DNA from: Streptomyces roseirectus
GTDB lineage: Bacteria; Actinomycetota; Actinomycetes; Streptomycetales; Streptomycetaceae
Direction: 5' to 3'
Length of the DNA stretch: 64,000 nucleotides
Assembly (NCBI RefSeq): GCF_014489635.1
Contig: NZ_CP060828.1
Coordinates: 8,296,001-8,360,000, forward strand
In this document: positions 1 through 64,000 of the stretch, piece after piece
Numbering within the stretch: the stretch's first letter is position 1
Layout of the letters: each line of letters starts with the position of its first letter
Made by a program: the position numbers and the translations under genes
The notes under the pieces: generated by a model
What the model saw: only the letters and a program-made list of their open reading frames with translations
Told to the model about the DNA's origin: nothing
Databases searched by the model: none

Positions 1-99
1 GGTGCCCGACGCACGGGACGGACACCCGCCCGTCGGCGCGCGCCGCAATGCCGACCACGCGTCCTTTACAGGCGGCGATCAGGTGGTTTGACTGGGAGA

Positions 100-127
100 G
101 GTCACCATCCGGTGACGCCTGGTGACC
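100..127. promoter_or_regulatory. inverted repeat, possible operator upstream of the adenylating enzyme
   Basis: GGTCACC at 100-106 is matched by its inverted copy GGTGACC at 121-127, with a further GGTGAC at 111-116 between them. It lies about 150 bases before the start at 276. The repeat is visible; that it is an operator is inference. The rest of 1-275 holds no gene that I can support. Confidence 0.3.
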
Positions 128-275
128 GTGGGTGCGCACCGCTTCGGCTGTCTGCCTTTTCTCTTGCCCGAGCCGGCGACCCCCTTTCTCCCGTCCGGCC
201 GATCCCGCCGGACGCGTCCCGCGCGTACGTACGACTGCTGCTGCTCATCAAGCCGACCACGAAAGGCAGTTGACG

Positions 276-1634
276 TTGAGCATCCTCACGCCGCCCGAGG
301 AACAGGTGGCCGACTACCTCTCCACCCGCGTCGACACCGACACCGGGCAGCCGGTGCGCCGGCTCGGACTCGCGGACGTGCGGGAGGCGTTCGCGGCCGC
401 CGGCCTCACCCCCGGCAGCCCGGTCCTCATCGCCGTCACCGACGCCCACACCCAGCTCACCGCCTTCCTCGCCGCCCACTACGCGGGCCTCGTCCCCGTC
501 CTGCTGCCCCGCGTCTGCCCCGAACACCGCCGCCGCATCGTCGCCGACGCCCTCGGCGCCGCCGCGCTCGCCACCACCGCCCCCGGCTTCGTCGTCCGCC
601 GCATCGCCACCGGCCACCCGCGCCTGTACGAACCCGGCCAGGCCATCGTCATGACCTCCGGCAACTCCGGTACGGCCAGCGGCTGTCTGCACCGGGTCTC
701 CGCGCTCTTCGACAACGCGCGCCGGCACGCCGAGGCGATCGGGCTGCGCGGCACCGACACCGTCTGGCTCAACCTCCCCATGCACTACTCCTTCACGCTC
801 GTCGCCCAGGCCCTCGCCGGGATCGTGACCGGCGCCAGACTCGTCCTGAGCGGACCCCCGTTCGACCCCGCCGCCTACCGCGAGGGCCTGCTGCGGCACG
901 GCGTCACCGTCTCCTCCCTCTCCCCGTCCCTGGTCCGCTCGTTCCTCGACGACACCTACGAACTCCCCTCCTCCTTACGGGTCTTGACCGTCGGCGGCGA
1001 CGCCCTCGAAGCCACCCACGTCAAGGAACTCCTCGCCCGCCACCGGGGCGGCGAGCTGTACCTCACCTACGGTCTCACCGAGGCGGGACCCCGTGTCTCC
1101 ACCCTCGCCGCCCACCGCGAACCCCCCGAACGCCTCACCTCCGTCGGCCTCCCCCTGCCCGGCGTCGAGGTCGCCGTGCGCGGCGAGGGCGCCAAGGGCG
1201 AACTGCTCGTGACCACACCCACCGCGATGGTCCGCCGCGTCGGCCACGGCGCCGCCGGCCGGCGCGGACTCGTCGCCGCCGACACCGTCGCCACCGGCGA
1301 CGTGTTCCGCGTCGACGACAGCGGCCACCTGTTCTTCTGCGGTCGGCTCTCCGACTTCGTCGTCATCAACGGCGACCGCGTATCGCTGCGCTGGGTACGG
1401 GAGTTGGTGGGCGCGCTGCCCGGTGTGCTGCACGTGCGGACCGAGATCGTGCACGCCGACGCCGGGCGCGGTGGCGTCGGACGGCAGCGGTACCGGCTGC
1501 ACGTCACCGCGCGCGAGGCCAGCCAGACGATCCGCGACCAGGTGACCCGGCGCCTCAAGGAGGTGCTGCTGCGGGTGGAGTTCCCCTGCGACGTGGTGGT
1601 GCGCGAACTCCAGGCCAACGAGTTCGCCAAGTGA
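276..1634 (+). CDS. AMP-forming acyl/aryl-acid ligase (class I adenylating enzyme)
   Basis: A 452-residue member of the acyl-CoA synthetase / fatty-acyl-AMP ligase superfamily, expected to activate a carboxylic acid as its AMP ester. The phosphate-binding loop TSGNSGTASG is at about 127-136, YGLTEAG at about 265-271, and the hinge motif GRLSDFVVINGD starts at about 356. It is shorter than typical ligases (about 500-550). The start is TTG 276 with GAAAGG at 261-266; an in-frame TTG at 270 is the alternative, and the longer reading to 132 adds low-complexity residues. Codon 234 (975-977) is TTA, so translation should need the bldA tRNA. It converges on the acyl-CoA oxidase-like gene, 4 bases apart. 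The substrate cannot be told from sequence. Confidence 0.85.
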   Translation: MSILTPPEEQVADYLSTRVDTDTGQPVRRLGLADVREAFAAAGLTPGSPVLIAVTDAHTQLTAFLAAHYAGLVPVLLPRVCPEHRRRIVADALGAAALATTAPGFVVRRIATGHPRLYEPGQAIVMTSGNSGTASGCLHRVSALFDNARRHAEAIGLRGTDTVWLNLPMHYSFTLVAQALAGIVTGARLVLSGPPFDPAAYREGLLRHGVTVSSLSPSLVRSFLDDTYELPSSLRVLTVGGDALEATHVKELLARHRGGELYLTYGLTEAGPRVSTLAAHREPPERLTSVGLPLPGVEVAVRGEGAKGELLVTTPTAMVRRVGHGAAGRRGLVAADTVATGDVFRVDDSGHLFFCGRLSDFVVINGDRVSLRWVRELVGALPGVLHVRTEIVHADAGRGGVGRQRYRLHVTAREASQTIRDQVTRRLKEVLLRVEFPCDVVVRELQANEFAK

Positions 1635-1638
1635 CCCG

Positions 1639-3210
1639 TTACGGGGCGAAGTTGTTCCACAGGGCCGTCGCGTAGTCCGGGGCGCCGAGCGGGGGAGCGG
1701 CGCCCTCGGTGTCGAAGGGGGCGGTGAGCGCGTCCAGTCGAGGAGCGAGGTCGGCGCAGAGGCGGTCGATGGCGTCGGGGAGGGCGCGTACGTCGTCGGG
1801 GGTGAGGGTGCCGGTGGCGACGAGGCGTCCGGCGAGGCGGTCGGCCTGGAGGAGGCCGAAGAGGACGGCGAGCGGGTGGGCCGTCAGAGTGCCCGCGAGC
1901 AGGGTCGCCGCCGTCGCCTCGCCGAGTTCTTTGAGGCGGGGCAGGTGATCGGGCGAGGCGTCCGCCGCGAGCCGCAGCTCGTGCGCGCGGGCCACGCTCG
2001 GCCACCACGCCGGGTCCGTCAACTCCCTGGGGATCACCGGCTCTTCGCCGCGCACGCCGGTGAGCGTCGCGCGCCCCGTGTCCAGGAAGATCAGCGCGTT
2101 GTCGCCGCCCGCGACGGTGAACGCCCGCGCCGCCCCCAGGTACCCCTCCAACAGGTTGACGTCGAGGAACCCCGCCAGCCCGCAGTGGCGCCGGCACACC
2201 TCGACGACCCGCGCCGCCTCCTCCGTAGACGCCGCCTTGAGCAGCGCCAGCGAGGCGTCCACGGCGACCCAGGGCGACAGCGCGCCCTCGCCGGCGTCCT
2301 CGCCCGACGCCCGCGTCCGCCACGCCGCGAGCGCCGCGTCCGCCGCGCACGTCAGCGCGTGCGCCCCCGACAGCGCGCCCAACAGCGCACGCCGGTGCGT
2401 GAGATGGGCCAGCAGCGGCTCCCCCGACGGCGTTGGACGGCGCTTGGCGAACCGGAGCGCGGAGACGGCCGCCCGCCGGGACATGGCGGCCATCGCGGAC
2501 GGCACCGTCGCCCACAGCGCCTGCCCGACCGACATGGTCCGCCGCAGCCGCGCGCCGGGCGAGCCCAGCGGGTCGGTGAAGCGGCCGTCGGTGTCGATCG
2601 CCGCCCCGTCGGACAGCCAACGCCCGTACGGCACCCGGCAGTCGCGGAACCGGATCAGGCCGTACGTCAGCGGCAGCGCGCTCGCCGTCAGCGGGGCCGA
2701 GATCTCCACGCCGGGCGCGGCCCGCTCGCCGTCCGTCAGGTCCACGAGGAACGCGAACGTCCCGTGCGTCACCCCGCCGACCACCACCCGGGCGATCACC
2801 GCGCCCAGCGTCGGCACCCCGCCGGGCGTCACGCTGGAGAACTTCGCGGCGTCCGCGTCCGGGGTGTCGATCACGAACTCCCGTGTCACCGGGTCGAATT
2901 CGGCGGTCGTGCGCGCGCCCAGGTGACTGCCCGCGCGGCCGATCTCCGTCACCAGGAACACGCCCTTGGCGACGCCGCCCTCCAGGGCCTCCCGGCACGG
3001 CTTGAGGCAGGCGTCGTCGGTGCCGAAGGAGACGACGGCGTTCAGGCACAGGACGTAGTGGTTGACCAGCGCCATGTAGAGCGCCGGGTGCCGGACCGCG
3101 GCCCTCGCCTGGACATCGGCCAACCGGTCGATGTCGCGCAGGAGTTGAGCGGCGTCGCCCAGAGCGGCGGCTTCGCGCAGCAGGGCCGCGGGGACCTCGT
3201 CACCTGCCAT
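1639..3210 (-). CDS. acyl-CoA oxidase/dehydrogenase-like flavoprotein
   Basis: A 523-residue protein of the acyl-CoA oxidase type, larger than ordinary bacterial acyl-CoA dehydrogenases (about 380). The flavin/substrate region reads GVFLVTEIGRAGSHLGARTT, followed by EFVIDTPDADAAKF, as in peroxisomal-type oxidases. It would introduce a 2,3-double bond into a CoA- or carrier-bound acyl chain. ATG at 3208-3210 is preceded by GGAGGTG. The start overlaps the end of the acyltransferase gene by 11 bases, so the two are probably translationally coupled. With the neighbouring adenylating enzyme and acyltransferase this suggests biosynthesis rather than fatty-acid breakdown. Confidence 0.85.
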   Translation of the reverse strand: MAGDEVPAALLREAAALGDAAQLLRDIDRLADVQARAAVRHPALYMALVNHYVLCLNAVVSFGTDDACLKPCREALEGGVAKGVFLVTEIGRAGSHLGARTTAEFDPVTREFVIDTPDADAAKFSSVTPGGVPTLGAVIARVVVGGVTHGTFAFLVDLTDGERAAPGVEISAPLTASALPLTYGLIRFRDCRVPYGRWLSDGAAIDTDGRFTDPLGSPGARLRRTMSVGQALWATVPSAMAAMSRRAAVSALRFAKRRPTPSGEPLLAHLTHRRALLGALSGAHALTCAADAALAAWRTRASGEDAGEGALSPWVAVDASLALLKAASTEEAARVVEVCRRHCGLAGFLDVNLLEGYLGAARAFTVAGGDNALIFLDTGRATLTGVRGEEPVIPRELTDPAWWPSVARAHELRLAADASPDHLPRLKELGEATAATLLAGTLTAHPLAVLFGLLQADRLAGRLVATGTLTPDDVRALPDAIDRLCADLAPRLDALTAPFDTEGAAPPLGAPDYATALWNNFAP

Positions 3211-4180
3211 GGGACACCTCCGCGAACCCGTCCGCCGACAGCGCCGCCACCGTCGCGACGTCCCGCCCCGCGAACAACTCCCCGGCGCTGCGGGTCAGCG
3301 CGCTCCCCGTACCCGCCTCCACCACGACCGCCGGACCGCCCTCCACCGCCCGCCGCAGCGCCCCCGGCAGCCGCGCGGGCCGCGTCAGACCGTACGAGAG
3401 GACTTCCCGCACGTCGTCGTCCGGCCGGTACGCCCGCCCCAGCACCGAGGAGTACACCGGCAGCCGGGCCGCACCCACCCGGACGTCCCGCATCGCCTCG
3501 ACGAACCGCCGCGCGTCGGCGCCGAGTTCGGGGTGGTGGCACAGGAACGGCAGGCGCAGCCGGACGACCGGCAGGGCCAGGCCGAGGAGGAGCTGTTCGG
3601 CGAGGGTGACGGTGTCGGGCGGGCCGGTGAGGATGATCCGGCGGTCGTCGTTGACGCAGGCGAGCGCCAGTCCGGGCAGGGCCAGGGCCGCGAGGAGCCG
3701 GCCCGCCTCGGCCTCCGGGTCGCCGTCCACCGCCGGCGCCTCCACCAGCAGCATGCCGCCCGGGTGGCCGGTGAGCGCGCGGGCCACGAGGCAGGCGACG
3801 CGGGCGCCGTCCGCGACGTCCAGGACACCCGCCGCGACGCAGGCCGCGATGTCGCCGAAGCTCATGCCGACGACCCGGTCCGGCGCCAGCCCCGCGCGGC
3901 ACAGGGCCCGGTGGACGGCCACCGAGCACGCGAACAGCGCGTACTGCGCGGTGCCCGGCGGGCCGTCCGCCAGCTCCCGCGCGCTTCTCAACTCGCCGCT
4001 CAGCAACTGCGAGACGACCGGGCCCACCCCGAACTCCGCGACCACCGCGTCCCCTTCGGCGCCGACCTCCTCCAACGCCTCCTCCATCACGTCCTGCGTG
4101 TCCAACGCCCTCAGCAGGGGCGCCAGCGTGAAATCACCCTGCCCCGCGAAGGCGTGCACCACCATCCGACCGCTCACCAC
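3200..4180 (-). CDS. stand-alone (malonyl) acyltransferase, FabD/PKS AT family
   Basis: A 326-residue acyltransferase. The nucleophile elbow is GMSFG (GxSxG), the N-terminal oxyanion segment is FAGQGDF, and a His-containing CHHPEL segment sits where the catalytic His is expected. Such proteins load malonyl or other acyl units onto acyl carrier proteins. The start is GTG at 4178-4180 with GGGAG upstream; ATG at 4163-4165 (residue 6) is the alternative. It is first of a two-gene minus-strand operon with the acyl-CoA oxidase-like gene. The primary fabD normally sits with fabH/acpP/fabF, absent here, so a trans-acting AT of a secondary-metabolite cluster extending left is the better inference. 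Confidence 0.8.
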   Translation of the reverse strand: MVSGRMVVHAFAGQGDFTLAPLLRALDTQDVMEEALEEVGAEGDAVVAEFGVGPVVSQLLSGELRSARELADGPPGTAQYALFACSVAVHRALCRAGLAPDRVVGMSFGDIAACVAAGVLDVADGARVACLVARALTGHPGGMLLVEAPAVDGDPEAEAGRLLAALALPGLALACVNDDRRIILTGPPDTVTLAEQLLLGLALPVVRLRLPFLCHHPELGADARRFVEAMRDVRVGAARLPVYSSVLGRAYRPDDDVREVLSYGLTRPARLPGALRRAVEGGPAVVVEAGTGSALTRSAGELFAGRDVATVAALSADGFAEVSHGR

Positions 4181-4259
4181 GACGACTCCCGCAACTCGGC
4201 TGCGTCTACGCGTACTTCGTACTTCGTGCCTCGTGCTGAGACCTCAGCACAGCCGGAGC

Positions 4260-5039
4260 GGGCGGCGGGAGAGCGCGCGGCGGCAAAGGGGAGCGGACTC
4301 CGGCGCGCACCGCCCGACGCGGGCCACGGCACCGGGGGCGACTGGGCCCGGCTTCGTGCGGCGGCCCGACCTCGGTCAACCGGCTCCGCACGGCTCGGGC
4401 GTGCTCAACCGGCCTCGCGCGGCGCGGCTTCGGTCAATCGGCCCGGCTGGGGCTGGTGTTGCCGGGCGTGGGTCGTGATGCCGGGGGAGTTTGGGCCCGG
4501 CCTGGCTCTGCCGGTTCCGTGTGGCTCGGGTGTGTTCAGCCGGTCTCACGCGGCTCGGCTTCGGCTAACCGGCCCGGCTGGGGCTGGTGTTGCCGGGCGT
4601 GGGTCGTGATGCCGGGGGAGTTTGGGCCCGGCCTCGCTCTGCCGGTTCCGTGTGGCTCGGGTGTGTTCAGCCGGTCTCACGCGGCTCGGCTTCGGCTAAC
4701 CGGCCCGGCTGGGGCTGATGTTGCCCGGCGCGGGTCGCGATGCCGGGGCGCCTCGGCCTGGCCTTGCGCGGCGGCCCGGTCTTGCTCTCCCGGCTCCGCG
4801 CGTTTCGGGCGTGCCCAACCGGTCTCGCGCGGCGGCTCGGCCTTGTTCAACCGGCCTCGCGCGGCGCGGTCTCGGGCAATCGGCCCGGCTGGGGCTGGTG
4901 TTGCCCGGCGCGGGCCGCGATGCCGGGGGCGACCGGGCCCGGTCTCGCGCGGCCCGGCCTTGCTCAACCGGCCCCGCTGGGACCGGTGTTACCCGATCGG
5001 CCCCCGTTCAAGCCGGCCCCCGTTCAGACCGGCCCCCGT
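4260..5039. repeat. 131-bp tandem repeats in a long non-coding gap
   Basis: Near-identical units begin at 4441, 4572 and 4703, exactly 131 bp apart, each opening with GCCCGGCTGGGGCTG. A diverged copy begins at 4883 (180 bp further), and degenerate traces run from about 4321. 131 is not a multiple of 3, so the array is not a protein repeat. All readings through it look like shadows and I support no gene in 4181-5039. The array separates the acyltransferase operon from the transporter operon. Short hairpin-forming GC blocks (CCGGCCCGGCTGG) recur in every unit. Confidence 0.8.
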
Positions 5040-5810
5040 TCAGACCGGGCCCAGGAACCGGATGTGTGGTCGGCCGTCCGGGGCTTCCTCGGTGATCGTC
5101 GCGCGGACCCCGTAGACGTCCGCGACCAGCGTCTCCGTCAGGACCTCGCGGGGCGTGCCTGCTGCGACGACCCGGCCCTGTTTGAGGACCGCCAGCTGAT
5201 CGCAGTACATCGCGGCGAGGTTGAGGTCGTGCAGGGCTACGACCGTCGTCACCTTCAGCTCCGTGACCAGGCTCATCAGGGCCAACTGGTGGTGGATGTC
5301 GAGGTGGTTGGTGGGCTCGTCCAGGAGGAGTTCGCGGGGCGCCTGCGCGAGGGCGCGTGCGATGTGGACGCGTTGGCGTTCGCCGCCGGACAGTGAGTGC
5401 CAGGGCCGGTTTGCCTTGTCAGCCAGGCCGGTGCGGGTCAGTGCCGTGCGGACGGCCTGCTCGTCGTCCGGCGTCGCGGGTGTCCACGCCCGGCGGTGCG
5501 GGATGCGGCCCAGGCGGACGACGTCCACGATGGTCAGCGCGACCTGGGTGTCCGCCTGCTGTTCGACGACGGCGACCCGGCGTGCGACCGCGCGGCGGCC
5601 GGCCTCGGAGAGGGGCCGGTCGTCGAGGGTGACGACCCCGGCGTCCGGGGCGAGGACGCCGGCGAGGACACGCAACAGGGTTGATTTGCCTGACCCGTTG
5701 GGTCCGAGGAGGCCGGTGACCTCGCCGGGGCGCGGCGTGAGGGTGACCCCGTCGAGGACGAGCGCGCCCCCCACCGCACGGCGCACACGCTCGGCGCGCA
5801 GCCCGCTCAT
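5040..5810 (-). CDS. ABC importer ATPase, FecE/BtuD type
   Basis: A 256-residue ATP-binding subunit of a metal-chelate/B12-type ABC importer. Walker A GPNGSGKST is at about 38-46, the signature LSGGERQR about 100 residues later, Walker B LLLDEP, and the switch His is in ALHDLN. Length matches FecE/BtuD proteins. The ATG at 5808-5810 overlaps the permease stop (ATGA). It would energise import of cobalamin or a related corrinoid, as inferred from the cobalamin riboswitch before the first gene of the operon; a ferric siderophore is the alternative. Confidence 0.9.
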   Translation of the reverse strand: MSGLRAERVRRAVGGALVLDGVTLTPRPGEVTGLLGPNGSGKSTLLRVLAGVLAPDAGVVTLDDRPLSEAGRRAVARRVAVVEQQADTQVALTIVDVVRLGRIPHRRAWTPATPDDEQAVRTALTRTGLADKANRPWHSLSGGERQRVHIARALAQAPRELLLDEPTNHLDIHHQLALMSLVTELKVTTVVALHDLNLAAMYCDQLAVLKQGRVVAAGTPREVLTETLVADVYGVRATITEEAPDGRPHIRFLGPV

Positions 5811-6817
5811 CGCGCCCCCTTCGTCCGGTACAGCACCGCCACGAACGCCGGGACCCCGATCAGCGACGTCACCACGCCCACCGGGACCTCCTGCGGGGCG
5901 AGGACGGTCCGGGCGAGGGTGTCGACCCAGACCAGGAACACCGCGCCCGCGAGAGCGGTCGCCGGCAGCAGACGGGTGTGGCCGGGGCCGGTGAGCGCGC
6001 GGGTCGCGTGCGGCAGGACCAGGCCGACGAAGCCGATCGCGCCCGCCGAGCTGACCAGGGCCGCCGTCAGCAGGGCCGTCGCGCACAGCAGGACCAGCCG
6101 GGTCCGGGCCACCGACACGCCCAGCGACGCCGCCGCGTCCTGGCCGAACGCGAACGCGTCCAGCGTGCGCGCCTGCCCCACGCACACCAGCAGCGCCGCC
6201 GCGAGGACGGCCGCGCCGACGGAGACGTCCGTCCAGTCGGCCCCGCTCAGGGAGCCCAGCAGCCAGAACAGGACGCCCCTGGTGGTCTCCGCGTCCGCCG
6301 CCGTCATCACGACGAACGACGTCAGCGCCGAGAACAACTGCATCGCCGCGACGCCCGCGAGGACCACCCGGTCCGTCGTCCCGCCCAGCGTGTGACTGAG
6401 CAGCAGCACCAGGCCGAACGACAGCACCGCGCCGATGAACGCGCCGCCCGACACCGACACCAGCCCGCCGCCCGCGCCGAGCACGACCACCACGACCGCG
6501 CCCGTCGACGCGCCCGAGGAGACGCCGAGGACGAACGGGTCGGCGAGGGGGTTGCGCAGCAGCGACTGCATCACCGCCCCGCACATCGCGAGCCCCGCCC
6601 CGCACACCGCCGCCAGCAGCGTGCGCGGCAGCCGCAGGTTCCACACGATGCCGTCCCGCAGCGGGCTCAACTCCGTGTGCCCCCAGCCGAGATGGGAGGC
6701 GACCGACGCCCACACGTCGCCGACGGCGATGTCCGCCGGGCCGATCGTGATCGCCAGCGCGACCGAGGCGGCCAGCAGGGCGAGACCGCCCGCGCCGGAC
6801 AGCAGACCGCGCGTCAT
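5807..6817 (-). CDS. ABC importer permease, FecCD/BtuC family
   Basis: A 336-residue, strongly hydrophobic membrane protein with the FecCD-family pattern of about ten membrane segments. The family motif GLAMCGAVMQSLLRNPLADP is near residues 70-90 and GFVGLVLPH (cytoplasmic coupling region) is in the second half. It forms the translocation channel with the downstream ATPase. It begins at ATG 6815-6817, overlapping the substrate-binding-protein stop by 4 bases, and ends overlapping the ATPase start by 4 bases, so the three genes are coupled. Confidence 0.92.
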   Translation of the reverse strand: MTRGLLSGAGGLALLAASVALAITIGPADIAVGDVWASVASHLGWGHTELSPLRDGIVWNLRLPRTLLAAVCGAGLAMCGAVMQSLLRNPLADPFVLGVSSGASTGAVVVVVLGAGGGLVSVSGGAFIGAVLSFGLVLLLSHTLGGTTDRVVLAGVAAMQLFSALTSFVVMTAADAETTRGVLFWLLGSLSGADWTDVSVGAAVLAAALLVCVGQARTLDAFAFGQDAAASLGVSVARTRLVLLCATALLTAALVSSAGAIGFVGLVLPHATRALTGPGHTRLLPATALAGAVFLVWVDTLARTVLAPQEVPVGVVTSLIGVPAFVAVLYRTKGAR

Positions 6818-7827
6818 CCCGCCAGGCCGTACGCGCGCAGGGCCGCCGCGACCTTCTCGATGCCCTCGACCGTGCGGATCGTCGGGTTCATGGCCTGCCC
6901 CGACAGCAGCACGTACCGCTTCCTCTTCACCGCCGTCATGTTCCTCGTGACCGGGTTCGACTCCAGGAACTCGATCTTCTTCGCGGCGGTCTCGGCGGTC
7001 TGCTGCCTGCGCGTGAGGTCACCGATCACCAGGACGTCCGGGTCGCGGTCGGCGACCGTCTCCCAACCCACCTGCGGCCATTCGTCCTTGGTGTCGTCGA
7101 AGACGTTCTTCGCGCCCAGCGCACGGGTGATGGCGCCGGGGGCGCCGCAACAGCCCGCCAGGTAGGGGGACTGGGAGTTCGCGAACCAGTACATGACCTC
7201 GACGTCGCCGGCCTTGAGGCCCGAAGTCGCCTTCGCCACCCGCTTCTTGAGGTCCGCGACGAGTTTTTCGCCGCGCTCCTCGACGCCGAACAGCCGTGCC
7301 AGGTCCAGGACTTCGCCGTAGACCGCGTCGAGCTTGAGGGGCTGGGTGCGGGCGCCGTCGCCGTCCCCGTCGTTGTCCTTGCCGACGCAGTCCGAGGGGG
7401 ACAGGTAGGTCGGCACGCCCAGTTTCTCGAACTGCTCCCTCGGGGCGACGCCGCCCTTGCCGAGGGTGGAGGCGAACGAGGCGGCCACGAAGTCCGGTTC
7501 GGCGTCCAGGACCGTCTCCAGCGAAGGGGCGTTGTCCGCGAGGCGCCTGACCTTCGCGTTCTCCTCCTTCAAGGGGCCCTCGACCGGGTCGGTCCACGTC
7601 GCCGTGCCGGCCATGCGGTCCGCGAGGCCCAGGGAGAGCATGATCTCCGTCGTGCCCTGGTTGAGGGAGACCGCCCGCTTCGGCGGCGCGTCGACGGTGA
7701 CCTCGTGCCCGCAGTTGGTGAGCGTCACCGCCGTGGCGGCGCTCTTCGCGTCGTCACCGGAGCCGGCGCAGCCGGTCAGCAGGACGGCACAGACGAGGAA
7801 CAGGGCAGCGGGGCGTGCGAACTGCAC
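6814..7827 (-). CDS. ABC importer substrate-binding lipoprotein, BtuF/FecB type
   Basis: A 337-residue periplasmic-binding-type lipoprotein. A hydrophobic signal ends in the lipobox LTGC, followed by an Asp/Ser/Ala-rich linker and two helical-backbone lobes typical of metal-chelate receptors (PPKRAVSLNQGTTEIMLSLG near the start of the mature domain). The start is GTG at 7825-7827 with GAAGGA seven bases upstream. An 18-codon upstream extension exists in frame but has no ribosome site and would bury the signal peptide. It captures the ligand outside the membrane for the FecCD/FecE pair. The leader carries a cobalamin riboswitch, so a corrinoid is the likely ligand. Confidence 0.9.
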   Translation of the reverse strand: MQFARPAALFLVCAVLLTGCAGSGDDAKSAATAVTLTNCGHEVTVDAPPKRAVSLNQGTTEIMLSLGLADRMAGTATWTDPVEGPLKEENAKVRRLADNAPSLETVLDAEPDFVAASFASTLGKGGVAPREQFEKLGVPTYLSPSDCVGKDNDGDGDGARTQPLKLDAVYGEVLDLARLFGVEERGEKLVADLKKRVAKATSGLKAGDVEVMYWFANSQSPYLAGCCGAPGAITRALGAKNVFDDTKDEWPQVGWETVADRDPDVLVIGDLTRRQQTAETAAKKIEFLESNPVTRNMTAVKRKRYVLLSGQAMNPTIRTVEGIEKVAAALRAYGLAG

Positions 7828-7887
7828 AGCGTTTCCTTCGGCGTCGAGGGCTCGTACGCGAAGCCCGGTCGTACGGTCCACCCCCGA

Positions 7888-8275
7888 CCGTCCACCCGGC
7901 CGCAGGCCGCCAGCAGGTCTTCGGACTCGGGATCACCCGACCGGAACGCCTTCCCGGACCGCGTCAACGCCGTCCAGTGGCCCTAAGGGCCTGTCGTCAC
8001 ATTCCCGTCTGCCGGGAGGGGTCTGGCACGCGCATCTGCGGCGTTGTCGTCGGTCGCCGACGCTCCGCGTCGACTCCCTCCTCCGCCTCGCAGCTGCACG
8101 CACCAGACCCCTCCCGGCCCGCCCTACGGGCGGACGACGCGAATGTGACGACAGGCCCTTGCCCCGCCCGTCACCCTCACCGCTGCGCGTCAGCTCCGGA
8201 TTCGCACCGGATTCCCTGACCCGTGCGCCCACCTGCGCACACGGGTTCGACTGGCTTTGGGAAGCTATCACACGG
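7888..8275 (-). promoter_or_regulatory. cobalamin (B12) riboswitch, split by an inserted inverted-repeat element
   Basis: On the minus strand the aptamer core is recognisable at about 8242-8165: CCGGTGCGAATCCGG, then GCTGACGCGCAGCGG. The 3' B12-box-like segment GAGTCCGAAGACCTGC is at about 7929-7914. P3-like arms CCCGTGTGCG and CGCACGGG precede the core. Between core and B12 box lies a 176-bp inverted-repeat element (7985-8160), occupying the region that in this class is a peripheral variable stem. The riboswitch begins next to the GNAT stop and ends about 60 bases before the binding-protein start. It should lower importer expression when adenosylcobalamin is abundant, if the insertion has not broken it. 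Confidence 0.85.
7985..8160. mobile_element. 176-bp MITE-like element with 20-bp perfect terminal inverted repeats
   Basis: AAGGGCCTGTCGTCACATTC at 7985-8004 is repeated exactly, inverted, at 8141-8160. A second perfect inverted pair is nested inside: CCGGGAGGGGTCTGG at 8012-8026 and its complement at 8103-8117. The element has no open reading frame that I can support and no clear target-site duplication. It would fold into a long hairpin when transcribed. I infer a non-autonomous transposable element; an intrinsic extended stem of the riboswitch is less likely given the perfect ends. Confidence 0.7.
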
Positions 8276-8825
8276 CCCGCGCGGGCCACTCCCGGGCGAG
8301 GAGCGCGTACACGTACTCGCTGCCCCACTCGTCGCCGTCGAGGTCGTTCTCCACGAGGTGCGCCTCGCGGCGCATGCCCAGCCGCTCGCACACGCGGACC
8401 GACCCGGTGTTGCGGGTGTCGAGGCGGGCGAAGAGACGGTGGACGCGCAGGGCGCCGAAGGCGAGAGAGGCCGCCGCGCGCGCCGCCTCCGTCGCGTACC
8501 CCCGCCCGCCGAACGCCGGATGGAAGACCCACCCGATCTCGGCCTGCGCCGCCCGCGCGCTCGCCAGCTTCAGCACGATCTCCCCGACCACTCCCGGCTC
8601 GTCCCGCCGGCACACCGCGAGCACCAGATCGTCCCCGTCCCGCGTCCACCCCGTCCCGTCCGCCCGCCGCGCCAGCGACTCCTCGCACCTCTCCCGGGTG
8701 AGCGGCGGCCGGTAGAGGTACCTCGCCACCTCCGGCAGCCGCTGGTACGCGTACAGGTCGTCCAGGTCCGCCGGTCCGAAGAGGCGCAGCCGCAGCCGGT
8801 CGGTGTCGAGGGGAAGCGTGGTCAC
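8268..8825 (-). CDS. GNAT-family N-acetyltransferase
   Basis: A 185-residue acetyltransferase of the RimJ/RimL-like group. It opens LPLDTDRLRLRLF, has AEIGWVFHPAFGGRGYATEA (acetyl-CoA binding loop GGRGYA) in the middle, and NTGSVRVCERLGMRREA near the end. It would transfer acetyl from acetyl-CoA to an amino group of an unknown substrate. The GTG start at 8823-8825 overlaps the stop of the upstream PucR remnant (GTGA). The stop lies at the very edge of the cobalamin riboswitch, so read-through from this gene could reach the importer leader. Confidence 0.85.
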   Translation of the reverse strand: MTTLPLDTDRLRLRLFGPADLDDLYAYQRLPEVARYLYRPPLTRERCEESLARRADGTGWTRDGDDLVLAVCRRDEPGVVGEIVLKLASARAAQAEIGWVFHPAFGGRGYATEAARAAASLAFGALRVHRLFARLDTRNTGSVRVCERLGMRREAHLVENDLDGDEWGSEYVYALLAREWPARAV

Positions 8826-9202
8826 GGCGCCAACGTATCCCTGGCCCCCGGCCGGACGCCCGGGGTTTTCCCGTCCCCGCCCAGCCACGTCGTCAGCGCC
8901 CACCACCGGCGCGGCGTCTGCGCGTGGCCGCCCGCCCCGCTGCCCGGGGAGCCGCCGGTGATCCGCTGGAGGCGGGCGAGGCGGTAGCGGACCGTGTCGG
9001 GGCGGGTGAAGAGGGCGGCGGCGGTCTGGTCGAGACGGAGGCCGTGGTCGAGGAACGTCAGGGCGGTGAGTTCGTGCAGGCCGGAGCGGGACCGGCGGCG
9101 CGGGAGGCCGACGGCGCGCACGCACAGGCGGTGGAGCGGGGGCAGGTCCGCGAGGGGTGCGGGGAACTGCGCGACCAGCCACACCCGACCCGCACCCGGC
9201 AA
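8822..9202 (-). pseudogene. remnant of a PucR-type regulator (C-terminal HTH only)
   Basis: The reading frame keeps the characteristic PucR C-terminal helix-turn-helix (LTALTFLDHGLRLDQTAAAL, then TVRYRLARLQRITGG), but it is only about 126 residues long, has no sensor domain, and opens with a TTG lacking a convincing ribosome site. Full PucR/CdaR proteins are 400-550 residues. It overlaps the GNAT start by 4 bases. I read it as a truncated regulator. A functional small DNA-binding protein is possible but less likely. Confidence 0.5.
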
Positions 9203-9223
9203 CGCGTCAGTTCCACCCTCCCC

Positions 9224-9682
9224 CTACCCCTCCCGAGGCCACGGTCTCCCCCCAATTGCCTCGATCCCATTGTTGAACCGCCGCAAATACCCCGCGAACG
9301 CCGCGATGTCCTCCTCGGACCAGTCCCCCATCACCCGCTCCAGCACCTCGACGATCCCGGCCCGCTCCTGCTCGAGCAGCCGCGAACCCTCCTCGGTGAG
9401 CCGGAACTTGCGGGCCATCCCGCCGTCGGGATCGGGGATCCGCTCCAGCAGCCCCGCACGGGTCGCGGCGGCGGTCTGCCGGTTCAACGTGGACGCGTCG
9501 AGCGCGAACGCCTCGCTCAACTCCCCGATGGACATGGGCCCTTGCATGAGGATCCGGCTCAGCATGATGTACGCGCTGCGGTCCATGAGCCCATCGGCCC
9601 GCCGCCCACCCCGCTTGCTCATGAACGAGTGGCGGCTGAGCAGCATCTGCTCGTACTCGACCTGGTGACTGGGCGTGTCCAT
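9224..9682 (-). CDS. MarR-family transcriptional regulator
   Basis: A 152-residue winged-helix protein. The recognition region IGELSEAFALDASTLNRQ is near residues 52-69 and the wing RIPDPDGGMARKFRLTEEG follows. It is divergently transcribed from an MFS drug exporter 120 bases away, the usual layout for a MarR repressor that controls its own gene and the pump and is released by a pump substrate. ATG at 9680-9682. A perfect TACAT-N5-ATGTA palindrome lies between the two genes. Confidence 0.9.
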   Translation of the reverse strand: MDTPSHQVEYEQMLLSRHSFMSKRGGRRADGLMDRSAYIMLSRILMQGPMSIGELSEAFALDASTLNRQTAAATRAGLLERIPDPDGGMARKFRLTEEGSRLLEQERAGIVEVLERVMGDWSEEDIAAFAGYLRRFNNGIEAIGGRPWPREG

Positions 9683-9725
9683 GGATCAATCCTGGCACAG
9701 CCGCGACCACGGATCACATGCTTGA

Positions 9726-9740
9726 TACATACGACATGTA
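9726..9740. promoter_or_regulatory. candidate MarR operator in the MarR/MFS divergent promoter
   Basis: TACAT ACGAC ATGTA is a perfect inverted repeat (5-bp arms, 5-bp spacer) in an AT-rich island rare for this genome. It overlaps a possible -35 element TTGATA at 9722-9727. Placement between the divergent MarR and MFS genes supports an operator role by inference. Confidence 0.5.
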
Positions 9741-9802
9741 CGATGCACATCCTTCACCTGCACCCTCCCTGTTCACCCCCCTGAGAGAAAGCGGAGTCCG
9801 CC

Positions 9803-11254
9803 ATGGACGCCCCCCAGCCCACGTCCCGCCCGGGCGCCGTGGTCGCCACCCTCGCCTTCGCCGGCACGACAGCGGCGATCATGCAGACACTGGTCACCCC
9901 GCTGATCGCGGAGCTGCCGAAGATCCTGGACACGACGGCGTCGAACGCGGCATGGGTGATCACGGTCACCCTGCTGGTCTCGGCGGTGTGCGTACCGGTC
10001 GTCGGCAGGCTCGGCGACCTGGTCGGGAAACGACCGATGCTGCTGGCCTGCTCGGTCCCGCTGGTCATCGGCTCGGTGGTGTGCGCGCTGGCCTCGGACG
10101 TCGTGACGATGATCATCGGCCGGGGCCTCCAGGGCATGGGCATGGGCATGGTCCCGCTCGGCATCGCCCTGCTGCGGGACGTCGTCCCCACGGAGAAGCT
10201 GAGCGGATCGATAGCCCTGGTCAGCGCGTCGATGGGGATCGGCGGCGCCATCGGCCTGCCGATCGCCGCGGCGGTCGCCGAGTACGCGAGCTGGCGCGTC
10301 CTGTTCTGGGGCTCGGCGACGCTCGCCGCCGCCGTCGCCGTCCTGATCTGGTTCCTGATCCCGAGCGTCCCGGCCGGCGCGAAGGGGCAGCGGTTCGACG
10401 CGCCCGGCGCGGTCGGCCTCGGCGTCGGCCTCGTCGCGCTGCTGCTCGCCGTCTCCAAGGGCGGTGACTGGGGCTGGGGTTCGGGCGCGGTCCTCGGCCT
10501 GTTCGCCGCCGCCGTCGTCGCGCTCGGCGCGTGGGGCTTCTGGGAGACGCGGACGACGGACCCGCTGGTCGACCTGCGCACGACCGCCCGCCCGCGCGTC
10601 CTGCTCACCAACGCCGCGTCGGTGTTCATCGGCTTCGGCATGTACGCGAGCATGCTGGTCCTGCCGCAGCTCCTGCAGTTCCCGAAGGAGACCGGCTACG
10701 GCCTCGGTCAGTCGATGCTGGCGGCCGGTCTGTGGATGGCGCCCGGCGGCGTCATGATGATGCTGGTCTCGCCGCTCGGTGGGAAGCTCACCAACGCGCG
10801 CGGCCCCAAGTTCACGCTGGTCTGCGGCGCGCTGGTCCTCGCGGCCGGGTACGGCGTCTCGCTCGCCCTGATGGGCTCGGCGGCGGGCCTGATGGCCGTC
10901 ACGATCATCACCAGCAGCGGCGTCGGCCTCGCCTACGGCGCGATGCCCGCCCTCATCATGAGCAGCGTCCCGGCGTCCGAGACGGCCGCCGCGAACGGCT
11001 TCAACACCCTGATGCGCGCGCTCGGCACCTCGGTCGGCTCGGCCGTCATCGGCGTCATCCTCTCCCAGATGACGACGACGATGGGCGGCCACACCTTCGC
11101 CTCCGAGGACGGCTTCCGCACGGCCCTCCTGGTCGGCGGCGCCCTCGCGCTCGTCTCGGCCGGTATCGCGGCCGTCATCCCGGCGGCCAAGCCGGTGGAC
11201 GGCGAGGCGGACAAGAGCGACCCGGCGGCGGAACCGGAGCAGGCCCGCGTCTGA
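9803..11254 (+). CDS. MFS multidrug exporter, 14-TM DHA2 (EmrB/QacA) type
   Basis: A 483-residue hydrophobic transporter. Motif A-like GRLGDLVGKRPMLL follows the second membrane segment, and GRGLQGMGMGMVPLG matches the family motif of the fourth and fifth helices. Length and helix count fit proton-driven drug export in the cytoplasmic membrane. The start is ATG 9803 with AAGCGGAG upstream. It is divergent from the MarR gene and probably repressed by it. The substrate is unknown. Confidence 0.9.
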   Translation: MDAPQPTSRPGAVVATLAFAGTTAAIMQTLVTPLIAELPKILDTTASNAAWVITVTLLVSAVCVPVVGRLGDLVGKRPMLLACSVPLVIGSVVCALASDVVTMIIGRGLQGMGMGMVPLGIALLRDVVPTEKLSGSIALVSASMGIGGAIGLPIAAAVAEYASWRVLFWGSATLAAAVAVLIWFLIPSVPAGAKGQRFDAPGAVGLGVGLVALLLAVSKGGDWGWGSGAVLGLFAAAVVALGAWGFWETRTTDPLVDLRTTARPRVLLTNAASVFIGFGMYASMLVLPQLLQFPKETGYGLGQSMLAAGLWMAPGGVMMMLVSPLGGKLTNARGPKFTLVCGALVLAAGYGVSLALMGSAAGLMAVTIITSSGVGLAYGAMPALIMSSVPASETAAANGFNTLMRALGTSVGSAVIGVILSQMTTTMGGHTFASEDGFRTALLVGGALALVSAGIAAVIPAAKPVDGEADKSDPAAEPEQARV

Positions 11255-11278
11255 CCCACTTCTGCGGCGGGGCGCCGC

Positions 11279-11917
11279 TCACGACAGGTCGAGCAAGCCC
11301 CGCCGCACCGCCTCCGACACCGCCGAGGCCCGGTTGTCGACGCCCAACTTCCGGTAGATCCGCACCAGATGCGTCTTCACCGTCGCCTCGCTCAGATACA
11401 GCGCCTGCGCGATCGCCCGGTTCCCCCGCCCCTCGGCCATCAGCCGGACGACGCCCACCTCACGCTCCGTCAACTCCCGTGCGGGATCCGGCGCTTGCCC
11501 CATCAGCGCGCCCACCAGCTCCGGCGCCAGCCCCAGCGCCCCGGCCGCCGCGCCGCGCACCGCCCGGAACAGCTCGTCGGGCGGCCCCGCCTTCAGCACG
11601 TACCCCCGCGCCCCCGCCTCCAGCGCCCGCACGACGTCCGCGCGCCCCGAGTAGCTGGTCAGCATCACGACGGCCACCCCGGCGGCCGCCTCCCGCAGCC
11701 GCCGCACCGCCTCCACCCCGTCGATCCCGGCCGCCCCCGCGAACCGCAGGTCCATCAGCACGACGTCGGGCAGCAACTCCGCCGCCAGCCGCACCGCCTC
11801 CTCCCCGCTCGCCGCCTCCCCGGCCACGACGAGATCCGCCTCCCCCTCCAACAGGGCCCGCAGGCCCGCGCGGACGACCGTGTGGTCGTCCGCGAGCAGC
11901 AGACGCAGCGCGCTCAC
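11279..11917 (-). CDS. NarL/FixJ-type response regulator
   Basis: A 212-residue response regulator. The receiver domain has the acidic pair in LLLADDHTVV, the phospho-acceptor Asp in VVLMDLRF (about residue 55), and the Lys in YVLKAGPP. A LuxR-type helix-turn-helix (LTEREVGVVRLMAEGRGNRA, ATVKTHLVRIYRKLGV) is C-terminal. The GTG start overlaps the kinase stop by 4 bases (GTGA). It is paired with the upstream histidine kinase. Targets are unknown. Confidence 0.92.
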   Translation of the reverse strand: MSALRLLLADDHTVVRAGLRALLEGEADLVVAGEAASGEEAVRLAAELLPDVVLMDLRFAGAAGIDGVEAVRRLREAAAGVAVVMLTSYSGRADVVRALEAGARGYVLKAGPPDELFRAVRGAAAGALGLAPELVGALMGQAPDPARELTEREVGVVRLMAEGRGNRAIAQALYLSEATVKTHLVRIYRKLGVDNRASAVSEAVRRGLLDLS

Positions 11918-13107
11918 CGGACGGCGGCCTTCCCCGCCGGTACCGACGCGCACACCCGGGTCCCGTACCCCGGCGCGCTGCGCACGTCCAGAGCACCCCC
12001 GCACTCCCGCAGCCGGGCGCGCGCGGCCGGGATCCCGAAACCCCGGGCCGGGGCGGGGCGGTCGGGGAGAGAGCCGAACCCCCGCCCGTCGTCCCGGATC
12101 TCCAACTCCGTACCGTCCGGGCGCTGGTGGAGGGTGACGTGGACGTTGACGGCGCGGGCGTGCTCCCGGATGTTCGCCAGCGCGCCCTGGGCGATGCGGA
12201 AGAGGGTGGTGGCCGCCTCGTGGTCCAGTGCCGGGCCCGAGGGTCCCGTCGTGCCGAAGCGGACGCGGGCCGCCGCGCCCTCCGTCTCCGCGCGCTCGCA
12301 CAACAGGCGCAGCGCGCCCGCGAGTCCCGCCTCTGCGACCGTCGACGGGGTGAGGTCGCTGATGATGCGGCGGGTCTCCGCGAGGTTCGCGTGCAGGCCG
12401 TCCGCCGCCGCCCGCACCCGCGTCCGCGCGACGTCCGGACGCGTCTCCCAGTCGCGTTCCGCGGCCTGCAACAGCATGACGCCGCCCGCGAGTTCCTGGG
12501 CCAGGGTGTCGTGCAGGTCCCGTGCGATGCGGGCCCGCTCCGTGAGCACCCCGGCCGCCCGCTGCTGGCGGGCCAGTTCCTCCCGCGTGCCGCGCAACTC
12601 CTCGACCAGCAGGCGCCGTTGGACCGCGTCCCGCTGCTGGGCCCGGTACAGGGCGACCGTGCCCCACACCGCCGCCACCGGGACGAGCAGTTCCGGGGTG
12701 AAGTCGCCGCTGCCGCGCACGAGTTGGCCGACCAGACAGAGCGTGATCACGCCCACCGCGGCGCCGGCCCACCGCCGGTCCAGCGCCCGCAGCGCCGCGC
12801 ACGCCAGCGGCACCGCCGCCCACACGTACGCGTCCGTCAACGCGACCGGGGCCCGCAGCACGAGCGCCGTCCACAGCGTGACCAACGCCACCACCCACAC
12901 CCGGCGCGCGACCGGCCCCCACCGCCCGCCGCCGGCCAGCCCGCCCGCGTACACCAGCGCGAGCACCGTGCTCAGCGCCACGATGTCCCGGCACAGCGGG
13001 CCACCCAGCGTCGCCGCCCGCACCACCCCCGCGACGACCACCAGCACGAACGCGCCGTGCGCGAGGTGGTCCAGCGCCCATCTGCGGGCCGGAGAAGGGT
13101 CGGACAC
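11914..13107 (-). CDS. NarL-system sensor histidine kinase (HisKA_3 type)
   Basis: A 397-residue membrane kinase. About five to six hydrophobic segments fill residues 15-165, followed by the dimerisation/phospho-acceptor segment ERARIARDLHDTLAQELAGG and a C-terminal ATPase region with IRDDGRGFG. There is no large extracellular domain, so the signal is probably sensed in or at the membrane. GTG 13105-13107 has GGGGGA upstream. It forms an operon with the response regulator. Confidence 0.9.
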   Translation of the reverse strand: MSDPSPARRWALDHLAHGAFVLVVVAGVVRAATLGGPLCRDIVALSTVLALVYAGGLAGGGRWGPVARRVWVVALVTLWTALVLRAPVALTDAYVWAAVPLACAALRALDRRWAGAAVGVITLCLVGQLVRGSGDFTPELLVPVAAVWGTVALYRAQQRDAVQRRLLVEELRGTREELARQQRAAGVLTERARIARDLHDTLAQELAGGVMLLQAAERDWETRPDVARTRVRAAADGLHANLAETRRIISDLTPSTVAEAGLAGALRLLCERAETEGAAARVRFGTTGPSGPALDHEAATTLFRIAQGALANIREHARAVNVHVTLHQRPDGTELEIRDDGRGFGSLPDRPAPARGFGIPAARARLRECGGALDVRSAPGYGTRVCASVPAGKAAVR

Positions 13108-13254
13108 GGTGGATCCCCCTGGACGATCATCCGTTGGAACAGGGGTGCCGATTTTAGCGGCCGGCTGTAGGGGGACTGTGAGGAACGGCGGTGAGGGGAG
13201 GGGGTGCGGGGGCTCAGGGGTGGGGTGCGGGGCGACTTGGTGGGTGGGAAGCCG

Positions 13255-14364
13255 TCAGGCGCCCGGGTGCAGCCCCAGCCGGCCCGGGGTCGGGTCGCCG
13301 TGGACCTCGCCGAAGTACAGGGCGAACGTCTGCTTGAGGCGTTCGACCTCCGCGCGGTCCGCCATGAACGCGGGGAAGCCGTCGAGGTGGGCGTTGGGGT
13401 AGGTCCACACGGGGCGCAGGCCCGTCGGCGGGGTGATGTCCGTGCGGACCGACCAGCCGTTGAAGGAGGACTGCTGGCGGGCGGCCGACAGGCACCAGTT
13501 CAGGTACAGCTTCGCGGCGGCCGGGCGGGCGGCGCGGCGCAGGATCGCGGCGCGCTGGCCCCACGCCATGAAGGGCGCGGAGTCGGGCAGCACCCAGCGG
13601 ACCGGGCCCGTGCCGAGCGGGGCGCCGGCGCCGCCGACGCCGATCGCCTTCGCGCCGGAGCGGACCGAGTCGCCGGGGAAGTTGCTGCCGCGCGCGAAGA
13701 CGACGTCCTGGGCGGCGAAGCGGGCCGCCCAGTCCCAGCCGTACTTGCGGACGTACAGGGAGTACAGGTACAGGACGGCGTCGTCGTCGTGCGGGTACGA
13801 CGACGCGATCCGGCCCTTCCACGCCGGGTCCAGGAGGTCGAGCGGGGTGCGGGGCGGGGTCGGGCCGGCCGCGTCCGCGCCGTACATGAAGCCGAACGCG
13901 ATCACGCCGATCGCCGTCCACGCGCCCTGCGGGTCCTTGAACGCGTCGTACACCTTCGAGAAGCCCGCCGGGCGGTACGCCAGCAACTGGCCCCGCGCCT
14001 TCCAGCGCGTGAAGTCCTGGAGCGTCTGGAGCTGGACGACGTCCGGGACGAGCGTGCCGGTCGTCAACTGGTTGTCCACACGGACGTCGTGGTACTTGCT
14101 GTAGTCCACCACGATCGTCAGGTCGATCTCCGGGAACGCCTGCCTGAACGCGGCCTTCGTCGCGTCCTGCTGGGTCGGGGTGTCGCCGCCCGCGTAGATC
14201 ACGAGCTTGCCGCCCTCCGCGAGCGCGGCCCGGTACAGCTCGTCCAGGCTCCGCGTCTCCTCGGTGGCGGGCGCCGCCGTCGCCGTCCTGCTCATCACGC
14301 CGGCCGCGAGCGCGGCGCCGGCGCCCGTCGCGAGGATCCGCCGTCGGGTGGGGGAACTGGGCAT
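13255..14364 (-). CDS. Tat-exported extracellular solute-binding protein (AfuA/iron-type ABC receptor)
   Basis: A 369-residue protein with a twin-arginine-like signal (SSPTRRRILATGAGAAL) ending in an Ala-rich cleavage region. The mature part begins with LVIYAGGDTPTQQDATKAAF and resembles the type-1/2 solute-binding fold of AfuA/FbpA-like proteins. No permease or ATPase gene is adjacent, so its transporter partner must lie elsewhere, or it acts as an orphan receptor. ATG 14362-14364 has AGAGAGG upstream. The ligand (ferric ion, polyamine or other) cannot be decided. Confidence 0.75.
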   Translation of the reverse strand: MPSSPTRRRILATGAGAALAAGVMSRTATAAPATEETRSLDELYRAALAEGGKLVIYAGGDTPTQQDATKAAFRQAFPEIDLTIVVDYSKYHDVRVDNQLTTGTLVPDVVQLQTLQDFTRWKARGQLLAYRPAGFSKVYDAFKDPQGAWTAIGVIAFGFMYGADAAGPTPPRTPLDLLDPAWKGRIASSYPHDDDAVLYLYSLYVRKYGWDWAARFAAQDVVFARGSNFPGDSVRSGAKAIGVGGAGAPLGTGPVRWVLPDSAPFMAWGQRAAILRRAARPAAAKLYLNWCLSAARQQSSFNGWSVRTDITPPTGLRPVWTYPNAHLDGFPAFMADRAEVERLKQTFALYFGEVHGDPTPGRLGLHPGA

Positions 14365-14522
14365 GTTGAAGGGCCTCTCTGCGAGTCAGGGGGACCGGGC
14401 GCCACGGTCGTTTCACAACTGACGTGAGTCTGACGGGGAGAGGCGGTGCCGCGCGTCGGGAGAACGGACGGGACACGCGGCGGACGGTGGAATCCTGGTT
14501 CAACCGTTCGGATGAACCGGCG

Positions 14523-16013
14523 TCAGCTCCTCGCCAACCTCCGCATGGTCAACGCGAGTTGCAGCCTGAACCGGCCCGGCGGGGTCCTCACCGACCACCC
14601 CAACACCCCCTCCGCGTGCGCGAGTCGGTCCTGCATCGTCGAGTGATGCACCGTCAACTCCGTCGCCGCCGCCCTCAGGCTCGGCGTGAGCGCGACCGCG
14701 TGCAACGTCGCCAACATCCACGGCGCCTCACCCGCCGCGCGCTCCAACGCCCGCACATCCTCCGGCAGTTCCCCGCCCGGCGACACCAACTCCGCGAGCA
14801 TCCCGATACCACCCAGCTCATCCGTCCCCACCACCCGCGGCCCAGGATCCCGAGCGGTCCCCTCCGCCGTGAACCTCAACGCGGTCCGGGCTGCCGCCCA
14901 GGAGTCGGGAAGCGCGAGGACGGGGACGGCGGGGCCGAGACCGGTACGGGGGGTGGGCGTGCTCGCGTGGTCCTGGGCGGCGGTATCCGAGCGGCTGCGG
15001 GCGCCGGCGTGCGGATGTCCCGGCGCACCGGGGGCACCGGGGGTCCTGGGGCCGCCGGAGGGCCCGGAGTTGCCGGGTGTTCCGGGGCTGCCGGAGCTTC
15101 TGGAGTTGCCGGGGGTTCTGGGGTTGGCGGAGGCTCTGGGGCTGCCGGGTGTCCCGGGGCCGCCGAGGGATCCGGAGCCGCCAAGGGCTCTGGGGCTGGC
15201 GGAGGTTCTGGAGTTGCTGGAGGTTCCGGGGCCGCCGGAGGATCCGGGGCCGCCGGAGGTTCTGGAGCTAGCGGGGGTTCTGGAGTTGCCGGGGGATCCG
15301 GGGCTGCCGAGGATACCGGGGCTGTCGAAGGGCCCGGGGCTGTCGAGGATTCCGGGGCTGTCGAAGGGTCCGGAACCGCCGAGGATTCCAGGGCTGCCGA
15401 AGGATCCGGAGCCGCCGGAGGTTCCCGGGCCCTTGCCGGGCCTGGGCACGCCACTGCCGCCGGTGCCGGCGCCGGTCTCCGGGATCAGATACGGCGGGCC
15501 CTCCGCCGGTACCGCCACCCTGACTCTCGCGTCCGGGGCGAGCCCCAGCCGCCGGGCGGCATGCAGGCGGGCCTGCTCGGGGGCGCTCGCGTCGAGAAGG
15601 GTCTCGATGAGTGCCGGGTCGTCGTAGGGGGCCCGCCCACGCGTACGGTCCAGTACCCGGCGTACGACACCGGCGGCGCGCTCCAGAATCACCGCGTCGA
15701 CGACGGTGGCGGGTCCGTCCGCCCGTTCCAGCCACAACGCCGGAGGCCCGCCCGCCGCCAACGGAGCCCACGGCCACGCCGGATCCGCCTCCCCCTCCAC
15801 ATCCCGCCGCACCCCGTCCGCCTCCACCCGCACGCGCACCCGCTGCTCCTCGTCCACCAGCCGCACCGGCACCCCCGCGAGCACAGCGGCCCCCCTCACC
15901 AACGCCTCCACCCCCGCCCGAGCCTCCGCCAGCCGGTCGAAATAGGCGATCACCCCCACCGCCGCCCCCGCATCCGGATCCACCGCACTCAACCGCCCGG
16001 CCAGCTCTCTCAT
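14523..16013 (-). CDS. PucR-like transcriptional regulator with an internal hexapeptide-repeat region
   Basis: A 496-residue protein. Residues 1 to about 195 resemble the effector/sensor part of streptomycete PucR-type regulators. The last about 120 residues carry a PucR-like helical C-terminus (ATELTVHHSTMQDRLAHAEG, then GWSVRTPPGRFRLQLALTMR). Between them lies about 140 residues of Gly/Pro/Ser-rich 6-residue repeats such as TPGNSG, SSGGPG and TPGSPR, encoded by an 18-bp tandem repeat. ATG 16011-16013 was chosen because the family-like region begins there; an in-frame GTG lies a few codons upstream. The insertion keeps the frame, so the protein may be functional with an elongated flexible linker. 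Target genes are unknown. Confidence 0.75.
   Translation of the reverse strand: MRELAGRLSAVDPDAGAAVGVIAYFDRLAEARAGVEALVRGAAVLAGVPVRLVDEEQRVRVRVEADGVRRDVEGEADPAWPWAPLAAGGPPALWLERADGPATVVDAVILERAAGVVRRVLDRTRGRAPYDDPALIETLLDASAPEQARLHAARRLGLAPDARVRVAVPAEGPPYLIPETGAGTGGSGVPRPGKGPGTSGGSGSFGSPGILGGSGPFDSPGILDSPGPFDSPGILGSPGSPGNSRTPASSRTSGGPGSSGGPGTSSNSRTSASPRALGGSGSLGGPGTPGSPRASANPRTPGNSRSSGSPGTPGNSGPSGGPRTPGAPGAPGHPHAGARSRSDTAAQDHASTPTPRTGLGPAVPVLALPDSWAAARTALRFTAEGTARDPGPRVVGTDELGGIGMLAELVSPGGELPEDVRALERAAGEAPWMLATLHAVALTPSLRAAATELTVHHSTMQDRLAHAEGVLGWSVRTPPGRFRLQLALTMRRLARS
15019..15432. repeat. 18-bp tandem repeat inside the PucR-like gene
   Basis: About 22-23 imperfect copies of an 18-bp unit (plus strand, for example GCCGGAGGTTCTGGAGTT) run through the middle of the regulator gene. 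The unit is a multiple of 3 and encodes hexapeptides of the form xxGxPG/xxxSPR on the minus strand. Both strands stay open across it, which produces long spurious readings on the plus strand. Copy boundaries are approximate. Confidence 0.8.
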
Positions 16014-16329
16014 AAGCCCATCATGCGCCACCCCCGAACCCCCGGAACAAGCCTTTCCCCGAGCCGCACTCCCGCGCCAGCAAAAGCACGCGGTGCCGCC
16101 CCGGACCGGGAAAGAAAGACCGCCCGGCGGCCCGAGTCTCAGGCACGACGACCTCCGCAGACCCCATACGCACCGACGACAGAGCGACCACCACAAGCCC
16201 GACCGGCACTCATGGCATCCACCGAGCGGGCACAGCCACCCGAGCCACATCGGCACGAACGGACCCACGAGCGGCCGACACCCCCGAAGCCGCGCAGCGA
16301 GACCCGCACCGCAACGAGTCCCCGCCGCC

Positions 16330-17490
16330 GCACCGCACCGGGCCCGCCTCGGCGGCCGACCTTGCTCGACCTGCTCCGGCGCCCACCCTCCAGCCGCCCG
16401 GCGGCCGTGCCCGGCGCCAGTCCCTCCCAGACTGCTGCCCACGCCGCTCCTGTCTCGGCGGCCGACCTCACCCGTCCTGCTCCGGTGACCGGGTCACGTC
16501 CCGTTGGACGGTGTACCGGCGTAGAGCCGACGACTCCGCAGGTCGGCCTGCTGGGGAGGCGTCGGCGCATCGCGTAGGCGTACCGACGCCGGTGAGCAGC
16601 CCACGCCATGGCCGGACGGGCGGGTCGACAGGCACCGCTTCGACTCCGGGCGGCGCCCGACGACCCCGCATCGCCACACCACCCGGCGGGACACCATCGG
16701 TGACCGCCTTCCGGTCGACCTGCGGCCGTGCCCGGCGTCAGCCGCTCCCATGCCGCCACCCTGCGCCGGGCCCGCCTCAGCGGCCGACCTCGCCCGACCT
16801 GCTCCGGCAACCGCTCTTCAGTCGGCCGATGGCCGTGTCTGGCGTGTCAGCTGCTGTCCGGTCGCTGCCCCGCGTCGGGTCTGCCTGGGCAACCGACCCG
16901 CCTGATCCGGCTGGCGCCCGCTCTTCAGTCGGCCGATGGCCGTGTCTGGCGTGTCAGTCGCTGTCCGGTCGCTGCCCCGCGTCGGGTTTGCCTGGGCAAC
17001 CGACCTGCCTGATCCGGCTGGCGCCCGCTCTTCAGTCGGCCGATGGCCGTGTCTGGCGTGTCAGTCGCTGTCCGGTCGCTGCCCCGCGTCGGGTTTGCCT
17101 GGGCAACCGACCTGCCCGATCCGGCCGGCGCCCGCTCTTCAGTCGGCCGATGGCCGTGTCTGGCGTGTCAGTCGCTGTCCGGTCGCTGTCCCGCGCCGGG
17201 TTTGCCTGGGCAACCGACCTGCCCGATCCGGCCCGGTGCGCGTCCTTCAGTCGGCCGATGGCCGTGTCTGGCGCGTCAGCCGTTCCCAGGCCGCTGCCCT
17301 TGTCGGCCCCATCTCGCCAACCGACCCCGCCCGGCCTGCTTCGGCGACCGCCCTCCGGCCAGCCGGTGGCCGTGCCCGGTGTCAGCTACTCCCCGGTCGC
17401 CGCCTTCGCCGCCCCGCCTCAGCGACCGACCCCAGTCCGCCGACGGCGGGGCCCGGCGTCAGCCGCTTCCTGGGTGCCCCCCGTCCCCCC
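16330..17490. repeat. 107-bp tandem repeat array in a 1.5-kb non-coding gap
   Basis: Copies marked by GCTCTTCAGTCGGCCGATGG begin at 16813, 16920, 17027 and 17134, exactly 107 bp apart, and a diverged copy begins at 17242. More degenerate versions with the same GGCCGACC...CCTGCTCCGG core extend back to about 16340 and forward to about 17450. The unit length is not a multiple of 3, so no repeated protein is encoded. All readings through 16014-17491 look like shadows and I see no gene there. The four middle copies are almost identical, so expansion is recent or conversion keeps them alike. Confidence 0.85.
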
Positions 17491-17491
17491 C

Positions 17492-18469
17492 CTACTCCGC
17501 CAGCAACCTCCGCAGCCACCCCACCTGGGCGGAGCGGGCGGCTTGGGACAGGAGGGCCTGGGGGGCGAAGCCGTCGAAGCCGTGGAAGGCGCCGGGCCAG
17601 ACGTGGAGTTCGGCGGTGCCGCCGGACTGCCAGATGCGGGTGGCGTAGGTGACGTCCTCGTCGCGGAAGGTCTCGGCGGAGCCGACGTCGATGAAGGCAG
17701 GGGGGAGGTCGGAGAGGTCGGTGGCGCGGGCGGGGGCGGCGTAGGGGGAGACGTCGGGGCCGCCCCGGGCGTCGCCCAGGAGGGCCGTCCAGCCGGTGTC
17801 GTTCGAGGTGCGGTCCCAGACTCCCAGGCCCGCCATCTGGTGGGCGGAGACCGTGTCGTTGCGGTCGTCGAGCATGGGGCACAGGAGGAGCTGGCCGAGG
17901 GGGCGGGGCCCTTTGCGGTCGCGGAGGAGGAGCGCGAGCGCGGCGGTGAGGCCGCCGCCCGCGCTGCCGCCGGCGATGACGACGCGCTCGGGGTCGATGT
18001 CCAGCTCGGCCGCGTGGTCGACCGTCCAGACCAGACCGGCGTAGACATCCTCGATGGGCGCCGGGTGGGGGTGTTCCGGCGCCAGCCGGTACTCCACGGA
18101 CACGACGACGAGGTCCAGCTCGCGCCCCCACTCCAGCACCGGCTCGATGCCGGTTCGCTTGTCGCCGAGGACCATGCCGCCGCCGTGGGAGTGGTAGATC
18201 ACCGCGCGGGGCCTCTCCGGCGCGGGCGTGGTGGGCCGGCAGATCAGCAGGGAGATGTCCGGCGCGCCCTCGGGCCCCGGCACCACCCGGTCCTCGACCG
18301 AGAACGCCCCGCCGAGGGTGACGTCGGTCTCGGCGATCAGCTGGGGCCCGTCCCCGCGCCGGATGGCCCGGATGTCCTCGATGGTGAGACTCGGCGGGAT
18401 CGACTCCTTGATCAGTTCGAGCGCGGCGGACAGCTCGGGGTCGAAGGGCGGCGGGGACGTCGTCGTCAT
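17492..18469 (-). CDS. alpha/beta hydrolase, hormone-sensitive-lipase-type esterase
   Basis: A 325-residue esterase of the HSL (family IV) group. The oxyanion motif HSHGGGMV is at about 93-100, the nucleophile Ser is in AGGSAGGG, the catalytic Asp lies in IDVGSAETFRDEDV and the His in GAFHGFDGF. No signal peptide is present, so it is cytoplasmic and hydrolyses short acyl esters. ATG 18467-18469 has GAGGAG upstream. It faces away from the TerC gene with about 275 bases between. Confidence 0.9.
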   Translation of the reverse strand: MTTTSPPPFDPELSAALELIKESIPPSLTIEDIRAIRRGDGPQLIAETDVTLGGAFSVEDRVVPGPEGAPDISLLICRPTTPAPERPRAVIYHSHGGGMVLGDKRTGIEPVLEWGRELDLVVVSVEYRLAPEHPHPAPIEDVYAGLVWTVDHAAELDIDPERVVIAGGSAGGGLTAALALLLRDRKGPRPLGQLLLCPMLDDRNDTVSAHQMAGLGVWDRTSNDTGWTALLGDARGGPDVSPYAAPARATDLSDLPPAFIDVGSAETFRDEDVTYATRIWQSGGTAELHVWPGAFHGFDGFAPQALLSQAARSAQVGWLRRLLAE

Positions 18470-18745
18470 GGCTTCTCCTCGGTCGGTGAACCGGCGGACC
18501 GGTGAACCGGCGGCTCCTGACGACATGTTCCGGCCAGCGGACCCCGGTCCGGTGGCCGCCGTCCGGCGGAAGCTGTCCGCCGAACGGCGGGTGACACGCC
18601 CTGACCTGGCAACATTGCCGTTCGTTTACTCTTTGTTGACGTACGTGAAGTAGAAAGGATCACGCCGTTCGAGAATCATGGCGAATTCCCGACCCCCCAC
18701 CTCAACAACCCCAGCCGCCCCACCGGCATCCAGGAGTGTCCCCCC

Positions 18746-19702
18746 GTGAACGTCTCCCTCACCGTCTGGCTGGTGACCGTGGCCGCCCTGTGCGTCCTGG
18801 TCGCCGTCGACTTCTTCATCGGCCGCAAACCCCACGAGGTCTCCCTGAAGGAGGCCGGCACCTGGACGGTCGTATGGGTGGTGCTCGCGGTCGTCTTCGG
18901 CATCGGCGTCTGGCTCTACGGCGGCGGCCAGTCCGCCGGCGAGTTCTTCGCCGGGTACATCACCGAGAAGTCCCTCAGCGTCGACAACCTCTTCGTGTTC
19001 GTGCTGATCATGTCCAAGTTCGCCGTCCCCCCGCAGTACCAGCAGCGCGTGCTGATGGTCGGCGTCCTGGTCGCCCTGGTCCTGCGCGCCGGCTTCATCG
19101 CGGCCGGCGCGGCGATCATCTCCGCGTTCTCGTGGGTCTTCTACCTCTTCGGCGCCTTCCTGATCTGGACCGCGTGGAAGCTCGTGCAGGACGCCCGCAA
19201 GGGCGGGCACGGGGAGGAGGAGTACGAGGAGAGCAAGATGCTCAAGATGGTCGAGGAGCGCTTCGGCGTCGCCGACCGCTACCACGGCACCAAGCTGTGG
19301 ATCGAGGAGAACGGCAAGAAGGTCATGACCCCCATGCTGGTCGTGATGCTCGCCATCGGTTCCACGGACATCCTGTTCGCCCTCGACTCCATCCCCGCGA
19401 TCTACGGCCTGACCGACGACCCGTACATCGTGTTCACCGCCAACGCCTTCGCGCTGATGGGCCTGCGCCAGCTGTACTTCCTCATCGGCGGCCTGCTGAA
19501 GAAGCTGGTCCACCTCAGCTACGGCCTGTCGATCATCCTCGGTTTCATCGGCGTCAAACTCCTCCTGCACGCGCTGCACGAGTCCGGCGTCCACGTCCCC
19601 GAGATCAGCATCCCCTTCTCCCTCGGCTTCATCGTCCTCGTCCTCGCGGTGACGACGTTCACGAGCCTGCGGGCATCGAAGAAGGCGGAACTTACGAGCT
19701 GA
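18746..19702 (+). CDS. TerC/Alx-family integral membrane protein
   Basis: A 318-residue membrane protein with about nine segments. Family hallmarks are ITEKSLSVDNLFVFVLIMSK near residue 72 and IGSTDILFALDSIPAIYG near 210, each with membrane-embedded acidic residues. TerC/Alx proteins are linked to tellurite resistance, manganese export and metalation of exported enzymes. The start is GTG 18746. The 276-base leader has AT-richer stretches (about 18620-18660) that may hold a promoter; I could not recognise a yybP-ykoY riboswitch. It converges on helR with an 11-base overlap at the 3' ends. Confidence 0.9.
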   Translation: MNVSLTVWLVTVAALCVLVAVDFFIGRKPHEVSLKEAGTWTVVWVVLAVVFGIGVWLYGGGQSAGEFFAGYITEKSLSVDNLFVFVLIMSKFAVPPQYQQRVLMVGVLVALVLRAGFIAAGAAIISAFSWVFYLFGAFLIWTAWKLVQDARKGGHGEEEYEESKMLKMVEERFGVADRYHGTKLWIEENGKKVMTPMLVVMLAIGSTDILFALDSIPAIYGLTDDPYIVFTANAFALMGLRQLYFLIGGLLKKLVHLSYGLSIILGFIGVKLLLHALHESGVHVPEISIPFSLGFIVLVLAVTTFTSLRASKKAELTS

Positions 19703-21815
19703 GGACCACCAGCTGACGGGTCGCCCGGGTCATCGCCACATAGTGGTCGACGGCGCCGAACCGCTCCGGGTCCACGAGGACGACGAAGTCGAACTCGAGC
19801 CCCTTCACCAGGTCCGGCGACAGCGACCGCACCCGGGCGTCCCCGGCGAACGACGGCGCCCCGATCACACACGCCGTCCCCTCGTCGCTCTCGGCGACCC
19901 ACGCCGCGACCACCGACTCCAGCTCCCGCACCGTCCCGTACCTCACCGGCAGACCCGAACTCCGCACGGACGTCGGCACGTTCGCGTCCGGCAGCGCCGC
20001 GCGGATCACCGGCTCGGCCTCGGTCATGATCTCCTGCGGCGTCCGGTAGTTGACGCTCAGGGAGGTCATGGTCACCCGGTCGAAACCGGCCCGCTCCAGC
20101 CGCTCCTGCCACGACTCCGTGAACCCGCGCCGCGTCTGCGCCCGGTCCCCGACGATCGTGAAACTCCGTGACGGACACCGCAGGAGCAGCATCTGCCATT
20201 CGGCGTCGGTGAGTTCCTGCGCCTCGTCGACGACGATGTGCGCGAACGGCCCGGCGAGCAGGTCGGGTTCGGTGACCGGCGCCTGTGGGGTGGCGAGGGA
20301 GTTCTGTAGATCCTGGCCGGAGAGCATCGTCATCAGCATGCCCTCCCAGTCGTCGTCGCTGCGCTGGAGGTTCTCGGTGACCTGCGCCCGGTACTCCCGC
20401 TCGGCGGCGGCCTCCGCCTCCTGACGCCGTCTGCGCCCGGACGCCTTCGGGTCGCCCAGCCGCTGCCGGGCGGCGTCCAGGAGCGGCAGGTCGGACACCG
20501 TCCACGCGTGCGCGTCCGCGCGCTGGAGGCGGCGCACCTCGTCGGCCGTCAGCCAGGGCGCGGCCAGCCGCAGGTACGCCGGGACCGTCCACAGGTCGCC
20601 GACCAGGTCGGCCGCCTCGATCAGCGGCCACGCCCGCGACAGTTCCGAGGTCAGCCCCTCGATCTGGCGCAGCATCCGCTCGAACATCTGCTGCGGCACG
20701 TCGCCGTCGTACTTGTCCCACAGGATCTCGACGAGCTTCGCCCACACCTCGTCGCGGCCCTCGTTGTGCGGGGTGCCGGGCTCGGGGGCGTCGAACGCCT
20801 CCGCCCAGTCGGCGGCCGTCAGCCGCAGCAGCGACCGGTCGACGGCGACCGTCATCCCCTCGGCGGGCGGCTCCTCGTAGAAGCGGACGGCCTTCTCGAT
20901 GCCCTTCACCAGCGCGGCGGACGACTTGAGGCGGGCCACCTCCGGATCGTCCTCGACGCCCGCCCGCGCGCCCTCGGCGACCAGGTCGCGCAGGACGCAC
21001 GTCTGCACGCCCTCCTCGCCGAGGCTCGGCAGCACGTCGGAGACGTAGTCGAGGTAGGGCCGGTGCGGGCCGACGAACAGCACCCCGCCGCGCCGGTGCC
21101 CGAGCCTCGGGTCGGCGTACAGGAGGTGCGCGGTGCGGTGCAGGGCGACGACGGTCTTGCCGGTGCCGGGACCGCCGTCCACGACGAGCGCGCCGCGCGA
21201 ACCGGCGCGGATGATCGCGTCCTGGTCGGCCTGGATCGTCGCGAGGACGTCCCGCATCCGCTCCGAGCGGTTGGAACCCAGCGACGCGACGAACGCCGAC
21301 TGGTCGTCGAGGGCGACGCCGCGCTCCAGGCCGTCGGCCGTGAACACCTCGTCCCAGTAGTCGCCGACCCGCCCGCCGTGCCAGCGGTAGCGGCGCCGGG
21401 AGAGCAGGCCCATCGGGTTCGCGTGGGTCGCCGCGAAGAACGGCTCCGCCGCCGGGGAGCGCCAGTCGACCAGCAGCCGCTGCCCGTCGTCGCCGGTCAG
21501 CCCGAGCCGTCCGACGTACACGATCCCCTCCGCCGTCACCATCCGCCCCAGGCACAGATCGAGGCCGAACCGGCGCAGGGTGCGCAGCCGGCCGCCGAGC
21601 CGGTGCACCTCGATGTCGCGGTCCATCGCCGCCTGCCCGCTCCCGCCGGGCGCCTTCAGCTCGGCGTTCAGCAGCCGCGACGTCTCCGCGATCGACGTCC
21701 GCAGGTTCTCCGCGACGGCCGCGAAGTGCCGCTCGTCCTCGGCGATCAACGCCGGGTCGGCCTTCGCGGCCAGCCGCTCCGGCAGGTCGAAGGCGCTGGT
21801 GGTGAGGGGGTTCAT
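19692..21815 (-). CDS. helR: HelR-like RNA polymerase-recycling ATPase (rifamycin tolerance)
   Basis: A 707-residue UvrD/Rep-like ATPase of the HelD/HelR group. An N-terminal coiled-coil-like region is followed by Walker A GGPGTGKT (about 214-221), Walker B VVDEAQ (about 528-533), and late motifs SLSVNYRTPQEI and YVAMTRATR. Actinobacterial HelR proteins displace rifamycins from, and free, stalled RNA polymerase. Identity is supported by context: the gene follows a glycosyltransferase of the rifamycin-modifying type by 24 bases, behind a rifamycin-associated element. ATG 21813-21815 has GGAGA upstream; an adjacent GTG is the alternative. It ends overlapping the convergent TerC gene. Confidence 0.88.
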   Translation of the reverse strand: MNPLTTSAFDLPERLAAKADPALIAEDERHFAAVAENLRTSIAETSRLLNAELKAPGGSGQAAMDRDIEVHRLGGRLRTLRRFGLDLCLGRMVTAEGIVYVGRLGLTGDDGQRLLVDWRSPAAEPFFAATHANPMGLLSRRRYRWHGGRVGDYWDEVFTADGLERGVALDDQSAFVASLGSNRSERMRDVLATIQADQDAIIRAGSRGALVVDGGPGTGKTVVALHRTAHLLYADPRLGHRRGGVLFVGPHRPYLDYVSDVLPSLGEEGVQTCVLRDLVAEGARAGVEDDPEVARLKSSAALVKGIEKAVRFYEEPPAEGMTVAVDRSLLRLTAADWAEAFDAPEPGTPHNEGRDEVWAKLVEILWDKYDGDVPQQMFERMLRQIEGLTSELSRAWPLIEAADLVGDLWTVPAYLRLAAPWLTADEVRRLQRADAHAWTVSDLPLLDAARQRLGDPKASGRRRRQEAEAAAEREYRAQVTENLQRSDDDWEGMLMTMLSGQDLQNSLATPQAPVTEPDLLAGPFAHIVVDEAQELTDAEWQMLLLRCPSRSFTIVGDRAQTRRGFTESWQERLERAGFDRVTMTSLSVNYRTPQEIMTEAEPVIRAALPDANVPTSVRSSGLPVRYGTVRELESVVAAWVAESDEGTACVIGAPSFAGDARVRSLSPDLVKGLEFDFVVLVDPERFGAVDHYVAMTRATRQLVVLSS

Positions 21816-21839
21816 CACAGTCTCCGTACGTTCCGAGGC

Positions 21840-23033
21840 TCAGCCCGCCTGTTCGATGAGAAGTTTCGCGGCCACGTCCGCGCCATCCGCGCGCACCTGC
21901 GCGGCGACCGCCTTCGCCCGCACGGCCGTTTCCGGCGCCAGCGCCGTCTCCAGTGCCGCCGTCAGGGACTCGAAGGTCGGCACCGGCCCGTCGTGCGCCG
22001 CCCCGATGCCGAGGTCCGCGACCCGCGACGCCCAGTAGGGCTGGTCCACGATCTGCGGGACGACGACCTGCGGTGCCCCGGCGAGCGCGGCCGTCGTGGT
22101 CGTACCGGCGCCTCCGTGGTGGACGACGGCGGCGACCCGGCGGAACAGGGCCTGGTGGTTGACCTCGCCGACGGTGTGGCAGTCGGCGAGGTCGTCGACC
22201 GGCATCAGCTCGGCCCAGCCGCGCGCCAGCAGCACCCGGCGCCCCTGTGCCCGCACCGCCGCGACGGCCGCCTGCGCGACCTCGGCGGAGGCGCCCCGCA
22301 GCGCCATGCTGCCGAAGCCGACGTACACCGGCGGCTCCCCGGCCGCCAGGAACGCCTCCAGGTCGGCCGCCAGCGGGCGGGTGTCGGGCAGGATCCACGC
22401 GCCGGTGTGCACGACCTGCCGGTCCGTCGGCGCGAGCGTCGTGTCGGCCGCGAGCCAGGGTCGGTCGGTGAAGACGTGGTCGCGGACGCTGTCCACCGGC
22501 GGCAGGCCGCGTGCCGCGCGGTGGGTGTTCAGCGCCTCGCCGTACAGGGCGTTCACCTTCTCGCCGTCCAGGCCCCACAGGACCATGTTGTCCTTCTCGT
22601 CCGGCGGGAACGGCTTGCCCGGCCGGGGCAGCGGCGGATAGTCGGGGGAGGGGATCGACGTCGGCTGGAACAGCGCGAACACGTACGGGATGCCCCGCAG
22701 CTCGGCCACCGAGCGGATCCCGGCGGGCAGCAGCCCACTCGCCAGCACCACGTCGCAGCCCTCGGCCGCCGCGCCGACCGTCTCGAAGTGCTCGGCGACG
22801 AGCGCCTTCGCCGTCTGGAACGGGTCCACGGGCTTCGGGCCCGACACCAGTGCCCGCACCGACATCCCGAACGGCACGACCTCCGCGCCGACGGCCTCCA
22901 GGAGCCGCGCGAACTCCTCGTCCGGCGGAACACACACCCGGACCTCCGCGCCGCGCGTCCGCAGGCTCGCGGCGAGCGCGGCCATCGGCTCCACGTCTCC
23001 TCGTGACCCGAACGACATCAACAGCACACGCAT
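21840..23033 (-). CDS. rgt: MGT-type glycosyltransferase, probable rifamycin glycosyltransferase
   Basis: A 397-residue GT1-family enzyme. It opens MRVLLMSFGSRGDVEPMAAL and carries the nucleotide-sugar motif HHGGAGTTTTAALAGAPQVV near residue 290, with the following DQPYWASRV. Such enzymes transfer glucose from UDP-glucose to natural products; Rgt glycosylates the C23 hydroxyl of rifamycins and inactivates them. The assignment rests on the RAE upstream and helR downstream; sequence alone would also fit a macrolide or flavonoid glycosyltransferase. ATG 23031-23033 is preceded by GGGGGG. It is first gene of the two-gene operon. Confidence 0.82.
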   Translation of the reverse strand: MRVLLMSFGSRGDVEPMAALAASLRTRGAEVRVCVPPDEEFARLLEAVGAEVVPFGMSVRALVSGPKPVDPFQTAKALVAEHFETVGAAAEGCDVVLASGLLPAGIRSVAELRGIPYVFALFQPTSIPSPDYPPLPRPGKPFPPDEKDNMVLWGLDGEKVNALYGEALNTHRAARGLPPVDSVRDHVFTDRPWLAADTTLAPTDRQVVHTGAWILPDTRPLAADLEAFLAAGEPPVYVGFGSMALRGASAEVAQAAVAAVRAQGRRVLLARGWAELMPVDDLADCHTVGEVNHQALFRRVAAVVHHGGAGTTTTAALAGAPQVVVPQIVDQPYWASRVADLGIGAAHDGPVPTFESLTAALETALAPETAVRAKAVAAQVRADGADVAAKLLIEQAG

Positions 23034-23093
23034 GTCTACGCCCCCCAAAAAACGCTGGTGAAACTGGTCAGGTCGGTGATTGTGCGGGACGGA

Positions 23094-23116
23094 GGGGGCC
23101 TTGCCGCAAGGCCCCC
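23094..23116 (-). promoter_or_regulatory. rifamycin-associated element (RAE)
   Basis: A 23-bp palindrome with 11-bp perfect arms about a single central base; on the minus strand it reads GGGGGCCTTGC G GCAAGGCCCCC. It matches the known RAE core (GGGGCTTGCGGCAAGGCCCC) closely. A TATAGC -10-like element lies just upstream on the minus strand (23127-23122). It sits 60 bases before the glycosyltransferase start, as expected for rifamycin-inducible genes. Confidence 0.88.
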
Positions 23117-23198
23117 CTTGCGCTATAAGTTGAGAGTGGCAAGGAGAGCTTTCACCTCCTTGCCTTTTCTGTTGCCTCTCCGGCTCGCCCCGCCTGTC

Positions 23199-23229
23199 TT
23201 GACTTCGAGAGCGCTCGAAGTTCTAGCGT
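23199..23229 (+). promoter_or_regulatory. MerR-type promoter with operator in a 19-bp spacer
   Basis: The -35 is TTGACT (23199-23204) and the -10 is TAGCGT (23224-23229), separated by 19 bp. The spacer region contains the dyad ACTTCGAG-AGCG-CTCGAAGT (8-bp arms, 23202-23221). Overlong spacing with an operator between the two elements is the hallmark of promoters that MerR-family activators open by twisting DNA. It points at the LLM oxidoreductase 40 bases downstream. No merR gene is adjacent. Confidence 0.7.
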
Positions 23230-23268
23230 CGTGTGTGTCAGTGAACGTCCGGTGAGCGGAGACGGACC

Positions 23269-24150
23269 ATGCGCGTCGGTGTGCACATCAATCGTTTCGA
23301 CCATCCCGGGGGTCCGGCCGCTCTCGGGGCCGAACTCGCCGCCGTCGGGGCCGCGGCGGAGGCGGCCGGGGTGAGCCGGCTGTCGGTCATGGACCACTAC
23401 TTCCAGATGGAGTTCAACGGCGGCGCCGAGGCCCCGATGCTGGAGGCGTACACGACGCTCGGCTTCCTCGCCGCGCACACCTCCACCGTCCGGCTCGGCG
23501 CGCTGGTGACCGGCGTGACCTACCGCCACCCCGGGCTCCTCGCGAAGATCGCCACCACCCTCGACGTCCTCTCCGGCGGGCGGGCCTGGCTCGGGATCGG
23601 CGCGGCCTGGTACGACCGTGAGCACGCGGGCCTCGGCGTGCCGTACCCGGCGGTCGCCGAGCGGTTCGAGTGGCTGGAGGAGACGCTGCGGATCTGCCGG
23701 CAGATGTGGGACCCGCGGGACGACGGGCCCTTCGAGGGCGCCCACTACCGGCTCGCCGAGACCCTGTGCGTCCCGGCGCCGGTCAGCTCCCCGCACCCCG
23801 AGATCCTGATCGGCGGCGGGGGTGAGAAGAAGACGCTGCGCCTGGTCGCCCGCTACGGCGACGCCTGCAACCTGATCGTCTCGTCCCCGCAGGAGGTGCG
23901 GCACAAGCTCGACGTGCTGCGCGGGCACTGCGAGGCGGAGGGGCGGGACTACGACACCGTCACCAAGACGCTCACGTACATGGGCGGGGCGGCCGGAGAG
24001 GGTGACCTCGACGGGTTCCTCGGCGACATCGCCGGGTACGCGAAGCTCGGCATCGACACGGTGATCCTGGGGCCGACGGTGGGCGACCCGGCGCGCTGGA
24101 TCGAGGAGTTCGTGGGCCGCGCGGCACCGAGGCTGGCGGAGCTGGACTGA
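23269..24150 (+). CDS. LLM-class F420-dependent oxidoreductase
   Basis: A 293-residue luciferase-like TIM-barrel enzyme. It opens MRVGVHINRFDHPG; LGALVTGVTYRHPGLLAKI near residue 80 and LDVLSGGRAWLGIGAAWY near 100 are typical of F420-dependent oxidoreductases, followed by HPEILIGGGGEKKTLRLVA. It would use coenzyme F420 for hydride transfer to an unknown substrate. GGAG precedes ATG 23269. The upstream MerR-type promoter suggests stress- or ligand-induced expression. Confidence 0.88.
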   Translation: MRVGVHINRFDHPGGPAALGAELAAVGAAAEAAGVSRLSVMDHYFQMEFNGGAEAPMLEAYTTLGFLAAHTSTVRLGALVTGVTYRHPGLLAKIATTLDVLSGGRAWLGIGAAWYDREHAGLGVPYPAVAERFEWLEETLRICRQMWDPRDDGPFEGAHYRLAETLCVPAPVSSPHPEILIGGGGEKKTLRLVARYGDACNLIVSSPQEVRHKLDVLRGHCEAEGRDYDTVTKTLTYMGGAAGEGDLDGFLGDIAGYAKLGIDTVILGPTVGDPARWIEEFVGRAAPRLAELD

Positions 24151-24172
24151 GCGGGGGCGCGCGAAAAAACAC

Positions 24173-24212
24173 GTGCGGGGCCGGAACCCGGGTGCGGGCT
24201 CCGGCCCCGCAC
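24173..24212. terminator. hairpin terminator between LLM oxidoreductase and FMN reductase
   Basis: GTGCGGGGCCGGA and TCCGGCCCCGCAC form a 13-bp stem closing a 14-base loop just after the LLM stop. There is no U tract, as is common in actinobacteria, and the genes converge, so it may serve both directions. From 24213 to about 24345 three imperfect copies of a GGGCCGGGGCTTG...AGCTCCGGCC hairpin follow. Confidence 0.6.
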
Positions 24213-24364
24213 GGTGGGCCGGGGCTGGGCGACAGCTTCGGCCGCGTGGGGTGGTGGGCCGGGGCTTGCGGGAAGCTCCGGCCTCGTGAGGTGGGCCGGG
24301 GCTTGGGGAAGCTCCGGCCTCCGCGGAGATGTGCCGCGTGTGCGCGACCTCACCGCGCCGCGCC

Positions 24365-24928
24365 TCAGGCGGCGGCCGGCTCCACGGCCTGGCCGTGCAG
24401 GGCGGCGACGACCTCGGTCAGCTGGGCGGCGACCTCGGCGTCGTCCGACGGGTGGGTCTCGGCGAAGCGGGTCAGGGAGCCGGGGACGGAGAGCTTGGCG
24501 TCCTCCAGGACCTTGCCGCCCGCGATGCCGGCGGCCTTGCGGGCCTCGTCCTGCGCCCAGACGCCGCCGAACTGGCCGAAGGCGGTGCCGACGACGGCGA
24601 CCGGCTTGCCGGACATGGCGCCGGCGCCGTACGGGCGGGACAGCCAGTCGATGGCGTTCTTGAGGACGGCCGGGATGGTGCCGTTGTACTCGGGGGAGAC
24701 GAGCAGGAACGCGTCGGAGGCGCCGGCGGCCTCGCGCAGCGCGGTCGCGGCGGCCGGGACGCTGCCCTCGACGTCGATGTCCTCGTTGTAGAACGGGATG
24801 TCGGCAAGGCCCTCGTACAGCACGACCTCGGCGCCCTCGGGAGCGACCTTGACGGCGGCCTCGGCGAGCTGGCGGTTGGTCGAACCGGCGCGGAGGCTGC
24901 CGACGAGCGCGAGGATACGGACAGACAT
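24365..24928 (-). CDS. NADPH-dependent FMN reductase-like flavoprotein
   Basis: A 187-residue flavodoxin-fold reductase. The FMN-phosphate loop is GSLRAGSTNRQLAE (about 10-23) and the signature LLVSPEYNGTIPAVLKNAID is near 75-94. These enzymes use NAD(P)H and FMN to reduce quinones, chromate or azo compounds. ATG 24926-24928. It is divergent from a TetR gene, and two GGACC-N2-GGTCC palindromes separate them, so TetR control of both is likely. Confidence 0.9.
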   Translation of the reverse strand: MSVRILALVGSLRAGSTNRQLAEAAVKVAPEGAEVVLYEGLADIPFYNEDIDVEGSVPAAATALREAAGASDAFLLVSPEYNGTIPAVLKNAIDWLSRPYGAGAMSGKPVAVVGTAFGQFGGVWAQDEARKAAGIAGGKVLEDAKLSVPGSLTRFAETHPSDDAEVAAQLTEVVAALHGQAVEPAAA

Positions 24929-24966
24929 GGGTACTCCCAGAGGTGCGAAACAAGGCGGTGGGGATC

Positions 24967-25017
24967 CGGACCGAGGTCCGTTTAAGGTTCTACCACCATA
25001 ACCGGACCAGGGTCCAG
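24967..25017. promoter_or_regulatory. paired TetR operators
   Basis: CGGACC GA GGTCCG (24967-24980) and GGACC AG GGTCC (25004-25015) are two palindromes with the same GGACC-N2-GGTCC core, 36 bp apart centre to centre, each followed on the plus strand by a T-rich GTTT or AGTTT. They lie in the gap between the divergent reductase and TetR genes. Confidence 0.6.
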
Positions 25018-25046
25018 TTTGATTCCCGGTGCTTTACGCTGAGTTC

Positions 25047-25715
25047 ATGTCCGCCCTCCTGCCGCCCTTCGTGAACCCCTCGGACGACACCCCCACCGAG
25101 CCCGAACTCCTCCAGCTCGACAACCCCGCCGACGAGCCGTGCCTGCGGGCGGACGCCGCGCGCAACCGGGCCAGACTGCTGGACGCGGCGGCCAAGCTCG
25201 TCGCCCGGCACGGCGCCGCCGGCGTCACGATGGAGGCCGTCGCCGTCGAGGCGAACGTCGGCAAGGGCACCGTCTTCCGGCGCTTCGGCGACCGCACGGG
25301 CCTGCTCACCGCGCTCCTCGACCACTCCGCGCACACCTTCCAGGCCGCGTTCCTCTCCGGACCCCCGCCGCTGGGCCCCGGCGCCCCGCCCGTCGAGCGC
25401 CTGCACGCCTTCGGGCGCGCGCTGCTGCGCGCCAGCCTCGACCACCTCGACCTCCAGCTCGCCGCCGAGGCCCCCGCCGAACGCCGGTACGCCGTCGGCG
25501 CCGGCCGCTTCCTGCACACCCACGTCACCCTGCTGCTGCGCCAGTCCGTGCCCGACGCCGACCACGAACTCCTCGCCCACGCCCTCATGGGCTACCTGAG
25601 CCCGGCGTTCATCCACCACATGGTCCGCCAGTGCGGACAGCCGCTGGAACGGCTCGAAGCGGGCTGGGACGACCTCGTGGACCGCGTCACCCGCACCGCC
25701 CCGGCGCCTGTGTGA
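25047..25715 (+). CDS. TetR-family transcriptional regulator
   Basis: A 222-residue regulator. The N-terminal HTH (RLLDAAAKLVARHGAAGVTM, VGKGTVFRRFGDRTGLL) begins near residue 42 after a Pro/Asp-rich leader; the rest is the helical ligand domain. ATG 25047 was chosen over an in-frame GTG at 25029. It is divergent from the FMN reductase gene and probably represses it through the paired palindromes. Confidence 0.88.
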   Translation: MSALLPPFVNPSDDTPTEPELLQLDNPADEPCLRADAARNRARLLDAAAKLVARHGAAGVTMEAVAVEANVGKGTVFRRFGDRTGLLTALLDHSAHTFQAAFLSGPPPLGPGAPPVERLHAFGRALLRASLDHLDLQLAAEAPAERRYAVGAGRFLHTHVTLLLRQSVPDADHELLAHALMGYLSPAFIHHMVRQCGQPLERLEAGWDDLVDRVTRTAPAPV

Positions 25716-25831
25716 CGAACCTCTCGTCACATCGCGCGACCCTGGTCACACGGGGCGCGGACCCACCCAGGGGACCTCGGCCTGAATTCCACTTGCCCCC
25801 GCCCGGCCACCTGCGCGCCACGTCTGCCAAG

Positions 25832-26881
25832 ATGCCGTACGTCATGGTGCAGATACCCACAACGCCCGCGCCGCCGACGCCCCCCGCGCCCCGGCCCGTG
25901 CCCACCAGCGCCGATGTCGCCCGCCTCGCCGGAGTCTCCCGGGCGACCGTCTCCTATGTCCTGAACAACACCAGCGCCGTCCGGATCAGCGAGCCCACCC
26001 GGCAGCGCGTCCACGACGCGGCCCGCGAACTCGGGTACGTGCCCCACGCGGCGGCCCGCAGCCTGCGCGCCGGGCACAGCCGCATGGTGCTGATGCCGGC
26101 CCCGGCGGTCGCCGCGGGACCCCTCTACAGCCAGTTCGTCCACGACCTCCAGCAGGCGCTGAGCCAGATCGGCTACACCGTCGTCCAGTACGGCGCGAGC
26201 GGCATGCACGGCCAGGAGGCCGTCCGCTCCTGGGCCGAACTGCGGCCGGTGGCCGTGCTGGTGCCCGGCAACGGGATCAGTGCCGAGGGCGTCGCCGTCC
26301 TCAAGCGCTCCGGCGCCAAGGCGGTCGTCGTGCTCGCCGCCGAGCACGTGCCGGGCGCCCACACGCTGATCCTCGACCACGCCGACGTCGGCCGCCTCGC
26401 CGCCCGCCACCTCCACGAGCGCGGCCGGCGCCGGATCGGTGTCGTGGTGCCCGTCGAACGCGGGATGGACATGTTCTCCGGGCCCCGGCTGGCCGGGGTG
26501 CGCGAGGAACTGGCGGGCACCGGCGCCGAGGTGGTGGCGCTGCCGATGGCCCACACCGAGGAGTCCGCCGCCGAACTCGCCGCCCGCTGGCCCGAACTGG
26601 GCCTCGACGCGGTGTTCGGCTACAACGACGAGTACGCGCTGCCGCTCGCGCGCGCCCTCCAGGACCGGGGCGTGGACATCCCCGGGGACGTCGCCGTCGT
26701 CGGCGCCGACGACCTCCTGATCGCCCGCCTCGCCCGGCCCCGCCTCACCTCCGTCGCGATCCGGCTGCCCGCCGGGCCCGCCCTCGCCGACCTGGTCGAC
26801 CGCGCCGTGCACCGGCCCGGCACCGAGGCCGAGCACCCAGGCGCCATCCAAGTCGCCCTCGTGGTGCGGGAGTCCAGCTGA
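25832..26881 (+). CDS. LacI-family transcriptional regulator
   Basis: A 349-residue protein. The LacI HTH (TSADVARLAGVSRATVSYVL, then NNTSAVRISEPTRQRVHDAA) starts near residue 25 and the periplasmic-binding-like effector domain follows (FGYNDEYALPLARAL, DIPGDVAVVGADDL). The hinge is RSLRAGHSRMV. Starts at ATG 25832 and ATG 25844 are both in frame; neither has a strong ribosome site. An aldehyde dehydrogenase gene follows in the same direction after 190 bases and may be its target. Confidence 0.88.
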   Translation: MPYVMVQIPTTPAPPTPPAPRPVPTSADVARLAGVSRATVSYVLNNTSAVRISEPTRQRVHDAARELGYVPHAAARSLRAGHSRMVLMPAPAVAAGPLYSQFVHDLQQALSQIGYTVVQYGASGMHGQEAVRSWAELRPVAVLVPGNGISAEGVAVLKRSGAKAVVVLAAEHVPGAHTLILDHADVGRLAARHLHERGRRRIGVVVPVERGMDMFSGPRLAGVREELAGTGAEVVALPMAHTEESAAELAARWPELGLDAVFGYNDEYALPLARALQDRGVDIPGDVAVVGADDLLIARLARPRLTSVAIRLPAGPALADLVDRAVHRPGTEAEHPGAIQVALVVRESS

Positions 26882-26941
26882 AGATCGGCGGTGAAACCGT
26901 GGCACAGGGGCATCGCAATCGCGTTCGACGCGCCTAAGCTG

Positions 26942-26953
26942 TTGCGCGCTCAA
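26942..26953. promoter_or_regulatory. possible LacI-type operator before the aldehyde dehydrogenase
   Basis: TTGCGCGCTCAA is a 12-bp imperfect palindrome with a central CG (TTGxGCGCxCAA), the pattern common to LacI/PurR-family operators. It lies 120 bases before the aldehyde dehydrogenase start and just after the LacI gene. It is short, so chance is possible. Confidence 0.3.
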
Positions 26954-27072
26954 CCAATCGGGGTGCGTGCCCGACACCGTCGCGCGCCCTGACGCACGCG
27001 TGCCCCACCGCTCGCGGGCCGCCGTCCACGCGCGCCCCCGTACGCCCGCGAGCCGTCGAACGGAGAGCCGAC

Positions 27073-28506
27073 ATGCCGCTGCTGCGCGACCCCTCGACCC
27101 GGCCGCCCCTCACGGGCCCCGAACACCCCGTCGTCGAACCCGCCACGGGCGACCGGCTCGCACTGCTGACCCTCGCCGCGCCTGAAGACGTCCCCCGCGC
27201 CACCGAGGCGGCCCAGGATGCCCAGCGGGAGTGGGCCGCCGCCCCGCACCACGTCCGCGCGGCCGTCCTGCGCCGGGCCGGGGACCTGTTCACCGCGCAC
27301 GCCGACGAGTTGCGCGACTGGCTCGTGCGTGAGGCCGGCTCCATACCCGGCAAGGCCGACTTCGAACTCCACGTCGCCGCCCAGGAGTGCTACGAGGCCG
27401 CCGCCCTCGCCTCCCGGCCCACCGGACAGCTCCTGCCCAGCGAACAGCCCCGGCTCTCCTACACGCGCCGGCTGCCCGTCGGCGTCGTCGGGGTCATCGC
27501 GCCCTTCAACGCGCCGCTGATCCTCTCCATCCGCTCGGTCGCGCCCGCGCTCGCGCTCGGCAACGCCGTCGTCCTCAAACCGGACCCGCGCACGGCCGTC
27601 TGCGGCGGGTACGCCCTCGCCGACGTGTTCGCCGAAGCGGGGCTGCCCGAGGGGCTGCTGCACGTGCTGCCGGGCGGCGCCGACACCGGGGCCGCGCTCG
27701 TCGCCGACCCCCGCGTGCCCGTCCTGTCGTTCACCGGGTCCACCGGCGCCGGACGGGCCGTCGGGGAACTCGCCGGACGCCACCTCAAGCGGGCCCACCT
27801 CGAACTCGGCGGGAACTCCGCGCTGCTCGTCCTGGCGGACGCCGACCTCGACGCCGTCATCTCCACCGCGGCTTGGGGCTCCTTCTTCCACCAGGGCCAG
27901 ATCTGCATGACCACCGGACGCCACCTCGTCCACCGCTCCCTGTACGACGAGTACGTCGACCGCCTCGCCGCCAAGGCCGACTCCCTCGCCGTCGGCGACC
28001 CCCACCGCGAGCGGGTCCACCTCGGGCCGCTCATCGACGACGGCCAGCTCGCCAAGGTCCACGGGCTGGTCACCGCGTCCACCGCGGCCGGCGCCAAGCT
28101 CGCCGCCGGAGGCACCCACGAGGGGCGTTTCTACCGGCCGACCGTCCTCGCCGACACCGGCGACACCACCCCCGCCTACACCGACGAGGTCTTCGGGCCC
28201 GTCGCACCCGTGCGGCCCTTCGACAGCGACGAAGAGGCCGTCGCCCTCGCCGGCGCGAGCACGTACGGCCTCTCCCTCGGCATCGTCACCCCCGACGTCA
28301 CCCGCGGGCTCGACCTCGCCGCCCGCATCCCCACCGGGATCGTCCACATCAACGACCAGACCGTGAACGACGAGGCCGTCGCCCCCTTCGGCGGACTCGC
28401 CGCCTCCGGCAACGGCGCCCGGTTCGGGGGCGACGCCAACCTCGACGCGTTCACCGAGGTGCGGTGGACGACCGTGCGCGGGGACGTCGCCGGGTACCCG
28501 TTCTGA
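27073..28506 (+). CDS. aldehyde dehydrogenase (benzaldehyde-dehydrogenase-like)
   Basis: A 477-residue NAD(P)-dependent aldehyde dehydrogenase. Nucleotide-binding FTGSTGAGRAVGEL is near 220, the catalytic Glu is in LELGGNS (about 252), the catalytic Cys in GQICMTTG (about 277), and EVFGPVAPV is near 375. Wording around the active site (GQICMTTGRHLVH) is like the benzaldehyde/vanillin dehydrogenase group. ATG 27073 follows CGGAGAG. Probable substrates are aromatic aldehydes, by resemblance only. Confidence 0.9.
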   Translation: MPLLRDPSTRPPLTGPEHPVVEPATGDRLALLTLAAPEDVPRATEAAQDAQREWAAAPHHVRAAVLRRAGDLFTAHADELRDWLVREAGSIPGKADFELHVAAQECYEAAALASRPTGQLLPSEQPRLSYTRRLPVGVVGVIAPFNAPLILSIRSVAPALALGNAVVLKPDPRTAVCGGYALADVFAEAGLPEGLLHVLPGGADTGAALVADPRVPVLSFTGSTGAGRAVGELAGRHLKRAHLELGGNSALLVLADADLDAVISTAAWGSFFHQGQICMTTGRHLVHRSLYDEYVDRLAAKADSLAVGDPHRERVHLGPLIDDGQLAKVHGLVTASTAAGAKLAAGGTHEGRFYRPTVLADTGDTTPAYTDEVFGPVAPVRPFDSDEEAVALAGASTYGLSLGIVTPDVTRGLDLAARIPTGIVHINDQTVNDEAVAPFGGLAASGNGARFGGDANLDAFTEVRWTTVRGDVAGYPF

Positions 28507-28509
28507 GCC

Positions 28510-28890
28510 CTACTCGTTCTCCGACTTGGCCTGCTGCTCGGCGATCGACTTGCGGACCTCGTCCATGTCCAGGTTGCGCGCCTGCCCGATGACGTCCGCG
28601 AGGGCGGCCTCGGGCAGCGCGCCCGGCTGCGCGAACACGGCGACCTGGTCCCGCACGATCATCAGCGTCGGGATCGACTGGATCCCGAACGCCGCCGCCA
28701 GCTCCGGCTGCGCCTCCGTGTCGATCTTCCCGAACACCAGGTCCGGGTTCGCCTCCGCCGCCTTCTCGTAGACCGGCGCGAACGACCGGCACGGCCCGCA
28801 CCACGCCGCCCAGAAGTCGATCAGCACGAACTCGTTCTCCGTGACCGTCGTGTCGAAGTTCTCCTTGGTCAGTTCGACCGTGCTGCTCAT
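28510..28890 (-). CDS. thioredoxin
   Basis: A 126-residue thioredoxin. The active site is FWAAWCGPCRSFAPVYEKA (Cys about 33 and 36), and the cis-Pro region is IQSIPTLMI. The C-terminal tail is about 15 residues longer than classical TrxA. ATG 28888-28890 was taken over an in-frame upstream start because the fold begins there and GAAGAGG precedes it. It is divergent from a pyridine-nucleotide disulfide reductase-like gene; that flavoprotein is not a typical thioredoxin reductase. Confidence 0.9.
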   Translation of the reverse strand: MSSTVELTKENFDTTVTENEFVLIDFWAAWCGPCRSFAPVYEKAAEANPDLVFGKIDTEAQPELAAAFGIQSIPTLMIVRDQVAVFAQPGALPEAALADVIGQARNLDMDEVRKSIAEQQAKSENE

Positions 28891-29006
28891 GGTGTCCAAC
28901 CTCTTCCGTAAGGGGGCGTCCGTCCCGGCCAACACGGTCCGGGGCGGCGGTATTCCGGCCGCCTACCCCTGTGGCCCCGGCGTACGCCACCCACCAGACT
29001 GGGCCC

Positions 29007-30404
29007 ATGAGCGAATCGGAAACCCTTGACTACGACGTGGTGATCATCGGGGCGGGACCGGTCGGCGAGAACGTGGCCGACCGGACGAAGGCGGCGGGGC
29101 TGTCGACCGCGATCGTGGAGAGCGAGCTGGTGGGGGGTGAGTGTTCGTACTGGGCGTGCATGCCGAGCAAGGCCCTGCTGCGGCCGGTGATCGCACGGGC
29201 GGACGCGCGGCGGGTGCCGGGCGTCGCCCCGGGGGAGCTGGACGTGCCGGCCGTGCTCGCCAGCCGGGACTCCTTCACCTCCCACTGGAAGGACGACGGC
29301 CAGGTCGGCTGGGTGGAGGGCATCGGCGTCGACCTCTTCCGGGGGCAGGGGCGGATCGCCGGGGAGCGGACGGTGACGGTCGGGGAGCGGACGCTGCGCG
29401 CACGGCACGCGGTCGTCGTGGCCACCGGGTCACGGGCCGCGCTGCCACCGCTGCCGGGGCTCGCGGACGTCCGTCCCTGGACCAGCCGTGAGGCCACGAG
29501 CGCGCAGCGCGTGCCGGGGCGGCTGGTCGTCGTCGGCGGGGGAGTGGTGGCCGTCGAGATGGCCACGGCCTATCAGGCGCTCGGATCCCAGGTGACCGTG
29601 CTGGTGCGGGGGGACGGGGGGCTGCTGGGGCGGATGGAACCGTTCGCCGGGGAGTTGGTGGCGGAGGCGCTGACCGAGGCTGGGGCGGAGATCCGGACGG
29701 GGGTCAGCGTCGCGTCGGTGGCCCGGGAAGGCGCGGCCGTACGGGTCGGGCTCGACACCGGCGAGGTGGTCGAGGCCGACGAGATCCTGTTCGCGACCGG
29801 ACGCGCGCCGCGCACCGACGACCTCGGGCTGGAGACGGTCGGACTGACGCCGGGGGACTGGCTCGACGTCGACGACACGCTGCTCGTGACCGGCACGGAC
29901 TGGCTCTACGCCGTCGGCGACGTCAACCACCGCGCCCTCCTCACCCACCAGGGCAAGTACCAGGCCCGGATCGCCGGTGCCGCCATCACCGCGCGGGTCT
30001 CCGGGGGGCCGCTCAACGACGCGCACACGGCCACCGCCGACCATCACGCCGTCCCGCAGGTCGTCTTCACCGACCCCGAGGCGGCCTCGGCGGGGCTCAC
30101 CCTCGCGGAAGCGGAGTCCGCCGGGCACCGCGTCCGCGCGGTCGACGTCGAGTTCTCCTCCGTCGCGGGGGCGGGGCTGTACGCCGAGGGATATCGGGGG
30201 CGGGCCCGGATGGTCGTCGACCTGGAGGAGGAGATCGTCCGCGGGGTGACCTTCGTCGGACCCGGCGTGGGTGAGCTGATCCACTCCGCGACCATCGCCG
30301 TCGCCGGGCGGGTGCCGGTGGACCGGCTGTGGCACGCGGTGCCCGCGTATCCGACGATCAGTGAGGTGTGGCTGCGGCTGCTGGAGGCGTACCGGGACAA
30401 GTAG
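29007..30404 (+). CDS. pyridine nucleotide-disulfide oxidoreductase (Lpd/MerA-like)
   Basis: A 465-residue flavoprotein. FAD-binding VVIIGAGPVGENVADR is near residue 11, the redox-active disulfide lies in GGECSYWACMPSKALLRP (Cys-x4-Cys), the NAD(P) loop is VVVGGGVVAVEMATAY, and YAVGDVNHRALLTHQGKYQA and a dimerisation domain follow. Class I disulfide reductases include dihydrolipoamide and mercuric reductases. The C-terminal His/Glu pair expected of lipoamide dehydrogenase is not evident (HAVPAYPTISE), and no 2-oxoacid dehydrogenase genes are near, so the substrate is open. ATG 29007. Confidence 0.88.
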   Translation: MSESETLDYDVVIIGAGPVGENVADRTKAAGLSTAIVESELVGGECSYWACMPSKALLRPVIARADARRVPGVAPGELDVPAVLASRDSFTSHWKDDGQVGWVEGIGVDLFRGQGRIAGERTVTVGERTLRARHAVVVATGSRAALPPLPGLADVRPWTSREATSAQRVPGRLVVVGGGVVAVEMATAYQALGSQVTVLVRGDGGLLGRMEPFAGELVAEALTEAGAEIRTGVSVASVAREGAAVRVGLDTGEVVEADEILFATGRAPRTDDLGLETVGLTPGDWLDVDDTLLVTGTDWLYAVGDVNHRALLTHQGKYQARIAGAAITARVSGGPLNDAHTATADHHAVPQVVFTDPEAASAGLTLAEAESAGHRVRAVDVEFSSVAGAGLYAEGYRGRARMVVDLEEEIVRGVTFVGPGVGELIHSATIAVAGRVPVDRLWHAVPAYPTISEVWLRLLEAYRDK

Positions 30405-30457
30405 GGGGTGAGGGGGCGGGGTTGAGATGCCGGCAGGGGCGTGCTTCCCGTCGGCCC

Positions 30458-31081
30458 CTACGGCAGTTCGAAGCCCAGCCCCTTCGCCGCCTCCTCCGGT
30501 GTGGGCTGGGCCCAGTGCTTCGTGTGGGACTCGTTCGAGGTCAGCGACCTCGGTTCGGCGCGGTCGAGGTACAGGAGGCCGTCGAGGTGGTCCGTCTCGT
30601 GCTGGACGATGCGGGCGGGCCAGCCGGAGAAGACCTCGTCGACGGGGCGGCCGGTCTCGTCCTCGGCGCGCAGCCGGACCTCGGCGTGGCGGGTCACGAC
30701 CGCCTGGTAGCCGGGGACGCTGAGGCAGCCCTCGTAGAAGGAGGCGTGCCCGGAGCCGGTGTACGAGGGGTTGACCAGGACCCGGAACGGCTGGGGGACG
30801 CGCGCGCGGGCCGCGCGGATCTCGTCCGGGACGGTCGCGGGGTCCTCGATGACGGCGATGCGCAGGCCCACGCCGACCTGGGGAGCGGCGAGCCCCACGC
30901 CGGGCGCCGCGCGCATCGTCTCGCGGAGGGCGGCGACGAAGCGGGCGAGGAGGGCGGGGCCGAGCTGACCCTCGTAGGGGGCGGTGCCGGCGCGCAGGAC
31001 GGGGTCGCCCGCGGTGACGATCGGCAACGGGCCACCGGGCGCGAGGAGTTGTTCGATCCGGTCGGTGAGGAGGGTGTCCAT
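30458..31081 (-). CDS. def: peptide deformylase
   Basis: A 207-residue metalloenzyme that removes the N-formyl group from nascent proteins. All three family motifs are present: GVGLAAPQV, EGCLSVPG (metal Cys) and QHETDHLDG (HExxH, two metal His and catalytic Glu). Residues 1-20 precede the core as in other streptomycete paralogues. The start is ATG 31079-31081. Streptomycetes usually have several def genes; this stand-alone copy may be an accessory one. Confidence 0.93.
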   Translation of the reverse strand: MDTLLTDRIEQLLAPGGPLPIVTAGDPVLRAGTAPYEGQLGPALLARFVAALRETMRAAPGVGLAAPQVGVGLRIAVIEDPATVPDEIRAARARVPQPFRVLVNPSYTGSGHASFYEGCLSVPGYQAVVTRHAEVRLRAEDETGRPVDEVFSGWPARIVQHETDHLDGLLYLDRAEPRSLTSNESHTKHWAQPTPEEAAKGLGFELP

Positions 31082-31111
31082 CGGGTCAGGATGCCATGAG
31101 AGGTCGGGAGT

Positions 31112-31125
31112 GTGACGCGGGTCAC
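31112..31125. promoter_or_regulatory. candidate Crp-type box upstream of the PepSY gene
   Basis: GTGACGCGGGTCAC is a palindrome (GTGAC-GCGG-GTCAC) and fits the streptomycete Crp pattern GTG-N6-G-N-CAC. It is about 95 bases before the PepSY gene start. The pattern is short, so it can arise by chance in GC-rich DNA. Confidence 0.3.
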
Positions 31126-31217
31126 TGGAGGGGCCGGGAACTTACGGACCCTTCTCCCCGACTTCTGGGACACCACGGCTACAGCCACCCGTCCCCAGCC
31201 CACGGAGAACCCCGCCG

Positions 31218-32627
31218 ATGTCCACCGCACCCTCGCCCACGACGGACGAGGCCCCGCACGACGACGCCCCGACAGCAGAAGCGGCGCCGAAGAAGCGGGG
31301 CCCCTGGGCACCCCTGCGCCCGCTGATCCTGCGGCTGCACTTCTACGCCGGAATCCTGGTCGCCCCGTTCCTGCTGGTCTCCGCGACGACGGGCCTGCTG
31401 TACGCGGCCTCGTTCCAGGTCGAGAAGGCGGTGTACGCCCACGAACTCACCGTCCCCGTCGGCGACACCAAACTCCCGATCTCCCAGCAGGTCGAGGCCG
31501 CCCGCAAGGCGCACCCCGAGGGAACGGTCTCGGCGGTACGCCCCTCCCCGCAGGACGACGCGACGACCCGCGTGCTGCTGTCCGGCGTCAAGGGCGTCGA
31601 CCCCACCCACACCCTCGCCGTGTTCGTGGACCCCTACACCGCGAAGGTCCGCGGCGCGCTGGAGCAGTACGGCTCGACCGGCGCGCTCCCCGTCCGCACG
31701 TGGATCGACGAGTTCCACCGGGATCTCCACCTCGGCGAGAACGGCCGTCTCTACAGCGAGTTCGCGGCGAGCTGGCTGTGGGTCATAGCGCTGGGCGGCG
31801 TCGTGCTGTGGTTCTCGCGCCGCAGGGCGCTGCGCAAGGTGCGCGGCACCAGCGGGCGCAGGCGCACCCTCGGTCTGCACGGCGCCCTCGGCGTCTGGAT
31901 CGCCCTCGGCCTCGTCTTCCTCTCCGCGACCGGCCTCACCTGGTCCAAGTACGCCGGCGAGAGCGTGACGCGGTTGCGCACCTCCCTCGGCCAGTCCACC
32001 CCCACGGTCTCCTCGGCGGCGTCCGGCGGTGAACACGCGGGCCACGGCTCCGCGTCGGCGTCCGGCGGTACGGGCGAGCACGGCGTCGGCCTGGACAAGG
32101 TTCTGGACGCGGCCCGCGCCAAGGGGCTGGGCGACCCCGTCGAGATCGTCCCGCCGGCGGACGCCGAGTCCGCGTACGTCGTCCGGCAGATCCAGCGCAG
32201 CTGGCCCGAGAAGCAGGACTCGGTGGCCGTCGACCCCGCGACCGGCGTCGTCACCGACACCGTCCGGTTCGCCGACTACCCGGTGCTGGCCAAGCTGACC
32301 CGCTGGGGCATCGACCTGCACACCGGCATCCTCTTCGGGCTCGTCAACCAGATCGCCCTGATGCTGCTCGCCCTCGCGCTGATCCTGATGATCGTCCTGG
32401 GGTACCGGATGTGGTGGCAGCGAGGGCGGGGCACCTCCTTCGGGCGCCCGGTCCCGAGGGGTGCGTGGGCGGACGTCCCGCCGTACGTCCTCGTCCCGGC
32501 GCTGGCCCTCGTCGCCGCGCTCGGCTACTTCGTGCCGCTGCTCGGCATTCCGCTGGCCGGGTTCATCGTGGTGGACGTGGTGCTGGGGGAGATCGCGCAC
32601 CGGAGGAAGAGGGCGGCGTCGGTCTGA
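31218..32627 (+). CDS. PepSY-associated transmembrane protein
   Basis: A 469-residue membrane protein of the PepSY-TM group (related to PiuB/iron-uptake flavocytochrome-like proteins). After an Ala/Pro/Asp-rich N-terminus come LRLHFYAGILVAPFLLVSAT (first membrane helix), an extracellular PepSY-like domain, DEFHRDLHLG, two central helices, a Gly/Ser/His-rich extracellular insert (GGEHAGHGSASASGG) and two C-terminal helices. Conserved His residues in the helices could bind haem. GGAGAA precedes ATG 31218. Its substrate is unknown; iron or haem handling is an inference from the family. Confidence 0.85.
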   Translation: MSTAPSPTTDEAPHDDAPTAEAAPKKRGPWAPLRPLILRLHFYAGILVAPFLLVSATTGLLYAASFQVEKAVYAHELTVPVGDTKLPISQQVEAARKAHPEGTVSAVRPSPQDDATTRVLLSGVKGVDPTHTLAVFVDPYTAKVRGALEQYGSTGALPVRTWIDEFHRDLHLGENGRLYSEFAASWLWVIALGGVVLWFSRRRALRKVRGTSGRRRTLGLHGALGVWIALGLVFLSATGLTWSKYAGESVTRLRTSLGQSTPTVSSAASGGEHAGHGSASASGGTGEHGVGLDKVLDAARAKGLGDPVEIVPPADAESAYVVRQIQRSWPEKQDSVAVDPATGVVTDTVRFADYPVLAKLTRWGIDLHTGILFGLVNQIALMLLALALILMIVLGYRMWWQRGRGTSFGRPVPRGAWADVPPYVLVPALALVAALGYFVPLLGIPLAGFIVVDVVLGEIAHRRKRAASV

Positions 32628-32663
32628 GGGGCGGACGCTCTGGTGCGGCCGGCGTGAGGGGAA

Positions 32664-33098
32664 CTACGCCGCCGGCTCCGCCAGTTCCGCGTTCGCCCGT
32701 TCCGTCACCAGCTCCAACACCCGCCCCGTGACGGCCAGTTCCTCCTCGGAGAGGCCCGCGTACAGGCGGGCCGACACCTCCGCGACCTCCGTGGTGACCG
32801 TCGCGAACAGGTCGCGCCCCGCGTCGGTGGGCCGCAACAGCCAGGCGTCGTCGTACTCCAGGTACCCCTGCGCGGTGAGCGAGTCGACGGCCTGCTGGGA
32901 CAGGGTGTGGTCCCCCTTGAGGTCGTGGGTGAGGCGTCCCGCCAGCTCCTCCGGGGCGAGGGGGCCGTCCTGTGTGATCGCCGCGCGCAGCGCGAGGTGG
33001 CCGAGGAAGGAGAGCCCGTGCCGGCCGACGACCCGCTCGGCGACCGCGCGTCCGGCGTGGTGGGCGAGACCGATGACACGGCCGTTGACAGAGGTCAT
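32664..33098 (-). CDS. small MarR-like winged-helix protein
   Basis: A 144-residue protein with LAPEELAGRLTHDLKGDHTL and VDSLTAQGYLEYDDAWLLRP, the helix-turn-helix/wing arrangement of MarR proteins, though divergent. Its ATG overlaps the stop of a clearer MarR gene (ATGA), so the two are made together and could form a heterodimer. No other function is visible. Confidence 0.7.
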   Translation of the reverse strand: MTSVNGRVIGLAHHAGRAVAERVVGRHGLSFLGHLALRAAITQDGPLAPEELAGRLTHDLKGDHTLSQQAVDSLTAQGYLEYDDAWLLRPTDAGRDLFATVTTEVAEVSARLYAGLSEEELAVTGRVLELVTERANAELAEPAA

Positions 33099-33577
33099 GA
33101 CGTCTCCTGAGGGGTGTCGCCGGAAAGGGTGAGCGGGGTGTCGAGCAGCGCCCGCAGCTCCGCCTTGAAGACCCGGGCCCGCTCGCTGTCCTGACCGCCG
33201 AGCGGATCGAGCAGCCGGTCGAGGAGGCTCTGGACGAGGGTGATCGCGCGCCCGGTGACGGCGGCACCCTCCTCGGTGAGCGTGAGCCGCATCGCGCGCG
33301 GGTCACGCGGGTCCTTCTCCCGGGCGAGGAGCCCCGCCGACTCCAGCGCGCGGGCGAGTTTCGAGACGTACAGCGCTTCGAGCCCCGTCCGGTCGGCGAG
33401 CTGCCGCTGACTGGGCGTACGGCCCTCGCGGCGCATGCCGTGCAGCGAGGCGAGGACGACGTACTGGGCGTGGGTGAGGCCCAGCGGGGCCAGCGCCCGG
33501 TCGACGGCCACCCGCCACTTGTTCGCGAGCCGCCAGACCAGTTGGCCGTGGGTCGCTCTGTCGGTTCCCGTGCTCAT
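33095..33577 (-). CDS. MarR-family transcriptional regulator
   Basis: A 160-residue MarR protein. HTH PSQRQLADRTGLEALYVSKL is near residue 52 and the wing EKDPRDPRAMRLTLTEEG near 85. ATG 33575-33577. A 17-bp perfect palindrome lies 15 bases upstream, in the promoter shared with the divergent pirin gene. It is first of a two-gene operon with a second MarR-like protein. Confidence 0.9.
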   Translation of the reverse strand: MSTGTDRATHGQLVWRLANKWRVAVDRALAPLGLTHAQYVVLASLHGMRREGRTPSQRQLADRTGLEALYVSKLARALESAGLLAREKDPRDPRAMRLTLTEEGAAVTGRAITLVQSLLDRLLDPLGGQDSERARVFKAELRALLDTPLTLSGDTPQETS

Positions 33578-33592
33578 GCCTCGATACCGTAC

Positions 33593-33609
33593 ATGGCTAC
33601 TGTAGCCAT
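33593..33609. promoter_or_regulatory. 17-bp palindromic operator for the MarR pair/pirin promoter
   Basis: ATGGCTAC-T-GTAGCCAT is a perfect palindrome, immediately followed by another GGCTACTAT half-site. It is between the MarR start and the pirin start and AT-richer than its surroundings. Autoregulation by the MarR protein is inferred. Confidence 0.6.
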
Positions 33610-33676
33610 GGCTACTATCAGGGTGGAGGCATGCGGAGGTATCCCGAGCCCCCGTCACGGGTCTAGGTTGTGCCCC

Positions 33677-34642
33677 ATGAGCAACCTTGATCGGGCCCCC
33701 GCTCCGGCGGTCTGTGGTGGCCGGGGATTCGTGGTGGCGGAACCGGTGCGTGAACTCCTCACGCCCCGCACGGTGCAGCTGGGCGACTCCACCGAGGTGC
33801 GGCGGCTGCTGCCGAACCTGGGGCGGCGGATGGTCGGCGCGTGGTGTTTCGTCGACCACTACGGTCCGGACGACATCGCCGACGAACCCGGCATGCAGGT
33901 GCCCCCGCACCCCCACATGGGCCTCCAGACGGTGAGCTGGCTGCACGAGGGCGAGGTCCTGCACCGCGACTCCACCGGCAGCCTCCAGACGATCCGCCCC
34001 CGCGAGCTGGGCCTGATGACCTCGGGCCGGGCGATCAGCCACTCCGAGGAGAGCCCCCGCGACCACGCCCGCCTCCTGCACGGCGCCCAGCTCTGGGTCG
34101 CGCTCCCGGACGCGCACCGCCACACGGAACCGGGGTTCGAACACCACGCCGCGCTCCCGCAGGTGACCGCGCCCGGCCTCACCGCGACCCTGATCCTCGG
34201 CACCCTCGACGGCACGACGTCCCCGGGCACCGCCTACACCCCCATCACCGGCGCGGACCTCACCCTCGCCGAGGGCGCGGACGTCCGTCTCCCCCTCGAC
34301 CCCGACTTCGAGTACGCCGTCCTCGCCATGTCCGGCGAGACCCACGTCGACGGCGTCCCCGTCCTCCCCGGCTCCATGCTCTACCTCGGCTGCGGCCGCA
34401 CCGAACTCCCCCTGCGCGCGGGCTCCGACGCGAGCGTCATGCTCCTCGGCGGCGAGCCCTTCGAGGAGGAACTGGTCATGTTCTGGAACTGGATCGGCCG
34501 CTCCCAGGAAGAGATCGTCCAAGCCCGCGAGGACTGGATGACCGGGTCCCGATTCGGAGAGGTCAAGGGATACGACGGGGCGCCACTGCCCGCCCCCGAG
34601 CTTCCGCCGACGCCGCTGAAGCCGCGGGGAAGGGTGCGCTGA
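33677..34642 (+). CDS. pirin-family cupin protein
   Basis: A 321-residue bicupin. The pirin metal site motif HPHMGLQTVSWLHEGEVLHR is near residue 78, with the conserved GLMTSGRAISHSEES about 40 residues later. Pirins bind iron and act as quercetinases or redox-sensing cofactors. The start is ATG 33677. The gene is divergent from a MarR regulator, as often seen for quinone- or flavonoid-responsive pirins. Confidence 0.9.
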   Translation: MSNLDRAPAPAVCGGRGFVVAEPVRELLTPRTVQLGDSTEVRRLLPNLGRRMVGAWCFVDHYGPDDIADEPGMQVPPHPHMGLQTVSWLHEGEVLHRDSTGSLQTIRPRELGLMTSGRAISHSEESPRDHARLLHGAQLWVALPDAHRHTEPGFEHHAALPQVTAPGLTATLILGTLDGTTSPGTAYTPITGADLTLAEGADVRLPLDPDFEYAVLAMSGETHVDGVPVLPGSMLYLGCGRTELPLRAGSDASVMLLGGEPFEEELVMFWNWIGRSQEEIVQAREDWMTGSRFGEVKGYDGAPLPAPELPPTPLKPRGRVR

Positions 34643-34648
34643 AATACC

Positions 34649-35350
34649 TCACTGAGGCGGGTTCGGACTGCGCGGCCGCAGCATCACCGCCGCCATCGCC
34701 GCCGTCCCGGCCAGCACCGCTGCCGCGATCACCGCGACGACGGTGAAGCCCCGGTCGTACGCCTGCCGGGCCGCGTCGAGGACGGCGTCGGCGGTGGCCG
34801 ACGGCAGGCGGGCGACGACGTCCTCGGCGGCGGCGAAGGACTCCTCCGCGTGGGCCCGGTCCCCCGCGCTCAGACCGGGCACCTCGGGCAGGCCGGTGCG
34901 GTGGACGAGGGCCAGCGCGGAGCCGAGGACGGCGACGCCGAGTCCCGCGCCGAGCTCGAACGACGTCTCCTGGATGGCGGCGGCCTCCCCCGACCGCTCG
35001 GGCCGGGCGGCGCTCATGATGGAGTCGGCGCCCAGGGTCATCACGATCCCGGCGCCGTACCCCGCGCACAGCAGCGGCAGCAGGAGCATCCCGTAGCGCG
35101 CGGTGTCCCCCACGGCGGCGATCGCGGCGCAGGCGGCGGCGAAGAGGAGCAGGGCGCCGGTGAGCGACCAGCGGTTGCCGAAGCGGGCCGACACGCGGGG
35201 TGCGGTGACCGCGCCGGCCGCGTTGGCTGCGGCCGGCGGCATCAGGGAGAGCCCGGCGCTCAATGGCGCGTAGCCGCCGACCTGCTGGAGCCACTGGGTG
35301 AGGAAGAACAGGAGCGCGACGTAGCTGCCGAAGCATCCGATGACACACAA
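34649..35350 (-). pseudogene. C-terminal half of an MFS drug exporter
   Basis: The 233-residue frame covers only the last five or six membrane segments of a 14-TM exporter (GYAPLSAGLSLMPPAAANAA, IQETSFELGAGLGVAVLGSA). The N-terminal half is missing and 35351-35549 contains no matching coding sequence in any frame that I can recognise. It begins at a GTG within a former membrane helix. A remnant is the best reading. Confidence 0.7.
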
Positions 35351-35549
35351 GCCGGGGCGCGTGAACCCGGGGAACGGGTCTGCCCGGAGTCCTTCGCCGG
35401 CTGCCTTGCCCTGCGGCGGAGAAAGAGCCGCCCTCTGTGGGGAGAGGGCTTCGTGCGCCTGGGTGTGCGCTCTGTCCGCGCCGGTTCGGTGTGTGTCAGC
35501 GTGGCGGTGATCTGGAGGAAGAGGCGGTCGGCCGAAAGGGCATCAGATC

Positions 35550-36698
35550 ATGACGACGCGGCTCCATGACCTGTCCGGCGACGCGGTCGGTGACTTCGTC
35601 AGAGAGCGGTGGGGCGGGCTGCTGGAGGAGATCGGGGCCGGGGCTGGTGAGCGGTATGCGGCGGGGGAGGCGTTTCCCAGGGGGTTTTTGGCGCGGGCCG
35701 CGCGGGAGGGGCTGCATCGGCTTTCGATGCCGAAGGATGTCGGTGGTGAGGGGATGGGGTCGAACGTGTGGGGCCGGGTGTTGGAGGAGGTGACCCGGCA
35801 GTGTGACGAGGCGGCGTTTCCCCTGGTGGTGAGCATGTCGACGAGTATCGCGTTCACCTTGTACCAGTCCGGGGACGCCGCCTTGGCGGAGAACTACGTG
35901 AGGCCGCTGGTGGCCGGCGAGCTGACGGCGACCCTGGGCTTCACCGAGGACGCCGACTTCTGGTCCTGGGAGACGGAGCTGACCCGCGACGGGGAGGGCG
36001 GGGTGCTGTCAGGGAGGAAGTCGTACGTGACGGGAGGGCTCTTGTCCGACGTCTTCCTGGTGTACGCCGGCTCCGGCGAGGGACGGCTCGCCGCCTGCCT
36101 GGTACGTCACGACGACCCGGGGGTGACGCTGACCCCCGCGAACGGCATCGGCTTCCAGTCCGCCGGCATGGCCGTCCTGACCATGGACGGGGTCCGGCTC
36201 GCCCCGGAACGGATCCTGACCTGGACCGACGGCCTGGACCACTCCCAGCTGTACCTGAACGAGCGCCGGAGCATGCAGGCGGCGTGGACCGTCGGCAGGA
36301 TGCGCGCCCTCGTCGACCGCTGCGCGGCCCGCCTGCGCACCGCGACCCGGCAGGGCCGGCCGGTGCTGGACTACCCGAACGTGGCGGCGGGGCTCGGACG
36401 GATGCACATCGTCACGGACGCGGCCCGGACCATGACGCACGACGTCCTCGACCGGCAGGCACGCGGCGAGACGGACCTGACCTACGACGCGAAGATCTCG
36501 GCGGCCAAGCACTTCTCCGCCGAGCAGTCGATGCTCATCGCCCACGAGGCCCTGCGCGTGCTGGGCGGCCACGCCTTCTACGGCGACGAGTTCTACGGAC
36601 GGTACCTGCGGGACTGCACCGGCCTGATCCCCGCGGGCGGCACCCAGCACTCCCTGGAGATCACCATCGGAAACATGGTGGCCAAGCACCTGATCTGA
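35550..36698 (+). CDS. acyl-CoA dehydrogenase family protein
   Basis: A 382-residue flavoenzyme with the three-domain ACAD layout: N-terminal helices, a beta-domain (LGFTEDADFWSWETELTRDG, GRKSYVTGGLLSDVFLV) and a C-terminal helical domain ending LGGHAFYGDEFYGRYLRDC, then GGTQHSLEI. The acidic residue in the usual catalytic-base position is not obvious, and TEDADFW replaces the common TEPxAGSD loop, so it may act on a carrier-bound or unusual substrate. It is followed after 32 bases by a ThiS/MoaD-like gene. Confidence 0.85.
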   Translation: MTTRLHDLSGDAVGDFVRERWGGLLEEIGAGAGERYAAGEAFPRGFLARAAREGLHRLSMPKDVGGEGMGSNVWGRVLEEVTRQCDEAAFPLVVSMSTSIAFTLYQSGDAALAENYVRPLVAGELTATLGFTEDADFWSWETELTRDGEGGVLSGRKSYVTGGLLSDVFLVYAGSGEGRLAACLVRHDDPGVTLTPANGIGFQSAGMAVLTMDGVRLAPERILTWTDGLDHSQLYLNERRSMQAAWTVGRMRALVDRCAARLRTATRQGRPVLDYPNVAAGLGRMHIVTDAARTMTHDVLDRQARGETDLTYDAKISAAKHFSAEQSMLIAHEALRVLGGHAFYGDEFYGRYLRDCTGLIPAGGTQHSLEITIGNMVAKHLI

Positions 36699-36730
36699 CC
36701 GTTCCCGCGGCGACGAAGGCGAGCCCGTTC

Positions 36731-36994
36731 ATGGACGTACACTTCTCCGGCCTGCTGCTCCGCTTCACCGACTACGAACGCACCGTCAGCGTCCGGGCCG
36801 ACACCGTCGGGGACGCGATGGAGGCCCTGCGCCTGCGCTTCCCCCGGCTGGGCCCCGTCCTGTGGGACGACCGGGGCGACCTGCGGCAGGTCCACCGCCT
36901 CATCGTGAACGGCGAGGTCGTCCCCGTCGACGCCGCCCACCCCCTGCGGGACACCGACCGGCTGGAATTCCTGACTGCGGTCGCGGGCGGGTGA
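36731..36994 (+). CDS. ThiS/MoaD-like ubiquitin-fold protein with C-terminal Gly-Gly
   Basis: An 87-residue beta-grasp protein ending in FLTAVAGG; the terminal Gly-Gly is what E1-like enzymes adenylate and convert to a thiocarboxylate. HRLIVNGEVVPVDAAHPLRD and TDRLEFLTAVAGG match MoaD family spacing. ATG 36731 was chosen because the fold starts there. The stop overlaps the next gene's GTG start (GTGA). No moaE, thiG, moeB or JAMM protease is nearby. It lies between an acyl-CoA dehydrogenase and an unknown protein, so a dedicated sulfur-carrier or protein-conjugation role is plausible but unproven. Confidence 0.85.
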   Translation: MDVHFSGLLLRFTDYERTVSVRADTVGDAMEALRLRFPRLGPVLWDDRGDLRQVHRLIVNGEVVPVDAAHPLRDTDRLEFLTAVAGG

Positions 36995-37824
36995 CCGTGC
37001 CCCGCCGGATCAGCTACACCGAACCCAGCACCACCACCATGTTCAGCCCGCTGCAACTGCGCCCGCGGACGCTGCTGGGCCACGTCGCGTCGGGCCTCTC
37101 CCGCTGGCTCGCCGAGTACGTCACCCCGTTCCCGTCGATGGTGGACACCTACGGCAGCGCGGTCGTGGTCACCTCGGTGCGGATCGACTACGCCACCCCC
37201 TGCCCGGGGTTCTCCGACGCGCCGTGGCTGACCGTCCAGTTCGGCCTCCGCGTCCATCCGAGCGGGAAGTGGATGCACGTGGAGATCGACTGCACGGCCG
37301 ACGGCCGGCCCGTCGCACACGTCTCCACCACGATGCGCGTCCTCGCGGTGGCCGACGGCGACAGCCTGTCCGCGAGCCCCGGCGTCCTGCACCCCGAACT
37401 CCGCAAGGCGTTCACCCCGGCCGAGACCGTCGCCACCCCGCCCCCGCCCGACCCGTATCCAGCGGGGGCGACGGCCGTGCTGCCGCCCAGGGAATGGCGC
37501 ACGTTCATCAGCCGCAGCCACGCCGAGGTCGCCGACCAGTGGTCGTTCATCGAGATGATCGAACTGGCCACCCAGGCCCGGGACCGGCTGTTCGCCGAGG
37601 GACTGCACGCCCCGCTGCCGCCCCGCCAGGTGATCGGCACCCCGACGCGCACCCTGCGCGCCGTCTTCCGCCGCCCGATGTTCGTGTACGACCCCTGCGT
37701 GGTCACCACGTCTGCCCACCACGGCCCCGACGCATCCGGCCTGTACTTCCACCACCGGATCGGTCCCCCCGACTCCACGCGGCCCCACCTGACCGTCTGG
37801 GAAACCCTCGAAGCCATGGCCTGA
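36991..37824 (+). CDS. uncharacterised protein, possible hot-dog (thioesterase-like) fold
   Basis: A 277-residue protein of no family I can name. The first half has alternating beta-like strands and one long helix-like segment (VVTSVRIDYATPCPGFSDAP, WLTVQFGLRVHPSGKWMHVE) resembling a hot-dog domain; the second half has more of the same (ATAVLPPREWRTFISRSHAE). There is no signal peptide. The GTG start is coupled to the stop of the ThiS/MoaD-like gene, so the two are likely made in fixed ratio. A thioesterase or dehydratase acting on the acyl-CoA dehydrogenase product would fit. Confidence 0.6.
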   Translation: MTVPRRISYTEPSTTTMFSPLQLRPRTLLGHVASGLSRWLAEYVTPFPSMVDTYGSAVVVTSVRIDYATPCPGFSDAPWLTVQFGLRVHPSGKWMHVEIDCTADGRPVAHVSTTMRVLAVADGDSLSASPGVLHPELRKAFTPAETVATPPPPDPYPAGATAVLPPREWRTFISRSHAEVADQWSFIEMIELATQARDRLFAEGLHAPLPPRQVIGTPTRTLRAVFRRPMFVYDPCVVTTSAHHGPDASGLYFHHRIGPPDSTRPHLTVWETLEAMA

Positions 37825-37945
37825 CGATCCGCGCCCGATCGGCTGTGCGCAGAAACCGACTTCACCCGGACACCAGGCGAACTCCCTTGTGCGGAAAGCG
37901 TGCTGGGCCGGTGCGGCACAGCCGCGGTGGGTAGGCTCCGGGGCC

Positions 37946-39070
37946 GTGGTGGAGAAGATCCGTCTCGCGGACGTCGCGCGGGTGCCGACGGACGCGCTGG
38001 TGCCCCTGATCAGTGACAGGTTCGACAACCTGGTCACCGTCGCCGTGGCTGACGCCGTCAGCGGCCGGGTTCCGCAGCGCACGCGCCGGCTGCTGCGCGG
38101 CCCGGAGTGGCGGCAGGACTGGCAGGACGCGCTGCTGTGCGCGGACGGTGAACTCCAGGTCGCTACGGAACGCATGCGCTACAGCGGGGACCGGCGCCTG
38201 GAGACCACCGAGCACCGGCTGCGCAGGGTCCGCGTCCGGCGCAACGAGGCGAGCGTCCTGGTCAAGGAGCTGCGCCGGCACGACTTCCTGGGCAGCGTGG
38301 AGCGCAGGACGGGCGCCGACTCACGGCTCACCGCGCAGGGCTGGCTCAGGATCGCGTTCCCCGAGGAGTACGCCGCCCTGCTCGCGGACGAGCGGGCCCG
38401 GCTCGACGTCGCCGAGGAGGGCGGCGAGCCGTCCTTCCGCGACGTCCACGAACAGATCGAGTACGCCTGCGCCCACGGCACGCTCACCGCACCCCGCACC
38501 CCCGAGGTCGACGCCCTGCTGGCCGCCGCCGACGCCGTCGTCCGCCACGCCGCCGCAGCCGACGCCAAGGACCAGGAGGGCCGCAACGCCGCGCTCCGCC
38601 ACCCGCTGCTCCTCGGGCGCTGGGAGAACGCGCTGCGGGAGCTGGGGCGGATGACGGCGGGGCGGGCCCGCGCCGAGACCCCGCACGCGCTCGGCACCCT
38701 CCCCGCCGACTTCTACGCGCTGCCCCGCCCCGAGGCGACCGGCGTCCTCAACGCCCGCCGCTTCCTCGCCGCCCTTCTCCAGCGGCGCCTGGAGTACAAG
38801 CGGTACGTCCGCCAGCTCACCCAGGTGCTGCGCGAGCGGGCCCGCGAGAACCCGTACGTCGTCGCCGCGGCCGAGGCGAAGACCAACGCCGGCGCGCTCC
38901 TCGCCGCCCGGCACCCGGGGGAGTACGCGTACGTCCTTGCCGCGCTCGCCCCCTACGAGGAGAGCGCGGGCGTGCTGCCGGCCGCCCTGGTCTCCAGCCC
39001 TCGACGGGCCGCGCTGAAACGCGAGGTACTGGCGGCCCTGGCGGACGGAACCTGGACGCCGGCCGACTGA
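37946..39070 (+). CDS. uncharacterised helical protein
   Basis: A 374-residue Arg/Ala/Leu-rich protein with no membrane segment or signal. It begins VVEKIRLADVARVPTDALVP (GTG 37946, or GTG 37949 next to it) and appears entirely alpha-helical, with repeated amphipathic runs such as LLQRRLEYKRYVRQLTQVLR. No catalytic motif is visible. Good codon structure and length support a real gene. It stands alone between the ThiS/MoaD-like operon and the peptide operon. Confidence 0.7.
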   Translation: MVEKIRLADVARVPTDALVPLISDRFDNLVTVAVADAVSGRVPQRTRRLLRGPEWRQDWQDALLCADGELQVATERMRYSGDRRLETTEHRLRRVRVRRNEASVLVKELRRHDFLGSVERRTGADSRLTAQGWLRIAFPEEYAALLADERARLDVAEEGGEPSFRDVHEQIEYACAHGTLTAPRTPEVDALLAAADAVVRHAAAADAKDQEGRNAALRHPLLLGRWENALRELGRMTAGRARAETPHALGTLPADFYALPRPEATGVLNARRFLAALLQRRLEYKRYVRQLTQVLRERARENPYVVAAAEAKTNAGALLAARHPGEYAYVLAALAPYEESAGVLPAALVSSPRRAALKREVLAALADGTWTPAD

Positions 39071-39233
39071 CCCTCGAACAGGCCCTGTTCCCAGCGGAGT
39101 TCGGTCACCGGCCGCGCCGACTCCGCGTCGACGCGGGCAACTCGGGTGCAGTAACCCCCTGATGGTCAACTTGCGGTGATTTGTCCCGAATATAGGCTTT
39201 GAGGTGTCATCCCCTCTCTAGGAGCTGATTTCC

Positions 39234-39413
39234 ATGGGCATGGAACGCACGTTGCCGACCGAACTGACCGTCCAGGTGGACCACCTGGTGGACGCGCCCG
39301 AGCAGGACGCCGTCTACCGCGACAGCGCCGAATGCGCGGCCCTCCTTCTCGTCGGCGGTCTGCTGCTGCTCTCGCCGCCGACCCCCCGCCCGAAGCTGCC
39401 GGCGAAGAGCTGA
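39234..39413 (+). CDS. 59-residue peptide at the head of a five-gene operon
   Basis: A short gene with AGGAG at 39220-39224 before ATG 39234 (a second ATG is at 39240). The peptide has an acidic N-terminal half (ELTVQVDHLVDAPEQDAVYR), one Cys, and a hydrophobic stretch (AALLLVGGLLLLSPP) before a basic tail PRPKLPAKS. It is followed 11 bases on by a coupled set of enzymes. Such an arrangement is like a ribosomal peptide precursor or a small membrane-anchored partner. A TATAGG -10-like element lies at 39191-39196. I do not recognise a family. Confidence 0.65.
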   Translation: MGMERTLPTELTVQVDHLVDAPEQDAVYRDSAECAALLLVGGLLLLSPPTPRPKLPAKS

Positions 39414-39424
39414 GGGGAGCCGCG

Positions 39425-40102
39425 TTGGCAGAGCAGGCCCAGGAAGCGGTCCCCCTGCACACTGCGGTCGCCGACGCGGCAACCGGGGTCACCCTCGCCC
39501 TGCGCGAGGGTGGCCCTTACGCCGTGTCCCGCGTCCTGCGCCCCGAAGACCCCCTGACCCCGGCCGCCGTCCGCGTGCTGGGCGCCGACACCCTCGTCCC
39601 CTACACGCTGGGCCACGGCCCGGCCGGCGACGACGGGCCCCTCGTCCGGCAGGCGCTGGCCGCCTATCCGCCGACCGCCGGTTCCGCCGTGTCCGCGTGG
39701 AGTCACCACGGGCTCGCGCAGGCCGCGCGCACCCTGCTGCCCGGCCCGTGGCCCGCAGGCGGGGAACCCGACACCGACTGGACCGCGCGCGAAACCTGGC
39801 CGCGCCTCTCCCACCAGGTATCCCAGCTCGCCTCCCTGGCGACGCCCGGACTCGCGCCCGCCCTGGAGGCGCGGCTCGCCGAGCGGACCGTCGACCTGTC
39901 GCGCGGGTTCGTGCGCGCCGTGCGCCGCCGCGACTGGCTCCAGGCCGCCGGGGTCGGACGCTGGCTCGCCCGGCTGCCCGGGGTGCCCGACTCGCTCGGG
40001 CTCGACGCGGGGCTCGTGTTCGTGGCGCACTGGGGCGCGGCCGACCCCCGCGTCGTGCTCCAGGTGGAGGCGGCCCGCCGGCTCTTCGGGACCGGACGGT
40101 GA
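39425..40102 (+). CDS. uncharacterised helical protein of the peptide operon
   Basis: A 225-residue protein starting TTG 39425, with GGGGAG six bases upstream. It is Ala/Leu/Arg-rich and mostly helical, with Trp/His positions (GSAVSAWSHHGLAQAARTLL) but no motif I can name. The stop overlaps the next gene's GTG (GTGA). The longer upstream reading overlaps the 59-residue peptide and lacks a ribosome site, so it was rejected. It may be a binding or scaffold protein for the following paralogues. Confidence 0.65.
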   Translation: MAEQAQEAVPLHTAVADAATGVTLALREGGPYAVSRVLRPEDPLTPAAVRVLGADTLVPYTLGHGPAGDDGPLVRQALAAYPPTAGSAVSAWSHHGLAQAARTLLPGPWPAGGEPDTDWTARETWPRLSHQVSQLASLATPGLAPALEARLAERTVDLSRGFVRAVRRRDWLQAAGVGRWLARLPGVPDSLGLDAGLVFVAHWGAADPRVVLQVEAARRLFGTGR

Positions 40103-41196
40103 CGGCCCGTGCCGACGCCGAGCGGACGGGTACGGCCCGCGCCGCCGCCGACCGGACGGTGACTGCCGGCGCAGCCGATGCCGAGCGGGGGGTGACGGCC
40201 CGCACTACCGACGCCGACCGGACCGTGACCGCCCGCGCCGCCGACGTCGACCGGGTGGCCGAGCGGGCGTTGGGCTGGCTGGCCGCGCACCGCGACGACT
40301 TCCGGCTCCCGCCGGACGCCACGACCGACGCCGACCGCGACCTCACCTGGAAGCCGCTCGGCGAACTCGCCCAGCTCACCCGGCGGATCGCCGCCGGCCA
40401 CCCCCGCGCGGACTTGCGCGCGATCGCCGCCGACCTGTTCGCGTTCGCGTGGGCCGAGACCCGCGAGGGCGCGTTGTTCGCGGAACTCGTCCACCGTGAA
40501 CCCCACGCGACCTACCCGGTCGAGATCTACGGCGTCTTCGCGCAGGCCGGGCTGCGCCACCCGGCCGTCGACGAACTCCTCGGCGCCACCGCCCGGTCGC
40601 GGGCCCGCGCCATCGCCCGCGACACCCCCACCCGCACGCTCGGACTGCTGATCGCCGAGCGGCGCGTCGGGCTCGCCCCGCACGACGACCCCGCCGCCGA
40701 ACTCGCCCGCACCTGGCTCGGGTTGCGCCCGGAACCCTGGGCGCTGGACCGGCGCACGGCGTACGGGCTCACCCACGACGTCTTCCACGTCACCGACTGG
40801 GGCGCCGACCGGTCCGCCCTCCCCGCCGACGCCGCCGGCTACCTCCGGCTGTGGCTGCCGGCCTGGCTGGACGGGTGGCTCACGGAGGGCGAGTGGGACC
40901 TCGTCGCCGAACTCCTCGCCGTCGGCGCCTGCTTGCCGGACGGCGGCGGACACGAGGGATACGACACCGCCTGGGCGCGGCTCGCCGAGGCCCAGTCGGC
41001 GGACGGCGCGGTGCCCGAGCACGAGAACTTTCCCCGGGACTCCTTCCGGGCCTGCTACCACTCGACGCTGGCCACGGCGTTCGCGGCGACGCTGGCGCGC
41101 GAGGCGGCCGACGCGCGGGACGACGCCGAGGCCCGCGACGACGACCTTGATGCCCCCGACGCCCCTGGCGCCCTTCTGGGAAGGACCACCGCGTGA
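40099..41196 (+). CDS. uncharacterised alpha-helical protein, first of two tandem paralogues, with N-terminal repeats
   Basis: A 365-residue protein. Residues 1 to about 52 are five imperfect 10-11-residue repeats of the type RTVTARAADAD. From about 53 the sequence parallels the next gene: RVAERALGWLAAHRDDFRLP against RVGERALDWLDTNRDRFRIT; YGLTHDVFHVTDWG against YDITHTVFHVTNWG; WDLVAELLAVGACLP against WDLLGELLVVDACLP. The conserved His, Asp/Asn, Trp and Cys suggest an active site in a helical, possibly toroidal fold. The GTG start overlaps the previous stop. I cannot name the family with confidence (DUF6895-like is a guess). Confidence 0.7.
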   Translation: MTARADAERTGTARAAADRTVTAGAADAERGVTARTTDADRTVTARAADVDRVAERALGWLAAHRDDFRLPPDATTDADRDLTWKPLGELAQLTRRIAAGHPRADLRAIAADLFAFAWAETREGALFAELVHREPHATYPVEIYGVFAQAGLRHPAVDELLGATARSRARAIARDTPTRTLGLLIAERRVGLAPHDDPAAELARTWLGLRPEPWALDRRTAYGLTHDVFHVTDWGADRSALPADAAGYLRLWLPAWLDGWLTEGEWDLVAELLAVGACLPDGGGHEGYDTAWARLAEAQSADGAVPEHENFPRDSFRACYHSTLATAFAATLAREAADARDDAEARDDDLDAPDAPGALLGRTTA

Positions 41197-42110
41197 TGAC
41201 CGTGACGGCAGCCTCGCCGGCCCTGCTGCACCGGGTCGGGGAGCGGGCGCTCGACTGGCTCGACACCAACCGGGACCGCTTCCGGATCACCCCGGAGGAC
41301 CACGCGTCGGGGCTGGCGCTGGGGGAGCGGCTGAAGCCCGTCGGCGAACTCGCCGTCAACACCCGCGTGTTGTTCCGCGAGGGCGTCGCCGGGTCGCGGC
41401 AGCGGGAGCGGGCCGGGGCCCTGCTCGACTTCGCGTGGCGTGAACTCCTCGACGGCGGCGGGGTGTTGGCGGCCCTCCAGGCGCAGGAGCCGCACACACC
41501 GGTCGCGCTGGAGGTGTACGTGCCCTTCCACGAGAGCGGGTACCGGCACCCCGGCCTGGAGGAGATGATCGCCGTCTCGCGCCGCACCCGCAGCTGGGCC
41601 GCCGTCGAGAAGCCCCCCAACCGGCAGCTCGCCCTGCTCAGCGCCGAGCGGCGGATCGGGGTGAGACCGAGCGCGAGCTTCGACGAGACGCTGCGCCGCA
41701 CCTGGCTGGGACAGCTCCCCGAACCCTGGACCGTGCAACTGCACATCGCCTACGACATCACCCACACCGTCTTCCACGTCACCAACTGGGGCGAGCGACC
41801 GGACGCGCTCCCGGCCGACATCGCCGACTACCTCGACCGCTACCTCCCGGCGTGGCTGGAGACCTGGGCCGACCTCGAACACTGGGACCTGCTCGGGGAA
41901 CTCCTCGTCGTCGACGCCTGTCTGCCCCGCCCCGCGCTGGACGCCGAGATCTGGGAGCGGTACGCGGGCGCGCAGGCGCCGTCCGGGGCGATGCCGGTGC
42001 ACGGCGCGATGCCCGAGGGCGACCCCGGCGACGTCTTCGACCTCCTCCACCACCCCACGCTGGTCGCCGCGTTCGCCTCCGCGATGGCCACCTCACGGGC
42101 GCTCGGCTGA
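41193..42110 (+). CDS. uncharacterised alpha-helical protein, second tandem paralogue
   Basis: A 305-residue protein homologous to the preceding gene over almost its full length but without the N-terminal repeats. The shared motifs are THTVFHVTNWG (about 190-200) and LLGELLVVDACL near 230, with HHPTLVAAF matching YHSTLATAF near the C-terminus. GTG 41193 or ATG 41196 starts it, overlapping the upstream stop. Duplication within one operon implies a heteromeric complex or two sequential steps. No cofactor motif is recognisable. Confidence 0.7.
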   Translation: MMTVTAASPALLHRVGERALDWLDTNRDRFRITPEDHASGLALGERLKPVGELAVNTRVLFREGVAGSRQRERAGALLDFAWRELLDGGGVLAALQAQEPHTPVALEVYVPFHESGYRHPGLEEMIAVSRRTRSWAAVEKPPNRQLALLSAERRIGVRPSASFDETLRRTWLGQLPEPWTVQLHIAYDITHTVFHVTNWGERPDALPADIADYLDRYLPAWLETWADLEHWDLLGELLVVDACLPRPALDAEIWERYAGAQAPSGAMPVHGAMPEGDPGDVFDLLHHPTLVAAFASAMATSRALG

Positions 42111-43114
42111 TGCCCCCCGACGCCCGCCTCGACGAGGCGCTGCGGATGATCGACGCGCCCGACGCCGTCGTCGGCGTCTCCCGGCACGGGCGACGGACGC
42201 TCGCCGGCGCGGACGGCCGGGTGCGGGCGCTGCGGTACGAACTCGGGTCGCTGACCAAGACGTTCACGGTGCTGCTCGCCGCGCGGCTCGCGCAGGACGG
42301 GGTGCTCGGGCTCGACGACCCGCTCAGCGCGCACCTGCCCGTACGGGCGACCCCGATCACCCTGCGCCACCTCGCGACGCACACCTCGGGCCTGCCCAGG
42401 GTGCCGTACGACCTGCTGCCGGGGGCGCTGCTGCACCCCCGGCGCAACCCGTACACCGGGTACGGCACCGGACGGCTGCTCGCCGCGTTCTCCCGGGCCC
42501 GCCCCCGGCACGCGCCCGGCACCCGCTGGAACTACTCCAACTTCGGCGTCTCCCTCCTCGGCCTGGCGCTCAGCCGGACGACCGGGACGCCGTACGCGCG
42601 GCTCCTCGACGAGCGGGTGCTGACCCCGCTGGGGCTGACCCGGACCAGCGCGACCCCCGCCCCCACGGACGCCGTCGGGCACCGCAAGGACGGCACGACG
42701 CGGGTGCCGTGCACCTCGATGGGGGCGTTCGCGCCGGCCGCGTCGGTACGGGCCACGCCGGGCGACCTCCTGACCTACACCGAGGCCCACCTCGCCCCGT
42801 CCGGCCCGCTCGCCGACGCGCTGCGCCGGGTCGTCGTCCCGCAGCTGCGGCGCGGCCGGCACGGGGAGGGGCACACGCTGACCTGGTTCGTGCACGAGAC
42901 ACCGCGAGGGCCGCTGCTCTTCCACAGCGGGGCGACGTTCGGGCAGCAGGCGTTCGCCGGGTTCCACCCCGCGTCGGGGACGGCCGTCGTCGCCGTCGCC
43001 AACCGGCACCACCGGGGGTGCCGGCTCGTTCCCGTCGCGCACGACCTGCTGTACGGGCTGGCCACACAGGCGCCGGGGCGCGAGGAGCCGGTGGCGCTCG
43101 GGACGGGGTGGTGA
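42110..43114 (+). CDS. serine beta-lactamase-like hydrolase/peptidase
   Basis: A 334-residue protein of the class C beta-lactamase/DD-peptidase superfamily. The nucleophile motif is SLTK (about residue 47, SxxK), the second motif YSN (YxN) lies in WNYSNFGVSLLG, and the third motif is HSGAT (HxG). There is no signal peptide or lipobox, so unlike true beta-lactamases it should be cytoplasmic. Its ATG overlaps the previous stop (TGATG). As the last gene of the peptide operon it is a candidate amide hydrolase or peptidase for the 59-residue product. Confidence 0.85.
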   Translation: MPPDARLDEALRMIDAPDAVVGVSRHGRRTLAGADGRVRALRYELGSLTKTFTVLLAARLAQDGVLGLDDPLSAHLPVRATPITLRHLATHTSGLPRVPYDLLPGALLHPRRNPYTGYGTGRLLAAFSRARPRHAPGTRWNYSNFGVSLLGLALSRTTGTPYARLLDERVLTPLGLTRTSATPAPTDAVGHRKDGTTRVPCTSMGAFAPAASVRATPGDLLTYTEAHLAPSGPLADALRRVVVPQLRRGRHGEGHTLTWFVHETPRGPLLFHSGATFGQQAFAGFHPASGTAVVAVANRHHRGCRLVPVAHDLLYGLATQAPGREEPVALGTGW

Positions 43115-43118
43115 CCGC

Positions 43119-43346
43119 TCAGCGCAGGCGGGACCAGAGGGAGCGCTCCTCGGGGGTCGGGGGGACGTGCGGGACGGGGCGTTCGGGGTGGCCGGGGCCC
43201 GGGAGACCGTCGAGCGCTTCACCGGAAGGCGCCGGCTCGCGTTCCTCGTCCAGCACCGCCGGTGACATCCCCACCGCCAGCGCCCCCATCACCTGAGCGC
43301 TCCTGACCAGTTCCCGCACGAAGCTCTTGAGGAACCGCAGCACCAT
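43119..43346 (-). CDS. small conserved-type protein (DUF6059-like)
   Basis: A 75-residue protein, convergent with the serine hydrolase (5 bases apart). It has an amphipathic/hydrophobic N-terminus (LRFLKSFVRELVRSAQVMGA) and a C-terminal PGHPERPVPHVPPTPEERSL, a pattern I associate with the small streptomycete DUF6059 proteins. ATG 43344-43346 is preferred; ATG 43383-43385 is an in-frame alternative. Function is unknown; it may belong to the peptide operon's biology. Confidence 0.55.
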   Translation of the reverse strand: MVLRFLKSFVRELVRSAQVMGALAVGMSPAVLDEEREPAPSGEALDGLPGPGHPERPVPHVPPTPEERSLWSRLR

Positions 43347-43459
43347 CGACAACCGCCCCTCCCGGCCGGACCCTTGGGCGCGCATCGTGCGTGCGCGCCC
43401 TGCACACCCGGTCGAGGACCGCTGGAAACACGTGTGCGCGACGCGGGGGAGCGCCGGTG

Positions 43460-44167
43460 ATGATGCGGGGCATGCGCAGCCTGTTCCCGCACCACACCTG
43501 GACCCCCGTCACCGAGGGCGAGTCCGGCGCCGACGTCTTCCGCCTCACCGGAGCCGGCCCCACCCTCTACGCCAAGACCGGCCCCGAGGTCCCCGAGGAG
43601 ACCGAGCGCCTGCGCTGGCTCACCGGCACCGGGATCCCCGTCCCGGCGATCGTCGCGAGCGACGAGCGTTGGCTGGTCACCGAGGCCGTCGAGGGCGTGC
43701 CCGCGGACGACGCCCCGGAAGCCCTCGCCGACCTCGCCCGCGCCCTGCACGCGCTCCCCGCCGCGACCTGCCCCTTCGACCGGCGGCTCGACACCACGAC
43801 GGACGAGGCGCGCCGCCGCGTCCGGGACGGGCTGGTACGGCTCGACGACCTGGAGGAGGAGTACACGGGCTGGTCCGGGGAACGCCTGCTCGCCGAACTG
43901 GAGCGGACCCGGCCGGTGGTGGAGGACCTGGTGGTCTGTCACGGCGACCTGTGCCCCGACAACGTCCTCGTCGACCCGAGGACGGGCCGGGTGAGCGGGG
44001 TGATCGACGTCGGGCGGCTCGGGGTCGCCGACCGCCACGCCGATCTCGCGCTCGTCCTGCGGGAGTTGACCGGCGGGCGCGGGTGGCGGTTCCTGGAGGC
44101 GTACGGGGCGGGGCGCGTCGACGAGGAGCGGCTGGCGTACTACGTGCTGCTGGACGAGTTCTTCTGA
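43460..44167 (+). CDS. aminoglycoside phosphotransferase-like kinase, APH(3') type
   Basis: A 235-residue kinase of the APH family. The catalytic loop VVCHGDLCPDNVLVD (HGDxxxxN) and the magnesium motif GVIDVGRLGVADRHADLALV are typical of APH(3') enzymes. It is somewhat shorter than the 260-residue resistance enzymes; the N-terminal nucleotide loop is ESGADVFRL. GGGGGAG precedes the GTG/ATG cluster at 43457-43463. It could phosphorylate an aminoglycoside or another small molecule. Confidence 0.85.
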   Translation: MMRGMRSLFPHHTWTPVTEGESGADVFRLTGAGPTLYAKTGPEVPEETERLRWLTGTGIPVPAIVASDERWLVTEAVEGVPADDAPEALADLARALHALPAATCPFDRRLDTTTDEARRRVRDGLVRLDDLEEEYTGWSGERLLAELERTRPVVEDLVVCHGDLCPDNVLVDPRTGRVSGVIDVGRLGVADRHADLALVLRELTGGRGWRFLEAYGAGRVDEERLAYYVLLDEFF

Positions 44168-44264
44168 TGGCGGATCGCCGGAAGGTTGTTACAAGCCGGG
44201 GGTGAGGCGATACGTACGATGTGCCGGTCCTCGCGATCACTCCGCGTGGTCGGAAGGAGCGGTG

Positions 44265-44714
44265 ATGAGGTTCTGGCGGGTGGCCGCCTGCGGGGTGCTC
44301 GCGGTCGGGCTCGCGGCGTGCGGGCGGCCCGACGGCGGCGTCAAGGTGGAAGGGCCCGCGGTCGCGTCCGTGCAGTGGTCGGGGCCCACGTACATCAGCG
44401 ACGCGTACGGGCGGGCCTGGAAGCGGCCCGAGGAGATCGCCGTCCAGAACAGCGTCTACCTCCTGGACCTGCGGTGGACGGGATGGGGGACCGCCCGGCC
44501 GCGCGCCACCGGCATCGCGCAGGACACCGGGTGCCTGGCGGGGTGTTCCGACGGGAAGCTCGCCGAGTACCGCGTCGTGGTGGTGCTGAGCGGGCTCGTG
44601 CGGCGCGGCGACGTCGCCTTCTACGGGCACGCGGCGATCACACCGGAGAAACCGCCGGCCCCGTTCTGGGCCGAGGGCAACGAGGACACGTATCTGGACG
44701 TGCCCGATGAGTGA
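44265..44714 (+). CDS. small secreted lipoprotein upstream of a two-component system
   Basis: A 149-residue lipoprotein. The signal RFWRVAACGVLAVGLAAC ends in the lipobox LAAC. The mature part is beta-rich with two further Cys (DTGCLAGCSDGK). GGAAGGAG precedes ATG 44265 (GTG 44262 adjacent). The order lipoprotein, response regulator, kinase copies the cseA-cseB-cseC layout, in which the lipoprotein modulates the cell-envelope sensor, but no sigE-like sigma factor gene is upstream here. Confidence 0.8.
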   Translation: MRFWRVAACGVLAVGLAACGRPDGGVKVEGPAVASVQWSGPTYISDAYGRAWKRPEEIAVQNSVYLLDLRWTGWGTARPRATGIAQDTGCLAGCSDGKLAEYRVVVVLSGLVRRGDVAFYGHAAITPEKPPAPFWAEGNEDTYLDVPDE

Positions 44715-44725
44715 AGGGGACCACC

Positions 44726-45391
44726 GTGCCTGAGGTGCTGCTGGTCGAGGACGACGACCTGATCCGCGAGGCGACCCAGCTCACGCTGGAGGCACGCGGC
44801 TACCGGGTGCGGACCGCCGCCGACGGGGTGAGCGGACTCGCCCTGTTCCGGGAGAAGCGGCCCGACGTCGCCGTGCTCGACATCATGCTGCCCGGCCTCA
44901 ACGGCGTCAGCCTCGCCGGACGCATCCGGGAGGAGTCCCGCGTGCCGGTGCTGCTGATCTCCGCGCGCAACGACCCGATAGACGTCGTCATGGGCCTGGA
45001 GGCCGGCGCGGACGACTACGTCACCAAGCCGTTCGACGGCCCCGTCCTCGTCGCCCGGATCCGCTCCCTGCTGCGCCGCGCCGTGCCCACCGAGGAGGCG
45101 CCGGGCACCCGGCTGACCTTCGGCGACCTGGAGTTCTGCCCCGACTCGATGACCGTCGAACGCGGCGGACAGCCCCTCGCGCTCACCGCGACCGAGCTGC
45201 GACTGCTGAGCGAGTTCGCCGCCGCCCCCGGCGCGGTGCTCTCCCGCGACCTCCTCCTCGAACGCGTCTGGGACTACGCCTGGTCCGGGGACACCCGCGT
45301 GGTCGACGTCCACGTCCAGCGCCTGCGCGCCAAGATCGGCCGGGAACGGATCGAGACCGTGCGCGGCTTCGGCTACAAGCTGCGCGTATGA
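44726..45391 (+). CDS. OmpR/CseB-type response regulator
   Basis: A 221-residue regulator. The receiver has acidic pair VEDDDLI, phospho-acceptor Asp in VAVLDIMLPGLNG (about 51) and Lys in YVTKPFDG. The C-terminal winged helix has LTATELRLLSEFA and VVDVHVQRLRAKIG. Wording such as IREATQLTLEARGY and GLEAGADDYVTKPFDGPVLV is close to CseB of the sigE operon. GTG 44726 has AGGGGA six bases upstream; GTG 44711 overlapping the lipoprotein stop is possible. It is coupled to the kinase (ATGA). Confidence 0.92.
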   Translation: MPEVLLVEDDDLIREATQLTLEARGYRVRTAADGVSGLALFREKRPDVAVLDIMLPGLNGVSLAGRIREESRVPVLLISARNDPIDVVMGLEAGADDYVTKPFDGPVLVARIRSLLRRAVPTEEAPGTRLTFGDLEFCPDSMTVERGGQPLALTATELRLLSEFAAAPGAVLSRDLLLERVWDYAWSGDTRVVDVHVQRLRAKIGRERIETVRGFGYKLRV

Positions 45392-46581
45392 CCCGCCCCG
45401 GCCGCAGTCTCGGCACCAAGGTCGCCCTCGCGGTCGCCGTCGCGGCGGCCTGCGTCGCGGGCGCCGTCGGCGTCCTCGTGCACCGCCTCACCGCCGCCGA
45501 CCAGCTCGCCACGGCCCGCGCCGCGATCGACCGCGAGATGGTGACGGCCGCCTACGACCACGCCGCCGGGCGCCGCAACGACGCTCGCGTCAACCGTCCC
45601 GACCTGCCCGCGCCGGTCGCCCGCGCGGTACGCGGCAAGGTCCGCGTCACCTACCTGCACGACGGCGTCCTGTGGGCGGCGACCCCCATCGCCGGCGGCA
45701 AGGTCCTCGCGCTGAAACGCTCGTACAGTCCCCAGGAACAGGCCCTGTCCACCCTCGACCGCACTCTCCTGGCGACCGGCGCCGCCGCGACCCTCGTGGT
45801 CTCCCTCGCCGGCCTGCTGCTCGGCATGCGCATGGGCCGCCGGGCCACCGCCGCCGCCCGCACCGCCGAACGCATCGCCGAGGGCGACCTCGACGCCCGC
45901 GTCCACCCGCGCGGCCACGACGAGATCGCCCGCCTCGCCGCCTCCGTCAACACCATGGCCGACGCGCTCGGCGCCCGCCTCGAAGCGGAACGCCGGGTCA
46001 CCGCGGACATCGCGCACGAACTGCGCACCCCCGTCGCCGGCATGTCCACGGCCGTGGGCCTGCTGCCGCCGGGCCGCCCCTCGGAACTCATCGCGGACAG
46101 CGTGACCAAGCTGCGCGGCCTCGTGGAGGACGTCCTCGAAGTCGCCCGCATGGACGCGCAGGTCGCCGCCGTGGAACGCGAGCAGCGCGAGGTCAGCGCC
46201 ATGGCGCGGCGCGCGGTGGCGGGACTGGCCGGGGTGAGCGTGGAGATCGTCACCGACACGGTCGTCTCGACCGACCCCCGGCGCGTCGAGCGCATCCTCA
46301 CCAACCTCGCCGCCAACGCGCTGCGGCACGGCGCGCCGCCGGTCGTGATGACCGTCGACGGCCCCGTCGTCCGCGTCCGCGACCACGGGCCCGGCTTCCC
46401 CGACGACCTCCTGACGGTCCTGCACGCGTCCGGGCCCCAGCGGTTCCGCACCGGGGACCGGACCGGCGGCACCGGCCTCGGCCTGACCATCGCGACCGGC
46501 CAGGCCCGGCTGCTCGGCGCTCAGTTGACGTTCCGCAACCGGCCGGAGGGCGGCGCGGAGACGGAGCTGAGACTGACCTAG
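45388..46581 (+). CDS. HisKA-type sensor histidine kinase (CseC-like)
   Basis: A 397-residue membrane kinase. The first membrane segment is LGTKVALAVAVAAACVAGAV, then an extracytoplasmic domain of about 100 residues, a second segment near 135-150, a HAMP domain, the phospho-acceptor DIAHELRTPVAGM (about residue 213), and the ATPase domain (NLAANALRHG, VRDHGPGF, GGTGLGL). ATG 45388 overlaps the regulator stop. It probably senses envelope stress with the upstream lipoprotein, by analogy with CseC. Confidence 0.92.
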   Translation: MTRPGRSLGTKVALAVAVAAACVAGAVGVLVHRLTAADQLATARAAIDREMVTAAYDHAAGRRNDARVNRPDLPAPVARAVRGKVRVTYLHDGVLWAATPIAGGKVLALKRSYSPQEQALSTLDRTLLATGAAATLVVSLAGLLLGMRMGRRATAAARTAERIAEGDLDARVHPRGHDEIARLAASVNTMADALGARLEAERRVTADIAHELRTPVAGMSTAVGLLPPGRPSELIADSVTKLRGLVEDVLEVARMDAQVAAVEREQREVSAMARRAVAGLAGVSVEIVTDTVVSTDPRRVERILTNLAANALRHGAPPVVMTVDGPVVRVRDHGPGFPDDLLTVLHASGPQRFRTGDRTGGTGLGLTIATGQARLLGAQLTFRNRPEGGAETELRLT

Positions 46582-46587
46582 CGGGGC

Positions 46588-47475
46588 CTATCGGTTGAGG
46601 CCGCCGTGCGCGCCGTGGTCCCGGTCGTCGTCCACCGGCGCGTACAGGTTGTCGCGCCTCGGGCCGTCCGGCTCGTCGGTCTGCTGGGACGCGTACCCGG
46701 TGCGGGCCAGGTAGCGGTCGAGGAGGGCCGGCGCCAGCCGGTTGGCCAGCAGGGTCGCCCGGGTGCTCGCGCCGACCCAGCGCTGACGGCGGCCCGGCCG
46801 GTCGGCGGCGCGCAGGACACCGCGCGCGGCCGTCTCCGGCGTATAGACGGGCGGGATCGGCTGCGGCCGGCGCGGCAGCCGCGAGCGCACCCACGTGAAC
46901 TGGGGCGTGTCGACGGCCGGGAGCTGCGCGACCGTGACCCGGACCCGGCTGCCCCGGTGCAGCAGTTCGAGCCGGACGGCCGACGTGAAGCCGTTGATGG
47001 CGTGCTTGGCCCCGCAGTACGCCGACTGCAACGGCACCGAACGCTCACCGAGCGCCGAACCGACCTGGACGACCGTGCCATGGTCGCGCGGCAGCATGCG
47101 GGCGAGGGCGGCCCGCGTGCCGTTGACGTAGCCGAGGTAGGTCACCGAGGTCACCCGCTCGTACTCGGCGGGCGTGATCGCGGTGAACGGCGCGAACACG
47201 GAGGCGAACGCGCAGTTCACCCACACGTCCAGCGGGCCCAGCGCCTCCTCCGCGCCGCGCGCCGCCGCCTCCACGGCGTCCGCGTCGGCGACGTCCGCCT
47301 CGTACACGTACGGCAGCCCGCCCCGCTCGCGCACCTCGCGCGCCGCCGCGTCCAGGCCCGCCTTGCCCCGGGCGACCAGGGCGACGCGGGCGCCGCGCTC
47401 CGCGTACAGGCGGGCGACCGCGCGGCCCACGCCGCCGCTCGCTCCGGTGACGACGACCGTCGTCGGGGCGGCCAT
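46588..47475 (-). CDS. short-chain dehydrogenase/reductase
   Basis: A 295-residue classical SDR. The cofactor loop is TGASGGVG (about 10-17), followed by VNCAFASVFAPF, catalytic Ser in VGSALGERS, and YCGAK (YxxxK). An Arg after the first strand (VARGKAG) hints at NADP. The C-terminal 50 residues are Arg/Asp-rich, beyond the common core. Its ATG overlaps the stop of the decayed enolase-superfamily gene upstream. Substrate unknown. Confidence 0.88.
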   Translation of the reverse strand: MAAPTTVVVTGASGGVGRAVARLYAERGARVALVARGKAGLDAAAREVRERGGLPYVYEADVADADAVEAAARGAEEALGPLDVWVNCAFASVFAPFTAITPAEYERVTSVTYLGYVNGTRAALARMLPRDHGTVVQVGSALGERSVPLQSAYCGAKHAINGFTSAVRLELLHRGSRVRVTVAQLPAVDTPQFTWVRSRLPRRPQPIPPVYTPETAARGVLRAADRPGRRQRWVGASTRATLLANRLAPALLDRYLARTGYASQQTDEPDGPRRDNLYAPVDDDRDHGAHGGLNR

Positions 47476-48101
47476 CAGCGGGTCCTGAACGGGCGGGCCT
47501 GCTCGGCGTCGAGACGGAGCCCGAGGCCGGGACCGTGGACGGTGACCGCGCCGCCGAGCGGATCGAGGACACCGTCGAACAGCAGGCGCTCCACGCGGAC
47601 GTGGTCGTGGAACCACTCGATGTGCCGCAGGTTCGGCACGGCGGCAGCGGCGTGCGCGTGGGCGTGCGGGGCGCAGTGCGCGGAGATCTCCAGACCGTGC
47701 GCGAGGGCCGGCGCGGCGACCCGCAGCCAGCCCGTGGTCACGTCCGCCTGGAGGCAGTCCACCGTGCCCGTGTCGGGCATCGCCCGGAAGTACGGCAGGG
47801 TGTACCCGTACTCCCCGGCGGTGACCTCCGCCTCGACCCGGCCCCGGATCTCCGCGAGCGTGGCCGGCCGGTCGGCGGAGACCGGCTCCTCGAACCAGGT
47901 CACGCCCTCGCCCTCCAGCGCGGCCGACAGCCGCACCGCCTGCTTCGCGCCGTAGCCGCCGAGCGGGACGTCGAGCAGCCGGGACTTCGCGTCCCACAGC
48001 GCCGTGTGGTCCCAGGAGAGGGTGCCGTCGGCTTCGGGGGTCTCGGTGGGGATCGTGCAGACGGCGCTGTCGACTCGGTCGACCACGGGTTCGTCGGTCA
48101 T
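47475..48101 (-). pseudogene. enolase-superfamily gene (mandelate racemase type) with internal deletion
   Basis: The frame encodes 208 residues where 360-380 are usual. It starts like the family (a degraded N-terminus, then ALWDAKSRLLDVPLGGYG) and jumps directly to the late barrel region (QAVRLSAALEGEGVTWFEEP, ITAGEYGYTLPYF-like VTAGEYGYTLPYF, ISAHCAPHAHAHAAAAVPNL). The segment that normally carries the catalytic KxK and the first metal ligands is missing, in frame. ATG 48099-48101 has AGGAGG upstream, so it may still be translated, but it cannot be an active enolase-family enzyme. Confidence 0.7.
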
Positions 48102-48367
48102 CGGGGGGCCTCCTGGGGTGTCTCCGTTCAGCGATGGCTGTCGTGTTCCCCGGCTCATGACGGACGAAAGAAAAAAGTTCGGTCCCGGGAGCGGGTCATT
48201 CGCCTTCGTTGACCGGTTTGCCGCTCGCGGGCCCCGGACGTCGGCGCGGGCTGCCCCGGCCTCGGGGGGAGGGGAAGGCCGGTGTGCGATGACGGCCCGC
48301 GCGGAGCCGGGGAGGGGCGGCCGTCACCCCCACCCGGGGCTGCCCGTGCCCGGCCGCGCAGGACGCG

Positions 48368-48600
48368 TCAACCGGCGGTCATCGCCGTTGCCGCGTACGT
48401 CAAGGAGAGCAGGGCCATGACGGCGGCCGGGACGGCTCTATCGCGGCGGCCACGCCCAGTGGCACCCAGGTCAGCCCCGTCAGCAGACCGGCGACCCCGG
48501 CCACCTCCAGCGCGCCGACGACGCGATAGAGCCGTACCGGCATGCCGAGATGGTCCGCCGCCCGGCGCATGAACGGCGCCGCGGCGAGCGCGGTGGTCAT
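48368..48600 (-). pseudogene. frameshifted DoxX-like remnant
   Basis: From ATG 48600 the frame reads MTTALAAAPFMRRAADHLGM, then VRLYRVVGALEVAGVAGLLT, typical of DoxX-family membrane proteins, but it breaks after GVAAAIE. The expected C-terminal piece AVPAAVMALLSLTYAATAM continues in another frame to a stop at 48368. A short stretch is also missing at the junction. Its start overlaps the acetoacetyl-CoA synthetase stop (ATGA), so it was once the last gene of that operon. Confidence 0.65.
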
Positions 48601-50564
48601 GAGGCGGACCTGCTCTTGCGGCGCTCCTCGCCCAGCAGGGCGTAGTGGTCGATGAGTTCGGGGCGGTCCACCGTGGCCGGATCGACGACCTGCTCCGCCG
48701 CGGCGCCCTGGAGCAGCCGCTTGATGGGGACCTCCAGCTTCTTGCCGGTGCGGGTGTGCGGGATGCCCGGCACTGCGAGGATCTCGTCGGGGACGTGGCG
48801 GGGTGAGGCGCCGGTGCGGACCGCGTCGCGGATACGGTCGCGCAGGGCGTCGTCCAGCTCGACCCCGGCCGCCGGGACCACGAACAGCGGCATCCAGTAG
48901 CCGCCGTCGGGTTCCTCCGCGCCGATGACCAGGGCCTCGGCGATCTCGGGGAGACCTTCGACGACGTCATGGATGTCGGCGCTGCCGAGCCGCACACCGT
49001 TGCGGTTGAGCGTCGAGTCGGAGCGGCCGTGGACGATCACCGAGCCGTGCCCCGTGACCGTGATCCAGTCGCCGTGTCGCCACACCCCGGGGTACGCCGA
49101 GAAGTAGGCGTCGCGGTAACGGGTGCCCTCCGGGTCGTTCCAGAAGCACAGCGGCATCGAGGGCATGGGGCGCGTGACGACCAGCTCGCCGACCCGGTCG
49201 ATGACGGGGAAGCCCTCGGCGTCGTACGCGGCCAATGCCACGCCCAGGTGCGGCGCGGACAACTCGCCTGCCCAGACCGGGGTGTTGGGGGCGCTGCCCG
49301 CGAACCCGGAGACGATGTCGGTGCCGCCGCTGATGGAGGCCGGCAGGAGGTGGTCGCCGACGTGGTCGCGGATCCAGGGGTAGGCGGAGGCGGGCAGGGC
49401 CGAGCCCGTGCAGCCGACGACGCGGACGGCCGACAGGTCGTGGACGGACGGGTCGATGCCGAACTTGGCCATACCCAGCAGGTATTGGGGGCTGGTGCCG
49501 AAGACGGTGACCCGATGGCGGGCGGCCAGTTCCCACAGCACGTCGGGCTTGGCGAAGGGGGCCGGGCTGCCGTCGTACGTACAGGTCGTCGCGCCGGTGA
49601 GGAGGGTGGAGACGACCAGGTTCCACATCATCCAGTGGGTGGTGGTGTACCAGAGGAGGCGGTCGCCGGGGCCCAGGTCCGAGTGGAGCCCCAGGGTTTT
49701 CAGGTGCTCAAGCAGCACGCCGCCGTGGCCGTGCACGATGCCCTTGGGCGGGCCGGTGGTGCCGGAGGAGAACACGACCCACAGCGGATGGTCGAACGGG
49801 ACCGGTACACAGGTGAGATCTTCGGCGCGGGCGGAGGCGTCCTCCCAGGGGATGACCAGCGACGGGTACGCCCGCGACGGCCAGGGCAGGCCCATGTGGT
49901 CCACCAGCAGGGTCGCCTTCAACGTGGGGAGGGCGTGGGCGAGTTCGAGGACGGCGTCGCGGCGGTCGTGGGCGGTGCCGTTGAACAGGTAGCCGTCGGC
50001 GGCGATCAGCACGGTGGGTTCGAGCTGGGCGAAGCGGTCGGCGGCGGCCTTGGGGGCGTAGTCCTGACCGCACACCGACCACACGGCGCCCAGGCTCGCG
50101 GCGGCGAGGAACGCGACGACGGCGTGCGGGGTGTTGGGCAGATAGCCGACGACCCGGTCGCCCTTGCCGACCCCGAGATCGCGCAGGGTGGCGGTCACGG
50201 AGGCCACCAGGGCACGCAGCCGGGCGCCGGTCACCTCGTATCCGGCACCGGTCTCGTCGAGGGCGATGATCGCCGTGCCGTCGTCGCGGACGTTGCGCAG
50301 GGCGTGGTGGGCGTAGTTGAGGGTGGCGCCGGGGAACCAGCGGGCGCCCGGCATCCGCTCCTCGGCCAGCACCTGCTCGTAGGGGGTGTCGGCGTCGATG
50401 TCGAAGTACTGCCACACCGCGCTCCAGAAGCCCTCCAGGTCGGCGACCGACCACTGGTGCAGGGCGGCGTAGTCCCGCGGGTCCATGCCCTGGAGCCGGG
50501 CGAAGTCCGCGATGCGACTGGCGGCCGCCGTCTGCGGATCGGGGGTGAAGAAGGGCGTACTCAT
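48597..50564 (-). CDS. acetoacetyl-CoA synthetase (acetoacetate-CoA ligase)
   Basis: A 655-residue AMP-forming ligase. It has the acetyl-CoA-synthetase N-terminal part (WSVADLEGFWSAVWQYFDID), the loop VVFSSGTTGPPKGIVHGHGG, TTHWMMWNLVVSTLL, SGGTDIVSGF and GRSDSTLNRNGVRLGSADI, with the acylation Lys region HTRTGKKLEVPIKR. The wording and length fit acetoacetyl-CoA synthetase, which activates acetoacetate with ATP and CoA. It is coupled to the FAD monooxygenase gene by a 4-base overlap. In this operon it would recover acetoacetate, or a similar beta-keto acid, released by ring breakdown. Confidence 0.9.
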   Translation of the reverse strand: MSTPFFTPDPQTAAASRIADFARLQGMDPRDYAALHQWSVADLEGFWSAVWQYFDIDADTPYEQVLAEERMPGARWFPGATLNYAHHALRNVRDDGTAIIALDETGAGYEVTGARLRALVASVTATLRDLGVGKGDRVVGYLPNTPHAVVAFLAAASLGAVWSVCGQDYAPKAAADRFAQLEPTVLIAADGYLFNGTAHDRRDAVLELAHALPTLKATLLVDHMGLPWPSRAYPSLVIPWEDASARAEDLTCVPVPFDHPLWVVFSSGTTGPPKGIVHGHGGVLLEHLKTLGLHSDLGPGDRLLWYTTTHWMMWNLVVSTLLTGATTCTYDGSPAPFAKPDVLWELAARHRVTVFGTSPQYLLGMAKFGIDPSVHDLSAVRVVGCTGSALPASAYPWIRDHVGDHLLPASISGGTDIVSGFAGSAPNTPVWAGELSAPHLGVALAAYDAEGFPVIDRVGELVVTRPMPSMPLCFWNDPEGTRYRDAYFSAYPGVWRHGDWITVTGHGSVIVHGRSDSTLNRNGVRLGSADIHDVVEGLPEIAEALVIGAEEPDGGYWMPLFVVPAAGVELDDALRDRIRDAVRTGASPRHVPDEILAVPGIPHTRTGKKLEVPIKRLLQGAAAEQVVDPATVDRPELIDHYALLGEERRKSRSAS

Positions 50565-52141
50565 CGCGTCGTACTCCTCGACAGGCGTTTCGGGGCCGTC
50601 CGCCCGGAAGGGACGGGGCGCCGGGTGGTGTGCAGCAGGGAGGCCCAGGCGGCGGTCGACGTGAAGTCCTGACCGCCCGAGGGGAGGACGTCCAGCACGA
50701 CGCGGTCGGGCCGCACCAGGACCGCGTCCGCGCGTCCGCCGCGCAGCCAGGCCGCGAGGGTGCCGTCGTCACCGAGGTCGGCCACGCAGCGCGCGCGTAT
50801 GCCGAGGCTGTGGGCGAGCGCGGTCAGGGAGGGGCCGGGTTCGGTGGCGGTCAGTACGGTGAAGGAGTCGCCGAGCAGTTCGTCGAGACGGGTACGCCGT
50901 CCGTCGACGCTCACCCACGGTTGGGGGCAGTGCGTGCCCGCCAGGCGTCGGCGGACCCCGCGCCACACCAGCGGTCCGGCGGTCAGGGGCGGGCTGAGGT
51001 CGCGGCCGGCCAGCTCGGTCAGGCCGGGTATGCGGCAGGCGGCGGCCAGCGCCCGCCGGCGGAGCGCGGCGGCACCGTCCTGGCCGCCGGTCATGGCCCA
51101 GCCCATGGCGACCGCGAGGCGGACCACATGCCGTGCGTGCGGCTTGCGTTCGCTCTCGTAGGTGTCCAACAGCCGTTCGTCGCCGCCCTGCTGGAGGACG
51201 CGGGCGAGTTTCCAGGTGAGGTTGTAGGCGTCCCGCAGCCCTGAGCACAGGCCCTGGCCGACGAACGGCGGGGTGAGGTGGGCGGCGTCGCCGAGCAGGA
51301 AGACCCGTCCGTCGCGCCAGCGGTCGGCGACGCGGGCCCGGAAGGTGTACCGCGTCTCGCGGACGACCTCGAAGTCACCGTCGTACGAGGGCGGCAGCCA
51401 CGGGGTGACCAGCTCACGGACCGTCTCTTGTCCTTCCCCGAGCCTGAACTCCCAGCGGTAGCGGTTCTCGCTCACGCGCATGAAGGTGGCCGGACGGGCC
51501 GGGTCGCAGATCTGGTCGACGCCTTCCCAGCAGCGGACGGGGCCCGTCGTGTCGACGTCGATGACCGTCCAGCGTTCCTCGAAGCGCAGGTCCTCCCACG
51601 CGCCGCCGATCGCCTCGCGGGTGAGGCTGCCCGCGCCGTCGCAGCCGAGGACCGCGTCGGCCCACAGCTCGTGGTCGCCGGTGCCGTCGCGGTAGGTGAC
51701 ACGGACGGGGCCGGCGGAGTCGGGGCCGACGCCGGTGACCTCCACACCACCGCGCAGTTCGCACTCGGGGCGCCGGGCCAGGGCGTCGCGCAGTACGCGT
51801 TCCAGCTCGGGCTGGTCGAACATGCTGGTCTGCGGGTAGCCGTGCAGGCCGTGCCGGGTGCGCGGGAACTCTGCCATCACCCGGTGCCGGGCGTCCAGCA
51901 GCCGCAGTCCCTTCGCCGGGCGGGAGATCGCGGTGAACTCCTCACCGACGCCCGCCGCTTGGAGGATCCGGCGGACCTCGTCATCGGCCGCGACGGCGCG
52001 GGGGAGGGGGTAGACGTCCTGGTGGCGTTCGAGGACGACGCTGCGGACGCCGCGCCGGGCCAGGAGAAGGGCGGCGGTCACGCCCACCGGCCCGGCCCCG
52101 ACGATCACGACGGGCACACGTGCGGCTTCATCGACGGTCAT
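50561..52141 (-). CDS. FAD-dependent aromatic hydroxylase, MhpA type
   Basis: A 526-residue class A flavoprotein monooxygenase. FAD-binding VVIVGAGPVGVTAALLLARR is at the N-terminus, DG motif AVLGCDGAGSLTREA mid-protein, and GRVFLLGDAAHLTPPFVGQG near residue 285. It resembles 3-(3-hydroxyphenyl)propionate hydroxylase and related enzymes that add a hydroxyl to a phenolic ring to make a catechol. ATG 52139-52141. It lies between the FAH-family hydrolase and the acetoacetyl-CoA synthetase in one operon. Confidence 0.88.
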   Translation of the reverse strand: MTVDEAARVPVVIVGAGPVGVTAALLLARRGVRSVVLERHQDVYPLPRAVAADDEVRRILQAAGVGEEFTAISRPAKGLRLLDARHRVMAEFPRTRHGLHGYPQTSMFDQPELERVLRDALARRPECELRGGVEVTGVGPDSAGPVRVTYRDGTGDHELWADAVLGCDGAGSLTREAIGGAWEDLRFEERWTVIDVDTTGPVRCWEGVDQICDPARPATFMRVSENRYRWEFRLGEGQETVRELVTPWLPPSYDGDFEVVRETRYTFRARVADRWRDGRVFLLGDAAHLTPPFVGQGLCSGLRDAYNLTWKLARVLQQGGDERLLDTYESERKPHARHVVRLAVAMGWAMTGGQDGAAALRRRALAAACRIPGLTELAGRDLSPPLTAGPLVWRGVRRRLAGTHCPQPWVSVDGRRTRLDELLGDSFTVLTATEPGPSLTALAHSLGIRARCVADLGDDGTLAAWLRGGRADAVLVRPDRVVLDVLPSGGQDFTSTAAWASLLHTTRRPVPSGRTAPKRLSRSTTR

Positions 52142-52160
52142 GTGCGGCTCACCTCGGATG

Positions 52161-53099
52161 TCAGTTCGCGGCCGCGACGGGCGTGCGCTGCTCGCCGAGG
52201 TCGATGCGGCCGTCGGGGGTCGCGATCGTCGCCGTGATCACGTCGCCCGGATTCAGGTAGTGCGGGTTCTTCGCCTGGCTCCTGAAGAACGCCTTCCATT
52301 TCACGGCGGGCGGCAGCAGCGCGCCGATCTTCTCGACGGCCTTCGGCGGCGCCTTCAGGGCCGTGCCGCCGGGGGTGCCGGTGAGCAGCAGATCGCCGGC
52401 GTCCAGGGTCTGGAAGCGGGCCAGCAGGGTGAGTGCCCGCGCCGGGCGGACGATCATGTCGGCCAGGGTGCGGTCCTGGCGCGGCTCGCCGTTGACACTC
52501 AACCTCAGCCGCAGGTCCAGGAGATGGGCGAAGTCCTCCGGCTCCAGCAACGACAGGTACGGACCGGTCGGCGTGAAGGTGGGGTACGACTTGCTCTCGT
52601 AGAACTGTGTCTTGGTCAGCTGCACCTCACGGGCGCTGACGTCGTTGGTGATCACCAGCCCGGCGACGTACGACGGCAGGTCCCGCTCCTCGACGACGGT
52701 GCCGACGGGCAGCGGCGCGCCCATGACGAGGCCCAACTCGATCTCGTAGTCGAGGAATTTCACGTGCGACGGCCGGACGACGGCGTCGCCGGGGCCGCTG
52801 ACCGAGCCGGACGCCTTGCGGAAGAAGGCGGGCGGGATGTCGCCGGTGAAGCCCGAATCGCGGGCGTGGCTGCGGTAGTTGACCATCTGGGCGACCACCC
52901 GGCAGGGGGTGGTGACCGGTGAGAGGGCAGCCAGGTCGGCGACGGGTGTGCCCGCCTCGCCTGAGAGGGCCGCCTCTCGTACGGCGTCGCGGTCGGCCAG
53001 CAGCTCGGCGGTGGTGGCGGCCTTGGTCTCGACGGGGACGGCGCGGTCACCGAGGACCGCCCACCAGCCGTCGGCGGTGCGCAGGACGTTCGTACTCAT
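52161..53099 (-). CDS. fumarylacetoacetate hydrolase-family protein
   Basis: A 312-residue FAH-superfamily enzyme. The metal-binding signature is FLDYEIELGLVMG (Glu-x-Glu), with ITNDVSAREVQLTK downstream and the late GDLLLTGTPGGTA. Members hydrolyse or decarboxylate beta-diketo or keto acids from aromatic ring cleavage. ATG 53097-53099. It follows the dioxygenase by 28 bases and probably acts on the product of ring opening. Confidence 0.9.
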   Translation of the reverse strand: MSTNVLRTADGWWAVLGDRAVPVETKAATTAELLADRDAVREAALSGEAGTPVADLAALSPVTTPCRVVAQMVNYRSHARDSGFTGDIPPAFFRKASGSVSGPGDAVVRPSHVKFLDYEIELGLVMGAPLPVGTVVEERDLPSYVAGLVITNDVSAREVQLTKTQFYESKSYPTFTPTGPYLSLLEPEDFAHLLDLRLRLSVNGEPRQDRTLADMIVRPARALTLLARFQTLDAGDLLLTGTPGGTALKAPPKAVEKIGALLPPAVKWKAFFRSQAKNPHYLNPGDVITATIATPDGRIDLGEQRTPVAAAN

Positions 53100-53127
53100 G
53101 TCGTTGCCTTCATCAGGGGGGTCGGGT

Positions 53128-54270
53128 TCAGGATTTGGCGGCCTTGAGCAGGCCGAACAGTCGTGCCGGGTCCATCTCGTTGTCGCCGCGCAGGGCCTCG
53201 ACGACATCGCGGACCCGCTGCGGGGAAGGGCTCGCGCCGAGGAAGTCGCGGGTGGCCGGCGGGCCCCACTGGGCGAGGCCGCTGGTCGACATGGGCGCCC
53301 AGCCGGGCTCGACGTCGCAGGAGAACAGGTCGCCGTCGGCGAAGTGCTCCAGCATGAAGTGGTCGGGGTCGCGCCAGTAGTCGAAGAGCTGACTGCCCTG
53401 GATGTGCCGGCCGATGCCCCAACTGCGCTTGTATCCGCGCTCCTTGAGGTATTCGCCGCCGGCCGCGATGGAGTCCAGATCGGTGACCTGGTAGGCGGAG
53501 TGGACGTATCCGGTGCCCGGCCCGAGGTGCATGGCCAGGGTGTGGTGGTCGGCCGGCACGCCGCCGAGGTCGCAGCGGATGAACGCCATCGTGGGACCGC
53601 GTCCGCGCTGCCCGTCCAGGAACAGGAAGTCGGACACGATCATCCCGAGGGTGTCCAGGTACCAGTCCAGGGCCCGGCCGAACACCCGCGTCTCCAGCAC
53701 CACATGGCCGAGCCGCTGGATGCGGGACGGCTCCCGAGGCGGCCGCTGGGTGGCGTTGGTACGCCGGTGATCCGTGCCGAAGTTGAGCAGCAGTGGCCGC
53801 TGTTCCGGCAGTGCGGGAAGCGGTGCGGCGCAGTGCACGACCCGGACCGGGAAGCCCGACGGGTCGAGCAGGTCGACCGCCTTGCCGCCGCCGGGAACGT
53901 CGGCGTCCCGCACGGACGATCCGGTGGCGCGGGCCAGCCGGTCCAGGTCGCCCCGCTCGGCGGCGCGGAACGCCGGACCGATGAAGCGGGACGTACGGCC
54001 GCGTCGGATCACCATGCAGGGCGAGCCGGCGAAGGTGCCGCGCAGCCACAGCTCGCTCGCGGTGCGGGCGGCGACGCCGAAGCCGAAGTCGCGGGCGAAG
54101 ACCTCCGCCCGGTCCAGGTCGGGCTTCTCGAACTCCAGCCAGGCCAGGTCGGCCACCTTGATCGCGGGGTTCCGGGAGCGGCCGGGGTGTTCGCCGCGCA
54201 GGGCGCCCTGCGCGCTGTGGAGGTTCTGGTGGGCCGTGATGACGTCCCCGTCGACGCGTGTTTCAGACAT
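53128..54270 (-). CDS. type I extradiol (VOC) ring-cleavage dioxygenase
   Basis: A 380-residue two-domain vicinal-oxygen-chelate protein. Candidate iron ligands lie in LGHVVLETRV, YVHSAYQVTDLD and FMLEHFADGDLF (His, His, Glu order in the C-terminal half), matching 2,3-dihydroxybiphenyl-type dioxygenases. It would cleave a catechol next to its hydroxyls. ATG 54268-54270. It is first gene of the catabolic operon and faces a TetR gene across two palindromes. Confidence 0.88.
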   Translation of the reverse strand: MSETRVDGDVITAHQNLHSAQGALRGEHPGRSRNPAIKVADLAWLEFEKPDLDRAEVFARDFGFGVAARTASELWLRGTFAGSPCMVIRRGRTSRFIGPAFRAAERGDLDRLARATGSSVRDADVPGGGKAVDLLDPSGFPVRVVHCAAPLPALPEQRPLLLNFGTDHRRTNATQRPPREPSRIQRLGHVVLETRVFGRALDWYLDTLGMIVSDFLFLDGQRGRGPTMAFIRCDLGGVPADHHTLAMHLGPGTGYVHSAYQVTDLDSIAAGGEYLKERGYKRSWGIGRHIQGSQLFDYWRDPDHFMLEHFADGDLFSCDVEPGWAPMSTSGLAQWGPPATRDFLGASPSPQRVRDVVEALRGDNEMDPARLFGLLKAAKS

Positions 54271-54293
54271 GGTGCCCTCCGAGCGGCATTGCC

Positions 54294-54365
54294 TTGATGA
54301 GGAAATCATCAACTGTGACTGTTTCATCGTCAAGGCGTTCACCGCGGTAAATGATGAATTCATCA
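54294..54365. promoter_or_regulatory. two palindromic TetR operators before the aromatic operon
   Basis: TTGATGA-GGAAA-TCATCAA (54294-54312) and TGATGAATTCATCA (54352-54365, perfect 14-bp palindrome) share the TGATGA/TCATCA half-site. They lie in the gap between the divergent dioxygenase and TetR genes in an AT-rich stretch, one near each start. Repressor binding is inferred. Confidence 0.65.
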
Positions 54366-54405
54366 GGACTGCGATCCCCTTCGTCCCGGCGGGTAGGCTT
54401 TGCGC

Positions 54406-55041
54406 ATGTCTACGTCAGCCCCGCCCAGCAACCGGTTCGAGCGGCGTCGTGCGGAGACCCGCAGGGCTCTCGTGCGAGCGGCCCGGCAGATCCTCGCCGA
54501 GAGCGGCGACACCGGCGCGAGCATCCAGACGATCGCCGAGCGCGCGGACGTCGGCTTCGGCTCCTTCTACAACCACTTCGACTCCAAGACGGAGCTGTTC
54601 GAGGCGGCGGTGGCCGACGCTCTTGAGGAGTTCGGCCAGGCGTTCGACGAGGGCCTGACGGGGATCGACGACCCGGCGGAGCTGCTTGCGGCCGGCTTCC
54701 GGCTGAGCGCGCGCATGGCCGACTCCCACCCGGAGCTGATGCAGGTCCTGCGCCGTCGCGGTCTCGGTCACGTCCACTCGGCCAACGGCCTGGGCCGCCG
54801 GGCACTGCGGGATCTCCAGGTCGGCATCGCCTCGGGCCGCTTCGCCCCCCTCGACCCCGTGGTCGCCCTGTCCGCACTGGGCGGCACCCTGCTGTCCCTG
54901 GTGGAGCTGCGTTTCGCCCGCCCCGAGGTGGACGGCGACGAGGCCGCGGCCGACCTCGCCGAGATGGTCCTGCGGATGCTGGGCCTGCCCGCGGACGACG
55001 CCCGCGAGATCGCCCGACGCCCCTTGCCCGACGCCGCCTGA
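54406..55041 (+). CDS. TetR-family regulator of the aromatic operon
   Basis: A 211-residue TetR protein. HTH region ALVRAARQILAESGDTGASI, then ADVGFGSFYNHFDSKTELFE, with an all-helical ligand domain after. ATG 54406. It is divergent from the dioxygenase-led operon with 135 bases between, so it most likely represses that operon and itself, released by an aromatic substrate or intermediate. Confidence 0.9.
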   Translation: MSTSAPPSNRFERRRAETRRALVRAARQILAESGDTGASIQTIAERADVGFGSFYNHFDSKTELFEAAVADALEEFGQAFDEGLTGIDDPAELLAAGFRLSARMADSHPELMQVLRRRGLGHVHSANGLGRRALRDLQVGIASGRFAPLDPVVALSALGGTLLSLVELRFARPEVDGDEAAADLAEMVLRMLGLPADDAREIARRPLPDAA

Positions 55042-55043
55042 CC

Positions 55044-55826
55044 TCACGCGGACGACGAGTCCGGGTGGAACGTGACCGAGCGGCCCGTGAAGCGGGCGTC
55101 GATCCCGTCCTCGGTGGTGGTGACCGACCGCAGCCGGAGCCCTTCGGGCACGTTCCGCAGCGGAATGGGCTCGTCCAGGGCCTTGTCGAGCAGTGATCTC
55201 AGCGGAGGGGGCGGTTCACCCTGCTCCGCGCGTACGTCCGTGAAGGCGAGACGGTTGCCGTCGGCCGCCGAGACGGCCGCGCTCACGGTCACGTCGCCGA
55301 CGAACGGCAGACTCGCGGTCGCGTCGACCCGGCCGGGCCCGTCCCCGGGTGACACCCGCACGCCGAGCGCGCTCGACACGTCCGCGTACGACAGGAACGC
55401 GGTCGCCGTGACGCCGTCCGCGTGAGCCTCGTCGGCGCTCCCCGAGGTCTTCAGCCCGTCCATCCCGACCGTCAGCCTCGTCACCGGGAGCGGCCGGGTG
55501 GTGCCGTCGGCCGGAATGTCGTGGGCGGTCAGGTCGACATGGTCCAGGCTGCCCGCGGCCAGTTGGTTCAGTACGGGAAAGCCCCTGACGTGCACCGACG
55601 GCCGATCGGCGGTTCCCATGCCGTCCTGGAACGCCTCGGCCGTACGGCTCTCCGCGTGAGCCGCGGCGATCCGGTCGACCGAGACTCCGCCGACCAGCAG
55701 GGCCACCAGGGACGCGGCGGTGATGATCATGCGCCGCCTGGTCCGGGCCGGAGGGCTCGCGTATACGGAGCCGTCGCCGTAGTAGGGCTCGCCGACGTAC
55801 TCCTTGTCGCGGTGGGACTGGTACAT
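55044..55826 (-). CDS. DUF2993/LmeA-like exported protein
   Basis: A 260-residue protein with a 33-residue charged N-terminus, one membrane anchor (RRMIITAASLVALLVGGVSV) and an extracytoplasmic domain with FPVLNQLAAGSLDHVDLTAH and LPVTRLTVGMDGL, the pattern of DUF2993/LmeA phospholipid-binding proteins. These act in envelope lipid or lipoglycan assembly. Its stop is 2 bases from the convergent TetR stop. Confidence 0.8.
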   Translation of the reverse strand: MYQSHRDKEYVGEPYYGDGSVYASPPARTRRRMIITAASLVALLVGGVSVDRIAAAHAESRTAEAFQDGMGTADRPSVHVRGFPVLNQLAAGSLDHVDLTAHDIPADGTTRPLPVTRLTVGMDGLKTSGSADEAHADGVTATAFLSYADVSSALGVRVSPGDGPGRVDATASLPFVGDVTVSAAVSAADGNRLAFTDVRAEQGEPPPPLRSLLDKALDEPIPLRNVPEGLRLRSVTTTEDGIDARFTGRSVTFHPDSSSA

Positions 55827-55863
55827 GGTTCTCCTCTTCGGGTGGTGCTTGGTAGGTGCGCGC

Positions 55864-56502
55864 CTACGCGGCGTCGCCCGCGGGGTGGACGAGTCCGTGG
55901 ACGCACGCCGCGGCGCTGTCTCCGGCCACGCCCATCGCGATCAGGGCGGCGGTCGCGGTGCCGGTGCCGTCGTCACTCCAGGCCTCGCTGTTCACGCAGT
56001 CGAGAAGCCCCAGCAGGTGCCCCTCCAGCGCCCGGGTCAGGACGACCGGGGGGATGCCGGTCTGGAAGGCGCCCTGCCGTTGCCCCCGGCCGATGATCGC
56101 CTCCGCCATGTCCCGCGCGGGGGCCGGGACTTCAGCCGGCCGATCGGCCCCGAGGTCCTGGGGAGCGAGGCGGAGCAGGATGCGGTGGCGATCTCCGACG
56201 GGCCACACCGCGAGGACGAAGCGCGCCAGCTCCGTGACGGCGTCCGCGGTCGGTGCGCGCGGGGCCGCGAGCGCCTGCCGCAAGGCCCACGTGGCCTCCT
56301 CCACCAGCCCCTCCATCAGTGCGGCCCGGCCGTTGAAGTGGCCGTAAACCGTACGGCGTACCACCCCTGCCGCCTCGGCGATGTCACCGAGGCTGCTGTC
56401 GGGGTCGCGCCCGAGTTCCTGCCGGGCCGCCTCCAGGATGCGGGCCCGCGTGAGCAGGGCGCGGCTGCGTTCCGGGGCGGCTGCCAGGTGTGCGTGGATC
56501 AT
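55864..56502 (-). CDS. TetR-family regulator A (divergent to MFS exporter)
   Basis: A 212-residue TetR protein. HTH ARILEAARQELGRDPDSSLG, then AGVVRRTVYGHFNGRAALME. It is clearly related to the TetR at 60761-61387 (shared ARQELGR, GVVRRT, GHF.GRAAL, LAVWPVGDR/LALWPVGDR). ATG 56500-56502. It is divergent from a DHA2 exporter and an operator cluster lies between. Confidence 0.9.
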   Translation of the reverse strand: MIHAHLAAAPERSRALLTRARILEAARQELGRDPDSSLGDIAEAAGVVRRTVYGHFNGRAALMEGLVEEATWALRQALAAPRAPTADAVTELARFVLAVWPVGDRHRILLRLAPQDLGADRPAEVPAPARDMAEAIIGRGQRQGAFQTGIPPVVLTRALEGHLLGLLDCVNSEAWSDDGTGTATAALIAMGVAGDSAAACVHGLVHPAGDAA

Positions 56503-56540
56503 GTCGAACCTCCAGTGGACGGGGGAGGGCGACTCGATAG

Positions 56541-56595
56541 TTGCACATCGACGGGCAATAAACTAGTCTGCACATTAACGGGCAATTAGTTGCCC
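56541..56595. promoter_or_regulatory. operator cluster in the TetR-A/MFS promoter
   Basis: TTGCACATCGACGGGCAA (56541-56558) and CTGCACATTAACGGGCAA (56568-56585) are imperfect palindromes of the same design, 27 bp apart, and GGGCAA-TTAG-TTGCCC (56580-56595) is a perfect inverted repeat overlapping the second. A related copy precedes the PASTA kinase gene at 60669-60686. Binding by the TetR proteins is inferred. Confidence 0.6.
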
Positions 56596-56688
56596 CTGGT
56601 GCCGAGCCTTCTTGGTCCCACGTGCACCGATCCCATCGATTCCGCACCCCCGAAGCCTCCGCTTCACCTCCTGCCGAGGAGCCCCGCC

Positions 56689-58302
56689 ATGCCGCTCTTT
56701 CCGAACACACCCGTCGAGAAGATGACGGAGCCCTACCACCGCCGCTGGTGGGCCCTGCTGGTTCTGTGTCTGAGCCTGCTGATCGTCGTCATGGCGAACA
56801 CGTCACTGATCGTGGCCGCCCCCGACATGACCAAGGACCTCGGGCTGAGCAGCAGCGACCTGCAGTGGGTCATCGACGGCTACACCGTCCCCTACGCCGC
56901 GCTGATGCTGGTGCTGGGCGCGATCGGCGACAAGTACAGCCGCCGTGGCGCCCTCGTCCTCGGCCTGCTGATCTTCGCCGGAGGCTCGGTGATGGGCGGC
57001 CTGGTCGACGAGACGAACCTCGTCATCACGGCCCGCGCGATCATGGGGGTCGGCGCCGCCGTCGTCATGCCGGCCACCCTCTCGCTGCTGGTCGCGATCT
57101 TCCCGCGCGCCGAGCGCGCCAAGGCGATCACCGCCTGGTCCGCGACCTCCGGTCTCGCCATCGCCGCCGGTCCACTGACCGCCGGCTGGCTGCTGGAGAA
57201 CCACGCCTGGGGCTCGACGTTCCTGATGAACGTCCCCCTGGCCGTCCTCGGCGTCGTCGGCGCGCTGCTGCTCGTACCGCCGTCGAAGGCGGAGGACATG
57301 GGCCGGATCGACTACGTCGGCGGTCTGCTGTCGATCGTCTCGGTCGGCTCCCTGGTCTACGCGACCATCGAGGGCCCGCACTTCGGCTGGGGCACCGGCC
57401 CGATCACCGCGGCCGTCGTCGCCGGTGTGGGCCTGCTGGCCTTCGTCGCCTGGGAGTTGAAGCACCCCAACCCCATGCTGAACGTGCGCAAGTTCGCCGA
57501 GCGTCCCTTCAGCGGCTCGATGCTCGCGGTGCTGTTCTTCTTCTTCGGCACCTTCGGCTCGATCTACTACTCCACCCAGTTCCTGCAGTTCGTCCTCGGC
57601 TACGACGCCCTGGAGACCGGCATCCGCCTGCTGCCGCTGGCCGGAGCCGTCTTCGTCGGCGCCGCCGTCACCGGCAAGCTGGCTCCGAAGCTCGGTGTGA
57701 AGACCGTGGTGGGCAGCGGCATGGTGATCGGCACCGTGGGCGTCTTCCTGCTCACCCGGATCGACTCCGGCTCCGCCTACACCGACTTCCTGGCCCCGCT
57801 GCTGCTGCTCGGCTTCGCCATCGGCCTGAGCCTGTCCCCGGCCACCGACACCATCATGGGCTCCTTCCCCGAGTCGGAACTGGGCGTCGGCGGCGGCGCC
57901 AACGACACCGCCCTGGAACTCGGCGCCTCGCTGGGCATCGCCATCCTCGGCTCGCTGCTCGCCACGTCCTACAAGGACAAGCTCACCGACCTGGCCGGCG
58001 GCCACCTCCCGGCCGAGGCCATGGACGTCGCCAAGGACTCCGTCGGCGGTGGCATCGCGGTCGCCGAGCAGGTCGCCAAGAACCCCCAGGGCGGTGCCGA
58101 GCAGGCCCAGACCCTGCTCGGAGCGGTCCACGAGTCCTTCGCCCACGCCATCGCCCACACCAGCCTCATCGGCGGCATCATCATGGCCGTCGGAACCCTG
58201 ATCGTCGTCGCCGTCCTGCCCGGCCGGGGGCACACCACCAGGCACGGTGAGGAAGAAGCGACGCCGGCGACCGAGGAGCAGGCCGAGACCATGGGCGCCT
58301 GA
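56689..58302 (+). CDS. MFS exporter, DHA2 (14-TM) type
   Basis: A 537-residue drug-exporter-type transporter. LVVLCLSLLIVV-like first helix (LLVLCLSLLIVVMANTSLIV), LQWVIDGYTVPYAALMLVLG, motif A GAIGDKYSRRGALVLG, GVGAAVVMPATLSLLVAIFP and NDTALELGASLGIAILGSLL are typical of actinobacterial DHA2 pumps. GAGGAG precedes ATG 56689. A C-terminal soluble tail is Glu-rich. Expression is probably controlled by TetR-A. Two terminators follow. Confidence 0.92.
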   Translation: MPLFPNTPVEKMTEPYHRRWWALLVLCLSLLIVVMANTSLIVAAPDMTKDLGLSSSDLQWVIDGYTVPYAALMLVLGAIGDKYSRRGALVLGLLIFAGGSVMGGLVDETNLVITARAIMGVGAAVVMPATLSLLVAIFPRAERAKAITAWSATSGLAIAAGPLTAGWLLENHAWGSTFLMNVPLAVLGVVGALLLVPPSKAEDMGRIDYVGGLLSIVSVGSLVYATIEGPHFGWGTGPITAAVVAGVGLLAFVAWELKHPNPMLNVRKFAERPFSGSMLAVLFFFFGTFGSIYYSTQFLQFVLGYDALETGIRLLPLAGAVFVGAAVTGKLAPKLGVKTVVGSGMVIGTVGVFLLTRIDSGSAYTDFLAPLLLLGFAIGLSLSPATDTIMGSFPESELGVGGGANDTALELGASLGIAILGSLLATSYKDKLTDLAGGHLPAEAMDVAKDSVGGGIAVAEQVAKNPQGGAEQAQTLLGAVHESFAHAIAHTSLIGGIIMAVGTLIVVAVLPGRGHTTRHGEEEATPATEEQAETMGA

Positions 58303-58314
58303 GCCCTGTACACC

Positions 58315-58342
58315 GGAGGCCGGAATCTGGATTCCGGCCTCC
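58315..58342. terminator. hairpin after the MFS gene
   Basis: GGAGGCCGGAAT-CTGG-ATTCCGGCCTCC is a perfect 12-bp stem with a 4-base loop, 13 bases after the MFS stop. It has no U tract. It is probably a first, incomplete terminator. Confidence 0.65.
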
Positions 58343-58385
58343 TCCACCCCCAGGACGGGCCGTGCCTTGAGCGGCGCACGGCCCC

Positions 58386-58427
58386 GGGACGGTGCCGGGA
58401 GGGGACACCCGGCACCGTCCCTTTTTT
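58386..58427 (+). terminator. rho-independent terminator of the MFS gene
   Basis: GGGACGGTGCCGGG and CCCGGCACCGTCCC form a 14-bp perfect stem with an 8-base loop, followed by six T. It is a strong intrinsic terminator on the plus strand. From 58428 to 58668 I see no gene or further element. Confidence 0.88.
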
Positions 58428-58668
58428 GGTTGTTCGTCCCGGGTGGCTGGGGTGGCGTTCAGTGGACCTCCGAGGTGACCCCGACCGGGCCCGGTTCCAG
58501 GGTGATGGTCGAAGATCAGGCGCTGAAGACGCGTCCGCCGGGCTGCTCGCGGTGGAGCGCACTGCGCAGGCGCCATTCAGGGGCCGGGAGTCCGGGCGGG
58601 ACGACGGCGCTCTCGCCGAACCCCGTCAGCAGCTCACTGAGTGACCTTCCCGAGGAAGACGGCAAAGG

Positions 58669-58698
58669 GCCCTCAGCCGGGCGTGGCCGGCTGAGGGC
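58669..58698 (-). terminator. hairpin terminator of the PASTA kinase gene
   Basis: GCCCTCAGCCGG-GCGTGG-CCGGCTGAGGGC is a perfect 12-bp stem, about 28 bases past the kinase stop. Reading on the minus strand it is followed by CCTTTG, a weak T tract. With the plus-strand terminator it insulates the convergent MFS and kinase genes. Confidence 0.7.
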
Positions 58699-58725
58699 TC
58701 GATGCTGTCCGGTGTCAGCGACGTC

Positions 58726-60657
58726 TCACTGGCCGCCGTCCGTCGCACCTGGCGTCGCCTCCGGCGTCGTCGCCGTGTCGTCGGCGGGTGTCCCGTCGTC
58801 CGACGGCGCGTCCTGGGCCTCCTCGGTGACGACGACCACCGTGCTGCCCTCCTCGACCTCGCTCCCGGCCGCCGGGGTGCTGGAGGTGACCACGGCGTCG
58901 GAAGCCTGGGAGTACCCGGAGGCGACGGTCACCTGGAGGCCGAGGCCACCCAGTTCGTTCTGGACCTCCCCCAGGGTCTTGCCGATGATGTCCGCCGGAA
59001 TCCGCACGGTCCGCACCGACTTGGCGATCCGGACACCGACCGACGAACCGGGCTCGACCTCATCTCCCGCGGTGATGCTCTGTCCGACGACGGTACCGGC
59101 CTCCGCGCTGCTTTCCACCTCGGTGGTGTCGCCCAGCTCGAGGTCGTGCTCGGCGAGCAGCTTGCGGGCCTCGCCCAGGGTGCTGCCGGTGAGGTCGGGA
59201 ACCGTGGCCTTCTCGGCCTCCTTGGCCACCGTGAGCGTGATCTCGGTGCCCTTCTCGACGCTCTCGCCGCCTGCCGGATCCTGCTCCAGGACGGTCCCGG
59301 CGTCCTCGGTGGACACCTTGTGCCGGAGCTTCACCTTGAAGCCCTTGTCCTCCAGGATGCGGGACGCGTCGTCCTCGTCCTTGTCCGTGACGTCCGGCAC
59401 CTCGGCCTTCGGCGCGCCGGTGGAGACGATGACCGACACCGCCTCTCCCTTGTCGAGCCGGCCGTCCAGCGGGGTCTGCTCGCAGACGTGCCCCTTGGGC
59501 TGGTCCGCGCAGGGCTCCTGCTTGGTCACGGTGAGCGTGAGTCCGACGTTGTCCGCCGTGCGCCGGGCCTCCGCCAGGGTCTGGCCGACGAGATCGGGTA
59601 CGTCCGCCTTGCCGTCGTCGGCCGTACCGCGCCCGAACACGAACCAGCCGAGCGCGAGCGCCACGACGACGACCGCGACACCCGTCCCGATCAGCGCGGC
59701 ACCGCCTCTGCGGCGGCCCTTCTCCGCCGCGTCATCGCCGTCGGGCTCCTCGTCGCCGCCGTCGAACCCCCCGTCCGGGACGGTTCGCGCCACGAGGCAC
59801 GCCTCGACGTCGGCGTGCATCTCCCGCGCGGACTGGTAGCGATACGCGGGGTCCTTCGACAGTGCCCGCAGGACGATCGCGTCGACCTGCGGGCCCACCT
59901 CGGGGTTGTAGAGGCTCGGCGGCCGTGGCTCCTCCTGGACGTGCTGGTACATCACCGCCATCGGCGAATCACCGGTGAACGGCGTGCGCAGGGTGAGGAG
60001 TTCGTACAGAAGGCAGCCCACCGAGTACAGGTCGGAGCGGGCGTCGATGGCGTGTCCCATCGCCTGCTCCGGGGAGATGTACTGTGCGGTGCCGATCACC
60101 ATGGAGGTCTGGGTCATGCTGACGTCCCGTGCGTCACGGGCGATGCCGAAGTCCATGACCTTCACCTGACCGGACCAGGTCACCATGACGTTGGCCGGCT
60201 TGATGTCCCGGTGCACGATGCCGTGCTGGTGGGAGTGCGCGAGCGCCTCCAGGACGTCCGCCGTCACCTCCAAGGCGCGTTCGACGGTCAGCGGTGGCCC
60301 GGAGTGCAGGGCCTCGCGCAGGGTCATGCCGTCGACGTACTCCATCACGAGGTACGGCAACTGCGCCCCGTACGAGATGTGTTCGCCCGTGTCGTAGACG
60401 GCGGCGATGGCCGGGTGGTTGAGCGAGGCGGTGGACTGGGCCTCCCGCCGGAACCGCTCCTGGAGTGCCGGATCGTGGGCGAGGTCGGTGCGCGGAGTCT
60501 TCACCGCGACGCCGCGGTCGAGTCGGAGATCGTGCGCGAGATGCACCTCGGCCATGCCTCCGGAGCCGAGCAGCAGCCGCAGTTCGTACCTGTCGCCGAG
60601 GAGCGCCACCGGCGCGGGCTGGGGGAAGGCCAGATCGTCTGGTCCGCCGAAGTTCAT
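58726..60657 (-). CDS. PASTA-domain serine/threonine protein kinase (PknB type)
   Basis: A 643-residue transmembrane kinase. The Gly loop GSGGMAEVH is at about 31-39, the ATP Lys at 53, HRDIKPAN at 149-156, DFG at 169-171 and SPEQ near 195. An acidic juxtamembrane stretch is followed by one membrane helix (about 318-341) and four extracellular PASTA domains (VPDL, VPDV, VPDL and IPAD starts), which bind peptidoglycan fragments or lipid II. The tail is Thr/Asp/Ala-rich. It is not with the usual division genes, but 103 bases downstream of a TetR gene, with a TetR-type palindrome at 60669-60686 just before ATG 60655-60657. Longer upstream starts lack the kinase fold. Confidence 0.93.
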   Translation of the reverse strand: MNFGGPDDLAFPQPAPVALLGDRYELRLLLGSGGMAEVHLAHDLRLDRGVAVKTPRTDLAHDPALQERFRREAQSTASLNHPAIAAVYDTGEHISYGAQLPYLVMEYVDGMTLREALHSGPPLTVERALEVTADVLEALAHSHQHGIVHRDIKPANVMVTWSGQVKVMDFGIARDARDVSMTQTSMVIGTAQYISPEQAMGHAIDARSDLYSVGCLLYELLTLRTPFTGDSPMAVMYQHVQEEPRPPSLYNPEVGPQVDAIVLRALSKDPAYRYQSAREMHADVEACLVARTVPDGGFDGGDEEPDGDDAAEKGRRRGGAALIGTGVAVVVVALALGWFVFGRGTADDGKADVPDLVGQTLAEARRTADNVGLTLTVTKQEPCADQPKGHVCEQTPLDGRLDKGEAVSVIVSTGAPKAEVPDVTDKDEDDASRILEDKGFKVKLRHKVSTEDAGTVLEQDPAGGESVEKGTEITLTVAKEAEKATVPDLTGSTLGEARKLLAEHDLELGDTTEVESSAEAGTVVGQSITAGDEVEPGSSVGVRIAKSVRTVRIPADIIGKTLGEVQNELGGLGLQVTVASGYSQASDAVVTSSTPAAGSEVEEGSTVVVVTEEAQDAPSDDGTPADDTATTPEATPGATDGGQ

Positions 60658-60668
60658 ACCCAAGATAA

Positions 60669-60686
60669 TTGCACATCTAGGGGTAA
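60669..60686. promoter_or_regulatory. operator-like motif before the PASTA kinase
   Basis: TTGCACATCTAGGGGTAA shares 13 of 18 positions, including the TTGCACATC half, with the site at 56541-56558 in the TetR-A/MFS promoter. It lies 12 bases before the kinase start, between TetR-B and the kinase. The match suggests common control. Confidence 0.5.
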
Positions 60687-60760
60687 CTAAAGAAGTGGGG
60701 GCGGACATGGAAAGACCCCGGCGCTCCGCACCGGGGTCACGTCGGACTGCGGGGGCGATC

Positions 60761-61387
60761 TCACCCCTCGGCGGCGGCCACCTCGTCGACGACGCTCTGC
60801 GCCCGCTTCTCCGGCACACCGGCCGCGATGAGCGTGGTGACGGCCACCCGGGTGCCGTCGTCCTCCAGCGCCCCGGTGTTGACCTCTTCCAGCAGGGCGA
60901 CCGTCATCGCCTCCAGGCCGGCGCTCAGCACCGGGGCCGGCAGGTGGGAGTGGAAGATCCCGTCCCGTTGTCCCTGCTCCACGATGGCCGTGACCCTGAC
61001 CCGGGCCGGTTCCAGGATCCCGGCGACCCGGTCCATGCCGAGGTCCCGCCGGGCCAGCGCCAGGAGCATCCGGTAGCGGTCGCCCACGGGCCAGAGCGCC
61101 AACGTGAAGTGGGCGAGCGCCCGGTCGGCCGGCTCCGTTTCCCCCGTGCCGGCCGCGACGGCGGCCTGAAGCGCCTCGGTGGCCTCCTCGGCCAGCGCGT
61201 CCAGCAGCGCCGCCCGGCCGGGGAAGTGCCCGAACAGCGTGCGCCGCACGACACCGGAGGCGCGGGCAAGTTCCTCCAGGGTGATGTCGGGATTCCGCCC
61301 GAGCTCCTGGCGAGCGGTGGCCAGGATGCGGGCCCGGTTGGACCGTGCGTTGCGTCGCTGGGGCACACGGCCGACGGGCGGAGACAC
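60761..61387 (-). CDS. TetR-family regulator B
   Basis: A 208-residue TetR protein. HTH ARILATARQELGRNPDITLE, then ASGVVRRTLFGHFPGRAALL. It is related to TetR-A through the HTH and the LALWPVGDRYRMLLALARRD segment. GTG 61385-61387 has GAGG eight bases upstream; an ATG 15 codons earlier (61432) is in frame. It precedes the PASTA kinase on the same strand and may control it together with the MFS promoter site. Confidence 0.88.
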   Translation of the reverse strand: MSPPVGRVPQRRNARSNRARILATARQELGRNPDITLEELARASGVVRRTLFGHFPGRAALLDALAEEATEALQAAVAAGTGETEPADRALAHFTLALWPVGDRYRMLLALARRDLGMDRVAGILEPARVRVTAIVEQGQRDGIFHSHLPAPVLSAGLEAMTVALLEEVNTGALEDDGTRVAVTTLIAAGVPEKRAQSVVDEVAAAEG

Positions 61388-61444
61388 GAAAGGAACCTCG
61401 AAGAAGCCAGGGCGGAGAATGGACCTCGCCATTCTGGCACGCGC

Positions 61445-61485
61445 GTCCCGACCGACCCGCGGCCGCGTCCTGGGTCGGTCGGGAC
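61445..61485. terminator. hairpin terminator after the catalase-family gene
   Basis: GTCCCGACCGACCC (61445-61458) and its inverted copy (61472-61485) form a 14-bp perfect stem with a 13-base loop immediately after the catalase-family stop on the minus strand. No U tract. Confidence 0.7.
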
Positions 61486-61489
61486 CTGG

Positions 61490-62578
61490 TCAGGCGGGCA
61501 GCTCCTCGATGCCGGACGGCTCCTGCGGCTCGACGCCGTTGAAGCGGTGCCGGAAGTCGCTGGACGCGGGGTACGCGGCGCGCCGGGAGCGCATGATCGA
61601 GCCCAGCGGGCGGTGGGCCTCCAGGGCGTGCCAGGGGCTGAAGGAGAGGACGTCGTCGGCGTAGCGGCGGCGGGCGTCGCTGTAGGCGTCCTGGGCGGGC
61701 AGGTGCAGCACGGCCACGGTCTGGTGCGGTGACAGTTCCTCGGGCCACAGGACCGAGGCGTCCTCCACCGGCATCCGGTCGATGTCCGTGCACAGCTGGG
61801 CGCGGATGTCGTACTCGGCGCTGTTGTCCGCGAAGAAGTCGATGACGAGGTCGCGCAGGGCCGACTCGCCGGCCTTCTTGTCGACGTGGCTGCCGGTGAG
61901 GGCCCTGACGTTCGCCGACCGGGGCGCGGCGGACATCTTCGCCACGTGGTCGCCGTAGCGCAGCGCGGCCATGGAGTGGAAGGTCTCGCCGAGGATGTGG
62001 TCGTTGGCGGCGGCCAGGGTCTCGACGGCGGGCGGCAGCGGACGTCCGACGCGCGTGAGGGCCTTGGCGGCCACGCGGGCGGCCGCGCCGGTGAGCTGGA
62101 GCTGCTGGTCGCTCTGGCCGGGCTGTTTCTCCAGGATGCCCTGGAGTTTTGCGTATTCGGCGATGTTGCCGAAGGGCAGGGTGGGGTGGTTGACGAGGAG
62201 GAAGTCCTGGGTGGTGAAGCCGTCGTCGAGGGCGCGGGGCCCGGGGGCGCCGATCACCTTCATCGCGAGGCCGCGCTGGACGGGCACCTGGTCGGAGCGC
62301 AGGTCGCCGGGGGCGGAGGAGAAGCGGACGATCACCGGGTAGGTGACCGGTTCGGCGAAGAGGCCCTGGGCGAGGTGGGCGGGCAGGCCGGGCTGGACGC
62401 GCAGCTCGCCGGCGAGGACGCCGTGGCTCTTGGCGTGGGCGTCGCGCAGGCCGTGCCGGTGCTTGTCGGCGACCTGCTGGTTGGCCTTGCCCATGGCCGC
62501 GACGACCTGGCGGACGAGTTCGTCCTCGTCCGGAAAGGGCTGTTCGAGGTCGGGGCTGTAGCGGACGTACGAGGTCAT
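61490..62578 (-). CDS. catalase-family haem protein
   Basis: A 362-residue protein of the catalase-related superfamily. TYPVIVRFSSAPGDLRSDQV and RGLAMKVIGAPGPRALD match the catalase core, and TQDFLLVNHPTLPFGNIAEY follows. It is shorter than monofunctional catalases (about 480), as in the small catalase-like proteins that act as peroxidases or lipid-peroxide isomerases. The classic distal His-Asn pair is not evident; a His lies in AKSHGVLAGELRV. ATG 62576-62578. It follows the DyP peroxidase gene by 26 bases. Confidence 0.85.
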   Translation of the reverse strand: MTSYVRYSPDLEQPFPDEDELVRQVVAAMGKANQQVADKHRHGLRDAHAKSHGVLAGELRVQPGLPAHLAQGLFAEPVTYPVIVRFSSAPGDLRSDQVPVQRGLAMKVIGAPGPRALDDGFTTQDFLLVNHPTLPFGNIAEYAKLQGILEKQPGQSDQQLQLTGAAARVAAKALTRVGRPLPPAVETLAAANDHILGETFHSMAALRYGDHVAKMSAAPRSANVRALTGSHVDKKAGESALRDLVIDFFADNSAEYDIRAQLCTDIDRMPVEDASVLWPEELSPHQTVAVLHLPAQDAYSDARRRYADDVLSFSPWHALEAHRPLGSIMRSRRAAYPASSDFRHRFNGVEPQEPSGIEELPA

Positions 62579-62604
62579 GGGGAATGCCTTCGCGCGAGGT
62601 GGGG

Positions 62605-63951
62605 TCAGTTGCCGGCGAGCCAGCGGATGGCGGACAGGCTCGGCATGAAGAAGTACTCGCCGCCGAGGAGGGTGTTGAAGGACTGGATGTTCCGCACCCG
62701 GCGCGGCGGGGTCCCGGGCACCGTGAAGTAGGCACCCTTGTCCTGGAGCGAGATCATCGGGTCCTTCTCCTTGCCCAGGCCCATGAAGTTGCCGGAGTCG
62801 ACCCATTCGCTCTGCAGGAACTCGACGTTGTCGATGGCTCGGGCGCCGAGGGCGATGAAGTCCAGGCCGCGCGGTGTGCCGTCGTCCTTGAGGCGGTCGG
62901 GGGGCAGTGGGGTGCCGTAGGAGGTGCCGCGCCGGATGATGCGGCGGATGTTGACGTCGCTGAGGACCGTCAGCTTGGTGTCGCGCGGGTTCATCCGGCG
63001 GATGTGGGAGCCGAGCGGGGTGCGCAGGCCGCGCGGGTCGGCGGAGTAGTCGAAGTCGTTGATCCGGTTCGGGTCCTCGCCGATCGCGGGGGTGTCGCGC
63101 TCCGGGGACAGGGCGAGGGGTGCGCCGCTGCGCCAGCGGCCGACCAGCTTGGCGGCCAGCAGCTCGCGTTCGGCCTCGGTGGAGGCGTTGTCGTGCAGCC
63201 ACTTGTTGAAGGCCGCGACGTGGGAGTGGTACTTGCGGAAGACGACGTACGTGCCGTTGCGGCCCAGGACGTCCGGAGCCGGCACGGGCAGCGGTACGCC
63301 GGTCTCGCTGGGGTGGCCGAGGACGAACTCGCCGGCCTTGATGGGCCGTCCGTCGCCGGGCAGGGGTTCGGCGCCGCTGCCCTCGACCACCGGCTGGCTG
63401 AAACCGTCCCGGTAGCCGAAGACGTTGAACCCGTCGGCCGCGAAGTCCTGGTGCGACAGCAGCTTTACGCCCGGGACCTCGCCCAGTTCCTTTTCGTAGG
63501 CGGCGACTTCGGCCCGCCAGTCGTCCTCGCTCGCGGCATGCACCGTGACGGCGACATGCACGCGCGGGGTGCCGAAGGGGAACTCCCAGCGGTCCGGCGC
63601 GTTCACGCCGGTGTCCCGCAGCCGCTCGGCGCGGGCCGCCATCCCGGCGCGGAAGTTGGCGGGGAAGGAGGCCAGTGACGTCTCCGGCAGCCCCAGTGCG
63701 ACCAGCCCCTGATAGCTGAGGGCGAGGGCCAGCCAGGACGGCCGCGGTTCGTCCCAGCGCGCCGCCGAGGTCACCCGTGGGGCCAGCCGGCGCAGCAGTT
63801 CCCTGCCCGCGGCCGGTTCGGTGATCTCCAGGATCGCGTGGGTGCCGAAGTAGGGCTCGGGCCGGGCCCGCAGCAACGTCGCCTGGATGTCGTCGAGGTC
63901 CAGGGTGGGCGGGCGGCGCAGCCGCCGGAACAGCGGGGGCGGGGAAGGCAT
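62605..63951 (-). CDS. DyP-type haem peroxidase
   Basis: A 448-residue peroxidase. The hallmark GxxDG motif is GYRDG (about 179-183, catalytic Asp 182), the proximal haem His is in PLGSHIRRMNPRD (about 316), and the distal Arg is in IIRRGTSYG (about 341). No Tat signal is present, so it is likely cytoplasmic or exported with a partner. It would oxidise dyes, lignin-type phenols or other peroxide substrates. ATG 63949-63951. It forms an operon with the catalase-family gene and with a gene that ends at the window edge. Confidence 0.9.
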   Translation of the reverse strand: MPSPPPLFRRLRRPPTLDLDDIQATLLRARPEPYFGTHAILEITEPAAGRELLRRLAPRVTSAARWDEPRPSWLALALSYQGLVALGLPETSLASFPANFRAGMAARAERLRDTGVNAPDRWEFPFGTPRVHVAVTVHAASEDDWRAEVAAYEKELGEVPGVKLLSHQDFAADGFNVFGYRDGFSQPVVEGSGAEPLPGDGRPIKAGEFVLGHPSETGVPLPVPAPDVLGRNGTYVVFRKYHSHVAAFNKWLHDNASTEAERELLAAKLVGRWRSGAPLALSPERDTPAIGEDPNRINDFDYSADPRGLRTPLGSHIRRMNPRDTKLTVLSDVNIRRIIRRGTSYGTPLPPDRLKDDGTPRGLDFIALGARAIDNVEFLQSEWVDSGNFMGLGKEKDPMISLQDKGAYFTVPGTPPRRVRNIQSFNTLLGGEYFFMPSLSAIRWLAGN

Positions 63952-63966
63952 GGTGTGCCTGCCTTC

Positions 63967-64000
63967 TCAGTTGAGGTCCGACAGGAAACGCTGGACGGCG
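63967..64000 (-). CDS. 3' end of an upstream gene (partial)
   Basis: The last codons read AVQRFLSDLN followed by TGA at 63969-63967, 15 bases before the DyP start and on the same strand. The rest lies outside the window. The spacing suggests the same operon. Nothing can be said of function. Confidence 0.4.
   Translation of the reverse strand, partial: AVQRFLSDLN

Follow-up and report, generated by a model that had tools for sequence, protein, structure and literature searches.

What does a Streptomyces operon produce when a gene for a 59-residue peptide is followed by four genes that almost touch one another? The locus occupies positions 39234-43114 on the forward strand of a 64,000-nucleotide stretch of the Streptomyces roseirectus genome (hereafter the window). 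The sequence-only reading had described five close-packed genes there and proposed either a ribosomal-peptide pathway, with a precursor, modifying enzymes and a peptidase, or a small membrane-signalling system. All five genes were confirmed: a peptide, a helical protein, two DUF6895 paralogues and an S12 hydrolase. As argued below, the operon looks like an undescribed and common pathway for a modified peptide.

The peptide gene (39234..39413, stop codon included) starts at an ATG that has an AGGAG nine bases upstream, in agreement with the good ribosome site ascribed to it earlier. After a spacing of 11 bases comes the gene for a 225-residue protein (39425..40102), with a GGGGAG upstream of its TTG start and an earlier in-frame ATG at 39332. 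The remaining junctions overlap by 1 to 4 bases. DUF6895 copy 1 (40099..41196, GTG start) overlaps the stop of the helical gene by 4 bases, copy 2 (41193..42110, starting at GTG 41193 or ATG 41196) overlaps copy 1 by 4 bases, and the hydrolase gene (42110..43114, ATG start) overlaps the end of copy 2 by a single base. A Pfam search assigned both paralogues to PF21836 (280.1 and 286.6 bits for copies 1 and 2, cut-off 23.8) and the hydrolase to PF00144 (178.6 bits, cut-off 27). A 33-bp tandem repeat of 5.2 copies (40090..40254) encodes an 11-residue repeat that makes up an N-terminal extension of copy 1; since roughly the first 52 residues derive from this repeat, the true start of copy 1 may lie later, at 40225 or 40255. 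The genome, a single contig of 9.95 Mb, contains two DUF6895 matches, and a single copy of the peptide was found in it. Directly upstream of the operon lies a gene for a 393-residue protein of no Pfam or NCBIfam family (37889-39070), and just downstream lies an aminoglycoside phosphotransferase-type gene (43391-44167; NCBIfam APH(3'), 247.7 bits against a cut-off of 205).

Related loci were fetched through DUF6895 and not through the peptide, from 79 genome stretches and from 80 named loci, the latter being the best 80 of 426 stretches encoding a relative, a choice that favours sequences close to copy 2. A locus was counted as paired if it contained two DUF6895 copies with matches longer than 650 bases each; this gave 142 rows including the window and 127 distinct loci. 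Among these, the peptide and the helical gene were present in 127/127 and the hydrolase in 125/127, in one gene order. The association goes beyond chance, given that loci picked by DUF6895 still had the peptide upstream in every case; the earlier expectation of a small gene ahead of each paralogue pair was borne out. The two hydrolase exceptions are L220, where the sequence ends 49 bases past copy 2, and L229 from Saccharopolyspora, where no S12 gene was found in the 4009 bases after copy 2. Two further paired loci also have peptide, helical gene and hydrolase, one of them repeating a locus already counted, so that the distinct total is 128. Within the best 80 of 426, peptide and helical gene occurred in 79/80 and the hydrolase in 77/80. 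Single-copy and distant loci were kept outside the paired count, as were five with fewer than two full-length copies, of which three have the peptide (L037, L116 and L209) and two lack it (L051 and L206). In the last of these, from Actinacidiphila acididurans, an orphan copy-2-like DUF6895 gene (L206:4001-4909) stands with no peptide, helical gene or hydrolase within 8.9 kb.

The 79 named loci with the peptide and the helical gene came from Streptomyces, Actinacidiphila, Streptantibioticus, Saccharopolyspora, Actinokineospora and Actinophytocola. When 20 neighbourhoods were clustered, using rough gene calls and partly identified flanks, no flanking gene family appeared in more than six, which indicates that the cassette is retained as its surroundings vary. 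In these neighbourhoods no exporter, regulator or immunity gene came up repeatedly beside the cassette, and nothing was found that favours the membrane-signalling alternative.

The peptide of the window belongs to a kind (type I) whose leader-like half is followed by an aliphatic run and then by an almost invariant SPPTPRPK tail, which in the window reads SPPTPRPKLPAKS. The tail motif was found in 147/148 type I peptides, 108 of them distinct, and 48 end exactly in SPPTPRPKKG. Of the 108 distinct tails, 100 have Ser right before the first Pro and the other eight have Ala, with Leu two positions before this Ser or Ala in 104. Two loci have tandem pairs of peptide genes: L223, and the one recorded both as L040 and as L219. 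In one locus (L105:3065-3949) a peptide with an altered tail runs in frame into the helical gene, either through a sequencing error or as a fusion. Over 1156 pairs at least 55% identical, drawn from 56 distinct peptides ending in PRPKKG, pN/pS was 0.37 (mean pN 0.155, mean pS 0.418), so that the peptide is under selection as a protein. Against its nearest two relatives the window peptide gave a pS of 0.194, with pN of 0.084 (L167) and 0.077 (L168); the comparison with L192 (pN 0.606, pS 0.535) is ungapped, with an unchecked peptide alignment, and was given no weight.

The sequence-only reading had looked for a variable core, and here the type I peptides went the other way: variation falls chiefly in the N-terminus and in a short spacer, and no part of the molecule is better conserved than the tail. 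Most RiPP cores are not nearly invariant. The constancy of the tail is easier to reconcile with a signal held in common, or with a structural peptide, than with an antibiotic that diversifies in an arms race. Note however that tails differ between types of peptide. At 16 distinct loci the helical gene, a single DUF6895 gene and the hydrolase occur with no match to the type I profile, and in 16/16 a divergent peptide occupies the equivalent upstream site. Type II peptides (12 loci) have a Leu-rich run followed by a SPKEPKEPK-like tail, and type III peptides (4 loci) an Ala/Leu-rich run and a longer tail. These reading frames were first spotted by eye and then tested with leave-one-out profiles, in which they ranked first in 16/16 loci among 128-333 ORFs each (E 3.7e-11 to 3.6e-29). 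The type III peptides (L114, L147, L149 and L150) have an extra conserved C-terminal stretch past the aliphatic run, possibly another core or a follower.

The distinct peptide kinds at single-copy loci mean that the type of tail and the number of DUF6895 copies are correlated. This tie may go back to a single old event, for the copy 2 sequences form one clade (support 0.98) that comprises 36 copy 2 sequences and a single L209 sequence (the other L209 copy is split). A conserved, small precursor-like gene is thus found beside candidate tailoring enzymes in both settings, and we consider it probable that the pathway is centred on the peptide, on which its neighbours would act. A different possibility is that the peptide stays unmodified and serves as a small subunit or regulator of a helical-DUF6895-hydrolase complex acting on a cell-wall peptide or small molecule. 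Cell-wall peptides are frequent substrates of S12 enzymes, a nearly invariant tail is what a binding motif would look like, and the lack of a recurring exporter in the 20 neighbourhoods suits such a role; however, the tail class tracks DUF6895 copy number, possibly through that one old event, extra tandem copies of the peptide exist, and a title cited below assigns a RiPP role to another DUF6895 protein. We regard this alternative as unlikely.

The enzymes that would carry out the modification are less familiar. Searches of Pfam and NCBIfam profiles placed the helical protein in no family; its predicted structure is all-helical (pLDDT 95.0), and among the 120 matches listed from 815 relatives all were hypothetical or uncharacterised except for one UniRef name, acyl-CoA dehydrogenase. 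The two paralogues contain both motifs that had been reported for them (THxVFHVTxWG and ELLxVxACL), and the statement that these match no enzyme must be amended in that the proteins match a named family, DUF6895. Residues T190, H191, D232, E236 and H287 are kept in both copies. At position 195, where the cassette enzymes have His, 8/8 non-redundant distant members have Tyr. The model of copy 2 is confidently all-helical and toroid-like (pLDDT 95.9), which agrees with the toroid anticipated earlier, and DUF6895 is accordingly described here as a predicted alpha/alpha toroid. The match to toroid folds is only modestly above the level that helical models reach without true relatives.

The toroids matched in the fold search have many chemistries and include terpene cyclases, GH105/GH88, cellobiose 2-epimerase and AprG. 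This breadth bears on a second alternative, in which the system is RiPP-like but DUF6895 performs some other reaction, for example cyclisation or ester or amide formation at the Ser that precedes the prolines, with the S12 enzyme being of an acyl-transferring or esterase type. The position of that Ser in most type I tails, and its place shortly ahead of a Pro in types II and III as well, would suit such chemistry, although its replacement by Ala in 8/108 type I tails does not. Cys-based chemistry is also unlikely, since Cys is missing from the 12 type II peptides, given the start codons chosen, and from some type I peptides (L081 and L082). Furthermore, in the literature covered, the sole function named for DUF6895 is epimerisation: one such protein is called a lasso-peptide epimerase in the title of Shi et al. 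(ACS Catal 2026, doi 10.1021/acscatal.5c08590), as cited in PMC13352647. Another DUF6895 chemistry is possible, if doubtful.

Counts of PF21836 above cut-off, distant subfamilies included, show how widespread the family is: 168/392 genomes of the genus, 32/394 genomes of a draw from the class (12/137 genera) and 6/396 genomes of a draw from the phylum, every one of the six in the genus. This commonness, together with the fact that none of the five proteins matched a PADLOC anti-phage family at E 0.01, makes it very improbable that the operon is a toxin or defence module of a short hydrophobic peptide and accessory proteins, even though a hydrophobic run and a basic tail in a short peptide would suit one. 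The peptide, helical and hydrolase profiles had no match at ten distant places, which comprise 11 loci since L050 and L166 are identical in position, and the result was the same for two loci with short matches, L162 and L164. One to three neighbours were scanned at 7/10 of the distant places, revealing a RiPP hallmark in one and a P450 in another. In the first (L166:4346-8513) the DUF6895 gene lies near LanC-like and ABC transporter genes, which may represent a lanthipeptide cluster that includes a DUF6895 enzyme; in the second (L157:6567-8748) it directly adjoins a cytochrome P450 gene.

The last gene encodes a 334-residue protein that, as had been read from the sequence, is a beta-lactamase-fold hydrolase, of the S12 class C beta-lactamase type. 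It carries the SxxK and YxN motifs of S12 enzymes, the latter as YSN, as well as HSG. Across 26 aligned hydrolase sequences S47, K50, Y142, H272 and G274 are invariant and N144 is present in at least 90%, and the best matches among solved structures are AmpC-type beta-lactamases. ClbP, an S12 enzyme, is described in PMC9889268 as a D-amino peptidase in natural-product maturation, and it resembles the enzyme proposed here in that ClbP and other S12 D-amino peptidases cut next to a D-residue. It differs in being a membrane enzyme, and D-Asn prodrug peptidases have S/T at ClbP position 188, two residues after the catalytic Tyr, where the window hydrolase has Asn; the homologues listed in that source lie in nonribosomal pathways (PMC9889268). 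A word search of a review of RiPP leader proteases (PMC10885120) found no S12, lactamase or penicillin, which suggests, without proving, that an S12 peptidase within a RiPP pathway would be new.

How does the operon compare with known epimerising systems? The DUF6895 protein of Shi et al. shares the family name but, by its title, serves a lasso peptide, whereas the operon has a doubled DUF6895 with S12 and helical partners. The operon was not classed as a lasso-peptide cluster, there being no PF13471 B2 leader peptidase near it; the only PF13471 match in the genome is at 3.68 Mb, 4.65 Mb away from the window (8.30-8.36 Mb). A lanthipeptide cluster was likewise rejected, with no Lan Pfam family in the five genes and no Cys in the type II peptides with the starts chosen. 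Another point of comparison is the epeXEPAB operon of Bacillus subtilis, whose epimerase EpeE we take to be YydG. This operon also combines a small precursor, an epimerase and a protease (PMC12871923), but its epimerase YydG is a radical-SAM enzyme (PMC10406935) and its protease EpeP an M50 intramembrane protease (PMC10885120); Pfam placed none of the five genes in a radical-SAM or M50 family. The MslH epimerase of the lasso peptide MS-271 resembles the proposed enzymes in that it acts on a ribosomal peptide without radical SAM, by acid/base chemistry with two His/Asp dyads, yet its fold is calcineurin-like, with Ca(II) (PMC10406935), and DUF6895 is predicted to be all-helical.

We propose a stand-alone RiPP pathway in which residues within the peptide are epimerised by DUF6895 and the resulting D-residue is where the S12 enzyme cuts, a chain put forward as the simplest one that uses all five genes and to which we give an even chance as a whole. 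The 59-residue peptide would be the precursor, with conservation suggesting a leader of about 35 N-terminal residues followed by the aliphatic run and the proline/basic tail. The helical protein would present the precursor or hold the enzymes together. Acting in or beside the aliphatic run, the two DUF6895 toroids would convert L-residues to D-residues by inversion at the alpha-carbon, with His191, His287, Asp232 and Glu236 as possible groups for acid/base chemistry. The S12 hydrolase would then cut at the new D-residue and free an SPPTPRPK-type product. The putative epimerase role leans on one cited title. By our own estimates support drops stepwise along this chain, from the peptide-centred pathway to epimerisation, which we hold to be at or slightly above an even chance, and to D-specific release, which falls somewhat short of that.

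For the RiPP reading we count the tandem peptide genes, the LanC-like/ABC setting of the distant gene, the five kept DUF6895 residues and the intact S12 motifs. Against it we count Tyr at H195 in distant members, the lack of a recurring exporter, regulator or immunity gene, the invariant tail, YxN in place of S/T, the absence of an S12 gene at L229, the single RiPP hallmark in seven distant places and the modest fold match. The earlier proposal of a ribosomal-peptide pathway thus stands with respect to the conserved small gene, the predicted toroid and the relative titled a lasso-peptide epimerase, but not with respect to a variable core.

If correct, the proposed pathway would define a separate RiPP class, in which a precursor is accompanied by a helical partner, by DUF6895 toroids and by an S12 hydrolase. 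It would add another fold to the peptide epimerases, provide for peptide epimerisation without a radical-SAM or metallophosphatase-type epimerase, and reveal a stereochemical trigger for peptide release. A large proportion of Streptomyces genomes contain DUF6895, yet in the database rows seen the peptide, the helical protein and DUF6895 were named 'hypothetical', 'uncharacterised' or 'DUF6895', bar the one UniRef name. In its most specific and tentative form, which we think rather doubtful, stand-alone toroid epimerases would write one or more D-residues into the conserved leucine-rich stretch and a cytoplasmic S12 enzyme would read the D-residue as the sign to cleave, the change in stereochemistry by itself permitting the release of a near-invariant SPPTPRPK signal shared across many Streptomyces species. 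A near-invariant peptide common to so many species makes the idea of a conserved Streptomyces peptide signal directly testable.
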